DNA of 64,000 nucleotides, taken from Saccharopolyspora sp. SCSIO 74807 (GTDB lineage Bacteria > Actinomycetota > Actinomycetes > Mycobacteriales > Pseudonocardiaceae). Within the stretch, counting starts at the first letter, position 1. Every line of letters starts with the position of its first letter. The stretch spans positions 2,730,501-2,794,500 of the forward strand of contig NZ_CP146100.1 in NCBI RefSeq assembly GCF_037023755.1, given 5' to 3'. The notes beneath the pieces were generated by a model, which ran no database searches, was not told the DNA's origin, and was given only the letters and a program-made list of their open reading frames with translations. Made by a program: the position numbers and the translations under genes. Positions 1 through 64,000 of this stretch are shown piece by piece.

Positions 1-106
1 CCGCTCCGCGCAGCAGTCCGGCAACCTCGGCGACCTCGGCACCTCGTTCCAGCAGCTCAACCAAGCCATCGCCCGGTTCGAGCAACTCCAGGGCAACGGC
101 GGCTGA
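1..106 (+). CDS. Hypothetical protein, C-terminal end only
   Basis: The reading frame enters from the left edge (first full codon at base 2) and stops at TGA 104-106, giving the last 34 residues of a protein. The visible part is Gln/Asn/Gly-rich and helical in character (it contains SFQQLNQAIARFEQL). No domain can be named from so short a piece. It is followed at once by a strong hairpin, which supports it being the true end of a gene. Confidence 0.6.
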   Translation, partial: RSAQQSGNLGDLGTSFQQLNQAIARFEQLQGNGG

Positions 107-107
107 G

Positions 108-149
108 ACCGGGGGGTGGGTCGCCGCGCGACGCGACCCACCCCCCGGT
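108..149 (+). terminator. Terminator-like hairpin after the left-edge gene
   Basis: A perfect 16-bp stem pairs 108-123 with 134-149 (ACCGGGGGGTGGGTCG on the left arm) around a 10-nt loop, starting 2 nt after the stop codon. There is no real U-tract, as is common in high-GC actinomycetes. Confidence 0.6.
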
Positions 150-198
150 TCTTCACCCGACGAGCCGTCGCGTAAGCTGATGGCACAACGAAAGACGG

Positions 199-272
199 CG
201 CGGGGTGGAGCAGTTCGGTAGCTCGCTGGGCTCATAACCCAGAGGTCGCAGGTTCGAATCCTGTCCCCGCTA
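199..272 (+). tRNA. Initiator tRNA-fMet (CAT), copy 1
   Basis: A 74-nt cloverleaf without encoded CCA. The anticodon loop is CTCATAA (anticodon CAT). Two initiator marks are visible: an unpaired first acceptor position (C1 opposite U72) and three consecutive G-C pairs in the anticodon stem (GGG/CCC). These are the features used for formylation and P-site entry. It is identical to the copy at 667-740. Confidence 0.96.
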
Positions 273-286
273 CGAGGAGTGTGTTT

Positions 287-314
287 GAGGCCCCCGCCAA
301 CTGGCGGGGGCCTC
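287..314 (+). terminator. Hairpin terminator of initiator tRNA copy 1
   Basis: A 12-bp perfect stem (GAGGCCCCCGCC) with a 4-nt loop, 14 nt after the tRNA, followed by TTCCCGTTT. Confidence 0.55.
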
Positions 315-338
315 TTCCCGTTTGGGGCGTTGTTTGTA

Positions 339-377
339 CGGGGGCCGAGCCCCCGTAGGCCCCCACGGTGCGGTGGT
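339..377. repeat. 39-bp GC-rich hairpin element, copy 1
   Basis: The element begins CGGGGGCCGAGCCCCCG, a 7-bp stem with a CGA loop, and continues into AGGCCCCCACGGTGCGGTGG. The same 39 bp occurs at 807, 7227 and 7385 with one variable base. An alternative stem (GGGGGCC with GGCCCCC) would exclude the first. Confidence 0.8.
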
Positions 378-666
378 TGCGGGGCGTTGGCTCCTTGCGT
401 TTCGAGTACGGGGCCTGGGGAGCGACCAGCAATGTGCGGGGCGGTCGAGTCGTCTTCGTTTTCCTCTGCGGTGTGTTGTGTGTGGGGCTGTGGGGCTCGC
501 TTTCGCAGCGTGGTTTGGTGCCGCGGGTTTTGGTGTGGGAGGGGTGTGAGCTGCGGTGGAGATGCGAGTGGTGTGGGTGTCCAGAGGGCAGGGACTGGTT
601 TGGAGGGGGTGGGCGTTGGGGGAGTTCGCCGGGGTGTAGAGTTAGCGGCACAACAACGAAAGACGG

Positions 667-740
667 CGCGGGGTGGAGCAGTTCGGTAGCTCGCTGGGCT
701 CATAACCCAGAGGTCGCAGGTTCGAATCCTGTCCCCGCTA
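667..740 (+). tRNA. Initiator tRNA-fMet (CAT), copy 2
   Basis: Identical 74 nt to the copy at 199-272, with the same C1/U72 mismatch and GGG/CCC anticodon stem. CCA is not encoded. Confidence 0.96.
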
Positions 741-754
741 CGAGTAGTGTGTTT

Positions 755-782
755 GAGGCCCTCGCCTGTTGGCGGGGGCCTC
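755..782 (+). terminator. Hairpin terminator of initiator tRNA copy 2
   Basis: Same position as the hairpin after copy 1. A 12-bp stem containing one T-G wobble and a TGTT loop. Confidence 0.5.
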
Positions 783-806
783 TTCCCGTTTGGGGCGGTG
801 TTTGTA

Positions 807-845
807 CGGGGGCCGAGCCCCCGTAGGCCCCCACGGTGCGGTGGT
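807..845. repeat. 39-bp GC-rich hairpin element, copy 2
   Basis: Identical to the copy at 339-377. It lies 67 nt after the second initiator tRNA. Confidence 0.8.
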
Positions 846-920
846 TGCGGCGCGTTGGCTCCTTGCGTTTCGAGTACGGGGCCTGGGGAGCGACCAGCAA
901 TGTGCGGGGCGGTCGAGTCG

Positions 921-1681
921 CAGTCGTGGTCGCTTCGACTTGGCGTGTCTTGTGTGGGCCTGCGGGGCTCGCTTCGCATCGCGGTGTGAGGTGGGTTGCT
1001 GCGGGCTCATCGGTAAGTCGATGGGTCTCGCGTGGGGCGCGGGTTGTGGATTCGGGCATGTGGGGGTGTGTTCTGGGGTATGGGGGTTGGAAGGGAGCGG
1101 TGCTTGTGGCGTAAGAGGACGGTGCGAGTGCGAGGAAAGTGTTGGGAGTCAAGGAGATCGGGTGGAGCGCGCCCAGATCTTGGCGCACGCGGGGGAACAC
1201 AGGCGATCCGCAGGCGCCACACCCGGCAGCGGGCGCATCGGGCGGGTGCACACCGCGCACACGTGACGCCTGGAGCGAAATTTTTTGCGCACACAACTGA
1301 AAAATCCGAGCAGTCCGCCGCCGCGCCACATCCTCGACCTCCGTCCGAACACGACCGCCGGAACGACGATCAGTCGGCACAGCATGTCGAGTAACGCGCA
1401 GTGACCGTCCTATTTGGCGCTCAACCGCACCGTTTCGTGCAGGTAGACCGCACGATCAGGTAGCGACGGAGGCCGCTGCGGACTCTTCGCACAGGCTCCG
1501 GAACGAGCAGGCGGGCGCCCCGTTCGCCTTTCTGGCAGAGCGATGTGCCCTGGAGCACGCCAGGACGGAGGCATCCGCTCACGCACCGCAGACGGCCGCT
1601 GGTCCACCCGGAGCAGTCCGCTGCAACCACAGTGGACAGAACGGCCGACCATTGTGGACAGCCTAGGAGGGCCGTGGCACC
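921..1681. other. Long intergenic stretch, no confident gene
   Basis: I see no convincing codon pattern on either strand except the small zinc-finger-like frame at 1149-1262. A G-rich tract lies at about 1054-1095. Just before the PadR gene, AGTGGACAG (1631) and TGTGGACAG (1653) form a direct repeat 22 bp apart, which could be a binding site for that regulator. Confidence 0.5.
1149..1262 (-). CDS. Possible 37-aa zinc-finger protein
   Basis: A short frame from GTG 1262 to TGA 1149 encodes a protein with two cysteine pairs, CAVC near the start and CSPAC about 20 residues later, then a basic tail. This spacing is typical of tiny actinobacterial zinc-ribbon proteins. The ribosome site is weak and no promoter is obvious, so it may be chance. 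It is the only piece of the 920-1680 gap that looks like protein. Confidence 0.35.
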   Translation of the reverse strand: MCAVCTRPMRPLPGVAPADRLCSPACAKIWARSTRSP

Positions 1682-2188
1682 GTGGGACTCGTGACTGAGC
1701 TGAACGCGACATCCGCCGCCCTGCTGGGGCTGCTGCACGACGGCCCGAAGACCGGGGGGCAGCTCGTCGCTGCCGCCACCGAACGCTTCGGTGGTTTCTT
1801 CAGCGTGACCCGCAGCCAGGTGTACCGGGAACTGCCCGCGCTAACCGAGTCCGGACTGCTGCGGCTCGGCAAGCAAGGCCCCCGCTCCAGCCAGCAGTAC
1901 GCGATCACCGCCGCGGGCAAGCGCGCCTTCAAATCCTGGCTGAACACCGAACCCGGGCCGGACAACGTCCGCAGCCCGCTCATCCTGCGCCTGGTGCACG
2001 CCGGGCAGTTGACGGCCAAGCAGCGCACCGCCCTCGTCGAATCCGCCCGCGCGCAGTACACCGCGAAGCTGGACGAGGCGAAGAACGCCGCCAAGGCCGC
2101 CGACGACCCGTACGAGAAGGCGGCGGCCGACTTCACCGTCGCGCACAACCGAGCCATCATCAAACTGCTCGACGCCATTCCGGAATGA
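1682..2188 (+). CDS. PadR-family transcriptional regulator
   Basis: 168 aa. Residues 1-75 form a winged helix-turn-helix typical of PadR (LHDGPKTGGQL, SVTRSQVYRELPALTESGLL). The rest is the helical C-terminal half (about 90-168) used for dimerisation. PadR proteins usually repress a neighbouring or self promoter and respond to small phenolic or drug-like ligands. The GTG start has AGGAGG at 1665-1670. A direct repeat of RGTGGACAG half-sites 20-50 nt upstream is a candidate operator. No obvious target gene lies beside it; prfB downstream is an unlikely one. Confidence 0.85.
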   Translation: MGLVTELNATSAALLGLLHDGPKTGGQLVAAATERFGGFFSVTRSQVYRELPALTESGLLRLGKQGPRSSQQYAITAAGKRAFKSWLNTEPGPDNVRSPLILRLVHAGQLTAKQRTALVESARAQYTAKLDEAKNAAKAADDPYEKAAADFTVAHNRAIIKLLDAIPE

Positions 2189-2287
2189 GCCGCAGCCCCG
2201 GCCCGCGGTGGGCCGGGGAATCGTTTCCGGTGCCGCGGGGCCCGTCCTCGTGGGCCGGAGCCCGCTGGTGAAGTACCCTTGAACACC

Positions 2288-3394
2288 GTGAATCCCGACG
2301 TCGCCGCAGACCTCAAGGAACTGGCCACCACGCTCGAAGGCATCGAGAGCGTCATGGACCTGGACGCAGTGCGCGCGCAGATCGCCGAACTGGAGGCCGA
2401 GGCCGCCAAGCCGGACCTGTGGGACGACGTCGAGCACGCGCAGCAGGTCAGCAGCCAGCTGGTGCACCGGCAGAACGAGCTGCGCAAGGTGACCGACCTG
2501 CGCCAGCGGGTGGAAGACCTGGAGGTGCTCTACCAGCTCGGTGAGGACGAGGGCGACCAGGCCAGCGTCGCCGAAGCCGACGAGGAGCGGAACCGGCTCA
2601 AGAAGGAACTCGATGCCCTCGAGGTCCGCACCCTGCTGTCCGGCGAGTACGACGAACGCTCCGCGATGGTCACGGTCCGCGCCGAAGCAGGCGGCATCGA
2701 CGCGGCGGACTTCGCCGAGATGCTGATGCGGATGTACGTGCGCTGGGCCGAGCGGCACGACTACCCGGTCGAGGTCTACGACACCTCCTACGCCGAAGAA
2801 GCCGGCGTCAAATCCGCGACCTTCCGCGTCAACGCCCCCTACGCCTACGGCACGCTGTCGGTGGAGCAGGGCACCCACCGGCTGGTGCGGATCTCCCCGT
2901 TCGACAACCAGGGCCGCCGCCAGACCTCGTTCGCCGGGGTCGAAGTGCTGCCGGTGGTGGAGGAGACCGACCACGTCGAAGTTTCGGAGAAGGACATCCG
3001 GGTCGACGTCTACCGCTCCTCCGGCCCCGGCGGGCAGAGCGTGAACACCACCGACTCGGCCGTGCGGATCACCCACCAGCCGACCGGCATCGTGGTCTCC
3101 TGCCAGAACGAGAAGTCGCAGCTGCAGAACAAGGCCGCCGCGCTGCGGGTGCTGCAGTCCAAGCTGCTGGCCCGCAAGCGGGAGGAGGAGCGCGCCGAGC
3201 TCAACGCGCTCAAGGACAGCGGGTCGAGCTGGGGCAACCAGATGCGCTCCTACGTGCTGCACCCGTACCAGATGGTCAAGGACCTGCGCACCGAGCACGA
3301 GGTCGGCAACCCGGAGGCGGTGCTGGAAGGCCAGATCGACGGGTTCCTGGAATCGGGCATCCGCTGGCGCCGCCAGCAGGAAGCCGCGGCCTGA
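2288..3394 (+). CDS. prfB: Peptide chain release factor 2 (RF2)
   Basis: 368 aa. RF2 reads UGA and UAA stop codons in the ribosomal A site and triggers peptide release. The anticodon-mimic SPF motif is at residues 203-205 and the catalytic GGQ loop at 248-250. The frame is continuous from start to stop, so the programmed +1 frameshift found in many bacterial prfB genes is absent, as is usual in actinobacteria. I chose GTG 2288 because it gives the common actinobacterial N-terminus [15 protein letters not shown] 2279 in the same frame would add three residues. Confidence 0.97.
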
Positions 3395-3566
3395 CCGACG
3401 CCGCCGGGCCGAGCGGCCCGCCGCCCTTGCGGGTGAACCGAGCCGATCGCCCACCGGGCCGATGATCAAGCGCTGACCTGCGGTGGGAACCCCGATCTCG
3501 GGGTGCTCGCGGACTGGCCCGGGTGAGCCGTAATCCCCCGAACGGTCGCAGGTAAACTCACCGCCC

Positions 3567-4256
3567 GTGATCCGGCTTGAGCACGTGTCCAAGGGCTACA
3601 AGACCTCGACCCGCCCCGCGCTCGACGATGTTTCCGTCGGCGTCGACAGAGGCGAGTTCGTGTTCCTCATCGGCCCCTCCGGCTCGGGGAAGTCGACCTT
3701 CCTGCGGCTGCTGCTGCGCGAGGAAGTGCCTTCCCGGGGCCGGGTGTTCGTGGCCGACTGGAACGTCGCGAAACTCCCACGCCGCCGCGTCCCGCGGCTG
3801 CGCCAGCGCATCGGGTGCGTGTTCCAGGACTTCCGCCTGCTGAACAACAAGACCGTCGCGGAGAACGTGGCGTTCGCGCTGGAGGTCATCGGCAAGCCCC
3901 GGCACACCATTCGCAAGGTGGTGCCGGAAGTGCTGCAGCTGGTGGGCCTGGACGGCAAGGCGGACCGGATGCCGCACGAGCTCTCCGGTGGGGAGCAGCA
4001 GCGCGTGGCGATCGCCCGCGCCTTCGTGAACCGTCCGCTGGTCCTGCTGTGCGACGAACCGACGGGCAACCTCGACCCCGATACGAGTCAAGACATCATG
4101 CTGCTGCTGGAGCGGATCAACCGCACCGGCACCACAGTGCTGATGGCAACGCACGACCATTCGATCGTTGACTCCATGCGGCGCCGCGTCGTCGAACTCA
4201 GCGTCGGCCGAGTGATCCGCGACGACGCCCGCGGCGTCTACGGCGTCGGCCGCTGA
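3567..4256 (+). CDS. ftsE: Cell-division ABC transporter ATPase FtsE
   Basis: 229 aa. ATPase of the FtsEX complex, which sits at the division septum and uses ATP cycles to activate cell-wall hydrolases outside the membrane. Walker [10 protein letters not shown] is at 36-44, followed by the signature LSGGEQQ and Walker B LLCDEP. The length is standard for FtsE. It lies between prfB and ftsX, the conserved actinobacterial order prfB-ftsE-ftsX-smpB. The GTG start follows a 170-nt gap, so the operon probably has its own promoter. Confidence 0.97.
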
Positions 4257-4299
4257 CCCGTCCCGCACCCCCGAACCCAGCCAGGAAGCACACTCCAAG

Positions 4300-5202
4300 A
4301 TGCGCGCGAGCTTCGTATTCAGCGAGGTCATCAACGGCCTTCGGCGCAACGTCACGATGACCATCGCCATGATCCTCACCACGGCCATCTCGGTCGGCCT
4401 GCTCGGCGGGGGTCTGCTGGTGGTCCGGCTGATCGACCGGATGCAGGACGTCTACCAGGACCGGGTCGAGGTCGTGGTGTTCCTGACCGACGACATCAGC
4501 GCCAACGACAGCAGCTGCACGCAGCAGCCGTGCGCCGGGCTCAAGGGCGAGCTGACCCAGTCGTCCGGTGTCCAGTCGGTCAAGTACGAGAACCGGGACC
4601 AGGCGTTCGCGAACTTCCAGAAGGCGTTCGAGAACATGCAGGAGCTGCGGGACGTGGCGCGCAAGGAAGCCATGCCCGCCTCGCTGCGGATCAAGCTCAG
4701 CGACCCCGAGCGGTTCGGCGCGATCCAGCAGAAGTTCGAGGGCAAGCCCGGCGTGGACAGCGTCGTCGACCAGGCCGAGTACCTGGACCGGCTGTTCAAC
4801 GTGCTCAACGGGATCCGCAACGCGACGTTCTCGGTCGCGCTGGTGCAGGCGCTCGGCGCGTTGCTGCTGATCTCCAACACGATTCAGCTCTCGGCGTTCA
4901 ACCGGAGAACGGAAACCGGCATCATGCGCTTGGTCGGGGCCACGCGCTGGTACACCCAGTTGCCGTTCTTGCTGGAAGCGATGGTGTCCGGGTTGCTCGG
5001 CGCGGTGTTGGCGGTCGTCGGACTGCTGATATCGAAGGCGGCGTTCATCGACAGGGTCATGGGGCCGGTGTTCGGCACCGGCATCATCCCGGAGATCGGC
5101 TACGCCGACATCGGCGCGGTTTCCCCGATCATGCTGCTGGTGGCGGCGGCGATCTCGGCGACCACCGGTTACGTCACGCTGCGGCTGTACGTGCGGCTCT
5201 AG
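4300..5202 (+). CDS. ftsX: Cell-division ABC transporter permease FtsX
   Basis: 300 aa. Membrane partner of FtsE. A short cytoplasmic N-terminus is followed by TM1 (about 22-47), an extracellular domain (48-170) containing two cysteines close together (SSCTQQPC) that may form a disulfide, and three further membrane helices (about 173-195, 220-247, 268-292). This is the normal FtsX topology. The extracellular domain is the part that in mycobacteria contacts the hydrolase RipC. ATG start 43 nt after ftsE. Confidence 0.97.
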   Translation: MRASFVFSEVINGLRRNVTMTIAMILTTAISVGLLGGGLLVVRLIDRMQDVYQDRVEVVVFLTDDISANDSSCTQQPCAGLKGELTQSSGVQSVKYENRDQAFANFQKAFENMQELRDVARKEAMPASLRIKLSDPERFGAIQQKFEGKPGVDSVVDQAEYLDRLFNVLNGIRNATFSVALVQALGALLLISNTIQLSAFNRRTETGIMRLVGATRWYTQLPFLLEAMVSGLLGAVLAVVGLLISKAAFIDRVMGPVFGTGIIPEIGYADIGAVSPIMLLVAAAISATTGYVTLRLYVRL

Positions 5203-5237
5203 GAAATGGGTTTGACCAGCTGGCTTAGAGTCGAAGC

Positions 5238-5714
5238 ATGGTGAAGGAACGCGGCCGCAAGCTCATCGCCCAGAACCGCAAGGCGCGGCACGACTGGTCG
5301 GTGCTGGACACCTACGAGACCGGCATCGTGCTGACCGGTACCGAGGTGAAAAGCCTGCGGCAGGGCAAGGCGTCGCTGGTGGACGCGTTCGCCACCGTGG
5401 ACGAGGGCGAAGTGTGGCTGCGCAACGCGCACATCCCCGAGTACACCGAGGGGACCTGGACGAACCACGAGCCGCGCAGGTCCCGCAAGCTGCTGCTGCA
5501 CGGCTGGGAGATCGACCGGCTGCTCGGCAAGATCAAGGAGACCGGGCTGAGCATGGTCCCGCTGTCGATGTACTTCTCCGACGGCAAGGCCAAGGTCGAA
5601 CTCGCCCTCGCGCGCGGCAAGAAGGCGCACGACAAGCGGCGTGACATGGCCAAGCGGGACGCCGAGCGGGAGATGGCGCGGCACGTCGGCCGAGTGCGCA
5701 AGGGCCGCGTGTGA
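5238..5714 (+). CDS. smpB: SsrA-binding protein SmpB
   Basis: 158 aa, the usual length. SmpB binds the tRNA-like end of tmRNA and delivers it to stalled ribosomes for trans-translation. The OB-fold core (residues 8-125) includes [14 protein letters not shown], and the C-terminal tail from 127 is rich in Lys/Arg/Asp ([16 protein letters not shown]), as expected for the part that enters the empty mRNA channel. Its RNA partner ssrA lies 1.1 kb downstream, the typical actinobacterial arrangement with one gene between. Confidence 0.97.
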
Positions 5715-6685
5715 CGAGGTCGGACGTGACTGGGTCGGACGTGACTGGGCCGGACGTGACTGGGCCGGAACTGACGGGACCGGAGACCGACGCGCAAGTG
5801 CGGCCGTGGCTGGCCGAGCTCGGCATCCCCGGCCTGGTCGATCTGCACACGCACTTCCTGCCGGAACGCGTGCTGCAGAAGGTGTGGGCCTACTTCGACC
5901 AGGCAGGCACGCACTACGGCATGGACTGGCCGATCCACTACCGGCACGACGAGCCGACCAGGCTGCGGCTGCTCGGCGAACTCGGCGTCACGACGTTCGC
6001 GCCGCTGGTGTACCCGCACAAGACCGGCATGGCGGAGTGGCTGAACGAGTGGGCGCTGGATTTCGGTGCGCGCACGCCCGGTGCGGTGCCCACGGCCACC
6101 CTCTACCCGGAGCCGGGCATGGCCCGCTCGCTGAGCGCCGCGCTCGATTCCGGGGCCCGCTGCGTCAAGGTGCACGTTCAAGTCGGCGGGTTCGACCCGC
6201 GCGACCCGCTGCTCGACGAATGCTGGGGCAGGCTCGCCGAAGCCGGCGTGCCGGTCGTGGTGCACTGCGGGCACGGCCCGCTGCGCGGTGCGCACACCGG
6301 GCTGGACGTGTTCGGCGAGGTGCTGCGCAGGCATCCGTCGCTGACCGCGGTCCTCGCTCATGCCGGAATGCCCGAGTACGGCGCGGCGTTGGACTTGGTG
6401 CACCGCTACGAGCGGGTGCACCTCGACACCACGATGGTCGGGGTGGCCTTCACCGAGCAGTTCGCACCGTTGCCGGCTGACTGGTCGGCGCAACTGGCCG
6501 CCGTACGCGACCGCGTGGTGCTCGGCACGGACTTCCCGAACATCCCGTACCCGTACGCGGAGCAGCTCGCGGCGATCGCGGGCTGGGCCGGGGCCGACGA
6601 CCGCCTGGGCACCGACTTCCTGCGTGCGGCGCTGCTGCGCAATCCGGCCCGGCTGCTCGGCGTCGACGGCGCTGACCAGGCGTGA
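5711..6685 (+). CDS. Amidohydrolase-2 family protein with repeat N-terminus
   Basis: 324 aa. A TIM-barrel metal hydrolase of the amidohydrolase-2 group (ACMSD/TatD-like). The metal-binding DLHTHF lies at about residue 44, a CGHG motif follows midway and VLGTDFPN lies near the end. The substrate cannot be told from sequence. GTG 5711 overlaps the smpB stop (GTGTGA), so translation is coupled. Residues 4-24 are encoded by four 15-bp tandem units (5723-5782) giving DVTG(S/P) repeats. Three of these units carry an in-frame GTG, so the true start could be any of several. Confidence 0.85.
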
Positions 6686-6724
6686 CGAGGTTCGGGGATA
6701 TTGGAATGATCTGCCGAGGGCCAC

Positions 6725-6745
6725 ACGTTATGCTGTGGGAAGGCC
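6725..6745 (+). promoter_or_regulatory. Possible ssrA promoter -10 region
   Basis: TATGCT at 6729-6734 resembles a -10 box about 66 nt before the tmRNA 5' end. No good -35 lies at the right spacing (TTGGAA at 6701 is too far), so the assignment is tentative. Confidence 0.3.
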
Positions 6746-6799
6746 CGAGCGGCCTGGAAGTGAATGAACGGTACGGCTGCGCTCGATGGCAGCCGACAA

Positions 6800-7166
6800 G
6801 GGGGTGAACGGTTTCGACTCCGTGAGTTGATCCAAGAGAAGCGTGCCGGTGCAGGCGGGAGACCACCGAAAGCGTCGCCGTGAACAAATAAGCGCCGACA
6901 AGAGTCAGCGCGAGTTCGCCCTCGCTGCCTGAGCGAGGAGCAACTCTGTCGGACCGGGTACGCCTCCGACCCGGAATCCGGCATCGACAAGGAGGCTGCA
7001 CCATCAGGACCGGTCGCGGGGCCTGGTGGGACATCCAACAGCGACTGGGCTCGTCACCTCGGCTAGTTCGCGAGACCGAGGGAGCCAAGTAGCGGCATAG
7101 CGGACTGCGCACGGAGAAGTCTTGGTGAAGCGACGGAGGACCCGGGTTCGATTCCCGGCACCTCCA
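6800..7166 (+). ncRNA. ssrA: tmRNA (trans-translation RNA)
   Basis: One-piece tmRNA of about 367 nt. The 5' end GGGGGTG (6800-6806) pairs with CACCTCC (7159-7165), followed by A73 at 7166. The conserved GAACGGTTTCGACT follows the 5' end, and the T-arm CCGGGTTCGATTCCCGG precedes the 3' end. CCA is not encoded. The internal message starts after AATAAGC. It rescues stalled ribosomes together with SmpB and tags the incomplete protein for proteolysis. Confidence 0.97.
6894..6932 (+). other. tmRNA tag-peptide reading frame
   Basis: Resume codon GCC at 6894, stop TGA 6930-6932. The tag is ADKSQREFALAA, ending in the ALAA degron recognised by ClpXP-type proteases. It matches the mycobacterial tag pattern ADSHQRDYALAA at most positions. 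Confidence 0.95.
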
Positions 7167-7172
7167 CGAGGC

Positions 7173-7330
7173 GGCGGATGCTGCTCACCGCGGCTGCGGG
7201 TTCGCCGGTGCCTGTCGTGTTAGTTGCGGGGGCCGAGCCCCCGCAGGCCCCCACGGTGCGGTGGTCGGCTTTTGTCGGCTCCGCACCGTTTTGTTGTTGG
7301 TGGCTTGGTCGTGGACCAGCCTCCGGTGGT
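7173..7330. repeat. 158-bp tandem repeat, unit 1
   Basis: Starts 6 nt after the tmRNA end. The next 158 bp (7331 onward) is identical through 7484. Each unit contains the 39-bp GC-rich element (here 7227-7265), a TGTCGGCTCCGCACCG segment and TTTTGTTGTTGG. No reading frame with codon bias runs through it. Confidence 0.9.
7227..7265. repeat. 39-bp GC-rich hairpin element, copy 3
   Basis: Matches the elements downstream of the initiator tRNAs except for C in place of T at one position, which keeps the stem GCGGGGGC/GCCCCCGC paired. Confidence 0.8.
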
Positions 7331-7488
7331 GGCGGATGCTGCTCACCGCGGCTGCGGGTTCGCCGGTGCCTGTCGTGTTAGTTGCGGGGGCCGAGCCCCC
7401 GCAGGCCCCCACGGTGCGGTGGTCGGCTTTTGTCGGCTCCGCACCGTTTTGTTGTTGGTGGCTTGGTCGTGGACCAGCCTCCGGCGGT
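7331..7488. repeat. 158-bp tandem repeat, unit 2
   Basis: Identical to 7173-7330 through 7484, then one mismatch before the similarity ends. Between here and 7741 (the end of the convergent gene) is about 250 bp of lower-GC sequence in which I see no gene. Confidence 0.9.
7385..7423. repeat. 39-bp GC-rich hairpin element, copy 4
   Basis: Copy inside the second 158-bp unit, identical to copy 3. Confidence 0.8.
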
Positions 7489-7741
7489 GTTTGCGTTGGC
7501 TGGCGTCTGGTCCTTGTCGGCCCGCGGTCGCGCACTCGGCAGGTATGTCGACTGTTTTCGGTCAATGAACAGGGAAAATGGCGTTTCGAGGGTCCACAGT
7601 GGTCGGAACTGGCAGCTGCCTGGAGCCGGTGGCGAAATCGGAGTCCGGCGTGTCCGCACCGTGTTCGCCTTTTCCGATCGACGTGGGCGTCGTCCGTACC
7701 GCCATGGTCGCTGAACAATGCGGGCGGTTGACAAGGCAACG

Positions 7742-9454
7742 TCAGGGTTGTGACGGCTCGCGGTTCTCCAGCGATGCCGCCGCTTCTTCGCAGAGCTCTC
7801 GGATTCGGCCGCGCGGGAGTTCGATCAGCGTGGCATCGAGCAGATCGGGGCGCCGTGCGGTGAGCTGGATGCGTTCCCGCGCCGCGTTCTTCGTCATCGG
7901 CCCTCGCGCCGAGTCGCGGCTGAACCGGACCAGCCCGTCGCGCCACACGTTGCCGACCTTGCCGTGCGCCCGGTCCAGCAACTGGCGGGTCAGCCGCGCG
8001 GAAGGAGTGCCTACCAGTGCGGCTTCGACGAGCGCGTAGCGGGAATCCGGCTCGTTGCGGCGGAATCGCAGCGCGTACTTGTCCGCGATGAGGTCGCCCA
8101 ACTCCCGCCGAGCCGTTTCGCCTGCGACGTCGGGGTGCTCGCCGGGCACCAGCAGGACGACTCGTTCGGCGTTGACCGCCAGCAAGACGCGCAGCAACCA
8201 CGGACCGGGGTCGGCGGAGAGGTCGGCTGCGACGGCGAACGAGGGCTGCCTGGTGATCGCGGCGGGCAGCCCGCTCGACATCAGCGTGCCGAGCCGCACG
8301 TAGCCGATGTTGCCGAACGAGGGCTGCCACCCGTCGGCCAGCACCGCGAGCGGCAGGTCCTGCTCGCCGGTGGCGGCCGTGCGCAGTGCTTCGATCGTCG
8401 GCTCGTCGAGTGCGGCGTTCGCTCCTTCCAGGGATTGCGCGCCATGGGTGTAGATGTTCGGTGCGGACGACCGCGCCGGGGCGTCGAACGCCTTCCACGT
8501 CCGCGAGGTCGGCCTGCACACGTACAGGTCGCTGGCGCTGCCCACGGCCTGGGCGCCAGCGTAGCTGTTGAAGTCCGGCAGGATCGCTTCGTAGACCAGG
8601 TGCAATTCCTGGATCGCCCGCTGGACCTTCAACCCCAGCGTCGGCTGCCGCTCCCCGAAGCCGTAGGCCAGCACCAGCCGTCCCAGCTCGCGGTCCCGGA
8701 GCGACGCCAGGCCGCGGGAGAGGAACAACGCCACGCCCTCGGGCGTGTAAGGCGGATCGGTGATCAGCAGGTCCGCGGATTCCTTGGCAGCGCTCGGGAA
8801 ACCGAACCGGAAATCCGCGAACAGGCAGCGGATGTTCAGCCCGCGCCGCCGCGCCTGCTCGTCGATGAACTCCAGGATCCGCTCGTCCACGTCGACGACG
8901 GTGATCGCGACACCGGTGTTCACCTGCGCCACCGCCAGCGACGTCAGGTCGTGATCGCCCGCGCAGAGCAACTGCGCACCGGACAGGTCGAACGTCGCGT
9001 CCAGCCACAACGCGCGCCGCACCACCGTTTCCGCGGTCGCCGAAACGTGGTCCAGCGCTTGCCGTCCCCGCGGAGCCGCCGCGATCAGGCGATCCATCTC
9101 GTCGATCGTCGATCGGTGCCGTTCCAGCGCGGGCGCCAGCGGATCGGCCAGCCGGACTCGCCGCAACTGCTGGTAGCCGAACCGCTCCCGGTAGCTTTCC
9201 GCGCGATCCGGACGCAGGCGGATGCCGTCTTCGCCGGTGATCAGGTCGGGGCCGACCGCTTCCAGCACCGCCTCGACGCCGCGGCGGGATACCGCGGAGA
9301 GCCGGACCAGCGACGCCAGCGTGTGCGGGCCTTCCGTCAGCAGCGCGATGATCTCGCGCAACGGACGCGCGTGCGCACCGGCCGCCGACACCAGCTGTTC
9401 CGCGTTCTCCAGTGCGTCGCGGGCAGGCGCTGAAGGCGTTTCGTCGGTGGGCAC
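7742..9454 (-). CDS. Branched-polyamine synthase (BpsA) family protein
   Basis: 570 aa. Residues from about 130 match the N4-bis(aminopropyl)spermidine synthase family: a Rossmann methyltransferase-like fold with GDHDLTS at 166-172 and the catalytic DPPYTPEG at 233-240. Family members transfer aminopropyl groups to spermidine in thermophilic archaea and bacteria. The role in mesophilic actinomycetes is not established. The N-terminal 70-90 residues look like a winged helix, and residues beyond about 380 form an extra C-terminal region, so it is longer than the archaeal enzyme. GTG 9454 has GGGAGA upstream; the open frame continues to 9643 but without codon-like composition. Confidence 0.75.
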   Translation of the reverse strand: MPTDETPSAPARDALENAEQLVSAAGAHARPLREIIALLTEGPHTLASLVRLSAVSRRGVEAVLEAVGPDLITGEDGIRLRPDRAESYRERFGYQQLRRVRLADPLAPALERHRSTIDEMDRLIAAAPRGRQALDHVSATAETVVRRALWLDATFDLSGAQLLCAGDHDLTSLAVAQVNTGVAITVVDVDERILEFIDEQARRRGLNIRCLFADFRFGFPSAAKESADLLITDPPYTPEGVALFLSRGLASLRDRELGRLVLAYGFGERQPTLGLKVQRAIQELHLVYEAILPDFNSYAGAQAVGSASDLYVCRPTSRTWKAFDAPARSSAPNIYTHGAQSLEGANAALDEPTIEALRTAATGEQDLPLAVLADGWQPSFGNIGYVRLGTLMSSGLPAAITRQPSFAVAADLSADPGPWLLRVLLAVNAERVVLLVPGEHPDVAGETARRELGDLIADKYALRFRRNEPDSRYALVEAALVGTPSARLTRQLLDRAHGKVGNVWRDGLVRFSRDSARGPMTKNAARERIQLTARRPDLLDATLIELPRGRIRELCEEAAASLENREPSQP

Positions 9455-9516
9455 GGGCGTACTCTCCCACAGCGCGAATGCGCTGGTGGACCCTGGTTGT
9501 GCTGCGGTTCGGGCGT

Positions 9517-9666
9517 TCAGTCGACCAGTGCGTAACCGTTCTCGAGACCTTCGCGGAGCCAGTTCTCGACGGTGCCCGTCCGATCGGTTACACGGGTTTC
9601 GCCGAGCAGCTCCGGATCGATGATTCCCGCTTCCACCGGGCACGGCGCGGCGGTCCCGCGGCTCAT
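9517..9666 (-). CDS. Small hypothetical protein (49 aa)
   Basis: An ATG frame between the carboxylesterase and the BpsA-like gene, same strand. It is acidic with a helical C-terminus (TVENWLREGLENGYALVD) and codon use like the neighbours. The ribosome site is poor (GAGG too close to ATG). It fills the gap between two same-strand genes, which favours a real gene, but I recognise no family. Confidence 0.4.
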   Translation of the reverse strand: MSRGTAAPCPVEAGIIDPELLGETRVTDRTGTVENWLREGLENGYALVD

Positions 9667-9695
9667 CGCCTCGACAATGGAAGGGCGGGCGGTGC

Positions 9696-11150
9696 TCAGC
9701 TCGGCACGTACCAGGCGGCGCGCTCGACCGGACGCGGATCGTTTACCACTGCGGATTCTTCGGCGAAGCGCATGGTGCGCCGTTGCGGGGGCACGTGCTG
9801 CGGCCATCCGGGATCTCCGTTCGTGGCGAAGGAAATCCACGCCGAGTGCATCGCCCGGGCCAGTTCCGCCGGTGCTTCCGGCTCGCCCAGCAGCTTCTCG
9901 GGGCCGTGCAGCTCGGGGTCGTGCGCGCGGTCGAACACGAACGGCAGCTCGACGCCGTGCGACGCGCCCAGCTGCCCCTCCAGCGCCGGGGACGGCCAGG
10001 CGAACTCGTAGCGGTAGGTCGCTGCCGGGTGCGCGGAGTGCGCGTCGGCGAGGCTGCGGCTGCCCGCGCCGAACACGCCGTCGCTCCAGATCGCCGAGCG
10101 GAGTTCGCCCGCGGAGGCGCCCGGTCGTTGCTCGCGGTAGGCGGCGATCAGCCGATCCGGGTCGGGATGTGCTTGCGCCGCAACCACTCGCACATCGTCC
10201 ATTGTGGACCTCTGGTCGGCCAGGTAGAGGTTGGCCTCCTCCTCGGTGGTGCCGACGATCAGATCGACGTCGCACCCGGCTCCGGTGGCGAGAACCTCCG
10301 CGGGCGGCCGTTCCAGCACCGGCCCGAGCCGGGAGATGCCGAGGAACGGATCAGCCCGCCCATGCACCCGAGGGTCCACCGGCGCCAAAGCGCCCAGCGC
10401 AGCCAGCAGGCGCTCATCCGGGATCTCCGGGATGTCGTCCCGCCGGACTCCGAGATCGCGGGCCAGCGCCGAGCTCAGGAGTTCTGCCTGCGCCGGGGCG
10501 AACGAGCCGGTACCCGAGCCGCTCTGGCTGATCGCGCGGCGGAAAAGCCCGCGTGCGGCCGGATCGGCGAGGGCCGCCGCGGTGATCATCGCGCCCGCGG
10601 ACTGACCGAACAGCGTCACGTTGTCCGGATCCCCGCCGAAGGCGCTGATCTCTTCCTGCACCCATTGCAGGGCCATCAGCACGTCGAGCAAACCGCGGTT
10701 GTCCGGCCGTCCCGGCACCGAGAGCCAGCCCGGCACGCCGAGGCGGTAGTTCAGCGTCACCAGCACCACGCCGTCGCGGGCGAACGATTCGCCGTCGTAG
10801 AGCGATCCCCGCGCCGACCCGGCCACGAAACCGCCGCCGTGCACGAAGACCATCACCGGTAGCCCGCGGGTCGCCGCGTCCGGGGTCCACACGTTCACCG
10901 TGAGGTGGTCGTCGCCGCGCACCCATCCCGGGCCCAGGAACGGGCGCATGTCGAGCCGGCCGAGCCGGTGCTCGGGCATCGGAGCCGTCGGACCCGGGCG
11001 GGTCGCGTCCCGCACTCCGTCCCAGCCGGGGTGCGGTTGCGGCGCGGCGAAACGGGCGGTGGGCGGCGCGGCGTAGGGGATCGCGGAGAACGCATGGCCG
11101 GAACCGCACCGCCGCCCGCGCACGGAGCCCTTCGACGTGCCCACGATCAT
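9696..11150 (-). CDS. Type B carboxylesterase
   Basis: 484 aa alpha/beta hydrolase of the carboxylesterase/acetylcholinesterase family. It has the oxyanion-hole motif HGGGF at 104-108, the nucleophile Ser184 in FGQSAG, an acidic stretch TTEEEANLYL that probably holds the acid, and His in SHGVELPF near residue 400. It should hydrolyse carboxylic esters; the substrate is unknown. No signal peptide is seen, so it is cytoplasmic. ATG 11150 has GGAGG at 11156-11160. The open frame runs on to 11915 but that extension is a shadow of the convergent membrane-protein gene. Confidence 0.9.
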   Translation of the reverse strand: MIVGTSKGSVRGRRCGSGHAFSAIPYAAPPTARFAAPQPHPGWDGVRDATRPGPTAPMPEHRLGRLDMRPFLGPGWVRGDDHLTVNVWTPDAATRGLPVMVFVHGGGFVAGSARGSLYDGESFARDGVVLVTLNYRLGVPGWLSVPGRPDNRGLLDVLMALQWVQEEISAFGGDPDNVTLFGQSAGAMITAAALADPAARGLFRRAISQSGSGTGSFAPAQAELLSSALARDLGVRRDDIPEIPDERLLAALGALAPVDPRVHGRADPFLGISRLGPVLERPPAEVLATGAGCDVDLIVGTTEEEANLYLADQRSTMDDVRVVAAQAHPDPDRLIAAYREQRPGASAGELRSAIWSDGVFGAGSRSLADAHSAHPAATYRYEFAWPSPALEGQLGASHGVELPFVFDRAHDPELHGPEKLLGEPEAPAELARAMHSAWISFATNGDPGWPQHVPPQRRTMRFAEESAVVNDPRPVERAAWYVPS

Positions 11151-11390
11151 GCTTGCCTCCGTTTCGGGCGGGGAAGGCCGCCCGGTTCGTCGCGGATCGG
11201 TCACCACACCGGCCGATGCACGTTGTGACCACTGTGGACGGTTAGGTGCGACGTCGCCCGCCGATGCTAGCGACGACGCTCCGAGTCGGTCGGAGAGCGG
11301 ATGCGCCTCGGTTCGGCGCGCCCGCTTCCGCGCACCGGATTTCGCGGAAACGCGGTTGCAGCGAGCGTTCGCGGGATAGCGTGCCGGATC

Positions 11391-11939
11391 GTGCAGCAAC
11401 CTCAGTGGCAGAACCAGCAACCGGGTGGAGCAGTGCCGCCGCAGCAGCAGACGCCGCAGCAGCAAGCTCTGGCCCAGCCGTCCGCCCGGCCCGTGCCCGT
11501 GCTCGTCGCGACCGTGTTCGGCGGCGCGATCGCGCTGGCCCTGTTCGGCCTGGCGGCCTACACCCTCATCGTCGGCTGGAGCGGCGCGAGCGGCGGCGGA
11601 GAGATCGTCGTGCTCCTGCTGGCCTTCATCATCGCGGGCGTCGGAGTGCTCTACGGCCTCGGCGCCGCGGCGCTGCTGCACTCGAAGTTCCCGAATCCCG
11701 CGCCGATGAAGCTGGCTGCGACGGGCACGGCGCTCATCGTCGCGTTCGGAGCCACCCGCGCGGCCCGCGTGCACACCGACGGTCCCGGTGTCGCCGGTCT
11801 CGTCGGTTGGGTGGTGATGGGATTGGTCGTGATCACGCTGCTGGTGCTGCTTTCCCGCCCATCGGTCAAGCAGTGGGTGCAGGCGACGCAAGCGCACTCC
11901 CGCAGCCTTGGTCACGTGCCCAAACGCGGACCGCGCTGA
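11391..11939 (+). CDS. Small membrane protein, Gln/Pro-rich N-terminus
   Basis: 182 aa from GTG 11391. The first 38 residues are rich in Gln and Pro (QQPQWQNQQPGG). Four hydrophobic helices follow at roughly 40-65, 75-100, 110-125 and 140-162, then a basic tail. No family is recognised. The start is uncertain because the ribosome site is weak. It converges with the helicase gene, with 13 nt between the stops. Confidence 0.7.
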   Translation: MQQPQWQNQQPGGAVPPQQQTPQQQALAQPSARPVPVLVATVFGGAIALALFGLAAYTLIVGWSGASGGGEIVVLLLAFIIAGVGVLYGLGAAALLHSKFPNPAPMKLAATGTALIVAFGATRAARVHTDGPGVAGLVGWVVMGLVVITLLVLLSRPSVKQWVQATQAHSRSLGHVPKRGPR

Positions 11940-11952
11940 GCGTTCCGCCGGG

Positions 11953-13929
11953 TCACTCGTCCTCCTGCTCCAACGCGCCGATCCAGAGGTGGTCCCTGGC
12001 GCGGGTCGCGGCGACGAGCAGCTGGCGCTGCAAGGTTTCCAACTCGTCCCGGTGGTAGGAGATGGGACGGCGCTCGTCGGGCAGGAACACCGCGCGGAAC
12101 TCGCTGCCCTTGGCCCGGTGCAGCGTGCCCACCCGGATGCCGCCGTCCGGCGAGCCGTCCCAGTCCTCCAGCCGGACCACCGGAAATCCGTTGCGGCGCA
12201 ACACTTCCACCCACTCCTGGGCGGCCGCGTTGGTGCGGGTGAGCAACGCGGTCTCCGCGGTCTCGTCGAGTTCGCGCAGCGCGCTCAGCACCGCCTCGTG
12301 CTGTTCGGTGCCGTTCCACCGCACGACCTGCCCGCCGGAGAGCACCGGCAGCGCCCTGCGGAGGTTCACGGCAGGCCCGCCGTCGAGGTCGTCGAAGCGG
12401 TTCACCGCGTCCAGTTCGGAAGCGGCCTCCACGATCGCCGCCCGGTTGCGGTAGTTGCGCCGAAGCACTTCGCCCCGCCCGCGCAGCGAGATCCCGGCCT
12501 CGGAAAGCCGCCAGCCACCGGCGAAGACCTGCTGCTGCCCGTCGCCAACAAGCAGCAGCTGGTTCGGCCCGGAGCCGCTGATCGCGTGCACCAGCCGCAG
12601 CCCGACCAGCGCGAGGTCCTGCACCTCGTCGACCACGACCGCGGAATAGTTGCGCGGCAACGGTTCCCGGCCCAGCTCGTCCAGCGCCCGGATCAGCACG
12701 TCGTTGTGGTCGTAGATCCCGCGCTCGCACAGCTCGCGCTCGTACTCGCAGTAGAATTCCCAGACGTGCGCCCGGAAACCGGTGCTTAGCCGACCGCCCC
12801 GGCCGCGCCGCGGCGCGGCCCGGTACGCCTCCAGGGTGCCCAGGCCGCGGCCCTTGATCACCCGGTCTATCTCGTCCTTCCAGTAGAGCCGGGACGGACG
12901 CGCGTTGGCCAGCGGACCGCGGCGCCCGGAACGCTCCCAGACCGCGGTGAACGCCGCCTCCACCGCGCGATCGTCCACAGTGGTCTCGCGGCCGCGTTCG
13001 GCGAGCAGTTCCCGCGCCCAGGAGTGCAGGTTGCGGAACTGGACCCGGTGCGCCACCTGCGGTGCCAGCGCGTGGAACTGCTCGCGCACCAGCTTCGGCA
13101 GGCCGCTCAAGTGCGTGGTGAACAGCAACTCGCCGGTGCTGCGCCGCGCCAGGTACGCCAGCCGGTGCAGCGCCAGCACCGACTTGCCGGTGCCCGCGGG
13201 ACCGGTGATCCGCGCCGGGCCGCTGTACTGCCTGCGCACCGCGCCGAGCTGCACGTCGTCCAGGAACAGCCGCCAATCCTGGAACGGGCCGCGCACCGCC
13301 GCGTCGAGCCGCTCCTGGCGCAGCTGCCGCACCTCGAACAACCCGGAGTCGCGGCCCGAGGAACCCAGCTGCCCGGCGCCGCGCGGCCGCGGGATGCGGT
13401 GCGGGTTCCAGGCGATCGGGGTCAGGTCGAACGTGCGGGTGTCCAGGTGCCGGGCCGCGGCCAGCGCGTCCGCCGGGTCCAGCGCGGTCTCCGCGGGCAG
13501 CAGCACCCGGTCCAATTCGGACTCGGTGATCGCCGTGTGCTCGCCGCGGTTGCCGGTCTCCGAATAGCCCGCCGGGTGCACCACGACCGCGCGCAGCGCC
13601 GCCTCGGTGAGCAGGCCGTGCGGCGTCGCCAGGCCCGCGAGCAGCTCCGCGGTCCACACGAACGCCGCGCGGGTCGCTTCCCAATGCGGCTCGTCGTCGC
13701 GCAGCAGCACCACCAGCACGCCGCCAGGGCCGACCAGCACCACGTCCGGCCGGTTGTCCGGGGTGTGCGGCGCGAACTGGTTCAGCAGCGTGTACCAGCC
13801 GGTGCCGTGTTCCACGGCGAACCGTTCGAGCACCCGCTTCTGCCACGTGGGCAACGGTGGGCGGGCACGCAATTGCGCATCGGCTTCGCGGCGCAGGCGC
13901 TCCCGGCCGTGATCGTGTGTCCCGGTCAC
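11953..13929 (-). CDS. UvrD/Rep-type helicase with degenerate NERD-like N-terminus, paralogue A
   Basis: 658 aa. Superfamily 1 helicase core with Walker A GPAGTGKS at 243-250, Walker B VVVDEVQD near 430, VGDGQQQ (motif III) and a C-terminal VAATRARDHLWIG (motif VI). Residues 58-80 look like the start of a NERD nuclease fold (RPDVVLVGPGGVLVVLLRD), but the catalytic E-x-K that should follow is LRD, so the nuclease is probably inactive. It is closely similar along its whole length to the protein at 42184-44157. GTG 13929 has GGGAG at a good distance. Cellular role unknown; DNA repair or defence are both possible. Confidence 0.85.
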   Translation of the reverse strand: MTGTHDHGRERLRREADAQLRARPPLPTWQKRVLERFAVEHGTGWYTLLNQFAPHTPDNRPDVVLVGPGGVLVVLLRDDEPHWEATRAAFVWTAELLAGLATPHGLLTEAALRAVVVHPAGYSETGNRGEHTAITESELDRVLLPAETALDPADALAAARHLDTRTFDLTPIAWNPHRIPRPRGAGQLGSSGRDSGLFEVRQLRQERLDAAVRGPFQDWRLFLDDVQLGAVRRQYSGPARITGPAGTGKSVLALHRLAYLARRSTGELLFTTHLSGLPKLVREQFHALAPQVAHRVQFRNLHSWARELLAERGRETTVDDRAVEAAFTAVWERSGRRGPLANARPSRLYWKDEIDRVIKGRGLGTLEAYRAAPRRGRGGRLSTGFRAHVWEFYCEYERELCERGIYDHNDVLIRALDELGREPLPRNYSAVVVDEVQDLALVGLRLVHAISGSGPNQLLLVGDGQQQVFAGGWRLSEAGISLRGRGEVLRRNYRNRAAIVEAASELDAVNRFDDLDGGPAVNLRRALPVLSGGQVVRWNGTEQHEAVLSALRELDETAETALLTRTNAAAQEWVEVLRRNGFPVVRLEDWDGSPDGGIRVGTLHRAKGSEFRAVFLPDERRPISYHRDELETLQRQLLVAATRARDHLWIGALEQEDE

Positions 13930-14054
13930 GTTGTACTCCCCGACTTCAGCACGCAGTGCTCGTTCGACATTAGAGCTTTCCGGCGCGATTTCGAGGGCCG
14001 CGAGCGCGCGTCACCTTAATGTCGCAGGCGAGCCGCATTCCGGTGGCCTCCACA

Positions 14055-14888
14055 ATGGAAGGCGTGGACCCGCTGCACGATCCCGACGACGAAGCGCTGC
14101 TCGACCCGCGGCAAGCGCGTGACCTGGCCGGACTGGTGGAGACCGCGCAACTGGCCTCCGGTGCGATCCGCTACGGCCGGATCGGCCGCATCGGCGCGGC
14201 GAACGCGGTGCTCAACCCGGAAAACCCGCTGACCAGCGCGAATCACGCCTGCGGGCTGTGGGGGACGCTGGCCGAGGTAGCCACGACGCTGCTCCGGCTG
14301 GAGCAGTCGTTCGCCGATGCGGGGCGTTCCGAAGCGGTGGTCTACGCCTCGCCGTCCACCGTCGTCGAGATCGAAGGCATCGCCGACGACGCCGGATGGC
14401 GCGCCGTGCAGGAGAACATGGCTCAGCTGCACCGTTCTCGGACGACGGTGACGGTGTCCACCGAGCCCGCGCTGGACGGCGACCTGCGCGGCATCGCCGA
14501 GCTGATCGCCGACGACGCCGGGCTGAGCGGTTCCGGCGAGCAGCGCCTGGCCCGCTCGCTCGGGCACCGGGTGGACGATCCGCGCTGCGTGCTGCGGGTG
14601 CTGCGGGATGCGGAGGCGGACCGGCTCGCCGGATTCGCACAAGGGTTCACCGAGCGGGGCATCGGGCTCGTCGAACACGTGGTGGTGCGGCCGGGCCGCA
14701 GGCGCCGGGGCGCGGGCAGCTCGCTGGCGACCGAGGTCGTCGACGAGCTCTACGCGCGCGGCGCCCGGCTGATCGCCGGGCACGGCGAGGAAGGCGGTGC
14801 CGCCGAACGGTTCTCCGAAGCCTGCGGGTTCGAGCCCGCCTACCCCGTCACCGCCTACGCGCGGCGGGTCGACGAGCTGCTGGACTGA
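14055..14888 (+). CDS. GNAT-family N-acetyltransferase
   Basis: 277 aa from ATG 14055. The last 90 residues form a GNAT domain with the acetyl-CoA loop RPGRRRRGAGSSL and a C-terminal ACGFEPAYPV. The first half is a less conserved GNAT-like region. The substrate is unknown. An in-frame ATG at 14019 would add 12 residues but has no ribosome site, and GTG 14064 preceded by GGAAGG is a third option. Divergent from the helicase. Confidence 0.75.
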   Translation: MEGVDPLHDPDDEALLDPRQARDLAGLVETAQLASGAIRYGRIGRIGAANAVLNPENPLTSANHACGLWGTLAEVATTLLRLEQSFADAGRSEAVVYASPSTVVEIEGIADDAGWRAVQENMAQLHRSRTTVTVSTEPALDGDLRGIAELIADDAGLSGSGEQRLARSLGHRVDDPRCVLRVLRDAEADRLAGFAQGFTERGIGLVEHVVVRPGRRRRGAGSSLATEVVDELYARGARLIAGHGEEGGAAERFSEACGFEPAYPVTAYARRVDELLD

Positions 14889-14974
14889 TGTGTCCACCCA
14901 CCCCGATCGGGGTATGTCGTCGTTGGCGCTGACGACCGCGGCGCCGGAATCCGTGGCTAGGTGGGTGAGCACGA

Positions 14975-15277
14975 ATGACGGCGACGATGCGGCTGCCCAA
15001 GCCGGTGGCCGAGACCTGGGAGTGGCAGCTGCAGGCGGCCTGCCGGGACCTGAGCACCAGCAAGTTCTTCCACCCCGAGAACGAACGCGGCAGCGCCCGC
15101 AGCAACCGGGAGGAGCAGGCCAAGCAGATCTGCCGGCGCTGCCCGGTGATGCTGGCCTGCCGTGAGCACGCCTTGGCCGCGCAGGAGCCCTACGGGGTCT
15201 GGGGCGGTCTCGGCGAGCGCGAACGGCAGGACCTGATCGCGAAGCGGATGACTCCGCAGCAGCGCACCGCGGCGTGA
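14975..15277 (+). CDS. whiB3: WhiB-family iron-sulfur regulator, WhiB3/WhiD type
   Basis: 100 aa. Four cysteines at 23, 53, 56 and 62 (C-x29-C-x2-C-x5-C) bind a [4Fe-4S] cluster. The GVWGG turn is at 74-78 and a basic segment follows. The N-terminal WEWQLQAACR, FFHPENERG and EPYGVWGGL match WhiB3 of mycobacteria and WhiD of Streptomyces rather than WhiB1 or WhiB2. Such proteins bind the primary sigma factor and adjust redox and late-development genes. The stop overlaps the next gene by a GTGA. Confidence 0.93.
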   Translation: MTATMRLPKPVAETWEWQLQAACRDLSTSKFFHPENERGSARSNREEQAKQICRRCPVMLACREHALAAQEPYGVWGGLGERERQDLIAKRMTPQQRTAA

Positions 15278-15516
15278 TCGCCATGTGCACCGGCGTTCCC
15301 GGCCACCGGCTCCAGGAGCAGGACCTGCTCCGCGAGCTGGCGCGACTGCACAGCACTCGGCACGACACGTTCCTGCACGGCGCACCGGACGCCCTGCGCG
15401 AGCACACCGCGCGGGAGTTCGAACTGGAGCAGGAATACCTGCGACGGCACCCGGACCGGGAGGTGGACCCGCGCCGGACCCGCGAGGGTGCGAGAGGAGG
15501 CCAGCTTCATGGCTAG
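15274..15516 (+). CDS. Small DUF6158-like protein
   Basis: 80 aa, acidic/basic helical protein with LLRELARLHSTRHDTFLHG and EYLRRHPDREVDPRRTREGAR, which I recall as the DUF6158 family of actinobacteria; function unknown. GTG 15274 overlaps the whiB stop, and its own stop overlaps the next start, so the three genes are translationally coupled. ATG 15283 is an alternative start. Confidence 0.75.
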   Translation: MIAMCTGVPGHRLQEQDLLRELARLHSTRHDTFLHGAPDALREHTAREFELEQEYLRRHPDREVDPRRTREGARGGQLHG

Positions 15517-16894
15517 TGGGCCGCAGCCGCAATCCCCGTCGTTGCGATCGGTTCCGACCGGCAAGCCGCGCATAGTGATCGTCGGCGGCGGCCACGCCGG
15601 GCTGAACATCGCGCTGCGGCTGCAGAAGCAGCTCGCCGACGGCGAGGCCCGGGTGACGCTGATCGACCCGCAGTCGCACATGACCTACCAGCCGTTCCTG
15701 CCGGAAGCCGCGGCAGGCTCCATCGAACCCCGGCACGTCGTGGTGCCGCTGCGCGAGACGCTGCGCCGCAGCGAGGTGCTCACCGCGCAGGTCACCTGCA
15801 TCGACCACGAACAACGCGAACTGACCGCGACGCTGGCCGACGGCTCCGAGGAGCACTTGACCTACGACGTGCTGGTCGTGGTGCCCGGCTCGATCTCCCG
15901 CGCGCTGCCGATCCCCGGGCTCGGGGAGCGCGGCGTGGGCTTCAAGACCATCGGCGAGGCCATCTACCTGCGCAACCACGTGCTTTCCCGGCTGGACATC
16001 GCGGCCAGCACCTCGGACGTGAAGCTGCGCAGGCGGCTGCTGACGTTCATGTTCATCGGCGGCGGCTACGCGGGCATCGAGGCCATCGCGGAGCTGGAGA
16101 GCATGGCCCGCGAGGCGGTCAAGCACTACCGCTCGCTGCGCCCCGAGGACATGCGGTGGATCATGGTCGAGGCGATGGACCGGATCATGCCCGAGGTCAG
16201 CGCGCCGATGGGGGAGTACACCCGGCGCCGCCTGGAGGAGCGCGGCATCGAGGTGAAGCTGAACACCACCGCGAAAACGCTGGAAGGCGGGCACGTGGTG
16301 CTCTCCGACGGCGACGAGTTCGACGCGGACACCATCGCCTGGACCGCCGGGGTCAAACCGCATCCGATGCTGGAGGACTCCGACCTGCCCCGGGACAGCA
16401 AGGGCCGGGTCTCGTGCACCACGAAACTCCAGGTCAGCGGCACCCACGATGTCTTCGCAGCCGGTGACTGCGCCGCCGTGCCGGACTTGACCAGCGACGA
16501 TCCGGACGCGCTGTGCGGCCCGTCGGCCCAGCACGCGGTGCGGCAGGCGAACACGCTCGCGGACAACGTCCTGGCGCTGCTGCGCGGGCACGAGCTGCGC
16601 GACTACCGGCACCGCTACGCAGGGTCCGTCGCCGGACTGGGCCTGTTCCAAGGTGCCGCCGAGGTGTACGGGATCAAGCTCAAGGGCCTGCCCGCGTGGC
16701 TGCTGCACCGCGTCTACCACCTGGCGAAGATCCCGACCGCCTCGCGCAAGCTCCGGATCCTCGGCGACTGGCTGATGGAGCTGCCGCTGCGGCGGCAGAC
16801 CGTGGCGCTCGGCGAACTGCACGACCCGCGCGCCGAATTCGTCCGCGCCGCCAACACCCGCGGACTGCCCAGCGAACACGGGAGGGCGGGTTGA
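15509..16894 (+). CDS. ndh: Type II NADH dehydrogenase (NDH-2)
   Basis: 461 aa FAD-dependent oxidoreductase that passes electrons from NADH to quinone without pumping protons; peripheral on the inner face of the membrane. The FAD site GGGHAGLN is at 26-33, and the NADH site GGGYAGIEAIAELES lies near 188. AAGDCAAVPD is the second FAD motif. ATG 15509 has GAGGAGG 8 nt upstream; an upstream GTG at 15488 is less likely. Coupled to the whiB operon, which fits redox control. Confidence 0.85.
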   Translation: MASGPQPQSPSLRSVPTGKPRIVIVGGGHAGLNIALRLQKQLADGEARVTLIDPQSHMTYQPFLPEAAAGSIEPRHVVVPLRETLRRSEVLTAQVTCIDHEQRELTATLADGSEEHLTYDVLVVVPGSISRALPIPGLGERGVGFKTIGEAIYLRNHVLSRLDIAASTSDVKLRRRLLTFMFIGGGYAGIEAIAELESMAREAVKHYRSLRPEDMRWIMVEAMDRIMPEVSAPMGEYTRRRLEERGIEVKLNTTAKTLEGGHVVLSDGDEFDADTIAWTAGVKPHPMLEDSDLPRDSKGRVSCTTKLQVSGTHDVFAAGDCAAVPDLTSDDPDALCGPSAQHAVRQANTLADNVLALLRGHELRDYRHRYAGSVAGLGLFQGAAEVYGIKLKGLPAWLLHRVYHLAKIPTASRKLRILGDWLMELPLRRQTVALGELHDPRAEFVRAANTRGLPSEHGRAG

Positions 16895-16901
16895 AGCGCC
16901 G

Positions 16902-17549
16902 ATGAGCGCCGAACCGTACGTCCCCGCCCGCGCACGACTGCCCGGCCTGCGAAAAGCGGTGCAGTCGTGCGCGGGCTGCGCTCTGCACCGGGACGCCACG
17001 CAAGCCGTGTTCGGCAGCGGTTCGGAATCCGCGCGGCTGGTACTCGTCGGCGAACAACCCGGTGACCAGGAGGACCGCAAGGGACAACCATTCAGCGGCC
17101 CGGCTGGCGGCCTGCTCGACCGTGCCCTGGAACGCGCGGGAATCGACCGCGACGATGCCTACGTCACCAACGCCACCAAGCACTTCAAGTTCTCCCGGCA
17201 GCGCGGCAAGCGCCGCATCCACCAGAAACCCAACCGCAGCGAGGTGGCGGCCTGCTGGCCGTGGCTGGCCGCCGAACTCCGCGTCGTTGACCCGGACCTG
17301 GTGGTGTGCTTGGGCGCCACCGCCGCGCAAACCCTGCTCGGCACGACGTTCCGGCTCACCCGCTCCCGCGGCCGCCTCGTCGATCTGCCCGAGTCGGCAC
17401 TCGCCGGCCACCGTCACGGCCCGGCCCGCGCGCTCGCCACCATCCACCCGTCGGCCGTGCTGCGCGCCGACGACTCCGAGACGGAACTGGAAGGGCTGGT
17501 CAACGACCTACGAGTGGCCGCGGAAGCACTCGCGCCGACCTCCGGGTGA
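16902..17549 (+). CDS. udgX: UdgX-type uracil-DNA glycosylase
   Basis: 215 aa. Family-4-like uracil-DNA glycosylase with motif GEQPGDQEDRKGQPF at 50-64 and IHPSAVLR near 182. The insert KRRIH at 103-107 is diagnostic of UdgX: in Mycobacterium smegmatis its His forms a covalent bond with the abasic site after uracil removal, so the enzyme stays attached. His107 is present here. Cys23, Cys26 and Cys118 are likely iron-sulfur ligands. Starts 7 nt after ndh, probably the same operon. Confidence 0.93.
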   Translation: MSAEPYVPARARLPGLRKAVQSCAGCALHRDATQAVFGSGSESARLVLVGEQPGDQEDRKGQPFSGPAGGLLDRALERAGIDRDDAYVTNATKHFKFSRQRGKRRIHQKPNRSEVAACWPWLAAELRVVDPDLVVCLGATAAQTLLGTTFRLTRSRGRLVDLPESALAGHRHGPARALATIHPSAVLRADDSETELEGLVNDLRVAAEALAPTSG

Positions 17550-17654
17550 TCAAGTCGGCCCCCCGTGCTCGGGGCCTCGGCGGGCTGTTGTACGGTATGC
17601 AGGCACGCGGTGAACGGGACATCAAACCCCCGGGAAACCGCACCAACCGAACAA

Positions 17655-17730
17655 GGGGCTGTGGCGCAGCTGGTAGCGCACTTGACTGGCAGTCAAGGGG
17701 TCACGGGTTCGAATCCCGTCAGCTCCACCA
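17655..17730 (+). tRNA. tRNA-Ala (GGC)
   Basis: Complete cloverleaf. Acceptor GGGGCTG pairs with CAGCTCC, the anticodon loop is CTGGCAG (anticodon GGC), the T-arm is ACGGGTTCGAATCCCGT, and CCA is encoded at the 3' end, unlike the initiator tRNAs. It marks the left side of the halogenase region. Confidence 0.96.
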
Positions 17731-17749
17731 AGGGTTCTGACCCTGATCT

Positions 17750-17785
17750 GACCAGCGGTTTTGTTTGGCCGCTGGTCTTTTTGTC
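17750..17785 (+). terminator. Rho-independent terminator of tRNA-Ala
   Basis: A 9-bp stem GACCAGCGG (17750-17758) with CCGCTGGTC (17769-17777), followed by TTTTT. This is the clearest classical terminator in the window. Confidence 0.85.
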
Positions 17786-18029
17786 TTTCTAGCTAACCCA
17801 AGGTGCCGTGCTCAGGTCCTCAGCGTGGGCGTGGGCGGGGGTGGCCTTGTGCAGGTCCGGGCCTGGTCGGTGCGGTTGATCCCGGTGCCCGGCTTATTGG
17901 TGCCGGCGTCGGCAGCCCGCAGCGGACCGCGGGCCGCGCGACTTGGGTCCAGCAGCCCTCGTATGAACGCCACCCCGGCCCTGCCACGACTCGAGCAGCG
18001 CTCGCAGGACGGGCGCCGAGTCTGCGTCG

Positions 18030-18331
18030 GACGGTTGGCAGCATGCCTCCGTCGACAGAGATGGCGACGCCGGTGAGGTAGGAGGCGAGGAAGGCGATCA
18101 GTTCTGCGGTTCCTCCGGCTGCCCGGGGCGGCCGAGCGGGGCGGCAAGGCGCCGGTGGAACTCCTTGCGGATGGTGTCCAGGTCGCGGCCGGTGGTTTCG
18201 GCTTCGTGCAGCAGGCTGGCTTCGACGGCGCCGGTCTCGATGACGCCGGGCATGACCGCGGTCACGCGCACGCCGTGCGGGCCGCAGGCGTGGGCGAGGC
18301 TCTTGCTGTAGGAGTTCAGGGCGGCGTAGGG
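18030..18331 (-). pseudogene. Remnant of a short-chain dehydrogenase (SDR)
   Basis: Two adjoining frames on the minus strand spell the C-terminal 100 residues of an SDR. The first (18331-18110) has YAALNSYSKSLAHACGPHGV, then a conserved PG-type loop, and ends QPEE. The second (from 18107) continues AELIAFLASYLTGVAISVDGG. A single-base deletion at about 18108 puts a stop after PEEPQN. The N-terminal half with the nucleotide-binding site is missing, and about four residues seem lost before YLTG. It is therefore not functional. Confidence 0.75.
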
Positions 18332-18509
18332 ACGCCGCACGATCGCGGTCCTTCGGCGCAGACCGACTTGGCCGCCGAGACGGAAAAGGCGCCGCTCCAC
18401 TGGAGTCGAACAAGACGTTGGGCGAGAAATTCTCCGGACGGCCGAGCCGTTGTCGAGAATCCCGACTTGGCTGCGGGCGTCGAGATCGATCCGCCCCGGT
18501 TGTTTCCAG

Positions 18510-18570
18510 GAATGCGGAAATGTTGCGGCGCGACGCGCAATTGTTCGGTGGTTCGACGGATTCCGCATTC
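18510..18570. promoter_or_regulatory. 10-bp inverted repeat upstream of the halogenase cluster
   Basis: GAATGCGGAA (18510-18519) and TTCCGCATTC (18561-18570) are perfect inverted copies separated by 41 bp, about 80 bp before the adenylation gene. Lower-GC sequence lies between. They could be paired operator half-sites or the ends of a lost element. The rest of 18332-18648 shows no gene. Confidence 0.5.
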
Positions 18571-18648
18571 ACGCTGTTGGTGGTGTGCGGTCTGGTAGGG
18601 CGCGGGTAGCTTGACGAGTTGTACCGGGGGTCGAAATTTGGGGGTGCG

Positions 18649-20154
18649 GTGCTTCATCGGAACGCGAGTGGGCGCGCAGTGATCGAAAGGTTCACCTCGA
18701 TCGCCGCCAGGTTCTCGGACGCGGTCGCCGTACGGGATTCGGGTGGCGCGGAACTCACCTACAACGAGCTGTACGAGAACGCTCAGGACCTGGCCGACGA
18801 ACTGCTTCGCGCGGACGTCGATCCAGCGGGGCTGATCGCGGTGGACATTCCTTCCGGCATCGATTCCACTATCGCGTTCGTCGCGGTCTGGCTGCTCGGC
18901 GGGGCTTACCTTCCGCTGGCTCGTTCCGGTCCTTCCGCGCGGAACGAGCGGATCATCGCGGATGCCGCTCCGCAGGCCGTCCTGACCCTGGCCGGGGACG
19001 ACTCGGCTGCACCGCTGCTGTGCGGGAAGTACGCGCTCGAGCTGCGACCGGGCTCCCGACGGCCGACGGCGGGTACGGCCTACGTCATCTACACCTCGGG
19101 GACCACGGGCGTGCCGAAAGGTGTCCCGGTTTCGCAGCGGAACCTGACCGCGTTGTTCGATGCGGTCGCGCCCTGGTTCGACGTCGGGTTGGCCGACCGG
19201 TGGCTGGTGTTCCACTCGCCCGCTTTCGACTTTTCGGTGTGGGAATTGTGGGGCGCGTTGAGCACCGGAGGAACCGCGGTGATCCCGGACGGCTGGACCG
19301 TCCGGGATCCGCACCGGTGCGCGGAACTGATCCGGCGCGAGGGGATATCCGTGCTGAGCCAGACACCGACGGCTTTCCGGGAGCTGTCGCCGGAACTGTG
19401 CGCGGGAAATCCCGGGAGCCTGCGAATCCGGTACGTGGTGTTCGGCGGGGAGCGGCTGCAAGCGGGCCTGCTCGCGAAGTTCCGGGAAATCTCGCCGGCA
19501 GTGCTGTACAACATGTACGGAATCACGGAGGTCACCGTGCACGCCACGATCCGCCGGATATCCCTGAACGACATCGAATGCAACGGGCAGAACATCGGCG
19601 AGCCGCTGCCAGGATTCGCCGCCCGCGTCGTCGATGAGCACGACCAGCCGGTAACGCCGGGCAACGCGGGAGAGCTGCTGCTGTCCGGGCCGCAGGTGGT
19701 GGCGGGCTACCTCGGCCGGCCGGAGCTCACCGCGGAGAAGTTCACCGCCGCGTCCGGACGGGTGTTCTACCGCAGCGGCGACCTTGTGCGGTGGGAAGAC
19801 GACGGGCTGGTGTACGTGGGCCGCAACGACGACCAGGTGAAGATTCGCGGGCACCGCATCGAACTGGGTGAGGTCGAGCGCGCGCTGCAAACCGTCCCGG
19901 AGGTCTCCGCGGCGGTCTGCGTCGCGCTGCGCGGGGACGGCGGAACCCGGCTCGCGTGCGGATACCTCACCGCAGGCAGCACCGAACTGCCCCGCAGAAG
20001 GTGGCGGCAGGCCCTCGCGGACCGGCTGCCCGCCTACATGATCCCGGAAGCGTTCACCCGCCTGGAAACGATCCCGCGAACAGACAACGGAAAGATCGAC
20101 CGCGCAGCACTCGAGCAGATGTTCCGGAGGGCGCCGTGCAAGCCGATGCCATGA
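18649..20154 (+). CDS. Stand-alone NRPS adenylation domain, probable threonine activator
   Basis: 501 aa from GTG 18649 (TTG 18619 would add 10). All adenylation core motifs are present: A3 YVIYTSGTTGVPKG, A4 FDFSVWELWG, A5 NMYGITEVT, A7 YRSGDLVRW, A8 GRNDDQVKIRGHRIELGEVE and A10 NGKIDRAAL with its lysine. Aligning by eye to GrsA positions gives the pocket code D-F-W-S-V-G-M-V-H-K, two changes from the threonine code DFWNIGMVHK. It should adenylate L-Thr and load it on the carrier encoded next. There is no condensation domain. GGGGGT lies just before the GTG. Confidence 0.88.
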   Translation: MLHRNASGRAVIERFTSIAARFSDAVAVRDSGGAELTYNELYENAQDLADELLRADVDPAGLIAVDIPSGIDSTIAFVAVWLLGGAYLPLARSGPSARNERIIADAAPQAVLTLAGDDSAAPLLCGKYALELRPGSRRPTAGTAYVIYTSGTTGVPKGVPVSQRNLTALFDAVAPWFDVGLADRWLVFHSPAFDFSVWELWGALSTGGTAVIPDGWTVRDPHRCAELIRREGISVLSQTPTAFRELSPELCAGNPGSLRIRYVVFGGERLQAGLLAKFREISPAVLYNMYGITEVTVHATIRRISLNDIECNGQNIGEPLPGFAARVVDEHDQPVTPGNAGELLLSGPQVVAGYLGRPELTAEKFTAASGRVFYRSGDLVRWEDDGLVYVGRNDDQVKIRGHRIELGEVERALQTVPEVSAAVCVALRGDGGTRLACGYLTAGSTELPRRRWRQALADRLPAYMIPEAFTRLETIPRTDNGKIDRAALEQMFRRAPCKPMP

Positions 20155-20399
20155 AGTCCGATGCCGCGAAAATCGAACGATCGGTCGTGGAGTGGCTCCG
20201 CGCCGAACTGGATGATCCCGAAATCACCGCCTCCGACAATTTCCTGGACGTCGGTGCGCATTCGCTCACCTTCGCCAAGCTCAACAGGTTCCTGAGCGAT
20301 TCCTTCGGGGTCGCCCTGGAAGCGCGGGAAACCTACGAGGCCCCGCTGCACGAGGCCGTCGCAAACCGACGTTCCGTCGATCGACCAGCGCACCGGTAG
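20136..20399 (+). CDS. Free-standing peptidyl carrier (T) protein
   Basis: 87 aa. A single carrier domain with the phosphopantetheine serine in NFLDVGAHSLTFAKL, a variant of the usual GGHS. GTG 20136 is placed 5 nt after CGGAGG and overlaps the end of the adenylation gene by 19 nt; ATG 20151 (ATGA overlap) is an alternative. It is the likely platform that holds the activated amino acid during halogenation, like the T domain of SyrB1. Confidence 0.88.
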   Translation: MQADAMKSDAAKIERSVVEWLRAELDDPEITASDNFLDVGAHSLTFAKLNRFLSDSFGVALEARETYEAPLHEAVANRRSVDRPAHR

Positions 20400-20408
20400 G
20401 AGATTGCC

Positions 20409-21368
20409 GTGACCGAGAACCTCGACATCGACCACTCGCTGTCCGCTGCGGACGAGGAGTTCTTCCAGCGGAACGGCTACATCGGCCCGATCACCGTCTA
20501 CACCCCCGAAGAAATGGACGAGATGTGGCGGACGGTCCGCAGGCAGACGCTGGACCGATCGCACGCGGCCTACCCGGAAGACGCCAGTTCCGGCGGAACG
20601 AACATCGCGAACTACGACCGCCACCTGGACATCGACCTGCTCGCGCAGCACGTCTGCAACGCGCGCATCGTCGATCGCGTCGCCTCGGTGCTGGGGCCGG
20701 ACATCCTCTGCTGGCGCACCGAGTTCTTCCCCAAGTACCCGGGCGACGAGGGAACCGACTGGCACCAGGCGGACACCTTCGCCAACGCGAGCGGAAAGCC
20801 GCAGATCCTCTGGCCCGGCGAGTCCGAGGACGACTTCGGGGCGGGCACGATCACGGTGTGGACCGCGTTCACCGAGTCGACCCGGGAGAACGGCTGCCTG
20901 CAGATCATCCCGGGTTCCCAGAACAAGATGAACTACGACGAGACGAAGCGCATGGACTACAGCGAGTCCCGCATCAATGCCGAGCAGAAGGACGGGATCG
21001 CGCGGGGGTTCTTCGGATACGATTACCGGCAGCTGCAGATCGATCCGGACTGGACGCCCAACGAATCCGACGCCTTCTCGCTGGTGATGGAGAAGGGCCA
21101 GTGCGTCATCTTCTGGTCGACGCTGATGCACGCTTCGCTGCCGAACACGAGCGAGGGCAAGAACTATCGCATGGGCTTCGCCTCCCGATATGTGCCGACC
21201 AAGGTCCGCGTCTATCCGGACACCGACTCGGTGCAGGAGTACGGCGGGAGCATTCCGCTGGAGAACTACGGGGCCGTCGTGGCGCGCGGCGAAGACCGCT
21301 ACGGGCACAACCGGATCGCCACCCGGACGCTGCGCGGGACGCCGTTCCGGACTCGAACCGCTTCTTGA
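20409..21368 (+). CDS. SyrB2-like non-haem Fe(II)/2-oxoglutarate halogenase
   Basis: 319 aa. Close to SyrB2, the enzyme that chlorinates carrier-bound L-Thr in syringomycin synthesis. Shared stretches include [42 protein letters not shown] and [14 protein letters not shown]. Iron ligands are His119 and His241. The position that is Asp/Glu in hydroxylases is Ala121 (H119-Q-A121), which leaves a site for chloride: the halogenase signature. Arg254 should bind 2-oxoglutarate. GTG start with AGGAG 6 nt upstream, 9 nt after the carrier gene. Expected reaction: Thr-S-carrier to 4-chloro-Thr-S-carrier. Confidence 0.95.
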
Positions 21369-21432
21369 CGCGGCCCGGCCCGGTGCTGCGAAGCGCCGCG
21401 CGACCGTTAGACCATACGGTACGATCGGTGAA

Positions 21433-22131
21433 ATGAACGATCCCGTGGTTCATCAACTCGCCGTGTACCTGGACGACACCTACGCGACCGAGGTCAGCAC
21501 CACCGTCATCGCCGGCGCGCTGCACGACGAGCAGCGCTGTCTCGCCGTCCGGGACAACATCGTGCATCCCCAGGGCGGCGGCCAGCCGGCGGACATCGCG
21601 ACGCTGAACGGGGCAGCGGCCTCGGTCGTCCGGGTGCAGCACGACCAGCCGCTGGTCGCGCTCGTGCCCGAGCTGCCTGCCGGGGAGCTGCCCGCGGTGG
21701 GCGAGCGGGTTTCCGTCGCGGTGGACCGGGCCGCCCGGCTCGAGCACGCCGCCCTGCACACCGCGGGTCACCTGGTGGATGCGGCCGTGCGCGCGCGGGA
21801 TTACCGGCACATCGTCAGCAATCACTTTCCCGGCCAGGCCCGCATCGAGTTCGAGGCGGGCACGGCATTGGAAGACGCCGAGGAGTTCGTCGCCACGGTG
21901 CAGGCCGATGTGCACGCCGTGATCGACAAGGACCTGCCGGTCGAGGCGTACTGGGCGGACGGGCGCCGCTACGTGCGGATCGGCGAGTTCTCGCTGGACG
22001 AGTGCGCCGGCACGCACGTTTCGCACCTGGACGAACTCGCCGATCTGGTGGTCCGCTCGGCCAAGGTGAAGAAGGGACGGCTCAAGGTTGGCTACTCCGC
22101 GCGCTACCGCGAAGGGGCGGACCGGCGGTAA
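21433..22131 (+). CDS. AlaX-like trans-editing tRNA deacylase
   Basis: 232 aa. Related to the editing domain of alanyl- and threonyl-tRNA synthetases. Zinc ligands are H109-x3-H113 (HTAGH) and C191-x3-H195 (CAGTH), and the glycine-rich HPQGGGQPADI is at 45-55. The size fits the AlaX-M type. In the cluster it most likely removes the halogenated amino acid from wrongly charged tRNA and so protects the producer, comparable to FthB, the fluorothreonyl-tRNA deacylase of Streptomyces cattleya. General Ala/Ser editing is the alternative. The 64-nt upstream gap contains ACCGT/ACGGT arms and TACGAT, a possible own promoter. Confidence 0.85.
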   Translation: MNDPVVHQLAVYLDDTYATEVSTTVIAGALHDEQRCLAVRDNIVHPQGGGQPADIATLNGAAASVVRVQHDQPLVALVPELPAGELPAVGERVSVAVDRAARLEHAALHTAGHLVDAAVRARDYRHIVSNHFPGQARIEFEAGTALEDAEEFVATVQADVHAVIDKDLPVEAYWADGRRYVRIGEFSLDECAGTHVSHLDELADLVVRSAKVKKGRLKVGYSARYREGADRR

Positions 22132-23056
22132 CGAAGCGTGGGCGGCCCGGCTCGGCCGTTCCGCATCGGCCGGGGATCTCGCGGTCGTCGGCGTCGCGGC
22201 GGTGTGGGGGTCGTCCTACGCCGTGATGCAGGCCGTCAACGCCACCGGCCTGTCCTTCCCCAACTTCCTCGCGCTGCGGTTCGCCGCGGCCGCGTTGCCG
22301 CTGCTGGTCTACGCGGTTCTCGCGCGGGTCCGTTTGAATCGGCGCGAACTGCGCCACGGGCTGCTCTACGGCGCGCTGCTGTTCACGATCCTGCTGCTGG
22401 AGACGTCCGGGGTGGCCTACACCAGCGCTGCCAACGCGGGGTTCCTGATCACCCTGTCGGTGATCCTGGTGCCGCTCTACAGCAGGGTGTTCGGCGGAGT
22501 GCGGCAGCGGCCCGCGATCTACGCGCTATCGGCCGTAGCGCTGCTCGGGTGCGCAGCGTTGACGCTGGGGAGCTCCGGGGCGCCGTTCGCGGTGCGGCCG
22601 GGCGATGGGCTGATCCTGGCGGCGGCTCTGGTGCGCGCTTACCAGATCTTCTCGTTCGGGCGGACCTCGAGCCATCGCGACTTCAACGTGCTGTCGGTGA
22701 CGCTGGTCGAGGTCGTCGTGGTCGCCGCGCTGAGCCTTCTGGTGTCGCCGCTGTTCGGTCCGCTGCTGACCGAGCAGGTTTCCGCGATCACGCCGGGGGT
22801 GTGGGTGCTGATCGCGTACCTCGGCGTGCTGGGCACCGCGTTCGCGTTCGCGGCGCAGCTGTTCGCGGCTCGCCGGACCAGCGCCACGCGGGTCGCCATC
22901 ATCATGTCCACCGAGCCGGTCTTCGCGGCGTTCTTCGCGATCGTCCTGCGCGGGGAGGGGCTGATGCTCATGCAGATCGTGGGCGGGGTGCTGATCGTCG
23001 TCGCGGCCGCGTTCGGGCGCCTGCTGGAGAACCGCGCGCAGGAGGCCGCGGCGTGA
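22088..23056 (+). CDS. EamA/DMT-family transporter, probable exporter
   Basis: 322 aa with ten predicted membrane helices in two EamA halves (GVAAVWGSSYAVMQ at the first helix, TEPVFAAFFAIVLRGE near the ninth). Members export amino acids and metabolites. The only in-frame start upstream of helix 1 is TTG 22088, overlapping the deacylase gene by 44 nt. Its place between the deacylase and thioesterase suggests export of the pathway product. Confidence 0.85.
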   Translation: MATPRATAKGRTGGNEAWAARLGRSASAGDLAVVGVAAVWGSSYAVMQAVNATGLSFPNFLALRFAAAALPLLVYAVLARVRLNRRELRHGLLYGALLFTILLLETSGVAYTSAANAGFLITLSVILVPLYSRVFGGVRQRPAIYALSAVALLGCAALTLGSSGAPFAVRPGDGLILAAALVRAYQIFSFGRTSSHRDFNVLSVTLVEVVVVAALSLLVSPLFGPLLTEQVSAITPGVWVLIAYLGVLGTAFAFAAQLFAARRTSATRVAIIMSTEPVFAAFFAIVLRGEGLMLMQIVGGVLIVVAAAFGRLLENRAQEAAA

Positions 23057-23742
23057 CGCCGGCCGGTCGGCTTCCGGCTGTCGCGCTCATCCCACCTGCC
23101 TGCTGCGGCGCGGGCTACTTCCGCCGACTCCGCCGGGCGCTGGGGGCCGGGGTGGAGATCTGCGGAGTCGAGTTGCCCGGCCGCGGACGCCGGTACCGGG
23201 AACCCGCGCTGACCTCGGCTGAACGGGCTCTCCGGGACGTGCAAGCGCAGGTTCCGCACTCGGTGGGGGTGGTTTACGGCGAGAGCCTGGGCGCCTACAT
23301 CGGCCTGGCGCTGCTCGCCGAGCGCGGCGTGGGGACCTGCCTGATCGCCGCGTCCAATCCGGCTCCGCGCACTCGCGACGACATCGATCTCGCGGGCATC
23401 GATTCGCTCGACGGCGCCGCCGCGATCCTGTCCCGGCTCGGCGGCGGTCCGCCTGCGGAGCTGGGGCAGGACCCCGCCGTCGCCGCGCAGGCGCACGCGC
23501 TGATCCGGAGTGATCTGCTGCTTTCGCAGGGATTCATCGAGCTGACCCGGCGGCTGGTGGTGGACGGGGACGTTCGCGTGCTCGCCGCTTCCGAGGACGG
23601 CGGGATGCAGCAGCCGGAGGCCTGGCAGCGGCACACCCGGGGTTCGTGCAGCACGGTTCGGCTGACGGGACCGCATCTGCTCTCCGGCGCGAATCCACGC
23701 GGTGTCGCCGATGCCGTCCTCGCAGTGCTGCGGGAACGGTGA
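23053..23742 (+). CDS. Type II thioesterase
   Basis: 229 aa alpha/beta hydrolase. Nucleophile Ser78 in GESLG, a GRGRR motif after strand 2 (LPGRGRRYREP) and a C-terminal GPHLL with the catalytic His are typical of stand-alone thioesterases of NRPS clusters. Here, with no condensation domain, it probably releases the finished amino acid from the carrier. GTG 23053 overlaps the exporter stop (GTGA). Confidence 0.88.
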   Translation: MTPAGRLPAVALIPPACCGAGYFRRLRRALGAGVEICGVELPGRGRRYREPALTSAERALRDVQAQVPHSVGVVYGESLGAYIGLALLAERGVGTCLIAASNPAPRTRDDIDLAGIDSLDGAAAILSRLGGGPPAELGQDPAVAAQAHALIRSDLLLSQGFIELTRRLVVDGDVRVLAASEDGGMQQPEAWQRHTRGSCSTVRLTGPHLLSGANPRGVADAVLAVLRER

Positions 23743-23745
23743 CGG

Positions 23746-24336
23746 TCATTGCCGCGCGGCGCTGTCCACGTGCAACGGCGAGGCGATCACGACGGTGATG
23801 TCGGCCGGGTCCGCACCGGTCGAGTACGTGTGCGGCTGATCGCCGGGGAAGGACAGGCAATCACCGGGAGCGAGATCCGCGAGATCGGCGTTCGCGCCCG
23901 CGCGGAGCTCACCCGAGGCCACGATGAGGCTTTCGATCGTTCCGGGCGCGTGCGGCGCACCCGTCGTTTCGTGTTCGGCCGGGATCCGGAGCCGCCAGAT
24001 CTCGACCGAGTAGCTGCCGTGCAGGCGCCGCAGCAGTTCGCGCGTGGGGCCGTCCGGATCGCCGGGCGTGCCGGGCACTTTCACGGACGTTTCGGTGCTT
24101 TGGAAGCTCACGAGGTCGGCCAGCGGCAGCGCCAGCGCCACCGCCAGCGCGTCCAAGGTGCCGATCGTGGGGTTGCCGCTGCCGGCTTCGATGCTGGAAA
24201 GCGCCGCTTTGCTGATGCCTGCGCGACGGGCCAGCTCGGCACTGGTGAGGCCGCGGGCGCTGCGGATGCGCTTGACGTGCGCGCCGATCGCGCGGCCCGT
24301 CGAGCGCGACACCGGATCGCCTTGGGCCTGCGTCAC
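23746..24336 (-). CDS. XRE-family regulator with cupin sensor domain
   Basis: 196 aa. Residues 14-70 form a helix-turn-helix (LTSAELARRAGISKAALSSIE) and the C-terminal 80 residues a cupin (PGDCLSFPGDQPHTYS). Such regulators bind a small ligand in the cupin barrel. GTG 24336 has GGAGGG upstream. It is convergent with the thioesterase, 3 nt apart, so it may be the cluster's own regulator, although the gene content does not prove this. Confidence 0.9.
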   Translation of the reverse strand: MTQAQGDPVSRSTGRAIGAHVKRIRSARGLTSAELARRAGISKAALSSIEAGSGNPTIGTLDALAVALALPLADLVSFQSTETSVKVPGTPGDPDGPTRELLRRLHGSYSVEIWRLRIPAEHETTGAPHAPGTIESLIVASGELRAGANADLADLAPGDCLSFPGDQPHTYSTGADPADITVVIASPLHVDSAARQ

Positions 24337-24430
24337 AATCCCTCCCGCGCACCGTGCTCGCAATGCAGTTCGACGCGCGGAGCGTAGCAACCGGTCCCGG
24401 CGCACACCGGAAACCGCCGCGTCGACGGGT

Positions 24431-24664
24431 TCATGGCCTGCGGCGGGGATGCGTGCAGCAGCACCAGCCCGATCGCGTCGTGCCCGGCTGCGCCGACCGC
24501 GGTGGGAGCAATGTGCCGTGCAGCGACCAGTTCTCGCCGTCCCGGCTCCAGTGCAGGTAGTCGCGCTGCCACGGCCGCCGCGCGACCAGCCGCCGTTCGT
24601 GCAGCTCGTGCTGGGTTTCCCACGCTCTTCCGATGCCGTGCAGCGCGCGCTGGAGCAACATCAT
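24431..24664 (-). CDS. Small hypothetical protein (77 aa)
   Basis: ATG 24664 with GGGAGG six nt upstream and an AT-rich promoter-like stretch behind it. Residues 1-55 are rich in Trp, Arg and His (WETQHELHERRLVARRPW, DYLHWSRDG), then a Pro/Arg/Cys-rich tail. I do not recognise the family. The good ribosome site and the palindrome upstream make a real gene likely. Confidence 0.6.
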   Translation of the reverse strand: MMLLQRALHGIGRAWETQHELHERRLVARRPWQRDYLHWSRDGENWSLHGTLLPPRSAQPGTTRSGWCCCTHPRRRP

Positions 24665-24675
24665 CGAGCCCTCCC

Positions 24676-24697
24676 TGTGTTCTTTAAAACGAACACA
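24676..24697. promoter_or_regulatory. Palindromic operator-like site
   Basis: TGTGTTC-TTTAAAAC-GAACACA, 7-bp arms around an 8-bp AT-rich centre, between a possible -10 (TATATC on the minus strand, near 24706) and the start of the 77-aa gene. A typical position for a repressor site. The arm order (GTTC outside, GAAC inside) is opposite to the LexA box. Confidence 0.5.
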
Positions 24698-24798
24698 CAG
24701 GAAGATATAACAGCCGATGTGCCGATGAAAGTCGCCCGGTCGCAGGCAACCACGTTCTTTCCGCGGCTCACGCGCACGCGCCGGCTCGGCGGCGGGGA

Positions 24799-25653
24799 TC
24801 AGCGGGAGGCGGCCTGCTCGACCAGCTCGGCGGCGTATCCGGCCACCGTCTCCGGGCGGCTGCGCGGCAGCCAGTGCCCGCCGGGAACCCGGTGAACGCG
24901 CAGGTCCGGCACCCACTCCGCGATGCCGGTCTGCACCGGCGGGTGCACGAACCGGTCCGCGCTCGGCGCGATCACCTGCACCGGGACGTCGGTGCGCCGC
25001 GGCTCGGGACGGGCGAAGCGGCGGAGCATGTTCGCCCGGTACAGAGCCAAGCCGTGGATCGCGTCCGGCAGCTCGGGCGCGCTCGCCGACCGGTCGAGCG
25101 CGCGGACGAGGCGTTGGGTGAGGCCGCTGCGCCAAGCCAGCTCCGGCAGCTTGGGAATCTGGAAGAAGCCGATGTAGCCGGAGGAAGCCAGCTGCGCCAC
25201 CAGCTCGCGCAGCGCGGGCAGCCCGGCCCGCACGCGGGACCGCATCCACCGCGCGGCGTGGTCCAGGCACGGGCCGGAGATCGAGGTGTACGAGGCGACC
25301 CGTCCGCGCAGGTCGTCACCGGTGATCGCGTGCCAGGTCTGGATCGAGCCCCAGTCGTGCGCGAGCAGGTGCACCGGATGGTCCGGGCTGACGGCGTCCA
25401 GCACCGCCGTCAGGTCCTCCGCGAGCCGGTCGAGCAGGTAGGCGCTGTCCCGATGCGGCTTGTCCGACTCGCCCGCGCCGCGCACGTCGTAGGTGACGAC
25501 GTGGAACCGGTCTTGCAGCGACTGCACGACGCCGTCCCACAGCGAGCGGTTGTCCGGATAGCCGTGCACGCACACCAGCGTCGGCGCGGTTCGCGGGCCG
25601 GATTCGACGACGGCCAGCGACGTACCGTCCCGGGAAACGACCCGCCGAACCAT
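24799..25653 (-). CDS. Alpha/beta hydrolase, epoxide-hydrolase-like
   Basis: 284 aa. Oxyanion motif HGYPDNRSLW near 29-38, nucleophile Asp in AHDWGS near 100 and His in PGGHWLP near the C-terminus. Asp rather than Ser as nucleophile fits epoxide hydrolases or dehalogenases, and the sequence resembles the hydrolase half of mycobacterial EphD. ATG 25653 has AGGAGG 7 nt upstream. A GTTAC-N5-GTAAC palindrome sits in the promoter. Confidence 0.85.
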   Translation of the reverse strand: MVRRVVSRDGTSLAVVESGPRTAPTLVCVHGYPDNRSLWDGVVQSLQDRFHVVTYDVRGAGESDKPHRDSAYLLDRLAEDLTAVLDAVSPDHPVHLLAHDWGSIQTWHAITGDDLRGRVASYTSISGPCLDHAARWMRSRVRAGLPALRELVAQLASSGYIGFFQIPKLPELAWRSGLTQRLVRALDRSASAPELPDAIHGLALYRANMLRRFARPEPRRTDVPVQVIAPSADRFVHPPVQTGIAEWVPDLRVHRVPGGHWLPRSRPETVAGYAAELVEQAASR

Positions 25654-25666
25654 CGCAAAACCTCCT

Positions 25667-25681
25667 GTTACCGGAAGTAAC
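25667..25681. promoter_or_regulatory. GTTAC-N5-GTAAC palindrome
   Basis: Perfect 5-bp arms around CGGAA, 14 nt before the hydrolase start. It resembles the TAC-N5-GTA sites at 52194-52235 before the SDR gene, so both may be read by the same TetR-type repressor. Confidence 0.5.
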
Positions 25682-25785
25682 GGCTACTGGAGGTGGAACT
25701 ATGCAGCGTCCGGCGCAGCGCTGTCAACGCGCTGCCGCGATCGTGCGGGGCGACGGCTGTGCCCCGCCGCAGCAGTGCGGCCGGC

Positions 25786-26838
25786 TCAGCCGAGCAGCGG
25801 CCGCACCTTCTGGCCGAAGTCGTGCACGCCCTTCTCGAACTCGTCGAAGGTGAACATCACCCCGCGCACGCCCGGCATCGAGGTCACCTTGTCGAGCTGG
25901 CGGGCGATCGTCTCGTGCGAGCCGACCAGGGTGCCCATGTTGAGGTTGATCGCGCCTTCCGGCAGGTTGATCGTCTTCGCCGTGCCGCCCTCCGGCGCGG
26001 AGGCGTCCTTGGCGCCCTCGTCGGCCATGTAGCCGAGAGCTTCCAGGTCCGCGCCGGCGTGGTAGGAGCGCCACTTCGCCCAGGCTTCTTCGTCGGTCTC
26101 GGCCATGATGAGCATGAACAGCGGCAGCGAACCCACGTCCCGGCCGGTCCGCTCGGCCGCGGCCGCGAGCCGCTGCACCGGTTCCGCGTAGTTCTCCGGG
26201 GCGTTGACGCCCGGGGTGAGCACGAAGTTGTAGTCGCCGACCTCCGCGGTCATCCGCATCCCGCGATCCGACTGGCCCGCGCAGACCACGTCCACGTGCC
26301 CGGACGGGCGCGGTTCCAGGCGGCAGTCGCTCATGCCGAAGAACTCACCGTCCAAGTTGGACACTCCGGTGGTCCAGAGTTCGCGCAGCACCCGGACGTA
26401 TTCGGTCGAGTAGTCGTAGCGCCGCTCGAAGTACTCGTCGCCCGGCCACAGGCCCATCTGGTCGTACTCGTTCTTGGCCCAGCCGGAGACGATGTTGACC
26501 CCGAAGCGGCCGGGCGCGATCGAGTCGATCGTCGTGGCCATCCGCGCCACCATCGCGGGCGGCAGCGTGAGCACCGCCGTCGAGGCGTAGAGCCGGATCC
26601 GCTCGGTCACCGCGGCCAGCCCGGCCATCATCGTGAACGATTCCAGGTTGTGGTCCCAGAACTCCGTCCTGCCGCCGAAACCGCGCAGCTTGATCATGGA
26701 CAGCGCGAACGCGAACCCCTGTCGCTCCGCCTCCAGCGCCACGTTCTTGTTCAGCTCGAACGACGGCATGTACTGCGGTGCGTTCTCCGAGATCAGCCAG
26801 CCGTTGTTCCCGATCGGCAGGAAAACGCCGAAATCCAT
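25786..26838 (-). CDS. rutA: RutA-like pyrimidine monooxygenase
   Basis: 350 aa luciferase-like flavin monooxygenase. It shares long stretches with E. coli RutA, which opens the uracil ring between N3 and C4 with FMNH2 and oxygen: [12 protein letters not shown]-like start, [34 protein letters not shown] and RYDY-TEYV. The length also fits. No rutB-G partners are next to it, and the flavin reductase is not in the window, so the substrate could be different here. It ends 132 bp before the hydrolase gene on the same strand. Confidence 0.88.
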
Positions 26839-26883
26839 GGGTGTTCCTCACGTCAGATGCATTCGCGCGGAACATACGGCGAC

Positions 26884-26910
26884 CTACCGGCGGCCGGTGC
26901 CGCCAAGTAG
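26884..26910 (-). terminator. Hairpin between the DUF72 gene and rutA
   Basis: GGCGGC-CGGT-GCCGCC with flanking CTAC/GTAG complement, just downstream of the DUF72 stop on the minus strand. No U-tract. Confidence 0.4.
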
Positions 26911-26914
26911 CGGA

Positions 26915-27793
26915 TCATGACGTCGTGACGCCACAGCGCCGCATCAAGCCCTGCGCGTCGAACGGCGCGTGCGCCTTGATGTCGTTGTCGAAGTAGACGT
27001 GCACGTCGCGGCCGGAATCCTTGCGCGGCGCGGGATCGGCGGCGGTGTGCGGAGTCGCCGGGCTCTTCCCCGCGTGCCAGGCGCGCACCAGATCCGCCCA
27101 CTCGTCCAGCGCCTCGGCGGTGTAGCCGCTGGCGTAGAGCTCCTCGGCGCCGTGCAGCCGCACGTAGCAGAAGTCGCTGGTCACGTCGTCCATGCGCGGC
27201 CACGTTCCGGCGGTGTCGGCGGTGACCAGCGCGATGTCGTGCGCGCGCAGCAGATCGACGCACTCCGCGGTGGCGAAGCTGGGGTGGCGGGCCTCCAGCG
27301 CGTGGCGCAGCGGGCGGTCGGCGTCGGTCTCGGTCAGCGCGCGGCCGCGGAGTCGTTCGTCGTGTCCGCCCGCGAGTTCCGCGGCAGCGGCCGTGCTGCG
27401 CGGGAGCAGGTCGAAGAATTCCGCCAGTCGTTCCGGATCGAACCGCGTCGTGGCGGGCAGCTGCCACAGCAGCGGGCCGAGTTTTCCGCCGAGTGCCAGA
27501 ACACCGGAAGCGAAGAAGTTCGCCAGCGGCACCTCGACGTCGCGCAGCCGCTTCATGTGCGTGATGAACCGGCTGCCCTTGACCGCGAACACGAAGTCGT
27601 CCGGGGCCTGCTCGGCCCACCAGCGGTAGCGCTCCGGTCGTTGCAGCGAGTAGAAGGAGCCGTTGATCTCGGCGGAGCCGAGCTGCCCGGCCAGGTATTC
27701 CAGCTCGCGGCGCTGCGGCAGACCGCGCGGGTAGAACGTGCCGCGCCACGGCGGGTAGAGCCAGCCCGAAGTGCCGATGAAGATGCCCGCCAT
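26915..27793 (-). CDS. DUF72 (YecE-like) protein
   Basis: 292 aa. DUF72 TIM-barrel-like protein with the family signature GTSGWLYPPWRGTFYP at 6-21 and EINGSFYSL, and a C-terminal VRLHG and VYFDND. The function of the family is not settled. ATG 27793 is preceded by GAGGTGAGC. It starts 7 nt after the P450 stop, so the two are probably one operon. Confidence 0.9.
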   Translation of the reverse strand: MAGIFIGTSGWLYPPWRGTFYPRGLPQRRELEYLAGQLGSAEINGSFYSLQRPERYRWWAEQAPDDFVFAVKGSRFITHMKRLRDVEVPLANFFASGVLALGGKLGPLLWQLPATTRFDPERLAEFFDLLPRSTAAAAELAGGHDERLRGRALTETDADRPLRHALEARHPSFATAECVDLLRAHDIALVTADTAGTWPRMDDVTSDFCYVRLHGAEELYASGYTAEALDEWADLVRAWHAGKSPATPHTAADPAPRKDSGRDVHVYFDNDIKAHAPFDAQGLMRRCGVTTS

Positions 27794-27800
27794 CGCCCGC

Positions 27801-28970
27801 TCACCTCGCGGTGAACGCGACCGGCAGTTCCAGCAGCCCGCGGTTGCGGAACGACGCACGCCACGGCAGCTGATCCGGCGGCACCGCCAGCGCGAGGTCC
27901 GGCAATCGCCGCAGCAGGGTCTCGAACCCGATCTCGGCTTCCATCCGGGCCAGCGGGGCGCCCAGGCAGAAGTGCGGGCCGTTGCCGAACGCCAGGTGCG
28001 GGTTGTCGCCGCGGGTCACATCCAGCATGTCCGGGGCGGTGAACACCTCGGGGTCGTGGTGCGCCGAGACCAGCGACAGCAGCACCGTTTCTCCCGCGGG
28101 CACGGTGACTCCGCCGATCCGCACGTCCGAGATCGGGAAGCGGCGGATCGCCGTCTGCGGCGGTGGGTCGAAGCGCAGCAGCTCGTCGACCGCGGAGCGC
28201 AGCAGCGGCGGGTCGGCGCGCAGCGTGCCCAGCTGGTCGGGGTGCGACAGCAGTACCGCCATGCCGTTGCCCAGCAGGTTCACCGTGTTCTCGTACCCGG
28301 CGAAGAGCATCAGGAACGCGGTGGAGGTCAGCTCGTCCTCGGTCAGCCGCTCCTGGTCGCGCTGCGCGAGCAGGTTGCTGATCAGGTCGCCGCCCGGGTC
28401 GGCGCGCTTGGCCGCGACGAGCTCCACCAGGAAGCGGTGCAGCGAGTCGAGCGCGTCCGCGGCGGAGCGCCTGCTGCTCGGCGCGAGCATTTCGTCGGTC
28501 CACGCGCGGAAATCGGGACGGTCGGTGGTGGGGACTCCGAGCAGTTCGCAGATCACCGCGATCGGCAGCGGTCCCGCGTAGGCCGTCATCAGGTCGGCGT
28601 GTCCGGAGTCGGCGAACTCGTCGATCAGTTCTTCGGCGAGTGCGGCGACCTGCGGCCGCAGGTGGTGCACCCGGAACGCCTGCGCGGTGATCCGGCGCAG
28701 CCTGGTGTGCCGCGGGGCGTCCATGTTCAGCAGGTTCGCGTCCAGCGCGGGCGGTAGCGCGAAGCCCTGGTAGCCGTCCCGCGCGTGTGCCTTGTCCAGC
28801 GACAACCGGGGATCGGCCAGCGCCGCGCGCACGTCCTCGTAGCGGGTCACCAGCCACACCGCGGCGCCGTCCGGGGTGATCGCGCGGTGCACCGAACCCT
28901 GCTCGCGCAGCTTCGCGTAGGTCGCGACCGGGGCGGTCACGAAGTCGTCGCCGAGCTCGACCGGTGCCAT
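27801..28970 (-). CDS. Cytochrome P450, CYP107-like
   Basis: 389 aa soluble bacterial P450. Haem-binding loop FGNGPHFCLGAPLAR near 330-345, ExxR in DELLRF. The I-helix reads FAGYENT where most relatives have AGxET(T): the oxygen-activating Thr is replaced by Asn. Similar changes occur in P450s that use substrate-assisted proton delivery, such as EryF, so an unusual reaction is possible. No ferredoxin gene is adjacent. Confidence 0.9.
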   Translation of the reverse strand: MAPVELGDDFVTAPVATYAKLREQGSVHRAITPDGAAVWLVTRYEDVRAALADPRLSLDKAHARDGYQGFALPPALDANLLNMDAPRHTRLRRITAQAFRVHHLRPQVAALAEELIDEFADSGHADLMTAYAGPLPIAVICELLGVPTTDRPDFRAWTDEMLAPSSRRSAADALDSLHRFLVELVAAKRADPGGDLISNLLAQRDQERLTEDELTSTAFLMLFAGYENTVNLLGNGMAVLLSHPDQLGTLRADPPLLRSAVDELLRFDPPPQTAIRRFPISDVRIGGVTVPAGETVLLSLVSAHHDPEVFTAPDMLDVTRGDNPHLAFGNGPHFCLGAPLARMEAEIGFETLLRRLPDLALAVPPDQLPWRASFRNRGLLELPVAFTAR

Positions 28971-29040
28971 GCCTCGAATCTACGACAACGGGGCCGGGCC
29001 GGGCGGTCGCCGAACGGGCCACGTCAGGTGCACGAGCGAC

Positions 29041-29069
29041 GGCGGCAGGCGCAGGGTGCGCTTGCCGCC
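29041..29069 (-). terminator. Terminator hairpin of the ABC operon
   Basis: A 13-bp stem (GGCGGCAGGCGCA, one G-T wobble) with a GGG loop, 30 nt after the permease stop on the minus strand. Confidence 0.6.
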
Positions 29070-29098
29070 GTCGTCGAGTTCCCCGCTCGCGGATTCCG

Positions 29099-31309
29099 CT
29101 ACTCGTCGGCGAGCGGCTCCGCGATGATCTTGCGCAGCATCAGCCCGCTCGCCGCCGCCGCCAGCGCCGCCACCAGCAGGCCGAGCACGATCGGGGCCAG
29201 GATCGAGAGCGTCAGCGTGGTGCTCTGCCCCATGACGTTGAGCAACCCGAGGCTGACCCCGGCACCTGCCGCGGTCGCCATGCCCGCCGCGACCAGCGCC
29301 GGTAGCGCCGCCTCGGTGTGCAGGGCGCGGACCAGCACCTTGCTCTGCGTTCCGGCGGCGACCAGCGCGCCCAGCGTGCGTCGCCGATCGATGACCGAAC
29401 CCGCGGCCGTGATCGCCGCGCTGCCCGCCGCGAGCACCGACGCGATCGACAACCCGATCACCGTGATCCGGTGCAGGTCCCCGGTCATGACCTGTCCTGC
29501 GACGTTGCGCGACTCGATCGACTCGATGTCCGCGCCGGGGGCCACTCGCGCCATGGCGGTGCGCACCTTCGCCCGGTCGGCTTCGGTGGGTGGCAGCACG
29601 GACAGCGTGGTCTGCGTCGAGCCCGCCAGCGCGGGCACGGCGCTCCGATCGATGATCACCGTCTGCAGATTCGGCTCATGGCTGACCGGAGTTCCTTGCG
29701 GCACCGGGGTGGCGGGCGGCTCGCCGTTGGAAGCCAAGATGGCCGGGGTGACGGTGAGATCCGACTTCGGCACATCGATCGGCGTATGGATGCCGGGCGG
29801 CCCCGCGCACGAGGGCTGGTACGAGGTCACCTCGCGAGCCGCCTGGCAGTCGATGAGCAGACCGTTGGTGACCGCGCCGCCGGGCCCCTCGATGCTGACC
29901 TGCTCGTAGCCGGCGGCGGTGGCCTGCACGCCCTGCTGCGCCAGCTCGGCGTCGAGACGTTGCCGCAGCTCGGGCGCTTGACTGCCGGGCACGTCCGCGA
30001 GGATCACGCCGGCCTTGTCCGTGCTGCCCAAGGATTTGGCGCTCGCGGTCATCGCGGGCAACGCCGTCAGCGCGATCGACCCGATGAACACCGCGAGCAC
30101 CATCCCGGAGGTCGACCGGTAGGCACCCTTCGGATCGCTGATGAGCCGCCTGCCCGCCAGCAGCACCGAAGGACGGCGCCACAGCTTGCTGAACAGCCGG
30201 CCGATGGTGGCGGTGATCCACGGGCCGATCAGCGAGAACGACCAGATGATCGCGGCGATCGGGACGACGAGCACCAGGAACCCCGCGCCCTCGTCGTACT
30301 TCGTCATGCCGAACACGAACAGCCCGGCGACCACGGCGATGATCAGCAGCCGCCACGCCTTGGGCCTGCTGCGCTGCTGCTGGGTGGCCGCGCTCAGCGG
30401 CGAGCGCACGGCCCGCCGGGTGCCCAGCACCGACGAGGCCACCACCAGCGCGGGAACGCCGATCGCCACGCCGAGCATCGCCGACGCCGACGGAGTGATG
30501 TCGCTGAGGAACCAGGTGCCGTTGCCCCAGGGAATCATGGCGATCAGATACCGCAGCGGCCAGATGAACAGCAGCCCCGCCACGGTTCCGGCGACGGCGG
30601 CGAGCCCGGTTTCCGCGGCCACCGTCGAGACCACTTGGGACGGTGTCGCGCCCGCCATCTGCAACGAGGCCATCCGGCGTTCCCGGCGTGCCGCGGTCAG
30701 CCGCGAGGCCGATGCGACCAGCACCAGGCTGGGAGCGGCGAGCACGAACAGGCCGAACCACGCCATCGGCTGCAACAGCCAGTCCTCGGACGACGCCTCG
30801 ACTTCCACCAGCGAAGCGCCATGCGCGATCGCGGTGGCTTCGTCCAGAGCGCCCTTCGGGTGCCCGACGATCGCGACGAGCTGTTCCGGGTAGCGCAGCT
30901 GCTGCGGGTCGATCGTGCCCGCGATGCGCTCGGGGAAGCGATCGGCCAGCGCGTTGTCCGGCAGTTCTCCAGCTTTCTGCGCGAGCGCCGGGGACAGCAG
31001 CACCTCGCCGGGAGCCGGGTACTTCGGGGCGTTCCCGCCGCCGGTGGCGCCGGAGACGTCCAGCCTGGTGATGAATTCGCCCCGCACGTAGTCCTGCGAG
31101 GCCAGCTCCACCCCTCCGGTGTCGGAGACGCCCGGGTGCCCGTATTGCCAGGACGAGCGTTCGGTGCGCGCGTGCGCGGCGTGCGGCAGTGCCGTGAGGA
31201 TCAGCACCAGCGCGGTCGCCACCGTCACGCCCAGGGCGGTGAGGATTGCCGAAGTGCGGGTGCGGGAGTCGTGCCGCAGCACCCGCAAGGCCAGCTGCAC
31301 GGGGTTCAT
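29099..31309 (-). CDS. FtsX-type ABC transporter permease (large)
   Basis: 736 aa. N-terminal helix (about 15-40), a large extracellular region, two blocks of FtsX-like membrane helices and a final helix cluster at 650-725; the MacB/FtsX permease layout. Such permeases export peptides or lipids, or act in antibiotic-peptide resistance. ATG 31309 overlaps the stop of the ATPase gene (ATGA), so the pair is coupled. Confidence 0.88.
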
Positions 31310-32025
31310 CCGGCCACCGCCCCGTCGCGCGCGGGCACGTTGTTCGCGATGAGCCCGTCGCGGATCTCCACCACGCGGCCGCACCGGGCGGCCAGCTCAC
31401 GGTCGTGGGTGACCACGATGACCGCGGCTCCGGAACGGCTCGCGCTGCCCGCGAGCGCGCTCATCGTCGCTTCGCCGGTGCGGGTGTCCAGCGCGCCGGT
31501 CGGCTCGTCCGCGAAGATCACCTTCGGCTGGTGCGCCATCGCCCGCGCGATCGCCACGCGCTGCGCCTGCCCGCCGGACAGCTGGCCGGGCAGGCGCTGC
31601 TCCATGCCGGTCAGGCCCAGCCCGGCCAGCCATTCGCGGGCGGTGCCGGTGGCCTTGCGCCGGTCGGTGCCGCCGAGCAGCAGCGGCAGCGCCACGTTCT
31701 CCTCGGCGGTCAGCTCACCGACGAGCATGCCTTGCTGGAACACGAAGCCGAACTCGTGCCTGCGCAATTCGCTGCGCTTGGTTTCGGTGAGCTGGTCGAT
31801 GCGGCGCCCCTCGAGGCTGACCTCCCCGCGGTCCGGGCGCAGGATCCCGGCGAGCACGTGCAGCATCGTGGTCTTGCCGGACCCGGACGGCCCCACGATC
31901 GCCAGCACTTCACCGGCCTGGACCGCGATGTCCGCGCCGCCCAGTGCCCAGTGCTCGCCGTACTGCTTCGCCAGTCCGTTGCCGACCAGAACCGGGTTCC
32001 CCGCCGGTGTGCGTCCTTGGTGCAC
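31306..32025 (-). CDS. ABC transporter ATPase, MacB/LolD type
   Basis: 239 aa. Walker [10 protein letters not shown], signature [14 protein letters not shown] and Walker [10 protein letters not shown], with the Q-loop [11 protein letters not shown] 32025 is chosen because GAGGGGAA lies 8 nt upstream; the frame is open further but without codon bias. Partner of the permease downstream. Confidence 0.9.
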
Positions 32026-32390
32026 TTGTCCATTCCCCTCGGTCGATGTGCGCGCCGTGGTGGAGCAGGATCCTGGCGCGGAATTCGATCGAGGAGAACG
32101 TTCGCAGCAGCCGGTGGGGACACACCTCGACCGCGCGGTCATCCCCGGTCGTCCGGTCGGCCGGAGTCGCTGGCCGATCGGCCTGTGGAACGGCTCAGAG
32201 CCCTTCGGGCTCCGCGCGGCGAAACCGCTGTCCCCGCGAGGAAACCGCCACGAGCGACGGTGCCGTTGCTCGCGTGGTCATCGTTGGAGCGGTTCCGCCG
32301 CCGACCGGATGGATCGCCCATCGGCGAACCCTGGTACTGCTGATTCGACGAGCCCCGAAGCAGCCGTACGCACCCTCCGGGCGGACGGAC
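32026..32390. other. Intergenic between two ABC operons
   Basis: No gene seen. It should hold the promoter of the 31306-32025 operon and the end of the 32391 permease transcript. A small UUCG-type hairpin (GAGCCC-TTCG-GGCTC) lies at about 32198-32212. Confidence 0.45.
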
Positions 32391-34835
32391 TCAGGTTTCC
32401 CTGGTCGCCGTGGCCGGAGGTGTCCTGCTGGCGCGGCGGGACGGCAGGAAGCCCGCCGCCGCGGCCACCGCGACGAGTCCGCCGCAAACCGCGGGCAACG
32501 CGAGGACCGGTATCGCCAGTGGCGCCTCCGGAACCAGTGCGGTGATCAGCAGTGCACCCAGCAGGACGCCGTGCGGCAGCCCGAAGACCACTCCGAGCAC
32601 GCCGTGCATGGCGGACTCGCCGATCCGGACGGTGAGCAAGCCGTTGCGGGACAGGCCCACCGCGCGCAAGACGCCGCTTTCCCGGCCGCGCTCGAGTACC
32701 GACAAGGTCGCGGTGGTACCGACCCCGACGATGGCGACGAACACGGTCAGCGCGATCAGTGCCAACGCGCTGCCGGTGACCTGCCGGACCAGGCCGGACT
32801 GCTCGGCGCGGAGGTCGTCGAGCACGCTGATCTCCAGTTCCGGGCTGTTGCCGGTGTGGGCGCCGACCGCGGACTGCGCCGCTGCCATGCCCCTGCCGCC
32901 CGCGTCGATCATGACCCCGGTAGGCGCCGGGTCGATCCCGAGGGCGTTGAGGTCCGATGAGTGCGCAAGGACCTGCGAGCCGCCGATGCGCTGCCCGACG
33001 ACCACTGCCGCGACCCGGATTCTGCGATCGCCGAGCAGGACCGAATCGCCGACGCCGACCCGGTTCTTGCTCGCGAAGCCGTCGGAGACCGCGAGCGTTC
33101 CCGGTCCGAGGTCGTGCAGTGACCCGTCACCGGCCACAATGTCCGCCGACCTGGGCAGCTGGGTGATCGGCAGGTCCGAGACTTCCAAGTTCGTCGATCC
33201 GCCCGGGGCACCCAGCTGCAACCGAACGGCGCGATACGGGACGACCGTGCCCACCGCGGGATCGGCCGAGAGCGCCCCGGGCAGGTCAGCGGGCAGTGTT
33301 GCCCCTTCGGGGGCTCGTACCTCGATGCCCGCGGTGTACTCCGCGGCCGAACTCGCCTCGTTGTGCTCGCGCATGGTTTCCCCGGCGGTGAGCGCCGCGA
33401 TGAGCAGCGTCGCGGCCAGCGCCACCACCGAGGACACCGCCGCCGCCCGGCGCGGCATACCTCCCGCGCTGCGCACGGCCAACGTCGCGACCGGGCCGAG
33501 CCGCCGCACCGAGCGGTGCGCTCCGGCGAGCACCGGGCGCACCAGACGCGGCGCGAACGCCAGGTACGCGCCGAACCACGCGGCGGCGGCCAGCACCCCG
33601 AACAGCACGAGATCTTCGGTGCTCCCGGCCGGGCGATAGCGCGAAAGCAGTCCCTGGGAAACCGCGAGGGCCATCAGCAGCACCCCCACCGCCAGCAGCG
33701 CGGCACCGACCACGGTCCGGGTCGCCGTCCCGGCCTTGTGCTCGCTCGGCCGGGTCGTCGACCGCAGCGCTTCCAGCGGGGACACCCGCGCCGCGTCGCG
33801 GGCCGGGGCCAGCACGGCGAGGACGACCGCGACCACGACTCCCACCAGCACCGACCCCAGCATCAGCGGGGAGGGAGAGGCCGCTGCGACCGGTGCGACC
33901 AGCGGCACGAGCCTGCTGATCCCGACGGCCAGCGCGGTCCCGGCTGCACCCGCGATCAATGCGGTGCTCGCGCCCTCAGCGACCAGCGCCCGACGCAGCC
34001 CACCGCGGGTGGCGCCCAGCGCACGCAGCATGGCGAGGTGCCGGATGCGCTGCGCGAAGACGATCCGGAAGGCGGATACCGCGACCATGATCGACGCGAG
34101 CGCCGCCAGCACCACGAACGCGCTGAGCAGCACGGAAACCCGGTCGACCGTGTCCTGGCTCTGGCGCACTTCGGCCTGCCGCGCGTCCGCGGCGGAGAGC
34201 ACGGTCATCGCCGTCGGCTGGGCACTCTGCATGATCGCGGGCACGTCCCCGGTGAGGTCTACCCGCGACAGTTCCGCAGCGGTGCGGGTGAGCACTTCCC
34301 GATCCGGGGCGTAAAGCGCAACTCCGTCCGCTGACGGGGAATCCACGAGTGCGGTCACCGTCAACGAGTGCGGCGCCCCGCCGTCCTGCACGGCGAAATC
34401 GACCGCGTCGCCGACGTGCAAGCCCAGCCGCTCGGCGGCGCGCTCGGACACCGCCACCTCTCCCGGAGCACGCGGATACGTGCCGGCCTCGACCTGGACC
34501 CGGCTCAGCGGCCCCTGCCCCGGATCGGCGGTCAGTTCGACCTCCACGCTCCCGACCAGGCCCGATCCGCTCACCCGGCCGGTCGCCTCGGTCACGCCGG
34601 GAAAGTCCTCGATCCGGTCCAGCTGCGCGGGGCCGTATCCGGACGGGGACTGCACGACCGCGGACGCCGCATCCGGGATCGAGGTCAGCTCACTGGTGAT
34701 CGTGCGCATCGCCATGTCCCGGCCGAGCAGCGTGCCGGTGATGAACAAGGCGGCCAAGGCGATCGTCAGCCCGCACAGCACCAACCGCGCCGGAGTCCGC
34801 CGGACGGCACGCAGGTGCGGAACGACGGCGCTCAT
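32391..34835 (-). CDS. FtsX-type ABC transporter permease
   Basis: 814 aa. Ten or so membrane helices: one near 20-40, three between about 235 and 350, a middle pair near 370-430, one near 475 and three C-terminal, with two long extracellular parts. This is the MacB-like double-FtsX layout. It overlaps the ATPase gene by 4 nt (ATGA). Related to, but clearly different from, the permease at 29099. Confidence 0.9.
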
Positions 34836-35617
34836 CGGTCCTGCCCCAGCAGCCGCATCGAGTGCGCGATCCGGGAGGCGTCGGGCCGGACGAGCGTGTC
34901 GACCACCTGCCCGTCCGCGACCAGCACGACACCGTCGGCGTACGAGGCGGCTATCGGATCGTGGGTCACCATCACGACGGTCTGCCCGAGTTCGCGCACC
35001 GACGCTTGCAGCAGGCCCAGGATCTCTTCGCTCGCCCGCGTGTCCAGGTTCCCGGTCGGTTCATCGGCGAAGACGACCTCGGGCCGGGTGAGCAGCGCGC
35101 GGGCCAGCGCAACCCGTTGCTGCTGCCCACCGGACATCTCCGCGGGCCGGTGCATCAAGCGGCCCGACAGTCCCAGTCGTTCGGCCAGCTCGCCGACCGC
35201 GCCGCGTTGCGGCCTGCGTCCGGCGAGCTGGACCGGCAGCACGATGTTCTCCTCCGCGGTGAGTTCGGGAAGCAGGTTGTACTGCTGGAACACGAACCCG
35301 ATCCGCTCCCGCCGGACCCGGGTGAGCTCGTCGTCCCGCAACGTGGCCAGGTCGACGCCGCCGAGCAGCACACTCCCACCGGTCGGGGTGTCCAGACCCG
35401 CCGCGCACTGCAACAACGTCGATTTGCCGGAGCCCGAAGGCCCCATCACCGCGCTGAAACCGCATGCGGGGAATCGGATGGAGAGGTGGTCCAACGCGCG
35501 CACTTCGGTCCGGCCGGTGCCGTAGGTCTTGACGAGGTCGACCGCTTCGACCGCGATGGCCGGACCGGGATTCGCGGTTGTCCCGACCGTGCTCGCTGGT
35601 CGGCTGTTGTGGCTCAT
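34832..35617 (-). CDS. ABC transporter ATPase, MacB/LolD type
   Basis: 261 aa. Walker [11 protein letters not shown]-loop FVFQQYNLLPELTAEEN, signature MSGGQQQRVALARA, Walker B VVFADEPTG. Transcribed away from a histidine kinase, with 122 nt between the starts, suggesting control by that two-component system. Confidence 0.92.
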   Translation of the reverse strand: MSHNSRPASTVGTTANPGPAIAVEAVDLVKTYGTGRTEVRALDHLSIRFPACGFSAVMGPSGSGKSTLLQCAAGLDTPTGGSVLLGGVDLATLRDDELTRVRRERIGFVFQQYNLLPELTAEENIVLPVQLAGRRPQRGAVGELAERLGLSGRLMHRPAEMSGGQQQRVALARALLTRPEVVFADEPTGNLDTRASEEILGLLQASVRELGQTVVMVTHDPIAASYADGVVLVADGQVVDTLVRPDASRIAHSMRLLGQDR

Positions 35618-35739
35618 GTCCAGGAGCCTGTCCGGTCGTGGGCGCGGTCCACCTCCGTCCGCCGACCGGTTTCGCGGCGAAGCGCTCTGCCTTTCGGCTG
35701 ATGCAAACGGCGGAGATCGGCTGTCTAGGATGCGGGCTC

Positions 35740-36918
35740 GTGCTGTTCCCCGGTAAGTCCGCGTGGCAGTCGGCGCTCTGGCTGTTCGGCATCGTGCTGG
35801 CTACGCCGGCGCTGATGCTGTTGGAGCACGTGATCTACGAGGGCTTCGACGGTGCGAGGTGGCCGCCCGCGGTGATCATGTCGACCGGGCCGATCGCCGC
35901 GGTGGCCCTGCTGATCGCTCCGCGGGCCGGCGCTCGCTCGCTGCCCGGGGTCACGATCGCCGTCGCCGTGATCGTGGCCGCCGTGTACTACACCGCGTAC
36001 CGGCCCGGGGAGTCGCAAGATCGTCCCGACGCCGCGCTGGCGGTGCTCACCCCGACGGCCGCGCTGCTGATCCTGCTCGGGCTGGTGGTGTGGCGGGCGG
36101 AGAAGCGCTGGGTGGCGGCCGCGGCGGTGGTCGTGATCCCGGTGGTCGTGGCGCAACCCGCGATCGGACGCGGCAAGCTGACCGAGCTGGTGATCGCGTT
36201 CCTGCTGCTGTGCTGCGTGGTGCTGTCCTGCACGATCGGCCTGGCCGCGCGACTGGCCCGCCGGGCGCGGCTGCGCGAGATCGAGCACGAACGGCTGCTC
36301 CAGCGCACCGAGTTCGCCCGCGACCTGCACGACTTCGTCGGCCACTACGTGACGGGCATGGTGGTGCAGGCGCGCGGCGCGCAGGCGATCGCCGCCCGGT
36401 CACCGCAGCAAGCACTGGACACTTTGGACGGCATCGCCGAAGCCGGTACCGAAGCGATGGAATCGCTGCACCGCATGGTCGGCCTGCTGCGCGCCGAGGA
36501 CGGTCCGACCACTGCGCCGCTGGCCACCATCGACGAGATCGCCACCATGGTCGAGCGGTTCAACCGCGAGCTGGGGCCGGACGCGCGGCTGGCGCTGCGC
36601 GGTTCGACCGAGGGGATCCCGCCCGCGATCGGTTCCACCGCGCACCGGATCGTCCTGGAAGGACTCACCAACGTCCGCAAGCACGGCCAGCACGTGACGA
36701 CCGTGCGGATCGACGTCCAGCGCGCGGATTCCGAGCTGCTGGTGCGCGTCGGCGACGACGGTGCGGTTGGCAAGATGCCCGGGAGCGGCTTCGGTCTGCG
36801 CGGTCTGCGCGACCGCGTCGCCGAAGTCGGCGGCGAGTTCGAGGACGGGCCCTGCGCGGAGGGCGGCTGGGCGCTCGAAGCCCGGATGCCGCTGCCGTCG
36901 AACGGAGGTACAGCGTGA
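35740..36918 (+). CDS. Two-component sensor histidine kinase (NarX/DesK type)
   Basis: 392 aa. About five or six membrane helices in residues 10-165, then a HisKA_3 domain with the phosphorylated His197 in [11 protein letters not shown] and a HATPase domain ending [19 protein letters not shown]. It probably senses at the membrane, with little outside the helices, like kinases that detect antibiotics via their transporter. GTG 35740 with AGGAT upstream is my choice; ATG 35701 in the same frame is possible. Confidence 0.9.
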
Positions 36919-37562
36919 CGATCAGCATGCTCATCGCGGACGACCAGACCATGGTCCGCACCGGTTTCGAGATGATCCTCTCGGCCGAGGACGACATCGC
37001 GGTGGTCGGCAAGGCCTCCGACGGTGTGGAGGCGCTGGAGCAGATCGAGCGGCTCCGGCCGGACGTGGTGCTGATGGACATCCGGATGCCCCGGCTGGAC
37101 GGCTTGGACGCCTTGCAGCGGATCAACGTCCCGGGCGCGGTCGATCCGCCCAAGGTCGTGGTCGTCACGACCTTCGAGGACGACGAGTACGTGCACCGCG
37201 CGCTCAACGGCGGCGCCAGCGGTTTCGTGCTCAAGACCGCGAGCGCGGCGCTGCTGCTCGAGGCCGTGCGGGCGGCGGCCTCGGGCGACGCGCTCGTCAG
37301 CCCGGCGATCACGGTGAAGTTGCTGCGCAACCGCTCCGCGGCTGAACCGCCCGCGGACCTGCCCAATCCGCTGTCGGCGCGCGAGCTCGACGTCGCCCGG
37401 CTGGTCGCCACCGGGGCCACCAACGCCGAGATCGCCGAGCAGCTGTTCCTCTCGGTCGGCACGGTCAAGACCCACCTGGCGAGCGTCCAGTCCAAATTGG
37501 ACGTACGGAATCGGGTGGAGATCGCGGCGTGGGCCTGGCAGTCGAAGATCCTCGGCCGATAG
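36915..37562 (+). CDS. LuxR/NarL-family response regulator
   Basis: 215 aa. Receiver domain with acidic pair D9/D10, phosphorylated Asp55 in VVLMDIRMP and Lys in VLKTAS, then a LuxR helix-turn-helix near 150-210 ([20 protein letters not shown]). GTG 36915 overlaps the kinase stop and follows GGAGG. Most likely targets: the divergent ABC operon and perhaps the second one. Confidence 0.93.
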
Positions 37563-37673
37563 GCGGAGGTTTCCGGCCGAAACCGGCCGTCCGGCAGATC
37601 CGCGCCTCGCGGGGTGATCAATACCTTCGTCGTCCGACGGATCGACCGCCCTCGGCGTGAAGGAGCTCATCCC

Positions 37674-38039
37674 TTGAAACGTTCACTCGTGTTGGCCGTA
37701 CCTGCACTCGCCCTCGTCGGCCTCACCGCGTGCGGCAGCAATCCTCCGGAGCAAACCGCCTACGAGGTGGAGTTGAAAGTATCGGGACCTGCCGGGGAAA
37801 GCGGCACCGTGCAGAAGTCCACTTCGGACTCCAAGGATCAGGCGCCGGAGCCGGTCGGCGTGCCGCACCGGGAGAAGTGGGCGCCGATGGGCGGTCCGGC
37901 GAAGTTCGTCGTCACGCCGGATTCGCCCGCTTCGGCCCTGACCTGCGAGGTGCTGGTCGAAGGCAAGGAACGGGTGACCGAACGAGGACAGCCCGGCGAA
38001 CCGGTCACCTGCGAGCTGACCATCGACGGCCCGGCCTGA
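37674..38039 (+). CDS. MmpS-like lipoprotein
   Basis: 121 aa from TTG 37674 (AGGAG 8 nt upstream). Signal peptide KRSLVLAVPALALVGLTAC with lipobox LTAC, so it is lipid-anchored outside the membrane. The mature part has the pattern of MmpS accessory proteins: YEVELKVSG, a central WAPMG and two cysteines (LTCEVLV and VTCELTI). MmpS proteins help MmpL exporters; no mmpL is nearby, although ABC exporters are. Confidence 0.75.
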   Translation: MKRSLVLAVPALALVGLTACGSNPPEQTAYEVELKVSGPAGESGTVQKSTSDSKDQAPEPVGVPHREKWAPMGGPAKFVVTPDSPASALTCEVLVEGKERVTERGQPGEPVTCELTIDGPA

Positions 38040-38151
38040 CCCAGCGGAGCGGGCCTGCGGCCCGGCAGGACGTCCGCCGGCCGCTGACCGGCTCGATGCC
38101 GGGTTTCAGGTGCACCCCGCCCCGCCGAGCCGTTCCCGGCGGGGCGACAGG

Positions 38152-38961
38152 TCAGCTGCGGGAGTGCTCCAGCGCGCGGCGGACCAGGACCTTCGCCAGG
38201 TGCCGCCGGTACTCGGCGGAAGCTTCGGGCTCGTCGGCGGGCGAGGTGCCCTCGGCCGCGTGCTCGGCCGCATCGGCGGGGGAGGCGCCCGCGGCCAGCG
38301 CGGACTCGACCGCGCTCGCGCGCATCGGCGTCGGGCCCATGTTCACCAGCGCGACCGCGTCCCCGGCCACGGCCACGCCGACCACCGCCCAGTCGATGGC
38401 GCGGCGGGTGAACTTCTGGAAGTCCCAGCCGCCGGAGTGCTTCGGCACCCGGATCTCGGTGAGGATTTCGCCCGGCTCCAGCGCGGTTTCGAAGAAGTCG
38501 ACGAAGAACTCGCTCGCCGCGACCTCGCGGTTCCCGTCCGGCCCGCGCAGCACCAGCGCCGCGTCCAGTGCCAACGCCACCGCGGGCAGGTCCGCTGCCG
38601 CGTCGCCGTGCGCGATCGAGCCGCCGATGGTGCCGCGGTGGCGCACCTGCGGATCGCCGATCGTGCCCGCCGCGTGCGCCAGCAGCGGCACCTCGCGCGT
38701 CAGCAGATCCGAGTTCGCGAGGTCGTGGTGCCGGGTCAGTGCGCCGATCCGCACCGCGTCGCCCGCGTCCTCGACGAACGAGAGGTCCCGCAACGCGGTC
38801 AGGTCGACGACGACTTCCGGCGCCGCCAGCCGCAGCTTCATCAGCGGCAGCAGCGAATGCCCGCCCGCGAGCAGCTTCGTGTCCTCGCCGTGCTCGGCCA
38901 GCAGGGACAGCGCGTCGTCCACGGACTCCGCGCGGTGGTAGGTGAACGAACCGGGGATCAT
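38152..38961 (-). CDS. FAD-binding medium subunit, CoxM-type hydroxylase
   Basis: 269 aa. FAD domain of the xanthine-oxidase/CO-dehydrogenase family, with both flavin motifs: [13 protein letters not shown] near 32-44 and [16 protein letters not shown] near 110-125. It passes electrons from the 2Fe-2S subunit to FAD. Overlaps the small subunit gene by 4 nt. The large molybdenum-binding subunit is not encoded in the neighbourhood. Confidence 0.92.
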
Positions 38962-39422
38962 CGATCGCCCTCCTCAGCGGCGGCCAGCACCGACTCGACG
39001 ATGCCCTGGTATCCGGTGCACCGGCACAGGTTCCCCTCGAGGCCGTCGCGGACCTGCCGCTCGGTCGGCGCCGGGTTCTCCTGCAGCAGCGAGACCGACG
39101 CCAGCACCATGCCCGGCGTGCAGAAACCGCACTGCAGGCCGTGGTGCTGCTGGAAGGCGCGCTGCACCGGGTGCAGCTCGTCGCCGTCCGCGAGCCCTTC
39201 GATGGTGGTGACCTGGTGCCCGTCGGCCTGCGCTGCCAGCACCGTGCACGACTTGACCGACTCGCCGTCCAGCAGCACGGTGCACGCACCGCAGGACGTG
39301 GTGTCGCAACCGGTGCTCGTGCCGGTGAGGCCGCAGTTCTCCCGCAGGTGGTGCACCAGCAGCGTGCGATCGGCGATCTCGTGTCGTTGTTCGGTGCCGT
39401 TGAGGTTGATCTGGACGTGCAA
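38958..39422 (-). CDS. 2Fe-2S small subunit, CoxS-type hydroxylase
   Basis: 154 aa. N-terminal plant-type 2Fe-2S cluster ([15 protein letters not shown], then C near 61) and C-terminal helical 2Fe-2S cluster (CGFCTPGM and CRCTGYQ), giving the eight cysteines of the family. Relays electrons from the molybdenum cofactor to the FAD subunit. First gene of the two-gene operon. Confidence 0.93.
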
Positions 39423-39577
39423 CCTGTGCTCCCTCTCACGTCTGATTGAGATCGAGCTTAGCTGGCTGCGGGCGCGCTGATCAGGGTTCGATAGCGCCCA
39501 CTTGTTCGGAACGGGCGATCGGCGTGCCTATACTGCTTGCGACAGTCTTGGTGTCGTAAAGCGCTGCGAGGTGTTGG

Positions 39578-40426
39578 ATGCCCGACCGGCCCAGCGCTGC
39601 GCTGCAGCGAACCGGCCCGCTCGACACGAGCCGGCTGGACACCGGCAACCCGGGCGTGGCGCGCTGCTACGACGCGATGCTCGGCGGCAAGGACAACTAC
39701 GCGGTCGACCGCGCGGTAGTGGACGAGATCCGGCGCTTGTCGCCCACCGCGCACCTCGCGGCGCGGGACAACCGGCAGTGGTTCATCCGCGTGGTGCGCT
39801 ATCTGGCCGTGGTCGCCGGGATCGACCAGTTCCTGGACTGCGGCTCCGGATTGCCGACCGACGAGAACACCCACCAGGTGGTTCAGCGCGCCAATCCGGA
39901 GGCGGTGGTCGTCTACATCGACCACGACCCGATGGTGCATTCGCACGGCAAGGCGCTGCTGGCGGACAACGACCACACGCACTTCGCGCTGGCCGACTTC
40001 ACCCGGACCGAGGAGCTGTTCGCGCACCCCGTGGTGGCGCGCAACATCGACTTGTCCCGGCCGGTGGCGGTGCTGCACGCCGCTTCGCTGCACCACCTGC
40101 ACGACGAGCAGGATCCGTGGGGCACCGTGGCGCGCTGCCTCGGAACCGTGCCTTCGGGTTCTTACGTCGCGGTGAGCCATCTGCATCGGCCCGAACCCGG
40201 TGAGCCTGCCGCGGAAGTGGCCGGTGAACTGGAAGACGCGGCCCTGCGGCTGCTGGGCTCCGGCCGGTTCCGCACCGCCGCGGAGATCACCGCGCTGCTG
40301 GACGGCACCGAGATCGTTCCGCCGGGCTTCGTCCGCGCGGCAGACTGGTGGCCGGACGGGCCCTCGATGCACGCCCTCGAACCCGGCCAGAACCTGGTGC
40401 TCGGCGGGCTGGGCCGCAAACCCTGA
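39578..40426 (+). CDS. DUF574 SAM-dependent methyltransferase
   Basis: 282 aa. S-adenosylmethionine methyltransferase family found in large numbers in actinomycetes: N-terminal GVARCYDAMLGGKDNYAVDR, SAM-binding FLDCGSGLPT and YIDHDPMV. Substrates are mostly unknown. ATG 39578. A TATACT box at 39529-39534 is a possible -10. Confidence 0.9.
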   Translation: MPDRPSAALQRTGPLDTSRLDTGNPGVARCYDAMLGGKDNYAVDRAVVDEIRRLSPTAHLAARDNRQWFIRVVRYLAVVAGIDQFLDCGSGLPTDENTHQVVQRANPEAVVVYIDHDPMVHSHGKALLADNDHTHFALADFTRTEELFAHPVVARNIDLSRPVAVLHAASLHHLHDEQDPWGTVARCLGTVPSGSYVAVSHLHRPEPGEPAAEVAGELEDAALRLLGSGRFRTAAEITALLDGTEIVPPGFVRAADWWPDGPSMHALEPGQNLVLGGLGRKP

Positions 40427-40494
40427 CGGTCCGCGGGCGGCTGCAAACACTGAATGGTCCGCGCGCGGACCGGGAGATCTTCGAGAGGCCAACC

Positions 40495-41907
40495 GTGCTC
40501 GTTCTCGGCATCGACAGCTCTACCCAGTCGACGAAGGCCGTGGTGGCCGACGCCGAAGACGGCGAGGTCCTCGCCACCGGCAAAGCCGTGCACCCCGTCG
40601 GCACCGAGGTCGACCCGTGGGCGTGGTGGCGGGCCGCCCGGGAAGCCGTCGAGCAGGCCGCCGCGGACGCGCCCGGCCCGATCGAAGCGCTGTCGGTGGC
40701 CGGTCAGCAGCACGGCATGGTCGCGCTGGACGAGGCGGGCAGCCCGGTGCGGGACGCCTTGCTGTGGAACGACACCCGTTCCGCGCCGCAGGCCCGCGCG
40801 CTGATCGAGCGCTACGGCGCCGCCGAGCTGGCCGAACGCACCGGGCTGGTGCCGGTCGCCAGCTTCACGCTCACCAAGCTGGCCTGGCTGGCCGAGCAAG
40901 AACCGCACCACGCCGATCGGGTCGCGCAGGTGCTGCTGCCGCACGACTGGGTCAGCTGGCTGTTCGCCGGGCGTCCGCAGCGGGCCTGCACCGACCGCGG
41001 GGACGCCTCCGGCACCGGCTACTTCGCGCCGTCCACCGGCCGCTGGCTGCCGGAACTGCTCACCGAGGCGATGGGCGGCCGCACGCCGCAGCTTCCGGAC
41101 GTGCTGGGTCCTGCGGAATCGGCGGGCCGGGTCACCGGTTTCGGCTCGCTGGACGGGGCGGTGATCGGCGCGGGCACCGGCGACAACATGGCCGGGGCGC
41201 TGGGACTCGGTGCCGGTCCGGGTGACGTGGTGGTGTCGCTGGGAACTTCCGGCACCGCGTTCGCCGTCGCCGAGCAGCCCGGCGCGGACGAAACCGGGGA
41301 AGTGGCCGGTTTCTGCGACGCCACCGGCAGGTTCCTCCCGCTGGTGTGCACGCTGAACGCGGCCCGCGTGCTGACCGGGACCGCGGAGATGCTCGGCACC
41401 GACCTGGCGGGCCTGGACCGGCTCGCGCTCGAAGCGCAGCCCGGTGCGGGCGGGCTGAGCCTGCTGCCTTACCTGGAAGGGGAGCGCACGCCCGACCTGC
41501 CCGCCGCTGCAGGCACGCTCACCGGTCTGCGCGGCGCGAACATGACGCCGGAGAACCTCGCGCGCGCCGCCGTCGAAGGAATGCTGTGCGGGCTCGCCGA
41601 CGGCATCGAGTCGCTGCGCCGCACGGGAGTGCAGGTGCGCCGGGTGCTGTTGATCGGCGGCGCCAGCGAGTCAGCGGCGGTGCGAGCGGTGGCGCCGTCG
41701 CTGTTCGGCGTCCCGGTGGAAGTGCCGCGCAGCGCGGAATACGTGGCGCTCGGCGCGGCGAAGCAGGCCGCGTGGGCTGCTTCCGGATCGGCGGCTCCAC
41801 CGGAGTGGCCGTTGAACTCGGAGCATTGCGCGGCGGAGAAGATCTACCAGGGCGAAGCCGTCCGGCACGCCTACCGAACCGCCCGCCGGCAGGTGCACGG
41901 CTTCTGA
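40495..41907 (+). CDS. xylB: Xylulokinase (FGGY family)
   Basis: 470 aa. Phosphorylates D-xylulose for the pentose phosphate pathway. N-terminal ATP motif LGIDSSTQSTKAVV, substrate motif GQQHGMVAL, catalytic Asp in GTGDNMAGALG, ATP motif SLGTSGTAF and RVLLIGGASES near the C-terminus. GTG 40495 has GAGAGG upstream. No xylA or sugar transporter is beside it. Confidence 0.92.
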   Translation: MLVLGIDSSTQSTKAVVADAEDGEVLATGKAVHPVGTEVDPWAWWRAAREAVEQAAADAPGPIEALSVAGQQHGMVALDEAGSPVRDALLWNDTRSAPQARALIERYGAAELAERTGLVPVASFTLTKLAWLAEQEPHHADRVAQVLLPHDWVSWLFAGRPQRACTDRGDASGTGYFAPSTGRWLPELLTEAMGGRTPQLPDVLGPAESAGRVTGFGSLDGAVIGAGTGDNMAGALGLGAGPGDVVVSLGTSGTAFAVAEQPGADETGEVAGFCDATGRFLPLVCTLNAARVLTGTAEMLGTDLAGLDRLALEAQPGAGGLSLLPYLEGERTPDLPAAAGTLTGLRGANMTPENLARAAVEGMLCGLADGIESLRRTGVQVRRVLLIGGASESAAVRAVAPSLFGVPVEVPRSAEYVALGAAKQAAWAASGSAAPPEWPLNSEHCAAEKIYQGEAVRHAYRTARRQVHGF

Positions 41908-42150
41908 CCGTCGTTTCCGACCACACTTCCGTGGGCCCGTGCACATCGAATCGCCGCAGCGGTGCGCCGTCGGCAGCACGGATCGTGCCGAACCAATGGG
42001 CCATTGGCCGCAACTCGCCGAGCGAATGGCGCAATCGCGATCGTCCGTAAGGCCCGGACGGGTGGTGTGCGGCCCTTTTCCGCCGAGGTGCCCTCCGGCG
42101 ATCGGGTGATCCACTCCGGCGAGCGCTGACCGGCGTCCACGCGCCCCGCT

Positions 42151-42169
42151 AGCGTTGATCATCAACGCT
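42151..42169. promoter_or_regulatory. Perfect 19-bp palindrome before helicase B
   Basis: AGCGTTGAT-C-ATCAACGCT, 9-bp arms around one base, 14 nt before the TTG start and overlapping the likely leader. It could be a repressor site or a small hairpin in the mRNA. Confidence 0.55.
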
Positions 42170-42183
42170 GCAGGGGGTGCGAA

Positions 42184-44157
42184 TTGCCGAGCACGAATCA
42201 CCGGGAAGAACGCCTGCGCCGCGCGGCCGAGCGGGCCATCGCCGGATTTCCGGCGTTGCCGCGCTGGAAACGCCGGGTGCTGGCCCGATTCCTGGTGGAG
42301 AGCAGGCGCGGCTGGCGCACCTACGCGCACAAGGACTTCCCGGCCACTCCGCCGGGCCGCGCCGACTTGCTGCTGATCGGGCCGCAAGGCGTGCTCGCGG
42401 TCGCAGTCCGGGACGCGGAACCGGAACTCGACGAAACCCGGAAAGCCTTGCGCGCGGCCGCGGACGTGTTCCTCGGCTTGCGCGTGGCCGCAGGCACGGT
42501 CAGCGAAGCCGTCGTGCGGCCGGTGGTCGTGCTGCCCGAAGGCCGGGAGATGTCGAAGCGCTCCATCGGCCACCACCTCACGGTGTCCGAGTCCGTGCTG
42601 GGCCGATTGCTGGAGCGCGGCGAGCGGCGGCTGACCAAGCGCGACGCCGAGTCGCTGGCCGCGCACCTGGCCGCGAGCGACGATTTCGTCGAACTGACGC
42701 CGTGCGAGGAATCCGACGCCGAGCCCGCCGATGGCGCCGAGCTGTTCGACCTGTCCGAACTCGCCCGCGACCGGTTCGACGCCGCACTGGACGGTCCCTT
42801 CGAGTCGTGGCTGACGTTCCTGGACGACTCGCAGTCGGCGATGGTGCGCCGCGACTACAGCGGCCCGGCGCGCATCAGCGGCCCCGCGGGCACCGGCAAG
42901 TCCGTGGTGGCGCTGCACCGGCTGGTGCACCTGGGCAGGCGCAGCACCGGTCCGCTGCTGTTCACCACCTACGCGCGCAACCTGCCGCCGATCCAGCAGC
43001 GGCTGTTCCGCAGGCTCGCGCCGGAACTGGCCGAGCGGGCCGAGTTCAGCACGCTGCACAGCTGGGCGAGCCGGTTGCTGCGGGACCGCGGCCGCAACCG
43101 CAGCGTGCCGCAGGGCGCGGTGCTGAGCTGCTTCTACCGGGCGTGGGGCAAGATCGGCAAGGACGGCAGGCTGAGCGAGCTGAACCCGCGGCCGGACTAC
43201 TGGCGCGACGAGATCGACCGGGTGATCAAGGGCCGCGGCCTGCGCGACCCGCAGGAGTACCAGGCGGTGCAGCGCACCGGCCGGGGAATGCGGGTCGACC
43301 GCGGCGGCGACCGCGACCTGGTGTGGCGGCTCTACGCGCAGTACGAGGAATACCTGCGCGAGAAGGGCCTGCACGACTTCAACGACCTGCTGGCCGAGGC
43401 GTACGCCGAGCTGGAGCACCGGCCGCTGGACCAGCCGCCCGCCGCCGTCGTCGTCGACGAGGTCCAGGACATCACGCTCACCGGCCTGCGCCTGCTGCGC
43501 TCGATGGCAGGCGACGGGCCGAACCGGCTGCTGCTCGTCGGGGACGGGCAGCAGCAGATCTACGCGGGTGGCTGGCGGCTGTCCGATGCCGGGATCCCGA
43601 TCCGCGGGCGCGGCGAGGTGCTGCGCAACAACTACCGCAACGCCTCCCGGATCCTGGATTGGGCCAAGCGGTTCGACGCCTCGAACCAGGTCGACGACCT
43701 CGACGGCGCGGCCGGTTTCTCCTTGCGCGAGGCCGTTGCGACCTTGCGCGGCGGCGAGGTCGTGCCGTGGCGCGGGCCGCCGGACGAGCACGAGCAGGCG
43801 GTGGTGTGCGCGTTGCGCGGCCTCGGCGAGGTGGCACCGGACGACATCGCGGTGCTCACCTTCGGCAAGTCCGAAGCCAAGCGCTGGCGCGCGGTGCTGC
43901 GCACGGCGGGCATCGCGGTCGCCGACCTGGAAGAGCACGTCGGCGAACGCGACGGCAAGGTCAAGGTCGGCACCGTGTTCCGCGCGAAAGGACTGGAATT
44001 CCGCGCGGTTTTCGTGCCCGAACTACCCGCCGGGGACAACGGCGACGACCGGCTGCGCGACCAGCACGAGCGCGGCGAACGCGCACAACTCGTCGCCCTG
44101 ACCCGCGCCCGCGACACCCTCTGGATCGGCTTCCCCAAAACCGTGTCCGAGACCTGA
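42184..44157 (+). CDS. UvrD/Rep-type helicase with degenerate NERD-like N-terminus, paralogue B
   Basis: 657 aa. Same architecture and near-equal length as the protein at 11953-13929. NERD-like ADLLLIGPQGVLAVAVRD (about 60-77) again lacks the E-x-K. The helicase core has GPAGTGKS, AVVVDEVQD, LLLVGDGQQQIYAGG and LTRARDTLWIG. TTG 42184 follows AGGGGGT. The two proteins share whole segments such as SGPARI(T/S)GPAGTGKSV and DEIDRVIKGRGL, so they come from a duplication but have diverged. Confidence 0.85.
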   Translation: MPSTNHREERLRRAAERAIAGFPALPRWKRRVLARFLVESRRGWRTYAHKDFPATPPGRADLLLIGPQGVLAVAVRDAEPELDETRKALRAAADVFLGLRVAAGTVSEAVVRPVVVLPEGREMSKRSIGHHLTVSESVLGRLLERGERRLTKRDAESLAAHLAASDDFVELTPCEESDAEPADGAELFDLSELARDRFDAALDGPFESWLTFLDDSQSAMVRRDYSGPARISGPAGTGKSVVALHRLVHLGRRSTGPLLFTTYARNLPPIQQRLFRRLAPELAERAEFSTLHSWASRLLRDRGRNRSVPQGAVLSCFYRAWGKIGKDGRLSELNPRPDYWRDEIDRVIKGRGLRDPQEYQAVQRTGRGMRVDRGGDRDLVWRLYAQYEEYLREKGLHDFNDLLAEAYAELEHRPLDQPPAAVVVDEVQDITLTGLRLLRSMAGDGPNRLLLVGDGQQQIYAGGWRLSDAGIPIRGRGEVLRNNYRNASRILDWAKRFDASNQVDDLDGAAGFSLREAVATLRGGEVVPWRGPPDEHEQAVVCALRGLGEVAPDDIAVLTFGKSEAKRWRAVLRTAGIAVADLEEHVGERDGKVKVGTVFRAKGLEFRAVFVPELPAGDNGDDRLRDQHERGERAQLVALTRARDTLWIGFPKTVSET

Positions 44158-44351
44158 GACGTCCGCGCACCCGCGACTCTGGGCCTGGGCTGCACTACTG
44201 GTCCCCGCGGGGCAGCGCTGCTTGAGTTACCGGCCCCGGCTCGGTCGAGGGAAATTGCGCGGGAAGCGCTTGTGGCTCTTGTCACAATCTTGACTGCGCG
44301 GCACTCTCGAACAGGTCGATGCGCCCACCACCGCACGAGAGGTTCGCGCCC

Positions 44352-44633
44352 ATGGCTTCGAGCACCGAACTGAGCGATGCGCAGCGCCTCCTAGGTCAGC
44401 TGCGCAGCAGCGTCGGAGTGCTGCGCACCCGCTACGGAAACGCTGCGGCGGTGCGCAGGTTGAGCAACGATGTCGAACGGCTCGAGATCGACCTCTCCGA
44501 GCTGTCGGCATTGCCCGCGCCGCGCACGGAAACCACCCCCGGCGACACCGTGCTCGTCCCGGACACGCCCTACGACCGCTCGCTGTGGCAGGACTCCGAC
44601 GACGAAGGTGTCGGAGGCTGGCAGCCGCATTAG
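44352..44633 (+). CDS. Small helical hypothetical protein (93 aa)
   Basis: 93 aa. Residues 1-60 are a likely coiled coil (LLGQLRSSVGVLRTRYGNA, VRRLSNDVERLEIDL), followed by an acidic tail ending DDEGVGGWQPH. No family recognised. It lies 54 nt before the succinate dehydrogenase operon and may share its promoter. Confidence 0.75.
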   Translation: MASSTELSDAQRLLGQLRSSVGVLRTRYGNAAAVRRLSNDVERLEIDLSELSALPAPRTETTPGDTVLVPDTPYDRSLWQDSDDEGVGGWQPH

Positions 44634-44687
44634 GGCGCGGGCACTGGGGCACCGACCACTCACCGGACACCGACAACGAGGTCAGCA

Positions 44688-45512
44688 ATGTCCGCACTCC
44701 CCGGTACCGACCCGTCCAGCGTCGAGCCATCCCGCCCGCCCGGCCGCACCGAGCCCCGCACCCGGCGCACCGACCGGTGGTGGCTGCAACCGCTGGTCAC
44801 GGCCGTCGCGCTGGGCCTGTTCGTGATCTACGGCGCGATCCGCGCGTTCATGAACGACTACTACTGGGTGCCCGAGTACCACTACCTCGCGCCGTTCTAC
44901 TCACCGTGCCTGAGCGCGGCGTGCGTGCCGGGCGCCAGCCACTGGGGCCAGTGGTTCCCGGCACTCGGGCCGTTCCTGCCGCCGCCGGTGTTCGTGCTGC
45001 CGTTCGTGCTCGGTTTCCGGCTGACCTGCTACTACTACCGCAAGGCGTACTACCGCTCGTTCTGGGCGGCGCCGCCGGCGTGCGCGGTCACCGAGCCGCA
45101 CAGCTACTACACGGGTGAGACGCGGTTCCCGCTGAAGCTGCAGAACGCGCATCGCTACTTCTTCTACGCCGCGCTGCTGGTGGCGGCCGTGCTCACCTAC
45201 GACACCGCGATCGCGTTCCGCGGCGCGGACGGCGGGTTCGGCGCCGGGCTCGGCACCCTGCTCATGGTCGTCAACGTGGTGCTGCTGTGGGCCTACACGC
45301 TGTCCTGCCACTCGTGCAGGCACCTGGTCGGCGGGCGGATCAACCACTTCTCCCGGCACCCCGTGCGCTACTGGCTGTGGACCAAGGCCACCTGGCTCAA
45401 CGGCAGGCACATGCAGTTGGCCTGGGCATCGCTGGTGTCGGTGGCGGTGGTCGACCTGTACGTGCTGCTGATCGCCAGTGGCGCGATCGGCGACCTGAGA
45501 TTGTTCAACTGA
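44688..45512 (+). CDS. sdhC: Succinate dehydrogenase membrane anchor (Sdh1 type)
   Basis: 274 aa. Five membrane helices (about 37-58, 97-117, 155-175, 192-212, 242-262) with conserved His residues near the helix ends (SCHSCRHLVGG, HRYFF) that can bind haem b. It anchors the dehydrogenase and binds the quinone. The sequence and gene order match mycobacterial Sdh1 rather than the classical small SdhC/SdhD pair. Confidence 0.85.
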   Translation: MSALPGTDPSSVEPSRPPGRTEPRTRRTDRWWLQPLVTAVALGLFVIYGAIRAFMNDYYWVPEYHYLAPFYSPCLSAACVPGASHWGQWFPALGPFLPPPVFVLPFVLGFRLTCYYYRKAYYRSFWAAPPACAVTEPHSYYTGETRFPLKLQNAHRYFFYAALLVAAVLTYDTAIAFRGADGGFGAGLGTLLMVVNVVLLWAYTLSCHSCRHLVGGRINHFSRHPVRYWLWTKATWLNGRHMQLAWASLVSVAVVDLYVLLIASGAIGDLRLFN

Positions 45513-45522
45513 GAGGGCGCGG

Positions 45523-47415
45523 ATGGAGATCGAACGGCACGACTACGACGTCATCGTGATCGGCGCGGGCGGAGCCGGGCTGCGCGCGGCCATCGAGACC
45601 CGGATGCGCGGGCTGCGCACGGCGGTGGTGTGCAAGTCGTTGTTCGGCAAGGCGCACACGGTGATGGCCGAAGGCGGCATCGCTGCCTCGATGGGCAACG
45701 TGAACTCCCGCGACGACTGGCAGGTGCACTTCCGCGACACCATGCGCGGCGGGAAGTTCCTGAACAACTGGCGGATGGCGGAGCTGCACGCGAAGGAGGC
45801 CCCGGACCGGGTCTGGGAGCTGGAGACCTACGGCGCGCTGTTCGACCGCACCGCCGACGGCAAGATCAGCCAGCGCAACTTCGGCGGGCACGAGTACCCG
45901 CGGCTGGCGCACGTCGGGGACCGCACCGGGCTGGAGCTGATCCGCACGCTGCAGCAGAAGATCGTCTCGTTGCAACAGGACGACTACGCCGCGCACGGCG
46001 ACTACGAGGCGCAGCTGAAGGTCTTCCAGGAGTGCACGGTGACCGAGCTGCTCAAGGACGCCCCGGACGGACGCATCGCCGGGGCGTTCGCGTACTGGCG
46101 GGAAACGGGCCGGTACGCGCTGTTCCGCGCGCCGGTGGTGATCATGGCGACCGGCGGCATCGGCAAGTCGTTCAAGGTCACCTCGAACTCGTGGGAGTAC
46201 ACCGGCGACGGGCACGCGCTGGCGCTGCGCGCGGGCGCGTCGCTGATCAACATGGAGTTCGTGCAGTTCCACCCGACCGGCATGGTCTGGCCGCCGAGCG
46301 TGAAGGGGATCCTGGTCACCGAGTCGGTGCGCGGCGACGGCGGAGTGCTGCGCAACTCCGAGAACCGGCGCTTCATGTTCGACTACATCCCGGACGTGTT
46401 CAAGGACTCCTACGCCGACGACGAGGCCGAGGCCGACCGCTGGTACTCCGACCCGGACACCAACCGCCGCCCGCCGGAGCTGCTGCCCCGCGACGAGGTC
46501 GCCCGTGCCATCAACAGCGAGATCCAGCAGGGCCGCGGCTCCGAGCACGGCGGGGTGTACCTGGACATCGCCAGCAGGCTGACCCCGGACGAGATCACCA
46601 GGCGGCTGCCGTCGATGCACCACCAGTTCCGCGAGCTGGCCGATGTGGACATCACCGGCGAGATGATGGAGGTCGGGCCGACCTGCCACTACGTGATGGG
46701 CGGCGTGGAGGTGGACCCGGACACCGCGGCATCCGGCGTGCCGGGGTTGTTCGCGGCCGGTGAGGTCGCGGGCGGGATGCACGGCTCGAACCGGCTGGGC
46801 GGCAACTCGCTGTCCGACCTGCTGGTGTTCGGCCGCCGCGCGGGGCTCGGCGCCGTCGAATACCTGGCGGGCGGGGTGTTCCCGGAAATCCGTTCGTCCG
46901 ATGTGGACGATGCGGCCCGGCGGGCGGAGCGGCCGTTCGACGTGGCCGCGGAGCACGACGCCGCGCAGAACCCGTACACCTTGCACGCCGAGCTGCAACA
47001 GGTGATGAACGACCTGGTCGGCATCATCCGGGTCGAGGAGCGGATGCAGTCCGCGCTGCAGCGGCTGCACGACCTGCGGGAGCGGGCCGCGAACCTGGCC
47101 GTGGAGGGCAACCGGCAGTTCAATCCGGGCTGGCACCTGGCGCTGGACCTGCGCAACATGCTGCTGGTCAGCGAATGCGTCGCCCGCGCCGCGCTGCTGC
47201 GCACCGAGAGCCGCGGCGGGCACACCCGCGACGACCACCCGTCGATGGAATCGGCGTGGCGCCGCGCGCTGCTGGTGTGCTCGATGGCCGATCGGGGTGT
47301 TGACGTGCGCGAGCAGCGGCAGCTCCCGGTCCGCCAGGACCTGCTGGAGCTGTTCGCGACCGAGGAGCTCGGCAAGTACTTCACGGAAGAAGAGTTGGCT
47401 GCCGCCAACGGCTGA
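45523..47415 (+). CDS. sdhA: Succinate dehydrogenase flavoprotein subunit
   Basis: 630 aa. Oxidises succinate to fumarate on a covalent FAD. N-terminal FAD motif VIGAGGAGLRAAIE, His of KAHTVMAEGGIAAS for covalent FAD attachment, FHPTGM, the active-site RGDGGVLRN and GSNRLGGNSLSDLLV. The frame ends in a small triple repeat that continues past the stop. 10 nt after sdhC. Confidence 0.95.
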   Translation: MEIERHDYDVIVIGAGGAGLRAAIETRMRGLRTAVVCKSLFGKAHTVMAEGGIAASMGNVNSRDDWQVHFRDTMRGGKFLNNWRMAELHAKEAPDRVWELETYGALFDRTADGKISQRNFGGHEYPRLAHVGDRTGLELIRTLQQKIVSLQQDDYAAHGDYEAQLKVFQECTVTELLKDAPDGRIAGAFAYWRETGRYALFRAPVVIMATGGIGKSFKVTSNSWEYTGDGHALALRAGASLINMEFVQFHPTGMVWPPSVKGILVTESVRGDGGVLRNSENRRFMFDYIPDVFKDSYADDEAEADRWYSDPDTNRRPPELLPRDEVARAINSEIQQGRGSEHGGVYLDIASRLTPDEITRRLPSMHHQFRELADVDITGEMMEVGPTCHYVMGGVEVDPDTAASGVPGLFAAGEVAGGMHGSNRLGGNSLSDLLVFGRRAGLGAVEYLAGGVFPEIRSSDVDDAARRAERPFDVAAEHDAAQNPYTLHAELQQVMNDLVGIIRVEERMQSALQRLHDLRERAANLAVEGNRQFNPGWHLALDLRNMLLVSECVARAALLRTESRGGHTRDDHPSMESAWRRALLVCSMADRGVDVREQRQLPVRQDLLELFATEELGKYFTEEELAAANG

Positions 47416-47470
47416 CTAATCGGGCCGCCGACGGCTGAGGAATCGGGCGGCCGCGAACGGCTGAGGAAGG
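47408..47470 (+). repeat. Three short direct repeats after sdhA
   Basis: ACGGCTGA occurs at 47408, 47431 and 47457, each followed by similar sequence (the first two copies share AATCGGGC). The first copy contains the sdhA stop, so the other two look like duplicated ends of the gene. Confidence 0.7.
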
Positions 47471-47479
47471 GTTACGGCT

Positions 47480-48238
47480 ATGGGTTACCAGGCGCACTTG
47501 CGGGTGTGGCACGGCGACGCCGAGGGCGGCGAGCTGCGCGAGCACACCGTCGAAGCCGAAGAGGGCGAGGTGGTGCTGGACCTGGTGCACCGGTTGCAGG
47601 CCACCGAATGCCCGGACCTGGCGGTGCGCTGGAACTGCAAGGCGGGCAAGTGCGGTTCCTGCTCCGCGGAGATCAACGGCAAGCCGAAGCTGCTGTGCAT
47701 GACGCGGCTGTCCACCTTCGCCCGCGACGAGGTGATCACCGTGACGCCGATGCGGACGTTCCCGGTGATCAAGGACCTGGTCTGCGACGTCTCGTACAAC
47801 TACGTCAAAGCCCGCGAGGTGCCCGCGTTCCAGCCGCCTGCGGACCTCGAACCCGGTGAGTACCGGATGCAGCAGGTCGACGTGCAGCGCTCGCAGGAGT
47901 TCCGCAAGTGCATCGAGTGCTTCCTGTGCCAGGACACCTGCCACGTGATCCGCGACCACGCGGAGAACAAGGAGGCGTTCTCCGGGCCCCGGTTCCTGAT
48001 GCGGGGCGCCGAGCTGGAGATGCACCCGCTGGACAGCCGCGAACGCGGCGGGCCGAACCGGGCCAGCGAGGCCCGCGACGAGCACGGGCTCGGCCTGTGC
48101 AACATCACCCGCTGCTGCACCGACGTGTGCCCCGAGCACATCCAGATCACCGACAACGCGCTCATCCCGCTCAAGGAGCGCGCCGCCGACCGGCACTACG
48201 ACCCGGTCCTGCGGTTCTTCCGCCGCAAGCGGGACTGA
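47480..48238 (+). CDS. sdhB: Succinate dehydrogenase iron-sulfur subunit
   Basis: 252 aa. N-terminal 2Fe-2S ferredoxin domain (CKAGKCGSCSAEINGKP, then LCM) and C-terminal 4Fe-4S and 3Fe-4S sites (CIECFLCQDTC and CTDVCPEHI). Carries electrons from FAD to quinone. Last gene of the operon, followed by a strong hairpin. Confidence 0.95.
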   Translation: MGYQAHLRVWHGDAEGGELREHTVEAEEGEVVLDLVHRLQATECPDLAVRWNCKAGKCGSCSAEINGKPKLLCMTRLSTFARDEVITVTPMRTFPVIKDLVCDVSYNYVKAREVPAFQPPADLEPGEYRMQQVDVQRSQEFRKCIECFLCQDTCHVIRDHAENKEAFSGPRFLMRGAELEMHPLDSRERGGPNRASEARDEHGLGLCNITRCCTDVCPEHIQITDNALIPLKERAADRHYDPVLRFFRRKRD

Positions 48239-48248
48239 AGCCGCCGGC

Positions 48249-48282
48249 CCGCGGTGCTCCGGGATCTGCCGGAGCACCGCGG
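48249..48282 (+). terminator. Terminator hairpin of the sdh operon
   Basis: Perfect 14-bp stem CCGCGGTGCTCCGG / CCGGAGCACCGCGG with a 6-nt loop, 10 nt after sdhB. Confidence 0.7.
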
Positions 48283-48434
48283 ATTCAACCGATGTTCTCC
48301 ACGTTTTTCCCGCGCTTTCGCATGTGCCGAAGAACACGTCGCGCGCACCGTTGATGGGAATTCTGGCAACGATCAATCGTTTCTGGCAATGGCAAACTCC
48401 GGGATAAGCCCGCACAGCATTCGGGAAAACCCCA

Positions 48435-48450
48435 GTTGACCCCTGTCAAC
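48435..48450. promoter_or_regulatory. GTTGAC-N4-GTCAAC palindrome
   Basis: Perfect 6-bp arms around CCCT, about 190 bp before the protease start; the arms extend to CCAG/CTGG with one bulged base. TTGACC inside it is also -35-like. Confidence 0.45.
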
Positions 48451-48534
48451 CTGGAGTTCGTGAGGGTAGCCGCACGTCGCAGGGCTATGGCGGGTTCTAG
48501 CCAGCGGCCTGGCCGGGCCCGATCAGGCCGATAT

Positions 48535-48552
48535 CTTCGGATCTATCCGAAG
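48535..48552. promoter_or_regulatory. CTTCGGAT-N2-ATCCGAAG palindrome
   Basis: Perfect 8-bp arms with a 2-bp centre, about 80 bp before the protease start codon. Operator-like. Confidence 0.5.
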
Positions 48553-48631
48553 TCAATTCAACGGAATCGGCCCGCAGCCGGGCGGCCCCGCCGGCCGGGA
48601 AACTCGGGCGGTTCGCGACGGAGGGAATCTC

Positions 48632-49798
48632 GTGAAGAAAATGCTGTTCGGTGCCGGGGCCGGCGTGTCGGCCGCGGCGCTGCTGCTGGCGACGGTCCCC
48701 GCCCAAGGTGCGCCGCAGGAGGAACTGGCCCCGCTGACCATGCACACGGCCAACGCCGCCGGTGCGGGCGACTCGTTCGTGGTGAACCTCAAGCCGGGGG
48801 TGGACGCGGCCCAGGTCGCGAAGGACCTCGGGGTGCAGACCAAGCACGTCTACAACAACACCCTCAACGGCTTCTCCGCGAAGCTCGGCCCGCAGCAGCT
48901 GCAGGACGTGCGCAAGAACAAGTCCGTCGAAGGCGTCTCGCAGACCTTCCGCATCCAGGTGGAGAACCCGCACGCCGGCGCGGCCGAGTCGTGGGGCCTG
49001 GACCGGCTGGACCAGCCCGCGCTGCCGCTGGACGGCAACTACGCCCCGGCGCAGACCGGCCAGGGCACCACCGCCTACATCATCGACACCGGCATCGACG
49101 CCGGGCACCCGGACTTCGAAGGCCGGGCGAAGGTCGGCTTCGACGCGACCGGTGGCGACGGTTCGGACGTGCAGGGGCACGGCACGCACACCGCGGGCAC
49201 CGTCGGCTCGAAGACCTACGGCGTGGCCAAGCAGGCCAACGTGGTCGGCGTGAAGGTCCTCGGCGACGACGGCAGCGGCACCACCGACGACATCATCGCG
49301 GGCATGGACTGGGTCGCGCAGAACGCCAACGGCCCGTCGGTGGCGAACATGTCGCTGGGCGGCAGCAAGGACCCGGCGCTGGACGAGGCCGCCACCGGCC
49401 TGGTCAACCAGGGCGTGTTCCTCGCCGTCGCGGCGGGCAACGAGGGCCAGGACGCGGAGAACACCTCCCCGGCCAGCGCCGAGGGCGTGTTCACCACGGC
49501 CGCCTCCGGCGAGCAGGACGGCTCGGCCGAGTTCACCAACTTCGGCCAGACCGTCGAGGGCTACGCGCCCGGTGTCGGCATCACCTCCACCGTCCCCGGC
49601 GGCGGTTCCGAGGCGATGGACGGGACCTCGATGGCCAGCCCGCACGTCGCCGGTGCCGCCGCGCTGTTCCTGGAAGCCAACCAGGGCGCCACTCCGGCCG
49701 ACGCGGTGAAGGGCCTGCAGGACGCCGCTTCGGTCGGCGTCATCCAGGGTGCTCCGCAGGGCACCATCGCCGACCTGCTGCAGGTCCCGGCGAGCTGA
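48632..49798 (+). CDS. Secreted subtilisin-like serine protease (S8)
   Basis: 388 aa. Signal peptide (about 1-26, [19 protein letters not shown] then AQGA), I9 propeptide inhibitor (48-108) and an S8 catalytic domain from about 120. The triad is Asp152 (IIDTGID), His183 (GHGTHTAG) and Ser333 ([11 protein letters not shown]). It resembles aqualysin/proteinase K type enzymes. GTG 48632 follows GGAGGG. Confidence 0.95.
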
Positions 49799-49806
49799 TT
49801 CCGCGC

Positions 49807-49848
49807 GAACGAGAGGGCCGGGTGTCGCAGATGCCCGGCCCTTCGTTC
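49807..49848 (+). terminator. Terminator hairpin after the protease
   Basis: GAACGA-GA-GGGCCGGG pairs with CCCGGCCC-TTCGTTC around a short loop, starting 8 nt after the stop. Confidence 0.65.
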
Positions 49849-49983
49849 GGGGCCCTTCTGGATCGGTCAATGCCGACCGCCGATTCCTTGCGCGGCAAGC
49901 GCAGAAGGTGACCGCCTCGCGCGCGGTCGCCTGCCGGACACGTTCGTTGCGGCGCTGGCAGTGGCCAGAGGAAGAGCGGCACA

Positions 49984-51078
49984 GTGCAGCAGATTATTTT
50001 GGCCTTCGACGGTTTCATCCCGGCGTTCACAGTCTTGTTCCCGTCGGCGGTGCTGGTGGCGGCGCTGTCCGGGACGGTGCGCAGCAACCGGCTGCGGTCC
50101 GTCTCGCCGCTGCGCGACCCGCTGATCGACGCGCTGCTGGTGTTCGCGGTGCTGCTCACCGGCTTCCTGGTGTTCTACCCGCAGCCGGAGATCGCCGACC
50201 AGGTGAAGATGGAGGTCGGCGACGACCTGTACACCGCGCTGACCGCCGGGTCCGGCAACTCCGAGCCGTGGGTGCAGCTCGCCGGGAACCTGGTGCTGCT
50301 GGTGCCGGTGGCGGTGCTGGTGCCGCTGCGGGTGCGCTGGTTCGACGGCCTCGGCAAGATCGTCATCGGCGGGTTGCTGACCGCGCTGGTGATCGAGACC
50401 GTGCAGTTCTTCGCCATCCCCGGCCGGGTCGCATCGACCGACGACGTCGTGCTCAACACCCTCGGCGCCACGTTGGGCGGACTGCTGGTGTGCACCCCGT
50501 GGTGGAGCGGGTACGAGCCGCTGCCGGGGCCCTCGCACCGCCCGGCCGAGCCGGAGACCACGCAGACGGTGTGGCGGATCATCGAGAAGATCGAGCACGA
50601 GCGCACGCCCGCGAGGCGGCGAGCCGCGCCGAGCAGCCCCGGCGGTTCGCCGACCGTCCGCGTGGGTGCGCCCCGGTCCGTGGCTGCGCCGCGGTCCGTG
50701 GCGTCGCGGCCTATGGCGGTGTCGAGCGCAACGGCGGTGTCTGCGGCAGCGGCCAGGCCCGCGGTACCCGACTCGATGGCGGCGAGCGGCGTGGCAGCGC
50801 CGGCCTCGAGCCCTGCGGCGGCACCCGGCCGAGCGGCAGCGACGACCTCGAAGGCAGCGCCGACCTCAAAGGCGGGGCCGACCTCGAAGGTGGGCCCGGC
50901 CTCGAAGGTGGCGCCGAGCCCTGAGCTGGCACCGTCCGCAGCGGCGCGGCCCGCGGCAGCGCCGAACGCGTCGGCACCGCGCAACCCCGGCACCGGCGAC
51001 CTGCCGGTGCGGACGCCGGGCGCGCGCACTCCGATCCCGCCGCACCGGGCCGTGCGCGAGCCCGCCCGGCGGCCCTGA
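49984..51078 (+). CDS. VanZ-like membrane protein with repetitive C-terminal tail
   Basis: 364 aa. Residues 1-175 hold about four membrane helices of the VanZ family, with LNTLGATLGGLLV. From about 190 the chain is a low-complexity Ala/Pro/Ser tail. Four 18-bp tandem units at 50845-50916 encode (T/A)SK(A/V)(A/G)P repeats. VanZ homologues have been linked to glycopeptide tolerance, but the general role is unknown. GTG 49984. Confidence 0.8.
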   Translation: MQQIILAFDGFIPAFTVLFPSAVLVAALSGTVRSNRLRSVSPLRDPLIDALLVFAVLLTGFLVFYPQPEIADQVKMEVGDDLYTALTAGSGNSEPWVQLAGNLVLLVPVAVLVPLRVRWFDGLGKIVIGGLLTALVIETVQFFAIPGRVASTDDVVLNTLGATLGGLLVCTPWWSGYEPLPGPSHRPAEPETTQTVWRIIEKIEHERTPARRRAAPSSPGGSPTVRVGAPRSVAAPRSVASRPMAVSSATAVSAAAARPAVPDSMAASGVAAPASSPAAAPGRAAATTSKAAPTSKAGPTSKVGPASKVAPSPELAPSAAARPAAAPNASAPRNPGTGDLPVRTPGARTPIPPHRAVREPARRP

Positions 51079-51253
51079 CGCCGGTGGCCGAGCCGGCCGC
51101 ACCCGTGCCCGGCCACCGGTTTCCCGTTCGCGTAGCTGGTCGGGTAGCGGAACCTCCGCGGCGGTGCCGGTTGCGTGCACGGTTGCCGGAGCGGCTCCGC
51201 CGCTGACCGGGCGAACAGCGAACCGAGCCTTCGCAGCGGCTTCGAGTGCGCGC

Positions 51254-52165
51254 TCAGCCCCGGCTGTGCTCCGCTGCGTCCTGCTTCGGCGAACCCTGCA
51301 ACGTCTGGTTGCGCTCGCTCAGCGAGCGCCCGAGGGAGGCGACCTCGCGCTCCATCTGCGGCATGAGCTTGCGCACCGTGGGCGCCATCAGCCTCGTCAC
51401 CAGCTTCGACGCGGGCAGGTTGCGCAGCCAGTGCATCAGCATGATCGGACGCGGCACGTAGACCCGCCGGGCGCGCCGCTGCACCGCGTCGGCGAAGGCG
51501 GTGCCGCACTGCTCGACGGTGGTCGTCGCGTGCATCGGCCACGGCAGCCGCTGGCGCATCCGGCGGAAGCTGGGCAGGTCCGCGGAGGCGTCCCGCACCA
51601 GGTCGGTGTCGATCCACGACGGGTGCGCGCTGCCCACCGCGACACCGAGGTGGCCGACCTCGCTGGCCAGTGCGCTGGCCAGCGCCTCGGCACCCGCCTT
51701 GCTGGCGGTGTAGGCGGCCATCCCGCCGATCGGTGCGAACGCGGACAGCGAGGACACCACGAGGATGTAGCCGCGCTGCTCGATGACGTGCGGCAGCGCG
51801 AGCCGCGCGGTGTGGAACACGCCGTTGAGGTTCACGTCGATGGTCTTGGTGAACGAATGCGGGTCCCCGCTGCGCACGGTGCCGAACGGGGCGAGCCCGG
51901 CGTTCGCGATCACCGCGTCGATCCGGCCGTGCGCGGTCGCGGTGGCCTCCACCGCGGCCTGCAGCGAGTCGGGGTCGGTGACGTCGGCCTCGAACCAGGT
52001 GTGGCCTTCGCCGAGTTCTTCCGCGACGGCTTCGAGCTCGCCGGGTTCGAGTCCGATCAGCGACAGGGTCGCGCCGCGCCGGGCGAGTTCCCTGGCGGTC
52101 TGCGCGCCGATGCCGCGGGCGGCACCGGTGATCAGGACGACTTTGCCGGACATCTTCGGCGGCAT
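51254..52165 (-). CDS. Short-chain dehydrogenase/reductase
   Basis: 303 aa. NAD(P) motif TGAARGIG near 14-21, NAG near 89, and the catalytic Ser and YTASK (Tyr-x3-Lys). About 60 residues longer than a minimal SDR, with a basic C-terminal helix (LMHWLRNLPASKLVTRL) that may touch the membrane, as in mycobacterial lipid-related SDRs. ATG 52165 with AGGGAG upstream. Confidence 0.9.
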   Translation of the reverse strand: MPPKMSGKVVLITGAARGIGAQTARELARRGATLSLIGLEPGELEAVAEELGEGHTWFEADVTDPDSLQAAVEATATAHGRIDAVIANAGLAPFGTVRSGDPHSFTKTIDVNLNGVFHTARLALPHVIEQRGYILVVSSLSAFAPIGGMAAYTASKAGAEALASALASEVGHLGVAVGSAHPSWIDTDLVRDASADLPSFRRMRQRLPWPMHATTTVEQCGTAFADAVQRRARRVYVPRPIMLMHWLRNLPASKLVTRLMAPTVRKLMPQMEREVASLGRSLSERNQTLQGSPKQDAAEHSRG

Positions 52166-52193
52166 ACGCACTCCCTGCGCTCGAGCGGAACAC

Positions 52194-52235
52194 CTACTCC
52201 GAAGTAGCCTACTGCCAGTAGCTTACTTTCGGTAG
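52194..52235. promoter_or_regulatory. Cluster of three TAC-N-GTA operator sites
   Basis: CTACT-CCGA-AGTAG (52194-52207), the perfect palindrome CTACTGCCAGTAG (52209-52221) and CTTACTTTCGGTAG (52222-52235) lie side by side, 29-70 bp before the SDR start. This is typical of a TetR-family operator array. Confidence 0.65.
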
Positions 52236-52410
52236 ATCCCCCGCGGACCTTTCCGGCGCAGCCTTCCGAATGCGGAACTTCCCGAGTGGAGGCCCGGCGG
52301 GGCGAAAGAGCCCATCGCTCGGACCACCACGGCGCACCGGTTCGCAAGTGGCGGGGCCGTTCGACCGACCTGTGGGGCGCGGAGATCGCGCACTCCGGAA
52401 CGGGCGGGGC

Positions 52411-53034
52411 TCACAGGGCGTTGAGCTGCGCCAGTTCCGCGTCGTGGCGGGCCAGCAGGTCCTCGGCGAGCGAGCGCATCTGCGCGGCCGAGCCCTCGTC
52501 CAGCTCGGCCTGCGCGATCTGCGCCGCCCCGTCGTAGAGCCCGCCCATCGCCTCGGTGAACGAGCGCTCGAACTCCGGGCCCTGCGAGTCCCGCAGTCGC
52601 TGCAGCAGCTCCGGGCTCAGCTCGCCGGGCAGACGGGAGTGCGGGCCGCCGGAGTCCTCCGGTGCGCTGCCGGACTGCCGTCCTTGCGTGGCCGACAACC
52701 AGGTGTCCAGTTCGCCGAGCTCGACCTGCCGCTGCCTGCTCACCTGCTCGGCGAACCCGGTCAGCGCCGGTCCGGCGCCGTTGCTCCGCGCCATCGCAGC
52801 CACGTCGAGCACCTGCTGGTGGTGGGTGCGCAGCTGTTGCGCGAAGTCCCGGTCGGTCGCGGTGTGCTCGGCGTCGTCGGCGGCCGGGTCGTCCTCGGCG
52901 GCCTCATCTTCGGGCGAGGTGGCCCCGGCGGCGTCTCCCGGCGCCGGAGGCGGCGGGCCGGGCTGCTCGCCCGCGCAGCCACCGAGCGCGAGACCGCAGG
53001 TCAGCAGCGCGCCGATGATCGTGCTCCGGTGCAC
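52411..53034 (-). CDS. DUF305-type lipoprotein
   Basis: 207 aa from GTG 53034 (GGGAGGG just upstream). Signal peptide with lipobox LGGC, an acidic linker (EDEAAEDDPAADDAEH), then a DUF305/ferritin-like helical domain with HHQQVLDVAAMA and LLARHDAELAQL. DUF305 proteins often have metal-binding His/Met, of which few are present here. Anchored outside the membrane. Confidence 0.8.
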   Translation of the reverse strand: MHRSTIIGALLTCGLALGGCAGEQPGPPPPAPGDAAGATSPEDEAAEDDPAADDAEHTATDRDFAQQLRTHHQQVLDVAAMARSNGAGPALTGFAEQVSRQRQVELGELDTWLSATQGRQSGSAPEDSGGPHSRLPGELSPELLQRLRDSQGPEFERSFTEAMGGLYDGAAQIAQAELDEGSAAQMRSLAEDLLARHDAELAQLNAL

Positions 53035-53388
53035 TCGCCCTCCCAAGGTGTTGGTCGTCGCGGCCCGCCCGCGCGGGTCGCCGGGCTCGGCCGGGCCTTG
53101 TCCACCGCCAGGCTATCGACCGCCGCGGGGGCCGGGCGTCCACCGCGGGTGTGGGTGTCGGTTCGATCTCACGCCGATGACCACGCCCGCGGCGATGACT
53201 AGGGTGGCTACGGCCCGGCCGCAGGACCACCCGAAGGCCGGACTACTATCCGCAGACGGCAGCGATCGTTCCGGGCGCAGGCCGCGAGGTCGTCACCCGG
53301 CGCGCCGCCGACGATGCGCCGACCCGACCGGGTCGGGCGGTCCCGCAGGCGGGTCCGCGCAATCACGAGGAACTGTGCAGGAGGCACC
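53035..53388. other. Intergenic before ctaD
   Basis: 354 bp between divergent genes. No gene is seen. TACTAT at 53244-53249 is a candidate -10 for ctaD. Confidence 0.4.
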
Positions 53389-56548
<3,160 letters not shown>

Positions 56549-56605
56549 GCACCTCGGGCGTACCGGGCCGGCTCCGCGCAATCCGCCTCCAGCGGAAGGC
56601 GCGGC

Positions 56606-57110
56606 TCACGGCCGCAGGATCGCGGGCAGCGTGCGGTGGCCGTTCGAGATGAACGAATCGCCGGCCGGGCGGGTTTCGCCGTGCCGGTGATGTCCGGGAA
56701 CCGCGCGAAGATCGCCGGTAGCGCGACTTCCGCTTCGAGCCGCGCCAGCGGGGCACCGAGGCAGTAGTGCGGCCCGTGCCCGAACGCGAGGCGCGCGTCG
56801 GGTTGTCTGCCGGGGTCGAATTCGTCGGCATCGGTGTGGTGGTCCGGGTGCCGGTTCGCTGCCAGCAAACCGGCCATGATCGGTTCACCTGGGGCGATCG
56901 TGCCGCCGCCGGGCAGGTCGATGTCCTCGGTGGCGAAGCGCATCGGCAGGTTGGCCAGCGGTGGCTGCCAGCGCAGCGATTCCTCGACGACGGCGGTCCA
57001 GCTCACTTCGCCCACGGTGATCCGCTCCCGCACCTGCGGCCGCGCCAGCAGTGCCGCTGCTGCATCCGCCGCATGCGCAACCGGCGACCGGGTGGCTTCG
57101 TTGAGGAGAT
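56606..57110 (-). pseudogene. Truncated and frameshifted cytochrome P450
   Basis: The minus strand encodes only the C-terminal part of a P450: VVEESLRW (ExxR helix), RFATEDIDLPGG, FDPGRQPDARLAFGHGPHYC with LGAPLAR (haem loop) and FARFPDIT. Near 56655 the frame shifts and the true ending, DSFISNGHRTLPAILRP, continues in another frame to the stop at 56606. The N-terminal half including the I-helix is absent. The haem loop is intact, so decay is probably recent. Confidence 0.8.
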
Positions 57111-57143
57111 CAGGTGGTGGCGAATCAGCGCTTGGGAGGAACC

Positions 57144-57590
57144 GTGGACGAGGAATCGATCCGCATCGAGGCCGCACCCGACTTGGTGTGGGCGCTGCTC
57201 GCGGACGTCACGCGGATGCCGGAGTGGAGCCCGAACCTGCGCCGCTGCGCCTGGCGCGGTGCGGAACGACGCGCGGTCCCCGGCGCCCGGTTCACCGGTT
57301 TCAACCGCCTCGGACCGCTGACCGTGCCGATGCCGAACGTCGTGGAACGGGCCGAGCCCGCGCAGGAGTTCTCGTTCCGCACCGGTTTGCACAACACGCT
57401 GTGGCGTTACGTGCTCAGCACGGACGGCGCGGGCACTGTCGTGACCGAACAGCGGGACACGTCCGCGACGCGGCATTGGCTGATGCGGCCGATGTACGGG
57501 ATCGCGGGCGGTCGCGAGAAGTTCGCCGAGTCCTTCCGCGAGGGCATGCGCGAAACCCTCCGCGGCCTGAAAGCGGCCGCCGAGCGCTAA
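57144..57590 (+). CDS. SRPBCC-family protein (polyketide cyclase/START-like)
   Basis: 148 aa. Helix-grip fold with the typical start IRIEAAPDLVWALLADVTRMPEWSP and the C-terminal long helix FAESFREGMRETLRGLK. Such proteins bind hydrophobic ligands or act as cyclases. GTG 57144 with GGGAGGA 5 nt upstream is better than GTG 57114. Confidence 0.85.
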   Translation: MDEESIRIEAAPDLVWALLADVTRMPEWSPNLRRCAWRGAERRAVPGARFTGFNRLGPLTVPMPNVVERAEPAQEFSFRTGLHNTLWRYVLSTDGAGTVVTEQRDTSATRHWLMRPMYGIAGGREKFAESFREGMRETLRGLKAAAER

Positions 57591-57641
57591 GTCCGGTGCC
57601 CCCGGCCCCGGCCGTCCCGTGCGCAGCGGACAATCGGGGAC

Positions 57642-58421
57642 GTGCTCGACGCCGCTGTGTTCGATCCGCTGCTGACCAGGTACGCCTCGTGGCTGGCGAT
57701 GCCGACCGAGTCGACCGCCGACACCTCGGACGAAGATCCCGAGCAGGTCGTGCTGATGCCGATGGTGCTGCGGATCGAGCGCAACGATCCGCCGCCGCGC
57801 ACGGCGCTGCTGGAAGCCGCGGCCGCGGCCGCGCTCGGCGTGTGCCTGGACGAGCGCTCGAAGACGGGCGGGGAGTGGCACGAGCCGGTGCACCGCTGGA
57901 TCTCCGGGCGCATCCGCAAGGTGGCGCGGCGAGCTCGCGGTTCGCATTGGGCCGCGGTGCAGGAGCTGCCGGGCCGCACCTTCGAGGTCGGCGGTGCCGA
58001 GGTGCGCGCATTCCTGCCGACGCGGGTCGCGGACATGCCGAAGGAACTCACCCGGCTGCAGATCTCCGGTAGCGAGCTGGAGGTGGATGAGCCGGGGCCG
58101 CCGCCCGCCGGTGCGCCGGTGCTGTGGCTGAACCCGGAAGTCCCGATGAGCGCGGGCAAAGCTGCTGCGCAGGTGGGGCACGCGACGATGTTCCTGGCCG
58201 CGTTGCTGCACGGTTCCGGGCGGGACGACGAACTCGAGTCCTGGTTCGCCGCCGGGCTGCCGTGCGCCGTGCGCACCGCCGACGCCCGGACGTGGGCGCG
58301 CTTGGACCCCGGCGGCGATCCCGGGGCGGCGTGGCGGCGCGACGGTGTCGCGGCGGTGCGCGATGCCGGGTTCACCGAGGTCGATCCCGGAACCGTCACG
58401 GTGCTGGGGCAGTGGCGGTGA
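57642..58421 (+). CDS. Pth2-type peptidyl-tRNA hydrolase-like protein
   Basis: 259 aa. The C-terminal half (from about 160) carries the Pth2 signature LNPEVPMSAGKAAAQVGHAT, seen in archaeal/eukaryal Pth2, which frees peptides from tRNA. The N-terminal 150 residues are a lineage-specific extension. The bacterial housekeeping Pth is a different family, so this is probably a second activity. GTG 57642 lacks a strong ribosome site. Converges with the acyl-CoA synthetase, 7 nt apart. Confidence 0.8.
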   Translation: MLDAAVFDPLLTRYASWLAMPTESTADTSDEDPEQVVLMPMVLRIERNDPPPRTALLEAAAAAALGVCLDERSKTGGEWHEPVHRWISGRIRKVARRARGSHWAAVQELPGRTFEVGGAEVRAFLPTRVADMPKELTRLQISGSELEVDEPGPPPAGAPVLWLNPEVPMSAGKAAAQVGHATMFLAALLHGSGRDDELESWFAAGLPCAVRTADARTWARLDPGGDPGAAWRRDGVAAVRDAGFTEVDPGTVTVLGQWR

Positions 58422-58428
58422 GCCCACC

Positions 58429-60096
58429 TCAGCCGGTGCCGGTTGCGGGCGAGCCTGCCGCGGCTTGTTCGCGCGCCCACCGGTAGTCCGCCTTCCCGGC
58501 GGGCGAGCGCACGATTTCCGGCACGCGCAGGAACATCTTGGGCTGCTTGTAGCGCGCGATGTGGTTGCCGCATTCGGCGCGCAGGTCCGCGTCGGTGGTG
58601 CCTGCGGCCGGGTCGAGCTGGACGAGGGCGACGACTTCGCTGCCCCAGCGGGCCGAGGGCCTTCCGACGACCACCACGTCCTGCACGGCGGGATGTGCCG
58701 CGACGGCGCGTTCGACCTCTTCGGCGAAGATCTTCTCGCCGCCGGAGTTGATGACCAGCCCGGCCCGCCCCAGTAGTTCGATCCGACCGTCCGCGCGCAG
58801 CACCGCGCGATCGCCCGGCACGCTGTAGCGCTGCCCTCCGATCACCGGGAACGAGCGCGCGGTCTTCGCTGCGTCGCCCAGGTATCCGAGCGGCACGAGG
58901 CCCTTGCTGGCCAGCCATCCTTCACCACCGCCCGGCCGCAGTTCCCCGGCGAGATCGTCATCGATGACCGTGGTGGTCTCGTCCGGCGCGAAGACCGCGG
59001 TGTCGGCTTCGGCGTCGGCGGCCGAGACGTGGTTCATCTGGATGCCGGTCTCCGACGAGCCGACCGCGTCCAGCAGCAGCACGTCCGGCAGCACTTCCAG
59101 CACCCGGGTGCGCACGGCGGGCGTCAGCGGTGCGCCGCCGTTGTTCACCGCCGCGAGCTCGGAGAGGTCGTGGCCGCCGCGCTCGATCGCGTCCAGCATC
59201 GGCCGGGTCATCGCATCGCCGATCACGGGCAGGCTCACCACCCGCTCCCGCGCGGCGACGTGCAGCGCGTCGTCCCAGTCCAGCCGCGTGTTGTCGGCGG
59301 GCAGCACGATCTTGCCGCCGGTGGTGATCATGTGGAAGGCCGACCACTGGGCGGCACCGTGGATGAACGGGGCCGTCATGAGGAAGGTGAGGCCGCCGGC
59401 TGCGTCTCGGGCAGCGGCGGCGATCTCCTCGTAGCAGGAGTACGGCTGCTTCGTCCCGAACGGCGTGCCGCCCATCGCCCGCAGGTAGATGTCGTGCTGG
59501 CGCCACAGCACCGCCTTCGGCATCCCGGTGGTGCCGCCGGTGTAGATGGCGTAGGCGTCCTCGCCACCGGGGTCCGGCATCCGATCGGGGGCGCGGGTGC
59601 GCACGGCTTCTTCGTAGTCGATGGCGCCGGGCACTAAGTCGTTTCCGCTGTCGTCGGCGACCTGGAGCAGTACGTCCGGCCCTGGGAGCCGGTCGCGCAG
59701 CGCCGCGACCTGCGGGGCGAACTCCGCGTGGTAGATCAGCCCGCGAGTGCCCGCGTCCGCGAGCAGGTAGTGCAGTTCCTCGGCGACATAGCGGTAATTG
59801 ACGTTGAACGGCACCGCGCGGGCGCGGTAGGCGGCGACCATGCTCTCCAGGTATTCGTTGCCGTTGCGCAGGTACAGGCCGATGTGGCTCTGGTGGGATT
59901 CGTGGCCTGGCAGTTCACCGCGCTCGCTCCAGCAGCCCAATCCGCGCGACACGAGGTAGTTGGCGACACCGTCGGCGCGGGCGTTGACGTCCCGGTACCG
60001 CAGTCGCCGGTCGCGCCACACCAGCACTTCCTGCTCGGGAACGGTTCGCGCGACCGTGTCGAAGACCGTGGAGAGGTTGAACAGCGTTCCCGGCAT
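58429..60096 (-). CDS. Acyl-CoA synthetase (FadD family)
   Basis: 555 aa AMP-forming ligase. P-loop YTGGTTGMPKAV, LDAVGSSETG, the hinge INSGGEKIFAEEVE and the C-terminal catalytic Lys in SPAGKADYRW. It activates a fatty or aromatic/steroid-type acid to its CoA ester. The chain length cannot be told. It follows the unknown gene at 60181 on the same strand, 84 nt away. Confidence 0.92.
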   Translation of the reverse strand: MPGTLFNLSTVFDTVARTVPEQEVLVWRDRRLRYRDVNARADGVANYLVSRGLGCWSERGELPGHESHQSHIGLYLRNGNEYLESMVAAYRARAVPFNVNYRYVAEELHYLLADAGTRGLIYHAEFAPQVAALRDRLPGPDVLLQVADDSGNDLVPGAIDYEEAVRTRAPDRMPDPGGEDAYAIYTGGTTGMPKAVLWRQHDIYLRAMGGTPFGTKQPYSCYEEIAAAARDAAGGLTFLMTAPFIHGAAQWSAFHMITTGGKIVLPADNTRLDWDDALHVAARERVVSLPVIGDAMTRPMLDAIERGGHDLSELAAVNNGGAPLTPAVRTRVLEVLPDVLLLDAVGSSETGIQMNHVSAADAEADTAVFAPDETTTVIDDDLAGELRPGGGEGWLASKGLVPLGYLGDAAKTARSFPVIGGQRYSVPGDRAVLRADGRIELLGRAGLVINSGGEKIFAEEVERAVAAHPAVQDVVVVGRPSARWGSEVVALVQLDPAAGTTDADLRAECGNHIARYKQPKMFLRVPEIVRSPAGKADYRWAREQAAAGSPATGTG

Positions 60097-60180
60097 TGCC
60101 GATCGTTCCCTTCCAGTGGCGGCGATGTGGTGGGGTGAACGGGCCGCTCGACCAACTGGAGCGGGCGAGCAGGCCGCTCG

Positions 60181-61401
60181 TCAGCTCACGGGTGTGATCG
60201 GGATGGATTTGCGCGGCTGGAACCGGAAGGTGGAGCCGGTGCTGACGCGGGTGACCGCGACCTCGTCGAACTCCGCCGCCGGTTCGGCGCGGCGCAGCAC
60301 CCGCGCGGACCAGTCGGTGTCCGAACCTTCGACGACCACGTCCAGGCGCGGGTCGACGGCTCGCACGATCGCTTGCAGCGGCGCGGTGTTTTCCGGGCCG
60401 CAAAAGGAGATCCAGGCACCGTCCTCGTGCGCAGGTCCGTTGTGGACGGTCAGTCCGTCGCCGACGTGCGCGTTGACGTAGGCCGCGGGGTTGAGCAGCG
60501 GGTGCAGCGCGAGAACGCGCAGCGCGCCCTCGATGCCGTCCGGTAGTCGCAGCGCCCGGTGCAACCGTTCGGCGGATATGCCCGCGATGCCGAGCAGCTG
60601 CTTGGCGCACAGCTGCCGCGCCTCGTCCGCTCCGAGTCTGCTGTGGACCGAACGCGCGAAACCGAGGCACAGCAGGTGCATTTGCAGGCAGACCTCGTCG
60701 GCCATCCGCACCAGCGCCGATCTGGAGAACTCCCGGAACACCAGATCACTGCGCAGCGGCCCGGAGTAGTCCGCCGAACCGTCGTCGTCCGGATCGATCG
60801 CGCCGAGTTCGGTGGTCGCCGCCCGGCAGCCGCGCAGCGCGCGGCACCCGTCGGATTCGGCGACCGGCGGATGCTCGGAGTCGATGGTCACCGTCCACGC
60901 GCAGTGCGGGTGCCGGTCGACCGGCTCGCGCGGCGGCCGGTGGATCGGGCGCACCTGCGCCCTCGGGTTGGTGGCCACCGCGGTCGCGTCGAACGTGGGG
61001 TCCTCGATGTCGTGGCACATCGACCGCACGTAGCGTTCGCCCATCGGCTCGACGTCCATCAGCGCTCCGCAGTGGTCCAGGTGGAACTCGCCGTGCCACG
61101 GGTCGCGCACGGTGTAGCGGAAGTCCATGAACTGCGGCGGCGCGCCGATGTCGAGTTGCAGCCCCTTGAAGATGGTGATCACGTCGTCGCCCTCGTAGCG
61201 CAGCGCGCGCTGCATCCTCCGGGTGTAGATCGGGCTGGCCGCCATCCATTCTTCGATCGCGATCCGGGTCATTCCTTCGCGCCCGAACGCGGCGATGCAC
61301 CACGCCATGGCGGAGCGGTCGATCAGCTGCCCCGCCAGCAGCAGTTCGGGCAGCAGCACGGCGAGTTCGGCGCGTTCCAGCTCGTCGAAACGGGAGTCCA
61401 A
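60181..61401 (-). CDS. Conserved hypothetical protein, possible lipid-pathway partner
   Basis: 406 aa from TTG 61401 with GGAGG 6 nt upstream; GTG 61449 would add 16 residues. No domain is recognised with certainty. A His/Cys-rich centre (GEFHLDHCGALMDVEPMGER, MCHDIEDPTFD) could bind a metal, and HPHCAWTVTID looks like a ligand-binding strand. Placed directly before an acyl-CoA synthetase and divergent from a TetR gene, so it is probably co-regulated with both. Confidence 0.75.
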   Translation of the reverse strand: MDSRFDELERAELAVLLPELLLAGQLIDRSAMAWCIAAFGREGMTRIAIEEWMAASPIYTRRMQRALRYEGDDVITIFKGLQLDIGAPPQFMDFRYTVRDPWHGEFHLDHCGALMDVEPMGERYVRSMCHDIEDPTFDATAVATNPRAQVRPIHRPPREPVDRHPHCAWTVTIDSEHPPVAESDGCRALRGCRAATTELGAIDPDDDGSADYSGPLRSDLVFREFSRSALVRMADEVCLQMHLLCLGFARSVHSRLGADEARQLCAKQLLGIAGISAERLHRALRLPDGIEGALRVLALHPLLNPAAYVNAHVGDGLTVHNGPAHEDGAWISFCGPENTAPLQAIVRAVDPRLDVVVEGSDTDWSARVLRRAEPAAEFDEVAVTRVSTGSTFRFQPRKSIPITPVS

Positions 61402-61513
61402 CCGGAGCCTCCGAGGAGTTGCGGCGCGCGGTGATCCGTGGTCCCGCACCGCGTACCGCGTGGTGGAATTGTCGTTCGGAGAATTGTTCGCAGCAGTACG
61501 GTAAACCCGTTGA

Positions 61514-61527
61514 TGGACACGTGTCCA
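61514..61527. promoter_or_regulatory. TetR operator candidate 1 (perfect palindrome)
   Basis: TGGACA-CG-TGTCCA in the 219-bp divergent promoter between the 60181 gene and the TetR gene. Confidence 0.65.
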
Positions 61528-61613
61528 GTGTTATGCGAAAGGTTTCATCCGAATGCTCGCCGCCAGGTGGTTCCATCCCGTTGTTGTCGCCGGTGCAGGC
61601 GTGCAGTAGCGTC

Positions 61614-61627
61614 TGGACATGTGTCTG
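61614..61627. promoter_or_regulatory. TetR operator candidate 2, overlapping the TetR start
   Basis: TGGACA-TG-TGTC followed by TG: the second site 100 bp from the first. It includes the GTG start codon at 61621, the usual place for autorepression. Confidence 0.55.
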
Positions 61628-62202
61628 AAAACCTCGCGAACGAATCCACCCGGCGCCGGTTGAACTCCCGGCAGCTCGACACCGTCCGGCGGCTGACCAC
61701 CGCCGCGGTCGACGAGCTGCGGGCATCGGGCTACGCAGGGTTGACCGTGCGCAACGTCGCTTCCCGCGCCGGTGTCGCGCCGGCCACGGCGTACACCTAC
61801 TTCTCCTCGAAGAACCACTTGATCGCCGAGGTGTTCTGGCGGCGGCTGCAATCCTTGGAACCGGTTCCCGAACAGCCGCAGGAGCCCGCCCGGCGGGTGG
61901 TCGAAGTGCTGCGGGAAATCGCGTTGGTGGTTTCCGACGAGCCGGAACTCGCGGTGGCCAGCACCACCGCGCTGCTCGGCGACGACCCGGACGTCCAGCA
62001 CTTGCGGGCGCGGATCGGGCTGGAAATCCGCACGCGGCTGGAAACCGCGCTCGGCGAACGCAACGAACCGGATGTCCTGAACGCGCTGGAATTCGCCTGG
62101 TCCGGTGCCATGGTGCACGCCGGAATGGGTTACACCTCCTACAGCAAAGTCGCCGACCGGCTCACCAAAACGGCCGAACTCGTGTTGCAGGGAAAATCCT
62201 GA
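61621..62202 (+). CDS. TetR-family transcriptional regulator
   Basis: 193 aa. N-terminal helix-turn-helix at about 12-65 (GLTVRNVASRAGVAPATAYTYFSSKNHL) and a helical ligand-binding domain to the end. GTG 61621 is a start embedded in an operator-like palindrome. Probable repressor of the divergent 60181-fadD operon and of the P450 at 63638, whose promoter has a matching site. Confidence 0.92.
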   Translation: MSENLANESTRRRLNSRQLDTVRRLTTAAVDELRASGYAGLTVRNVASRAGVAPATAYTYFSSKNHLIAEVFWRRLQSLEPVPEQPQEPARRVVEVLREIALVVSDEPELAVASTTALLGDDPDVQHLRARIGLEIRTRLETALGERNEPDVLNALEFAWSGAMVHAGMGYTSYSKVADRLTKTAELVLQGKS

Positions 62203-62211
62203 CCCCACGGT

Positions 62212-62280
62212 TCAGCGCACGTCGATCCCGCTGATCTTCCACTGCTCGCCGATGCGCCGTGCGGAAACGCCCGATTGCGC
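62212..62280 (-). pseudogene. Possible C-terminal remnant of a small secreted/Mce-associated type protein
   Basis: In one minus-strand frame the end reads SGVSARRIGEQWKISGIDVR then stop, a pattern common at the C-terminus of Mce-associated and NTF2-like proteins. Upstream of it no start or domain is left before the CMD gene. Short, so uncertain. Confidence 0.3.
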
Positions 62281-62336
62281 CGGCCCGGATCGGCGATCGG
62301 CGGTGCCCGCCCGCGGGATCGGCGTGGATCTCCGCG

Positions 62337-62693
62337 CTACGAGCGGTCGTGCTCGCCGATCGCCTTTTCGACGACCGTGTTGAGTTTCGTGCCCAGCGGC
62401 CAGCCGACGTAGTGCGTCAGGAAAAGCGCGATCTCCCGGAGCTGGTCGGCGTCGAGTTCGGCGTTGCCGAGCGCGGCCCGCACCTGGATGTCGGCCACGT
62501 CGTCGAGGCCCTGCGCGGTCAGCGCGCCGAGCAGTAGCAGCCGCCGGTCGCGCAGGCTCAGGCCCGGCCGCGACCAGATGTCCGCGAACAGGTGGTCCAC
62601 TGTGGTCCCGAAGAAGTCGCCGGGGCCGTCCTGCACCTCCCAGCCGTAGACCTGCTGCATCACGTCGAGCCCTTGTGCGCGCCGGGATTCCAT
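62337..62693 (-). CDS. Carboxymuconolactone decarboxylase (CMD)-family protein
   Basis: 118 aa single CMD domain. VDHLFADIWSRPGLSLRDRRLLLLGAL is the family start and LREIALFLTHYVGWP the C-terminal helix. No CxxC pair, so not an AhpD-type peroxidase. ATG 62693 with AGGAG 7 nt upstream. Members act in aromatic or lactone catabolism. Confidence 0.88.
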   Translation of the reverse strand: MESRRAQGLDVMQQVYGWEVQDGPGDFFGTTVDHLFADIWSRPGLSLRDRRLLLLGALTAQGLDDVADIQVRAALGNAELDADQLREIALFLTHYVGWPLGTKLNTVVEKAIGEHDRS

Positions 62694-62814
62694 GGACGCT
62701 CCTCCGCGGTCCGGTCCGTTGTGGACGCCTGAGTGCCTGTCTTGGAAATCGAGTTCGGGCTTGTTCAAGCGGCGTGAGCCGCTTTCGCCACGCAACGAGC
62801 TCAACGACAGGAAC

Positions 62815-63309
62815 TCAGTCCAGTGGTTCGCAGACGATGATGGGGATCGTGCGCTCGGTCCAGGACTGGTAGGAGTTGAAGTCCGAGTACACCTCGAGCA
62901 GCTTCGGCCACAGTTCGGCGCGTTCGGCCTCGTCCGCCTCGTGCGCGCGCATCCGCAGCACCTGCTTGCCGATCTGGATCGTCACCTCCGGGTCGGCGGT
63001 GATGTTGTGGTACCAGCTCGGGTGCCGCGGCAGTCCGCCCTGCGAGGCGACCAGCACCACCCGGTCGCCGTCGCGCATGTACAGCAGGGGATTGGTCCGC
63101 TGCTGTCCGCTCTTGCGCCCGGTGGTGGTGAGCAAGCAGGTCGGCACCCCGCTGCGCAGTGCGCTGCCGACGCGCCAGGTCCCGCCGATGCGCCCGCCCG
63201 TCGCGCGATACACGCGCACGTGCATCCGGGACATGATCCGCATCATCTTCGGCACCAGCGGCGAATCGAGCTGCGTCGGTCGCTTCTTGGCCGTGGGCTT
63301 GTCGGTCAC
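62815..63309 (-). CDS. Deazaflavin (F420)-dependent nitroreductase-family protein
   Basis: 164 aa. DDN/FDOR-B-like split-barrel protein. GTWRVGSALRSGVPTCLLTTTGRKSG is the characteristic N-terminal part and RHPSWYHNI the F420-contacting stretch. GTG 63309 has AGGAGG upstream. Probably reduces a steroid- or quinone-like compound with F420H2. Likely the same regulon as the neighbouring P450. Confidence 0.88.
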   Translation of the reverse strand: MTDKPTAKKRPTQLDSPLVPKMMRIMSRMHVRVYRATGGRIGGTWRVGSALRSGVPTCLLTTTGRKSGQQRTNPLLYMRDGDRVVLVASQGGLPRHPSWYHNITADPEVTIQIGKQVLRMRAHEADEAERAELWPKLLEVYSDFNSYQSWTERTIPIIVCEPLD

Positions 63310-63637
63310 GACGAGTCCTCCTCGGCGGCCCCGGGGTGGCCGGCGGCGGTGCCCGGTCAACGCTGGGGAGCCAGCGCGCACCGCACTGTAGTCACGCGTC
63401 TGTTCAGTTGTCCAGAACGTCGTTGGAGCGCGAAACCCGTGCTGTCCCGCCGTTTCCCGCGTGTTCGCGGTTGTTCGGCGCAATCTGGCTGTAGTACTGT
63501 CTGGACAAGTGTCCGGTATATCCTCCCCGCTCCGGCGACCGCTTGAGCCAGTGCGCACGGCCCGGGACGGAACAAGCCGGGTCGAGGACCGTCCGCCCTC
63601 CTGACCCCGTGGGCCCTGAACCCGTGGAGCGAACCCC
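63310..63637. other. Divergent promoter region with operator
   Basis: 328 bp between the reductase and P450 genes, transcribed away from each other. Apart from the TGGACA site at 63502 and a TATATC box at 63517-63522, nothing else is seen. Confidence 0.45.
63502..63515. promoter_or_regulatory. TetR operator candidate 3
   Basis: TGGACA-AG-TGTCCG, one base off a perfect palindrome, beside a TATATC -10-like box before the P450. Confidence 0.55.
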
Positions 63638-64000
63638 ATGACGAACACCGGAGCCGCCGTGCCCGTCACGTTCAGTCCCTACGACTACGAGTTCCACGAG
63701 GACCCGTACCCGATCTGCGCGCGGCTGCGGGACGAGGCGCCGCTCTACCGCAACGCGGAGCGCGGTTTCTGGGCGCTGTCCCGGTACGAGGACGTCGTCG
63801 CGGCCTTCCGGGACAAGGAGCGGTTGTCCAACGCCAACGGGGTGACGCTGGACCCCGCGGCCTACGGCCCGCACGCGCACAAGACGATGTCGTTCCTGGC
63901 GATGGACGATCCCCGGCACCACCGGATGCGTTCGCTGGTGTCCAAGGGATTCACGCCGCGCCGGGTCAAGAGCCTGGAGCCCCGCATCGAGGAGCTGACC
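63638..64000 (+). CDS. Cytochrome P450, N-terminal part (cut by window end)
   Basis: 121 residues visible, starting at ATG 63638. N-terminal P450 sequence with FHEDPYPICARLRDEAPLY, FWALSRYEDVVAAFRD, and the C-helix DDPRHHRMRSLVSKGFTPRRV. The haem loop lies beyond the window. A substrate in the catabolic block (fatty or steroid-like) is an inference from context. Confidence 0.9.
   Translation, partial: MTNTGAAVPVTFSPYDYEFHEDPYPICARLRDEAPLYRNAERGFWALSRYEDVVAAFRDKERLSNANGVTLDPAAYGPHAHKTMSFLAMDDPRHHRMRSLVSKGFTPRRVKSLEPRIEELT

Follow-up and report, generated by a model that had tools for sequence, protein, structure and literature searches.

Organization of the halogenase gene cluster

Analysis of a 64,000-nucleotide stretch of the genome of Saccharopolyspora sp. 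SCSIO 74807 (hereafter the window) revealed a compact operon which, judged from its sequence, probably makes and excretes free L-4-chlorothreonine and carries its own immunity. Six genes, overlapping or separated by short gaps, lie on the forward strand from 18649 to 23742 and encode an adenylation (A) protein, a carrier (T), a SyrB2-type halogenase, an AlaX-type tRNA deacylase, an EamA exporter and a thioesterase (TE). An earlier note on this DNA had described such a series with a convergent regulator, and both the coordinates and the profile-based domain calls agree with it. The features of the cluster (18649-24336) are as follows.

18649..20154, + strand: stand-alone adenylation protein, code DFWSVGMVH (Thr); AMP-binding domain; GTG start
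20151..20399, + strand: stand-alone carrier (PP-binding), serine site DVGAHSL; 4-base overlap with the A gene
20409..21368, + strand: SyrB2-type Fe/2-oxoglutarate halogenase, WHQADTF; 9-base gap after the T gene
21433..22131, + strand: AlaX-M-fold protein, likely a trans-acting aminoacyl-tRNA deacylase; 64-base gap after the halogenase gene
22088..23056, + strand: EamA transporter, 48% identity to the likely FthC of S. cattleya; TTG start; 44-base overlap with the deacylase gene
23053..23742, + strand: thioesterase / alpha-beta hydrolase, serine motif GESLG; 4-base overlap with the EamA gene
23746..24336, - strand: XRE-cupin regulator; GTG start taken from the sequence; HTH and sub-cut-off cupin match

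An in-frame TTG at 18619 lies 5′ of the GTG of the A gene, and a longer frame of the regulator, which converges on the thioesterase gene with a 3-base gap, begins at 24405. The regulator, whose PADLOC matches are to generic HTH models, would probably tune the operon, the least secure of the roles proposed here; the deacylase had no PADLOC match. The G+C content of the cluster (0.687 vs 0.702 for the window) tells little, and the counts of promoter-like and terminator-like elements at the cluster were about equal to those of shuffled sequences. All seven genes were present with 99-100% identity in Saccharopolyspora sp. HNM0986 (locus L013).

Between a tRNA-Ala gene (17655-17730) and the cluster lies a remnant of a short-chain dehydrogenase gene (18098-18568, - strand), the end of which is in another frame. 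A genomic island at the tRNA-Ala gene was considered and rejected, as no direct repeat of tRNA-Ala was found in 17640-26000. The empty site could not be read in four congeners, in which one flanking protein was unmatched (in a search without positive control) and the other gave only matches of at most 41% identity.

Predicted route to free 4-chlorothreonine

The code of the A protein, DFWSVGMVH, reads as threonine when its positions are placed by motifs that we take to mark them in A domains. At 12 other cassette loci with a code read, it was DFWNIGMVH or DFWNVGMVH. Thr1 has DFWNVGMVH, one position apart from the window protein (S for N), and CytC1 has DFWNIGGVF; the S was present in other Thr-like codes read. 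The score of the window protein against Thr1, 357 bits, makes it a distant member. Activation of threonine, as proposed in the earlier note, is thus the likely step read from the code, and the A protein would adenylate threonine and load it onto the carrier. The carrier serine is present in DVGAHSL, and the genome gave one phosphopantetheinyl transferase match, away from the cluster.

The halogenase scored 455.5 bits against the chlorinating enzyme profile TIGR01762 (cut-off 226.3) and just 27.4 bits against the ectoine hydroxylase profile, and it aligned along its length with SyrB2 (2fct, 448 bits) and CytC3 (438 bits). The HxA of halogenases is an iron site in which the Asp/Glu ligand is swapped for a small residue, and it was kept in the window protein (WHQADTF, aligned to SyrB2). 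The assignment to SyrB2-type halogenases was thus confirmed by profile score and iron site, and a place among hydroxylases was not borne out. From its family and active site, the enzyme would use Fe, 2-oxoglutarate, O2 and chloride to chlorinate C4 of the threonyl-S-carrier. The product would then be hydrolysed off the carrier by the thioesterase, whose motif GESLG indicates a Ser-type site.

The genome contains eight condensation-domain matches, the nearest of which starts at 2,969,204, about 215 kb from the end of the cluster at about 2,754,242, so that the cluster does not classify as a syringomycin-type peptide pathway and the previously claimed absence of a condensation domain holds. Taken together, the Thr code, the HQA halogenase, the Ser-type TE, the FthC-like exporter, the AlaX-M-fold deacylase and the lack of a near condensation domain back each step of the free 4-chlorothreonine pathway with immunity that had been suggested, which remains a prediction from sequence.

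Recurrence of the unit and its link to the known pathway

In a halogenase scan of named genomes, limited to the best 80 of 228 relatives (79 when HNM0986 is left out), a deacylase gene lay within 300 bases of the halogenase gene on the same strand at 12 of the 79 loci, which belong to Halomonas, Vibrio ruber, Streptomyces sp. CB02923, Prodigiosinella, Kosakonia, Photorhabdus, Pluralibacter, Pseudomonas (two), Xenorhabdus (two) and Salinisphaera. An EamA gene lay within 1500 bases of the halogenase gene at 11/79 loci of this best-80-of-228 set, every time together with the deacylase (both 11/79, EamA alone 0). The two genes are found together beside the halogenase more often than by chance (Fisher p 1.3e-12, with loci counted as independent despite kinship). 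An automatic rule counted a unit as complete when A, deacylase, EamA and TE all lay within fixed distances, with no requirement for T (missed by tblastn at L035). By this rule, 8 of the 79 loci of the best 80 of 228 relatives hold complete units (L025, L029-L035), and the locus of Streptomyces sp. CB02923 (L028) is a ninth, its TE being recognized by Pfam. As for the other loci, the contig of L026 ends soon after EamA, the A and TE matches of L036 are partial, and L038 has no EamA match and an A match 4.7 kb off. A full unit with the gene order of the window was also found on a Salmonella plasmid typed conjugative (L094:6172-13302), together with a convergent regulator, a protein giving a sub-cut-off LysE match and a phosphopantetheinyl transferase. 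Of 86 loci inspected, 8 have a relative of the regulator nearby, which is encoded on the opposite strand at 7 of them.

Of 394 genomes sampled from the class, 5 gave a deacylase match at E ≤ 1e-15, a limit at which more diverged deacylases would be missed; one of these is the genome of the window itself. Among the other four genomes, one (L108) holds a complete unit; at L110, some 2.8 kb separate the deacylase and a WelO5-like halogenase; partners were absent in 20 kb at L111; and L109 (~9265-12291) is a decayed cassette with a broken halogenase, in which A and T were not found and deacylase, EamA and TE are retained. The parts of the literature that we consulted describe no six-gene A-T-halogenase-deacylase-EamA-TE unit.

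The locus of Streptomyces sp. CB02923 has the gene order of the window (A-T-Hal-Deac-Eam-TE), and its A protein scored 949 bits against 5n9w, the solved Thr1, vs 646 against CytC1. The window gene order was also present at L108 (genome G388), where the A protein scored 732 bits against 5n9w vs 621 against CytC1. Since 5N9X, which shares one sequence entry with 5n9w, is reported to be the 4-chlorothreonine A domain of strain OH-5093 (PMC11267755), the score of the CB02923 protein indicates that a close Thr1 relative is embedded in the six-gene order. This combination of gene order and Thr1-like A protein, read from sequence, is the strongest new evidence for the free 4-chlorothreonine reading, which it supports while lowering the novelty of the unit.

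The thr pathway of OH-5093 (Thr1, Thr3) and the window unit share a stand-alone Thr-specific A protein and a SyrB2-type halogenase. The likeness in gene order rests on the close relative in CB02923, whose six genes match those of the window in kind and order, whereas the window A protein itself is only distantly related to Thr1. Syringomycin biosynthesis (SyrB1/SyrB2) has the SyrB2-type chlorination in common with the window, and the Pseudomonas loci read have a Thr-type code; in contrast, the window has A and T as separate proteins, immunity genes within the unit and no condensation line nearby. The dichloroaminobutyrate system CytC1/CytC3 (PMC6864650) likewise pairs a halogenase with a stand-alone A protein, and its product is also a free chlorinated amino acid. 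The window differs in its Thr code and in the deacylase and exporter of its unit, the cyt side being compared by CytC1/CytC3 alone.

Exporter, deacylase and proposed immunity

In Streptomyces cattleya, FthB is reported to deacylate fluorothreonyl-tRNA and FthC to be the exporter (PMC7408626). The EamA protein of the window showed 48% identity over 289 aa to an EamA protein on the plasmid pSCATT, the likely FthC, with genes for SHMT+aldolase and tRNA_edit proteins next to its own. By this closeness the window protein is a putative FthC-type exporter, in line with the exporter role claimed before, and, by analogy with FthC, it would export 4-chlorothreonine. The two species appear alike in having a deacylase and an EamA exporter beside a halothreonine pathway. 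They differ in the deacylase itself: the pSCATT protein that takes the place of FthB belongs to PF04073 (tRNA_edit) and showed no similarity to the window deacylase (best alignment 14.2 bits), so the window protein was rejected as an FthB homologue. An AlaX-like S. cattleya protein (L093) was likewise rejected as FthB, as it is encoded elsewhere on pSCATT with an SHMT/aldolase domain in none of 12 frames scanned around it, some of which are surely not genes.

The deacylase is the least known part of the cassette. It scored 69.3 bits against NF040865 (the AlaX-M equivalog), far under the cut-off of 300, and in Pfam it matched tRNA_SAD alone (20.3 bits, under its cut-off). Its sites HTAGH and CAGTH fit the HxxxH and CxxxH of AlaX-M, and the protein has the AlaX-M fold while scoring outside the equivalog. 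It is likely a trans-acting aminoacyl-tRNA deacylase; its trans-editing fold supports the earlier claim of a tRNA deacylase, and the family is AlaX-type, not FthB-type. Fold and context suggest that it would strip 4-chlorothreonyl from tRNA-Thr and so keep the amino acid out of the proteins of the producer. The known AlaX substrate is Ser/Gly-tRNA-Ala, not Thr-tRNA (PMC11295145), and the sections available to us from the literature on halothreonine deacylases describe no AlaX-type one.

The protein might instead perform the ordinary AlaX role of clearing Ser-tRNA-Ala, its operon position being incidental and immunity resting on export. We consider this unlikely, because the equivalog score is so low, the protein was matched in so few of the sampled genomes of the class at E ≤ 1e-15, it adjoins the halogenase at 12 of the 79 named loci among the best 80 of 228 relatives, and related deacylases occur near WelO5-like halogenases. 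A broader proposal is that one AlaX branch is a dedicated immunity family of trans-editing enzymes which free tRNA of halogenated amino acids (4-chlorothreonine in this case), arose independently of FthB, and moves between phyla with two dissimilar kinds of halogenase, SyrB2-type (carrier-bound) and WelO5/BesD-like; we regard the chances of this as evenly balanced. The deacylase tree was too weak to decide the history of the unit. As loss of fthB is reported to have left the secreted fluorothreonine of S. cattleya unchanged (PMC7408626), a knock-out of the deacylase here may show little.

Related AlaX-type deacylases were observed beside or near WelO5/BesD-like carrier-independent halogenases at L097:6721-10026, at L110:9776-14047 and on the Caballeronia sp. 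NK8 plasmid NZ_AP024326.1 (~923248-924712). In Embleya, an MFS transporter follows such a deacylase/halogenase pair. A lone Klebsiella protein (L098:5896-6525) shares 39% identity with the window deacylase over 183 aa; its gene adjoins that of a LysR regulator, and no halogenase was matched in 12.5 kb.

A second ThrRS was considered as a further immunity candidate and rejected, since it is encoded about 2.1 Mb off the cluster (contig 1, 4872766-4873974; L115:6701-8029) and a second copy was also found in 5 of 30 genomes among all other relatives searched (E ≤ 1e-60), with none in the four congeners. The second ThrRS of the window genome leaves the N-terminal part of the model unmatched.

Relatives of the halogenase and alternative products

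The halogenase, carrier and thioesterase of the window are closest to those of T-halogenase-TE clusters. In a 93-row halogenase tree, the window was placed beside 11 such loci (97/88) and outside an 11-row clade of gammaproteobacterial cassettes (100/95), with L025 in an unresolved position beside that clade and the CB02923 locus in a third place; a 35-row tree did not resolve the place of the window in its neighbourhood. The window TE showed 46-53% identity to the TEs of the T-halogenase-TE loci vs 22-33% to those of the cassettes, with one 57-residue piece at 39% (tblastn). No deacylase or EamA match was found by tblastn in the T-halogenase-TE loci, and the A code was non-Thr in all six loci of their clade with a nearby A domain read. 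From these sequences, either the T-halogenase-TE clusters lost the deacylase and EamA genes or the window unit is a mosaic. The T-halogenase-TE clusters L014-L021, L095 and L096 lie on chromosomes and plasmids, with a Na/H antiporter-like gene or match in 9/10 (L096 being the query itself) and a non-Thr A code of the DVFHVAAYA type in 6/10.

This kinship, together with an A-domain gene in several of the related loci, would be expected if the T-halogenase-TE part handed a chlorothreonyl unit in trans to an NRPS elsewhere, with the TE as an editing or transfer enzyme and free 4-chlorothreonine as a by-product at most. A Thr-coded NRPS-sized gene is indeed near L022 and L023, the genome holds other condensation domains, and largimycin is reported to start from a 4-Cl-threonyl-serine dipeptide (PMC13200230). 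Nevertheless, we consider such a hand-over quite improbable, as those condensation domains are so distant, the TE site is Ser (GESLG), and the unit includes a Thr A protein of its own along with a deacylase and an exporter, for which a carrier-bound intermediate would have no use. A chlorinated amino acid other than threonine, or one chlorinated twice (e.g., aminobutyrate, as in the CytC system), is very improbable: the next solved homologues include CytC1 and CytC3, and the A-T-Hal-TE relatives L037, L043 and L051 have codes ending in GVF, like CytC1, but the window code keeps the MVH of Thr1 and the reported cargo of FthC, which the exporter resembles, is 4-halothreonine.

Implications

Free 4-chlorothreonine, the preferred product and a toxic analogue of threonine, is reported to inactivate serine hydroxymethyltransferase (PMC13101137). 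Judging from the cassette, the complete pathway and its immunity seem to form one compact unit, present in Actinomycetota, in gammaproteobacteria of several families and on a plasmid, and a halogenase gene followed by deacylase and EamA genes offers a handle for genome mining. The AlaX-type deacylase is a candidate for a second way, based on another protein fold, of doing what FthB does in S. cattleya.
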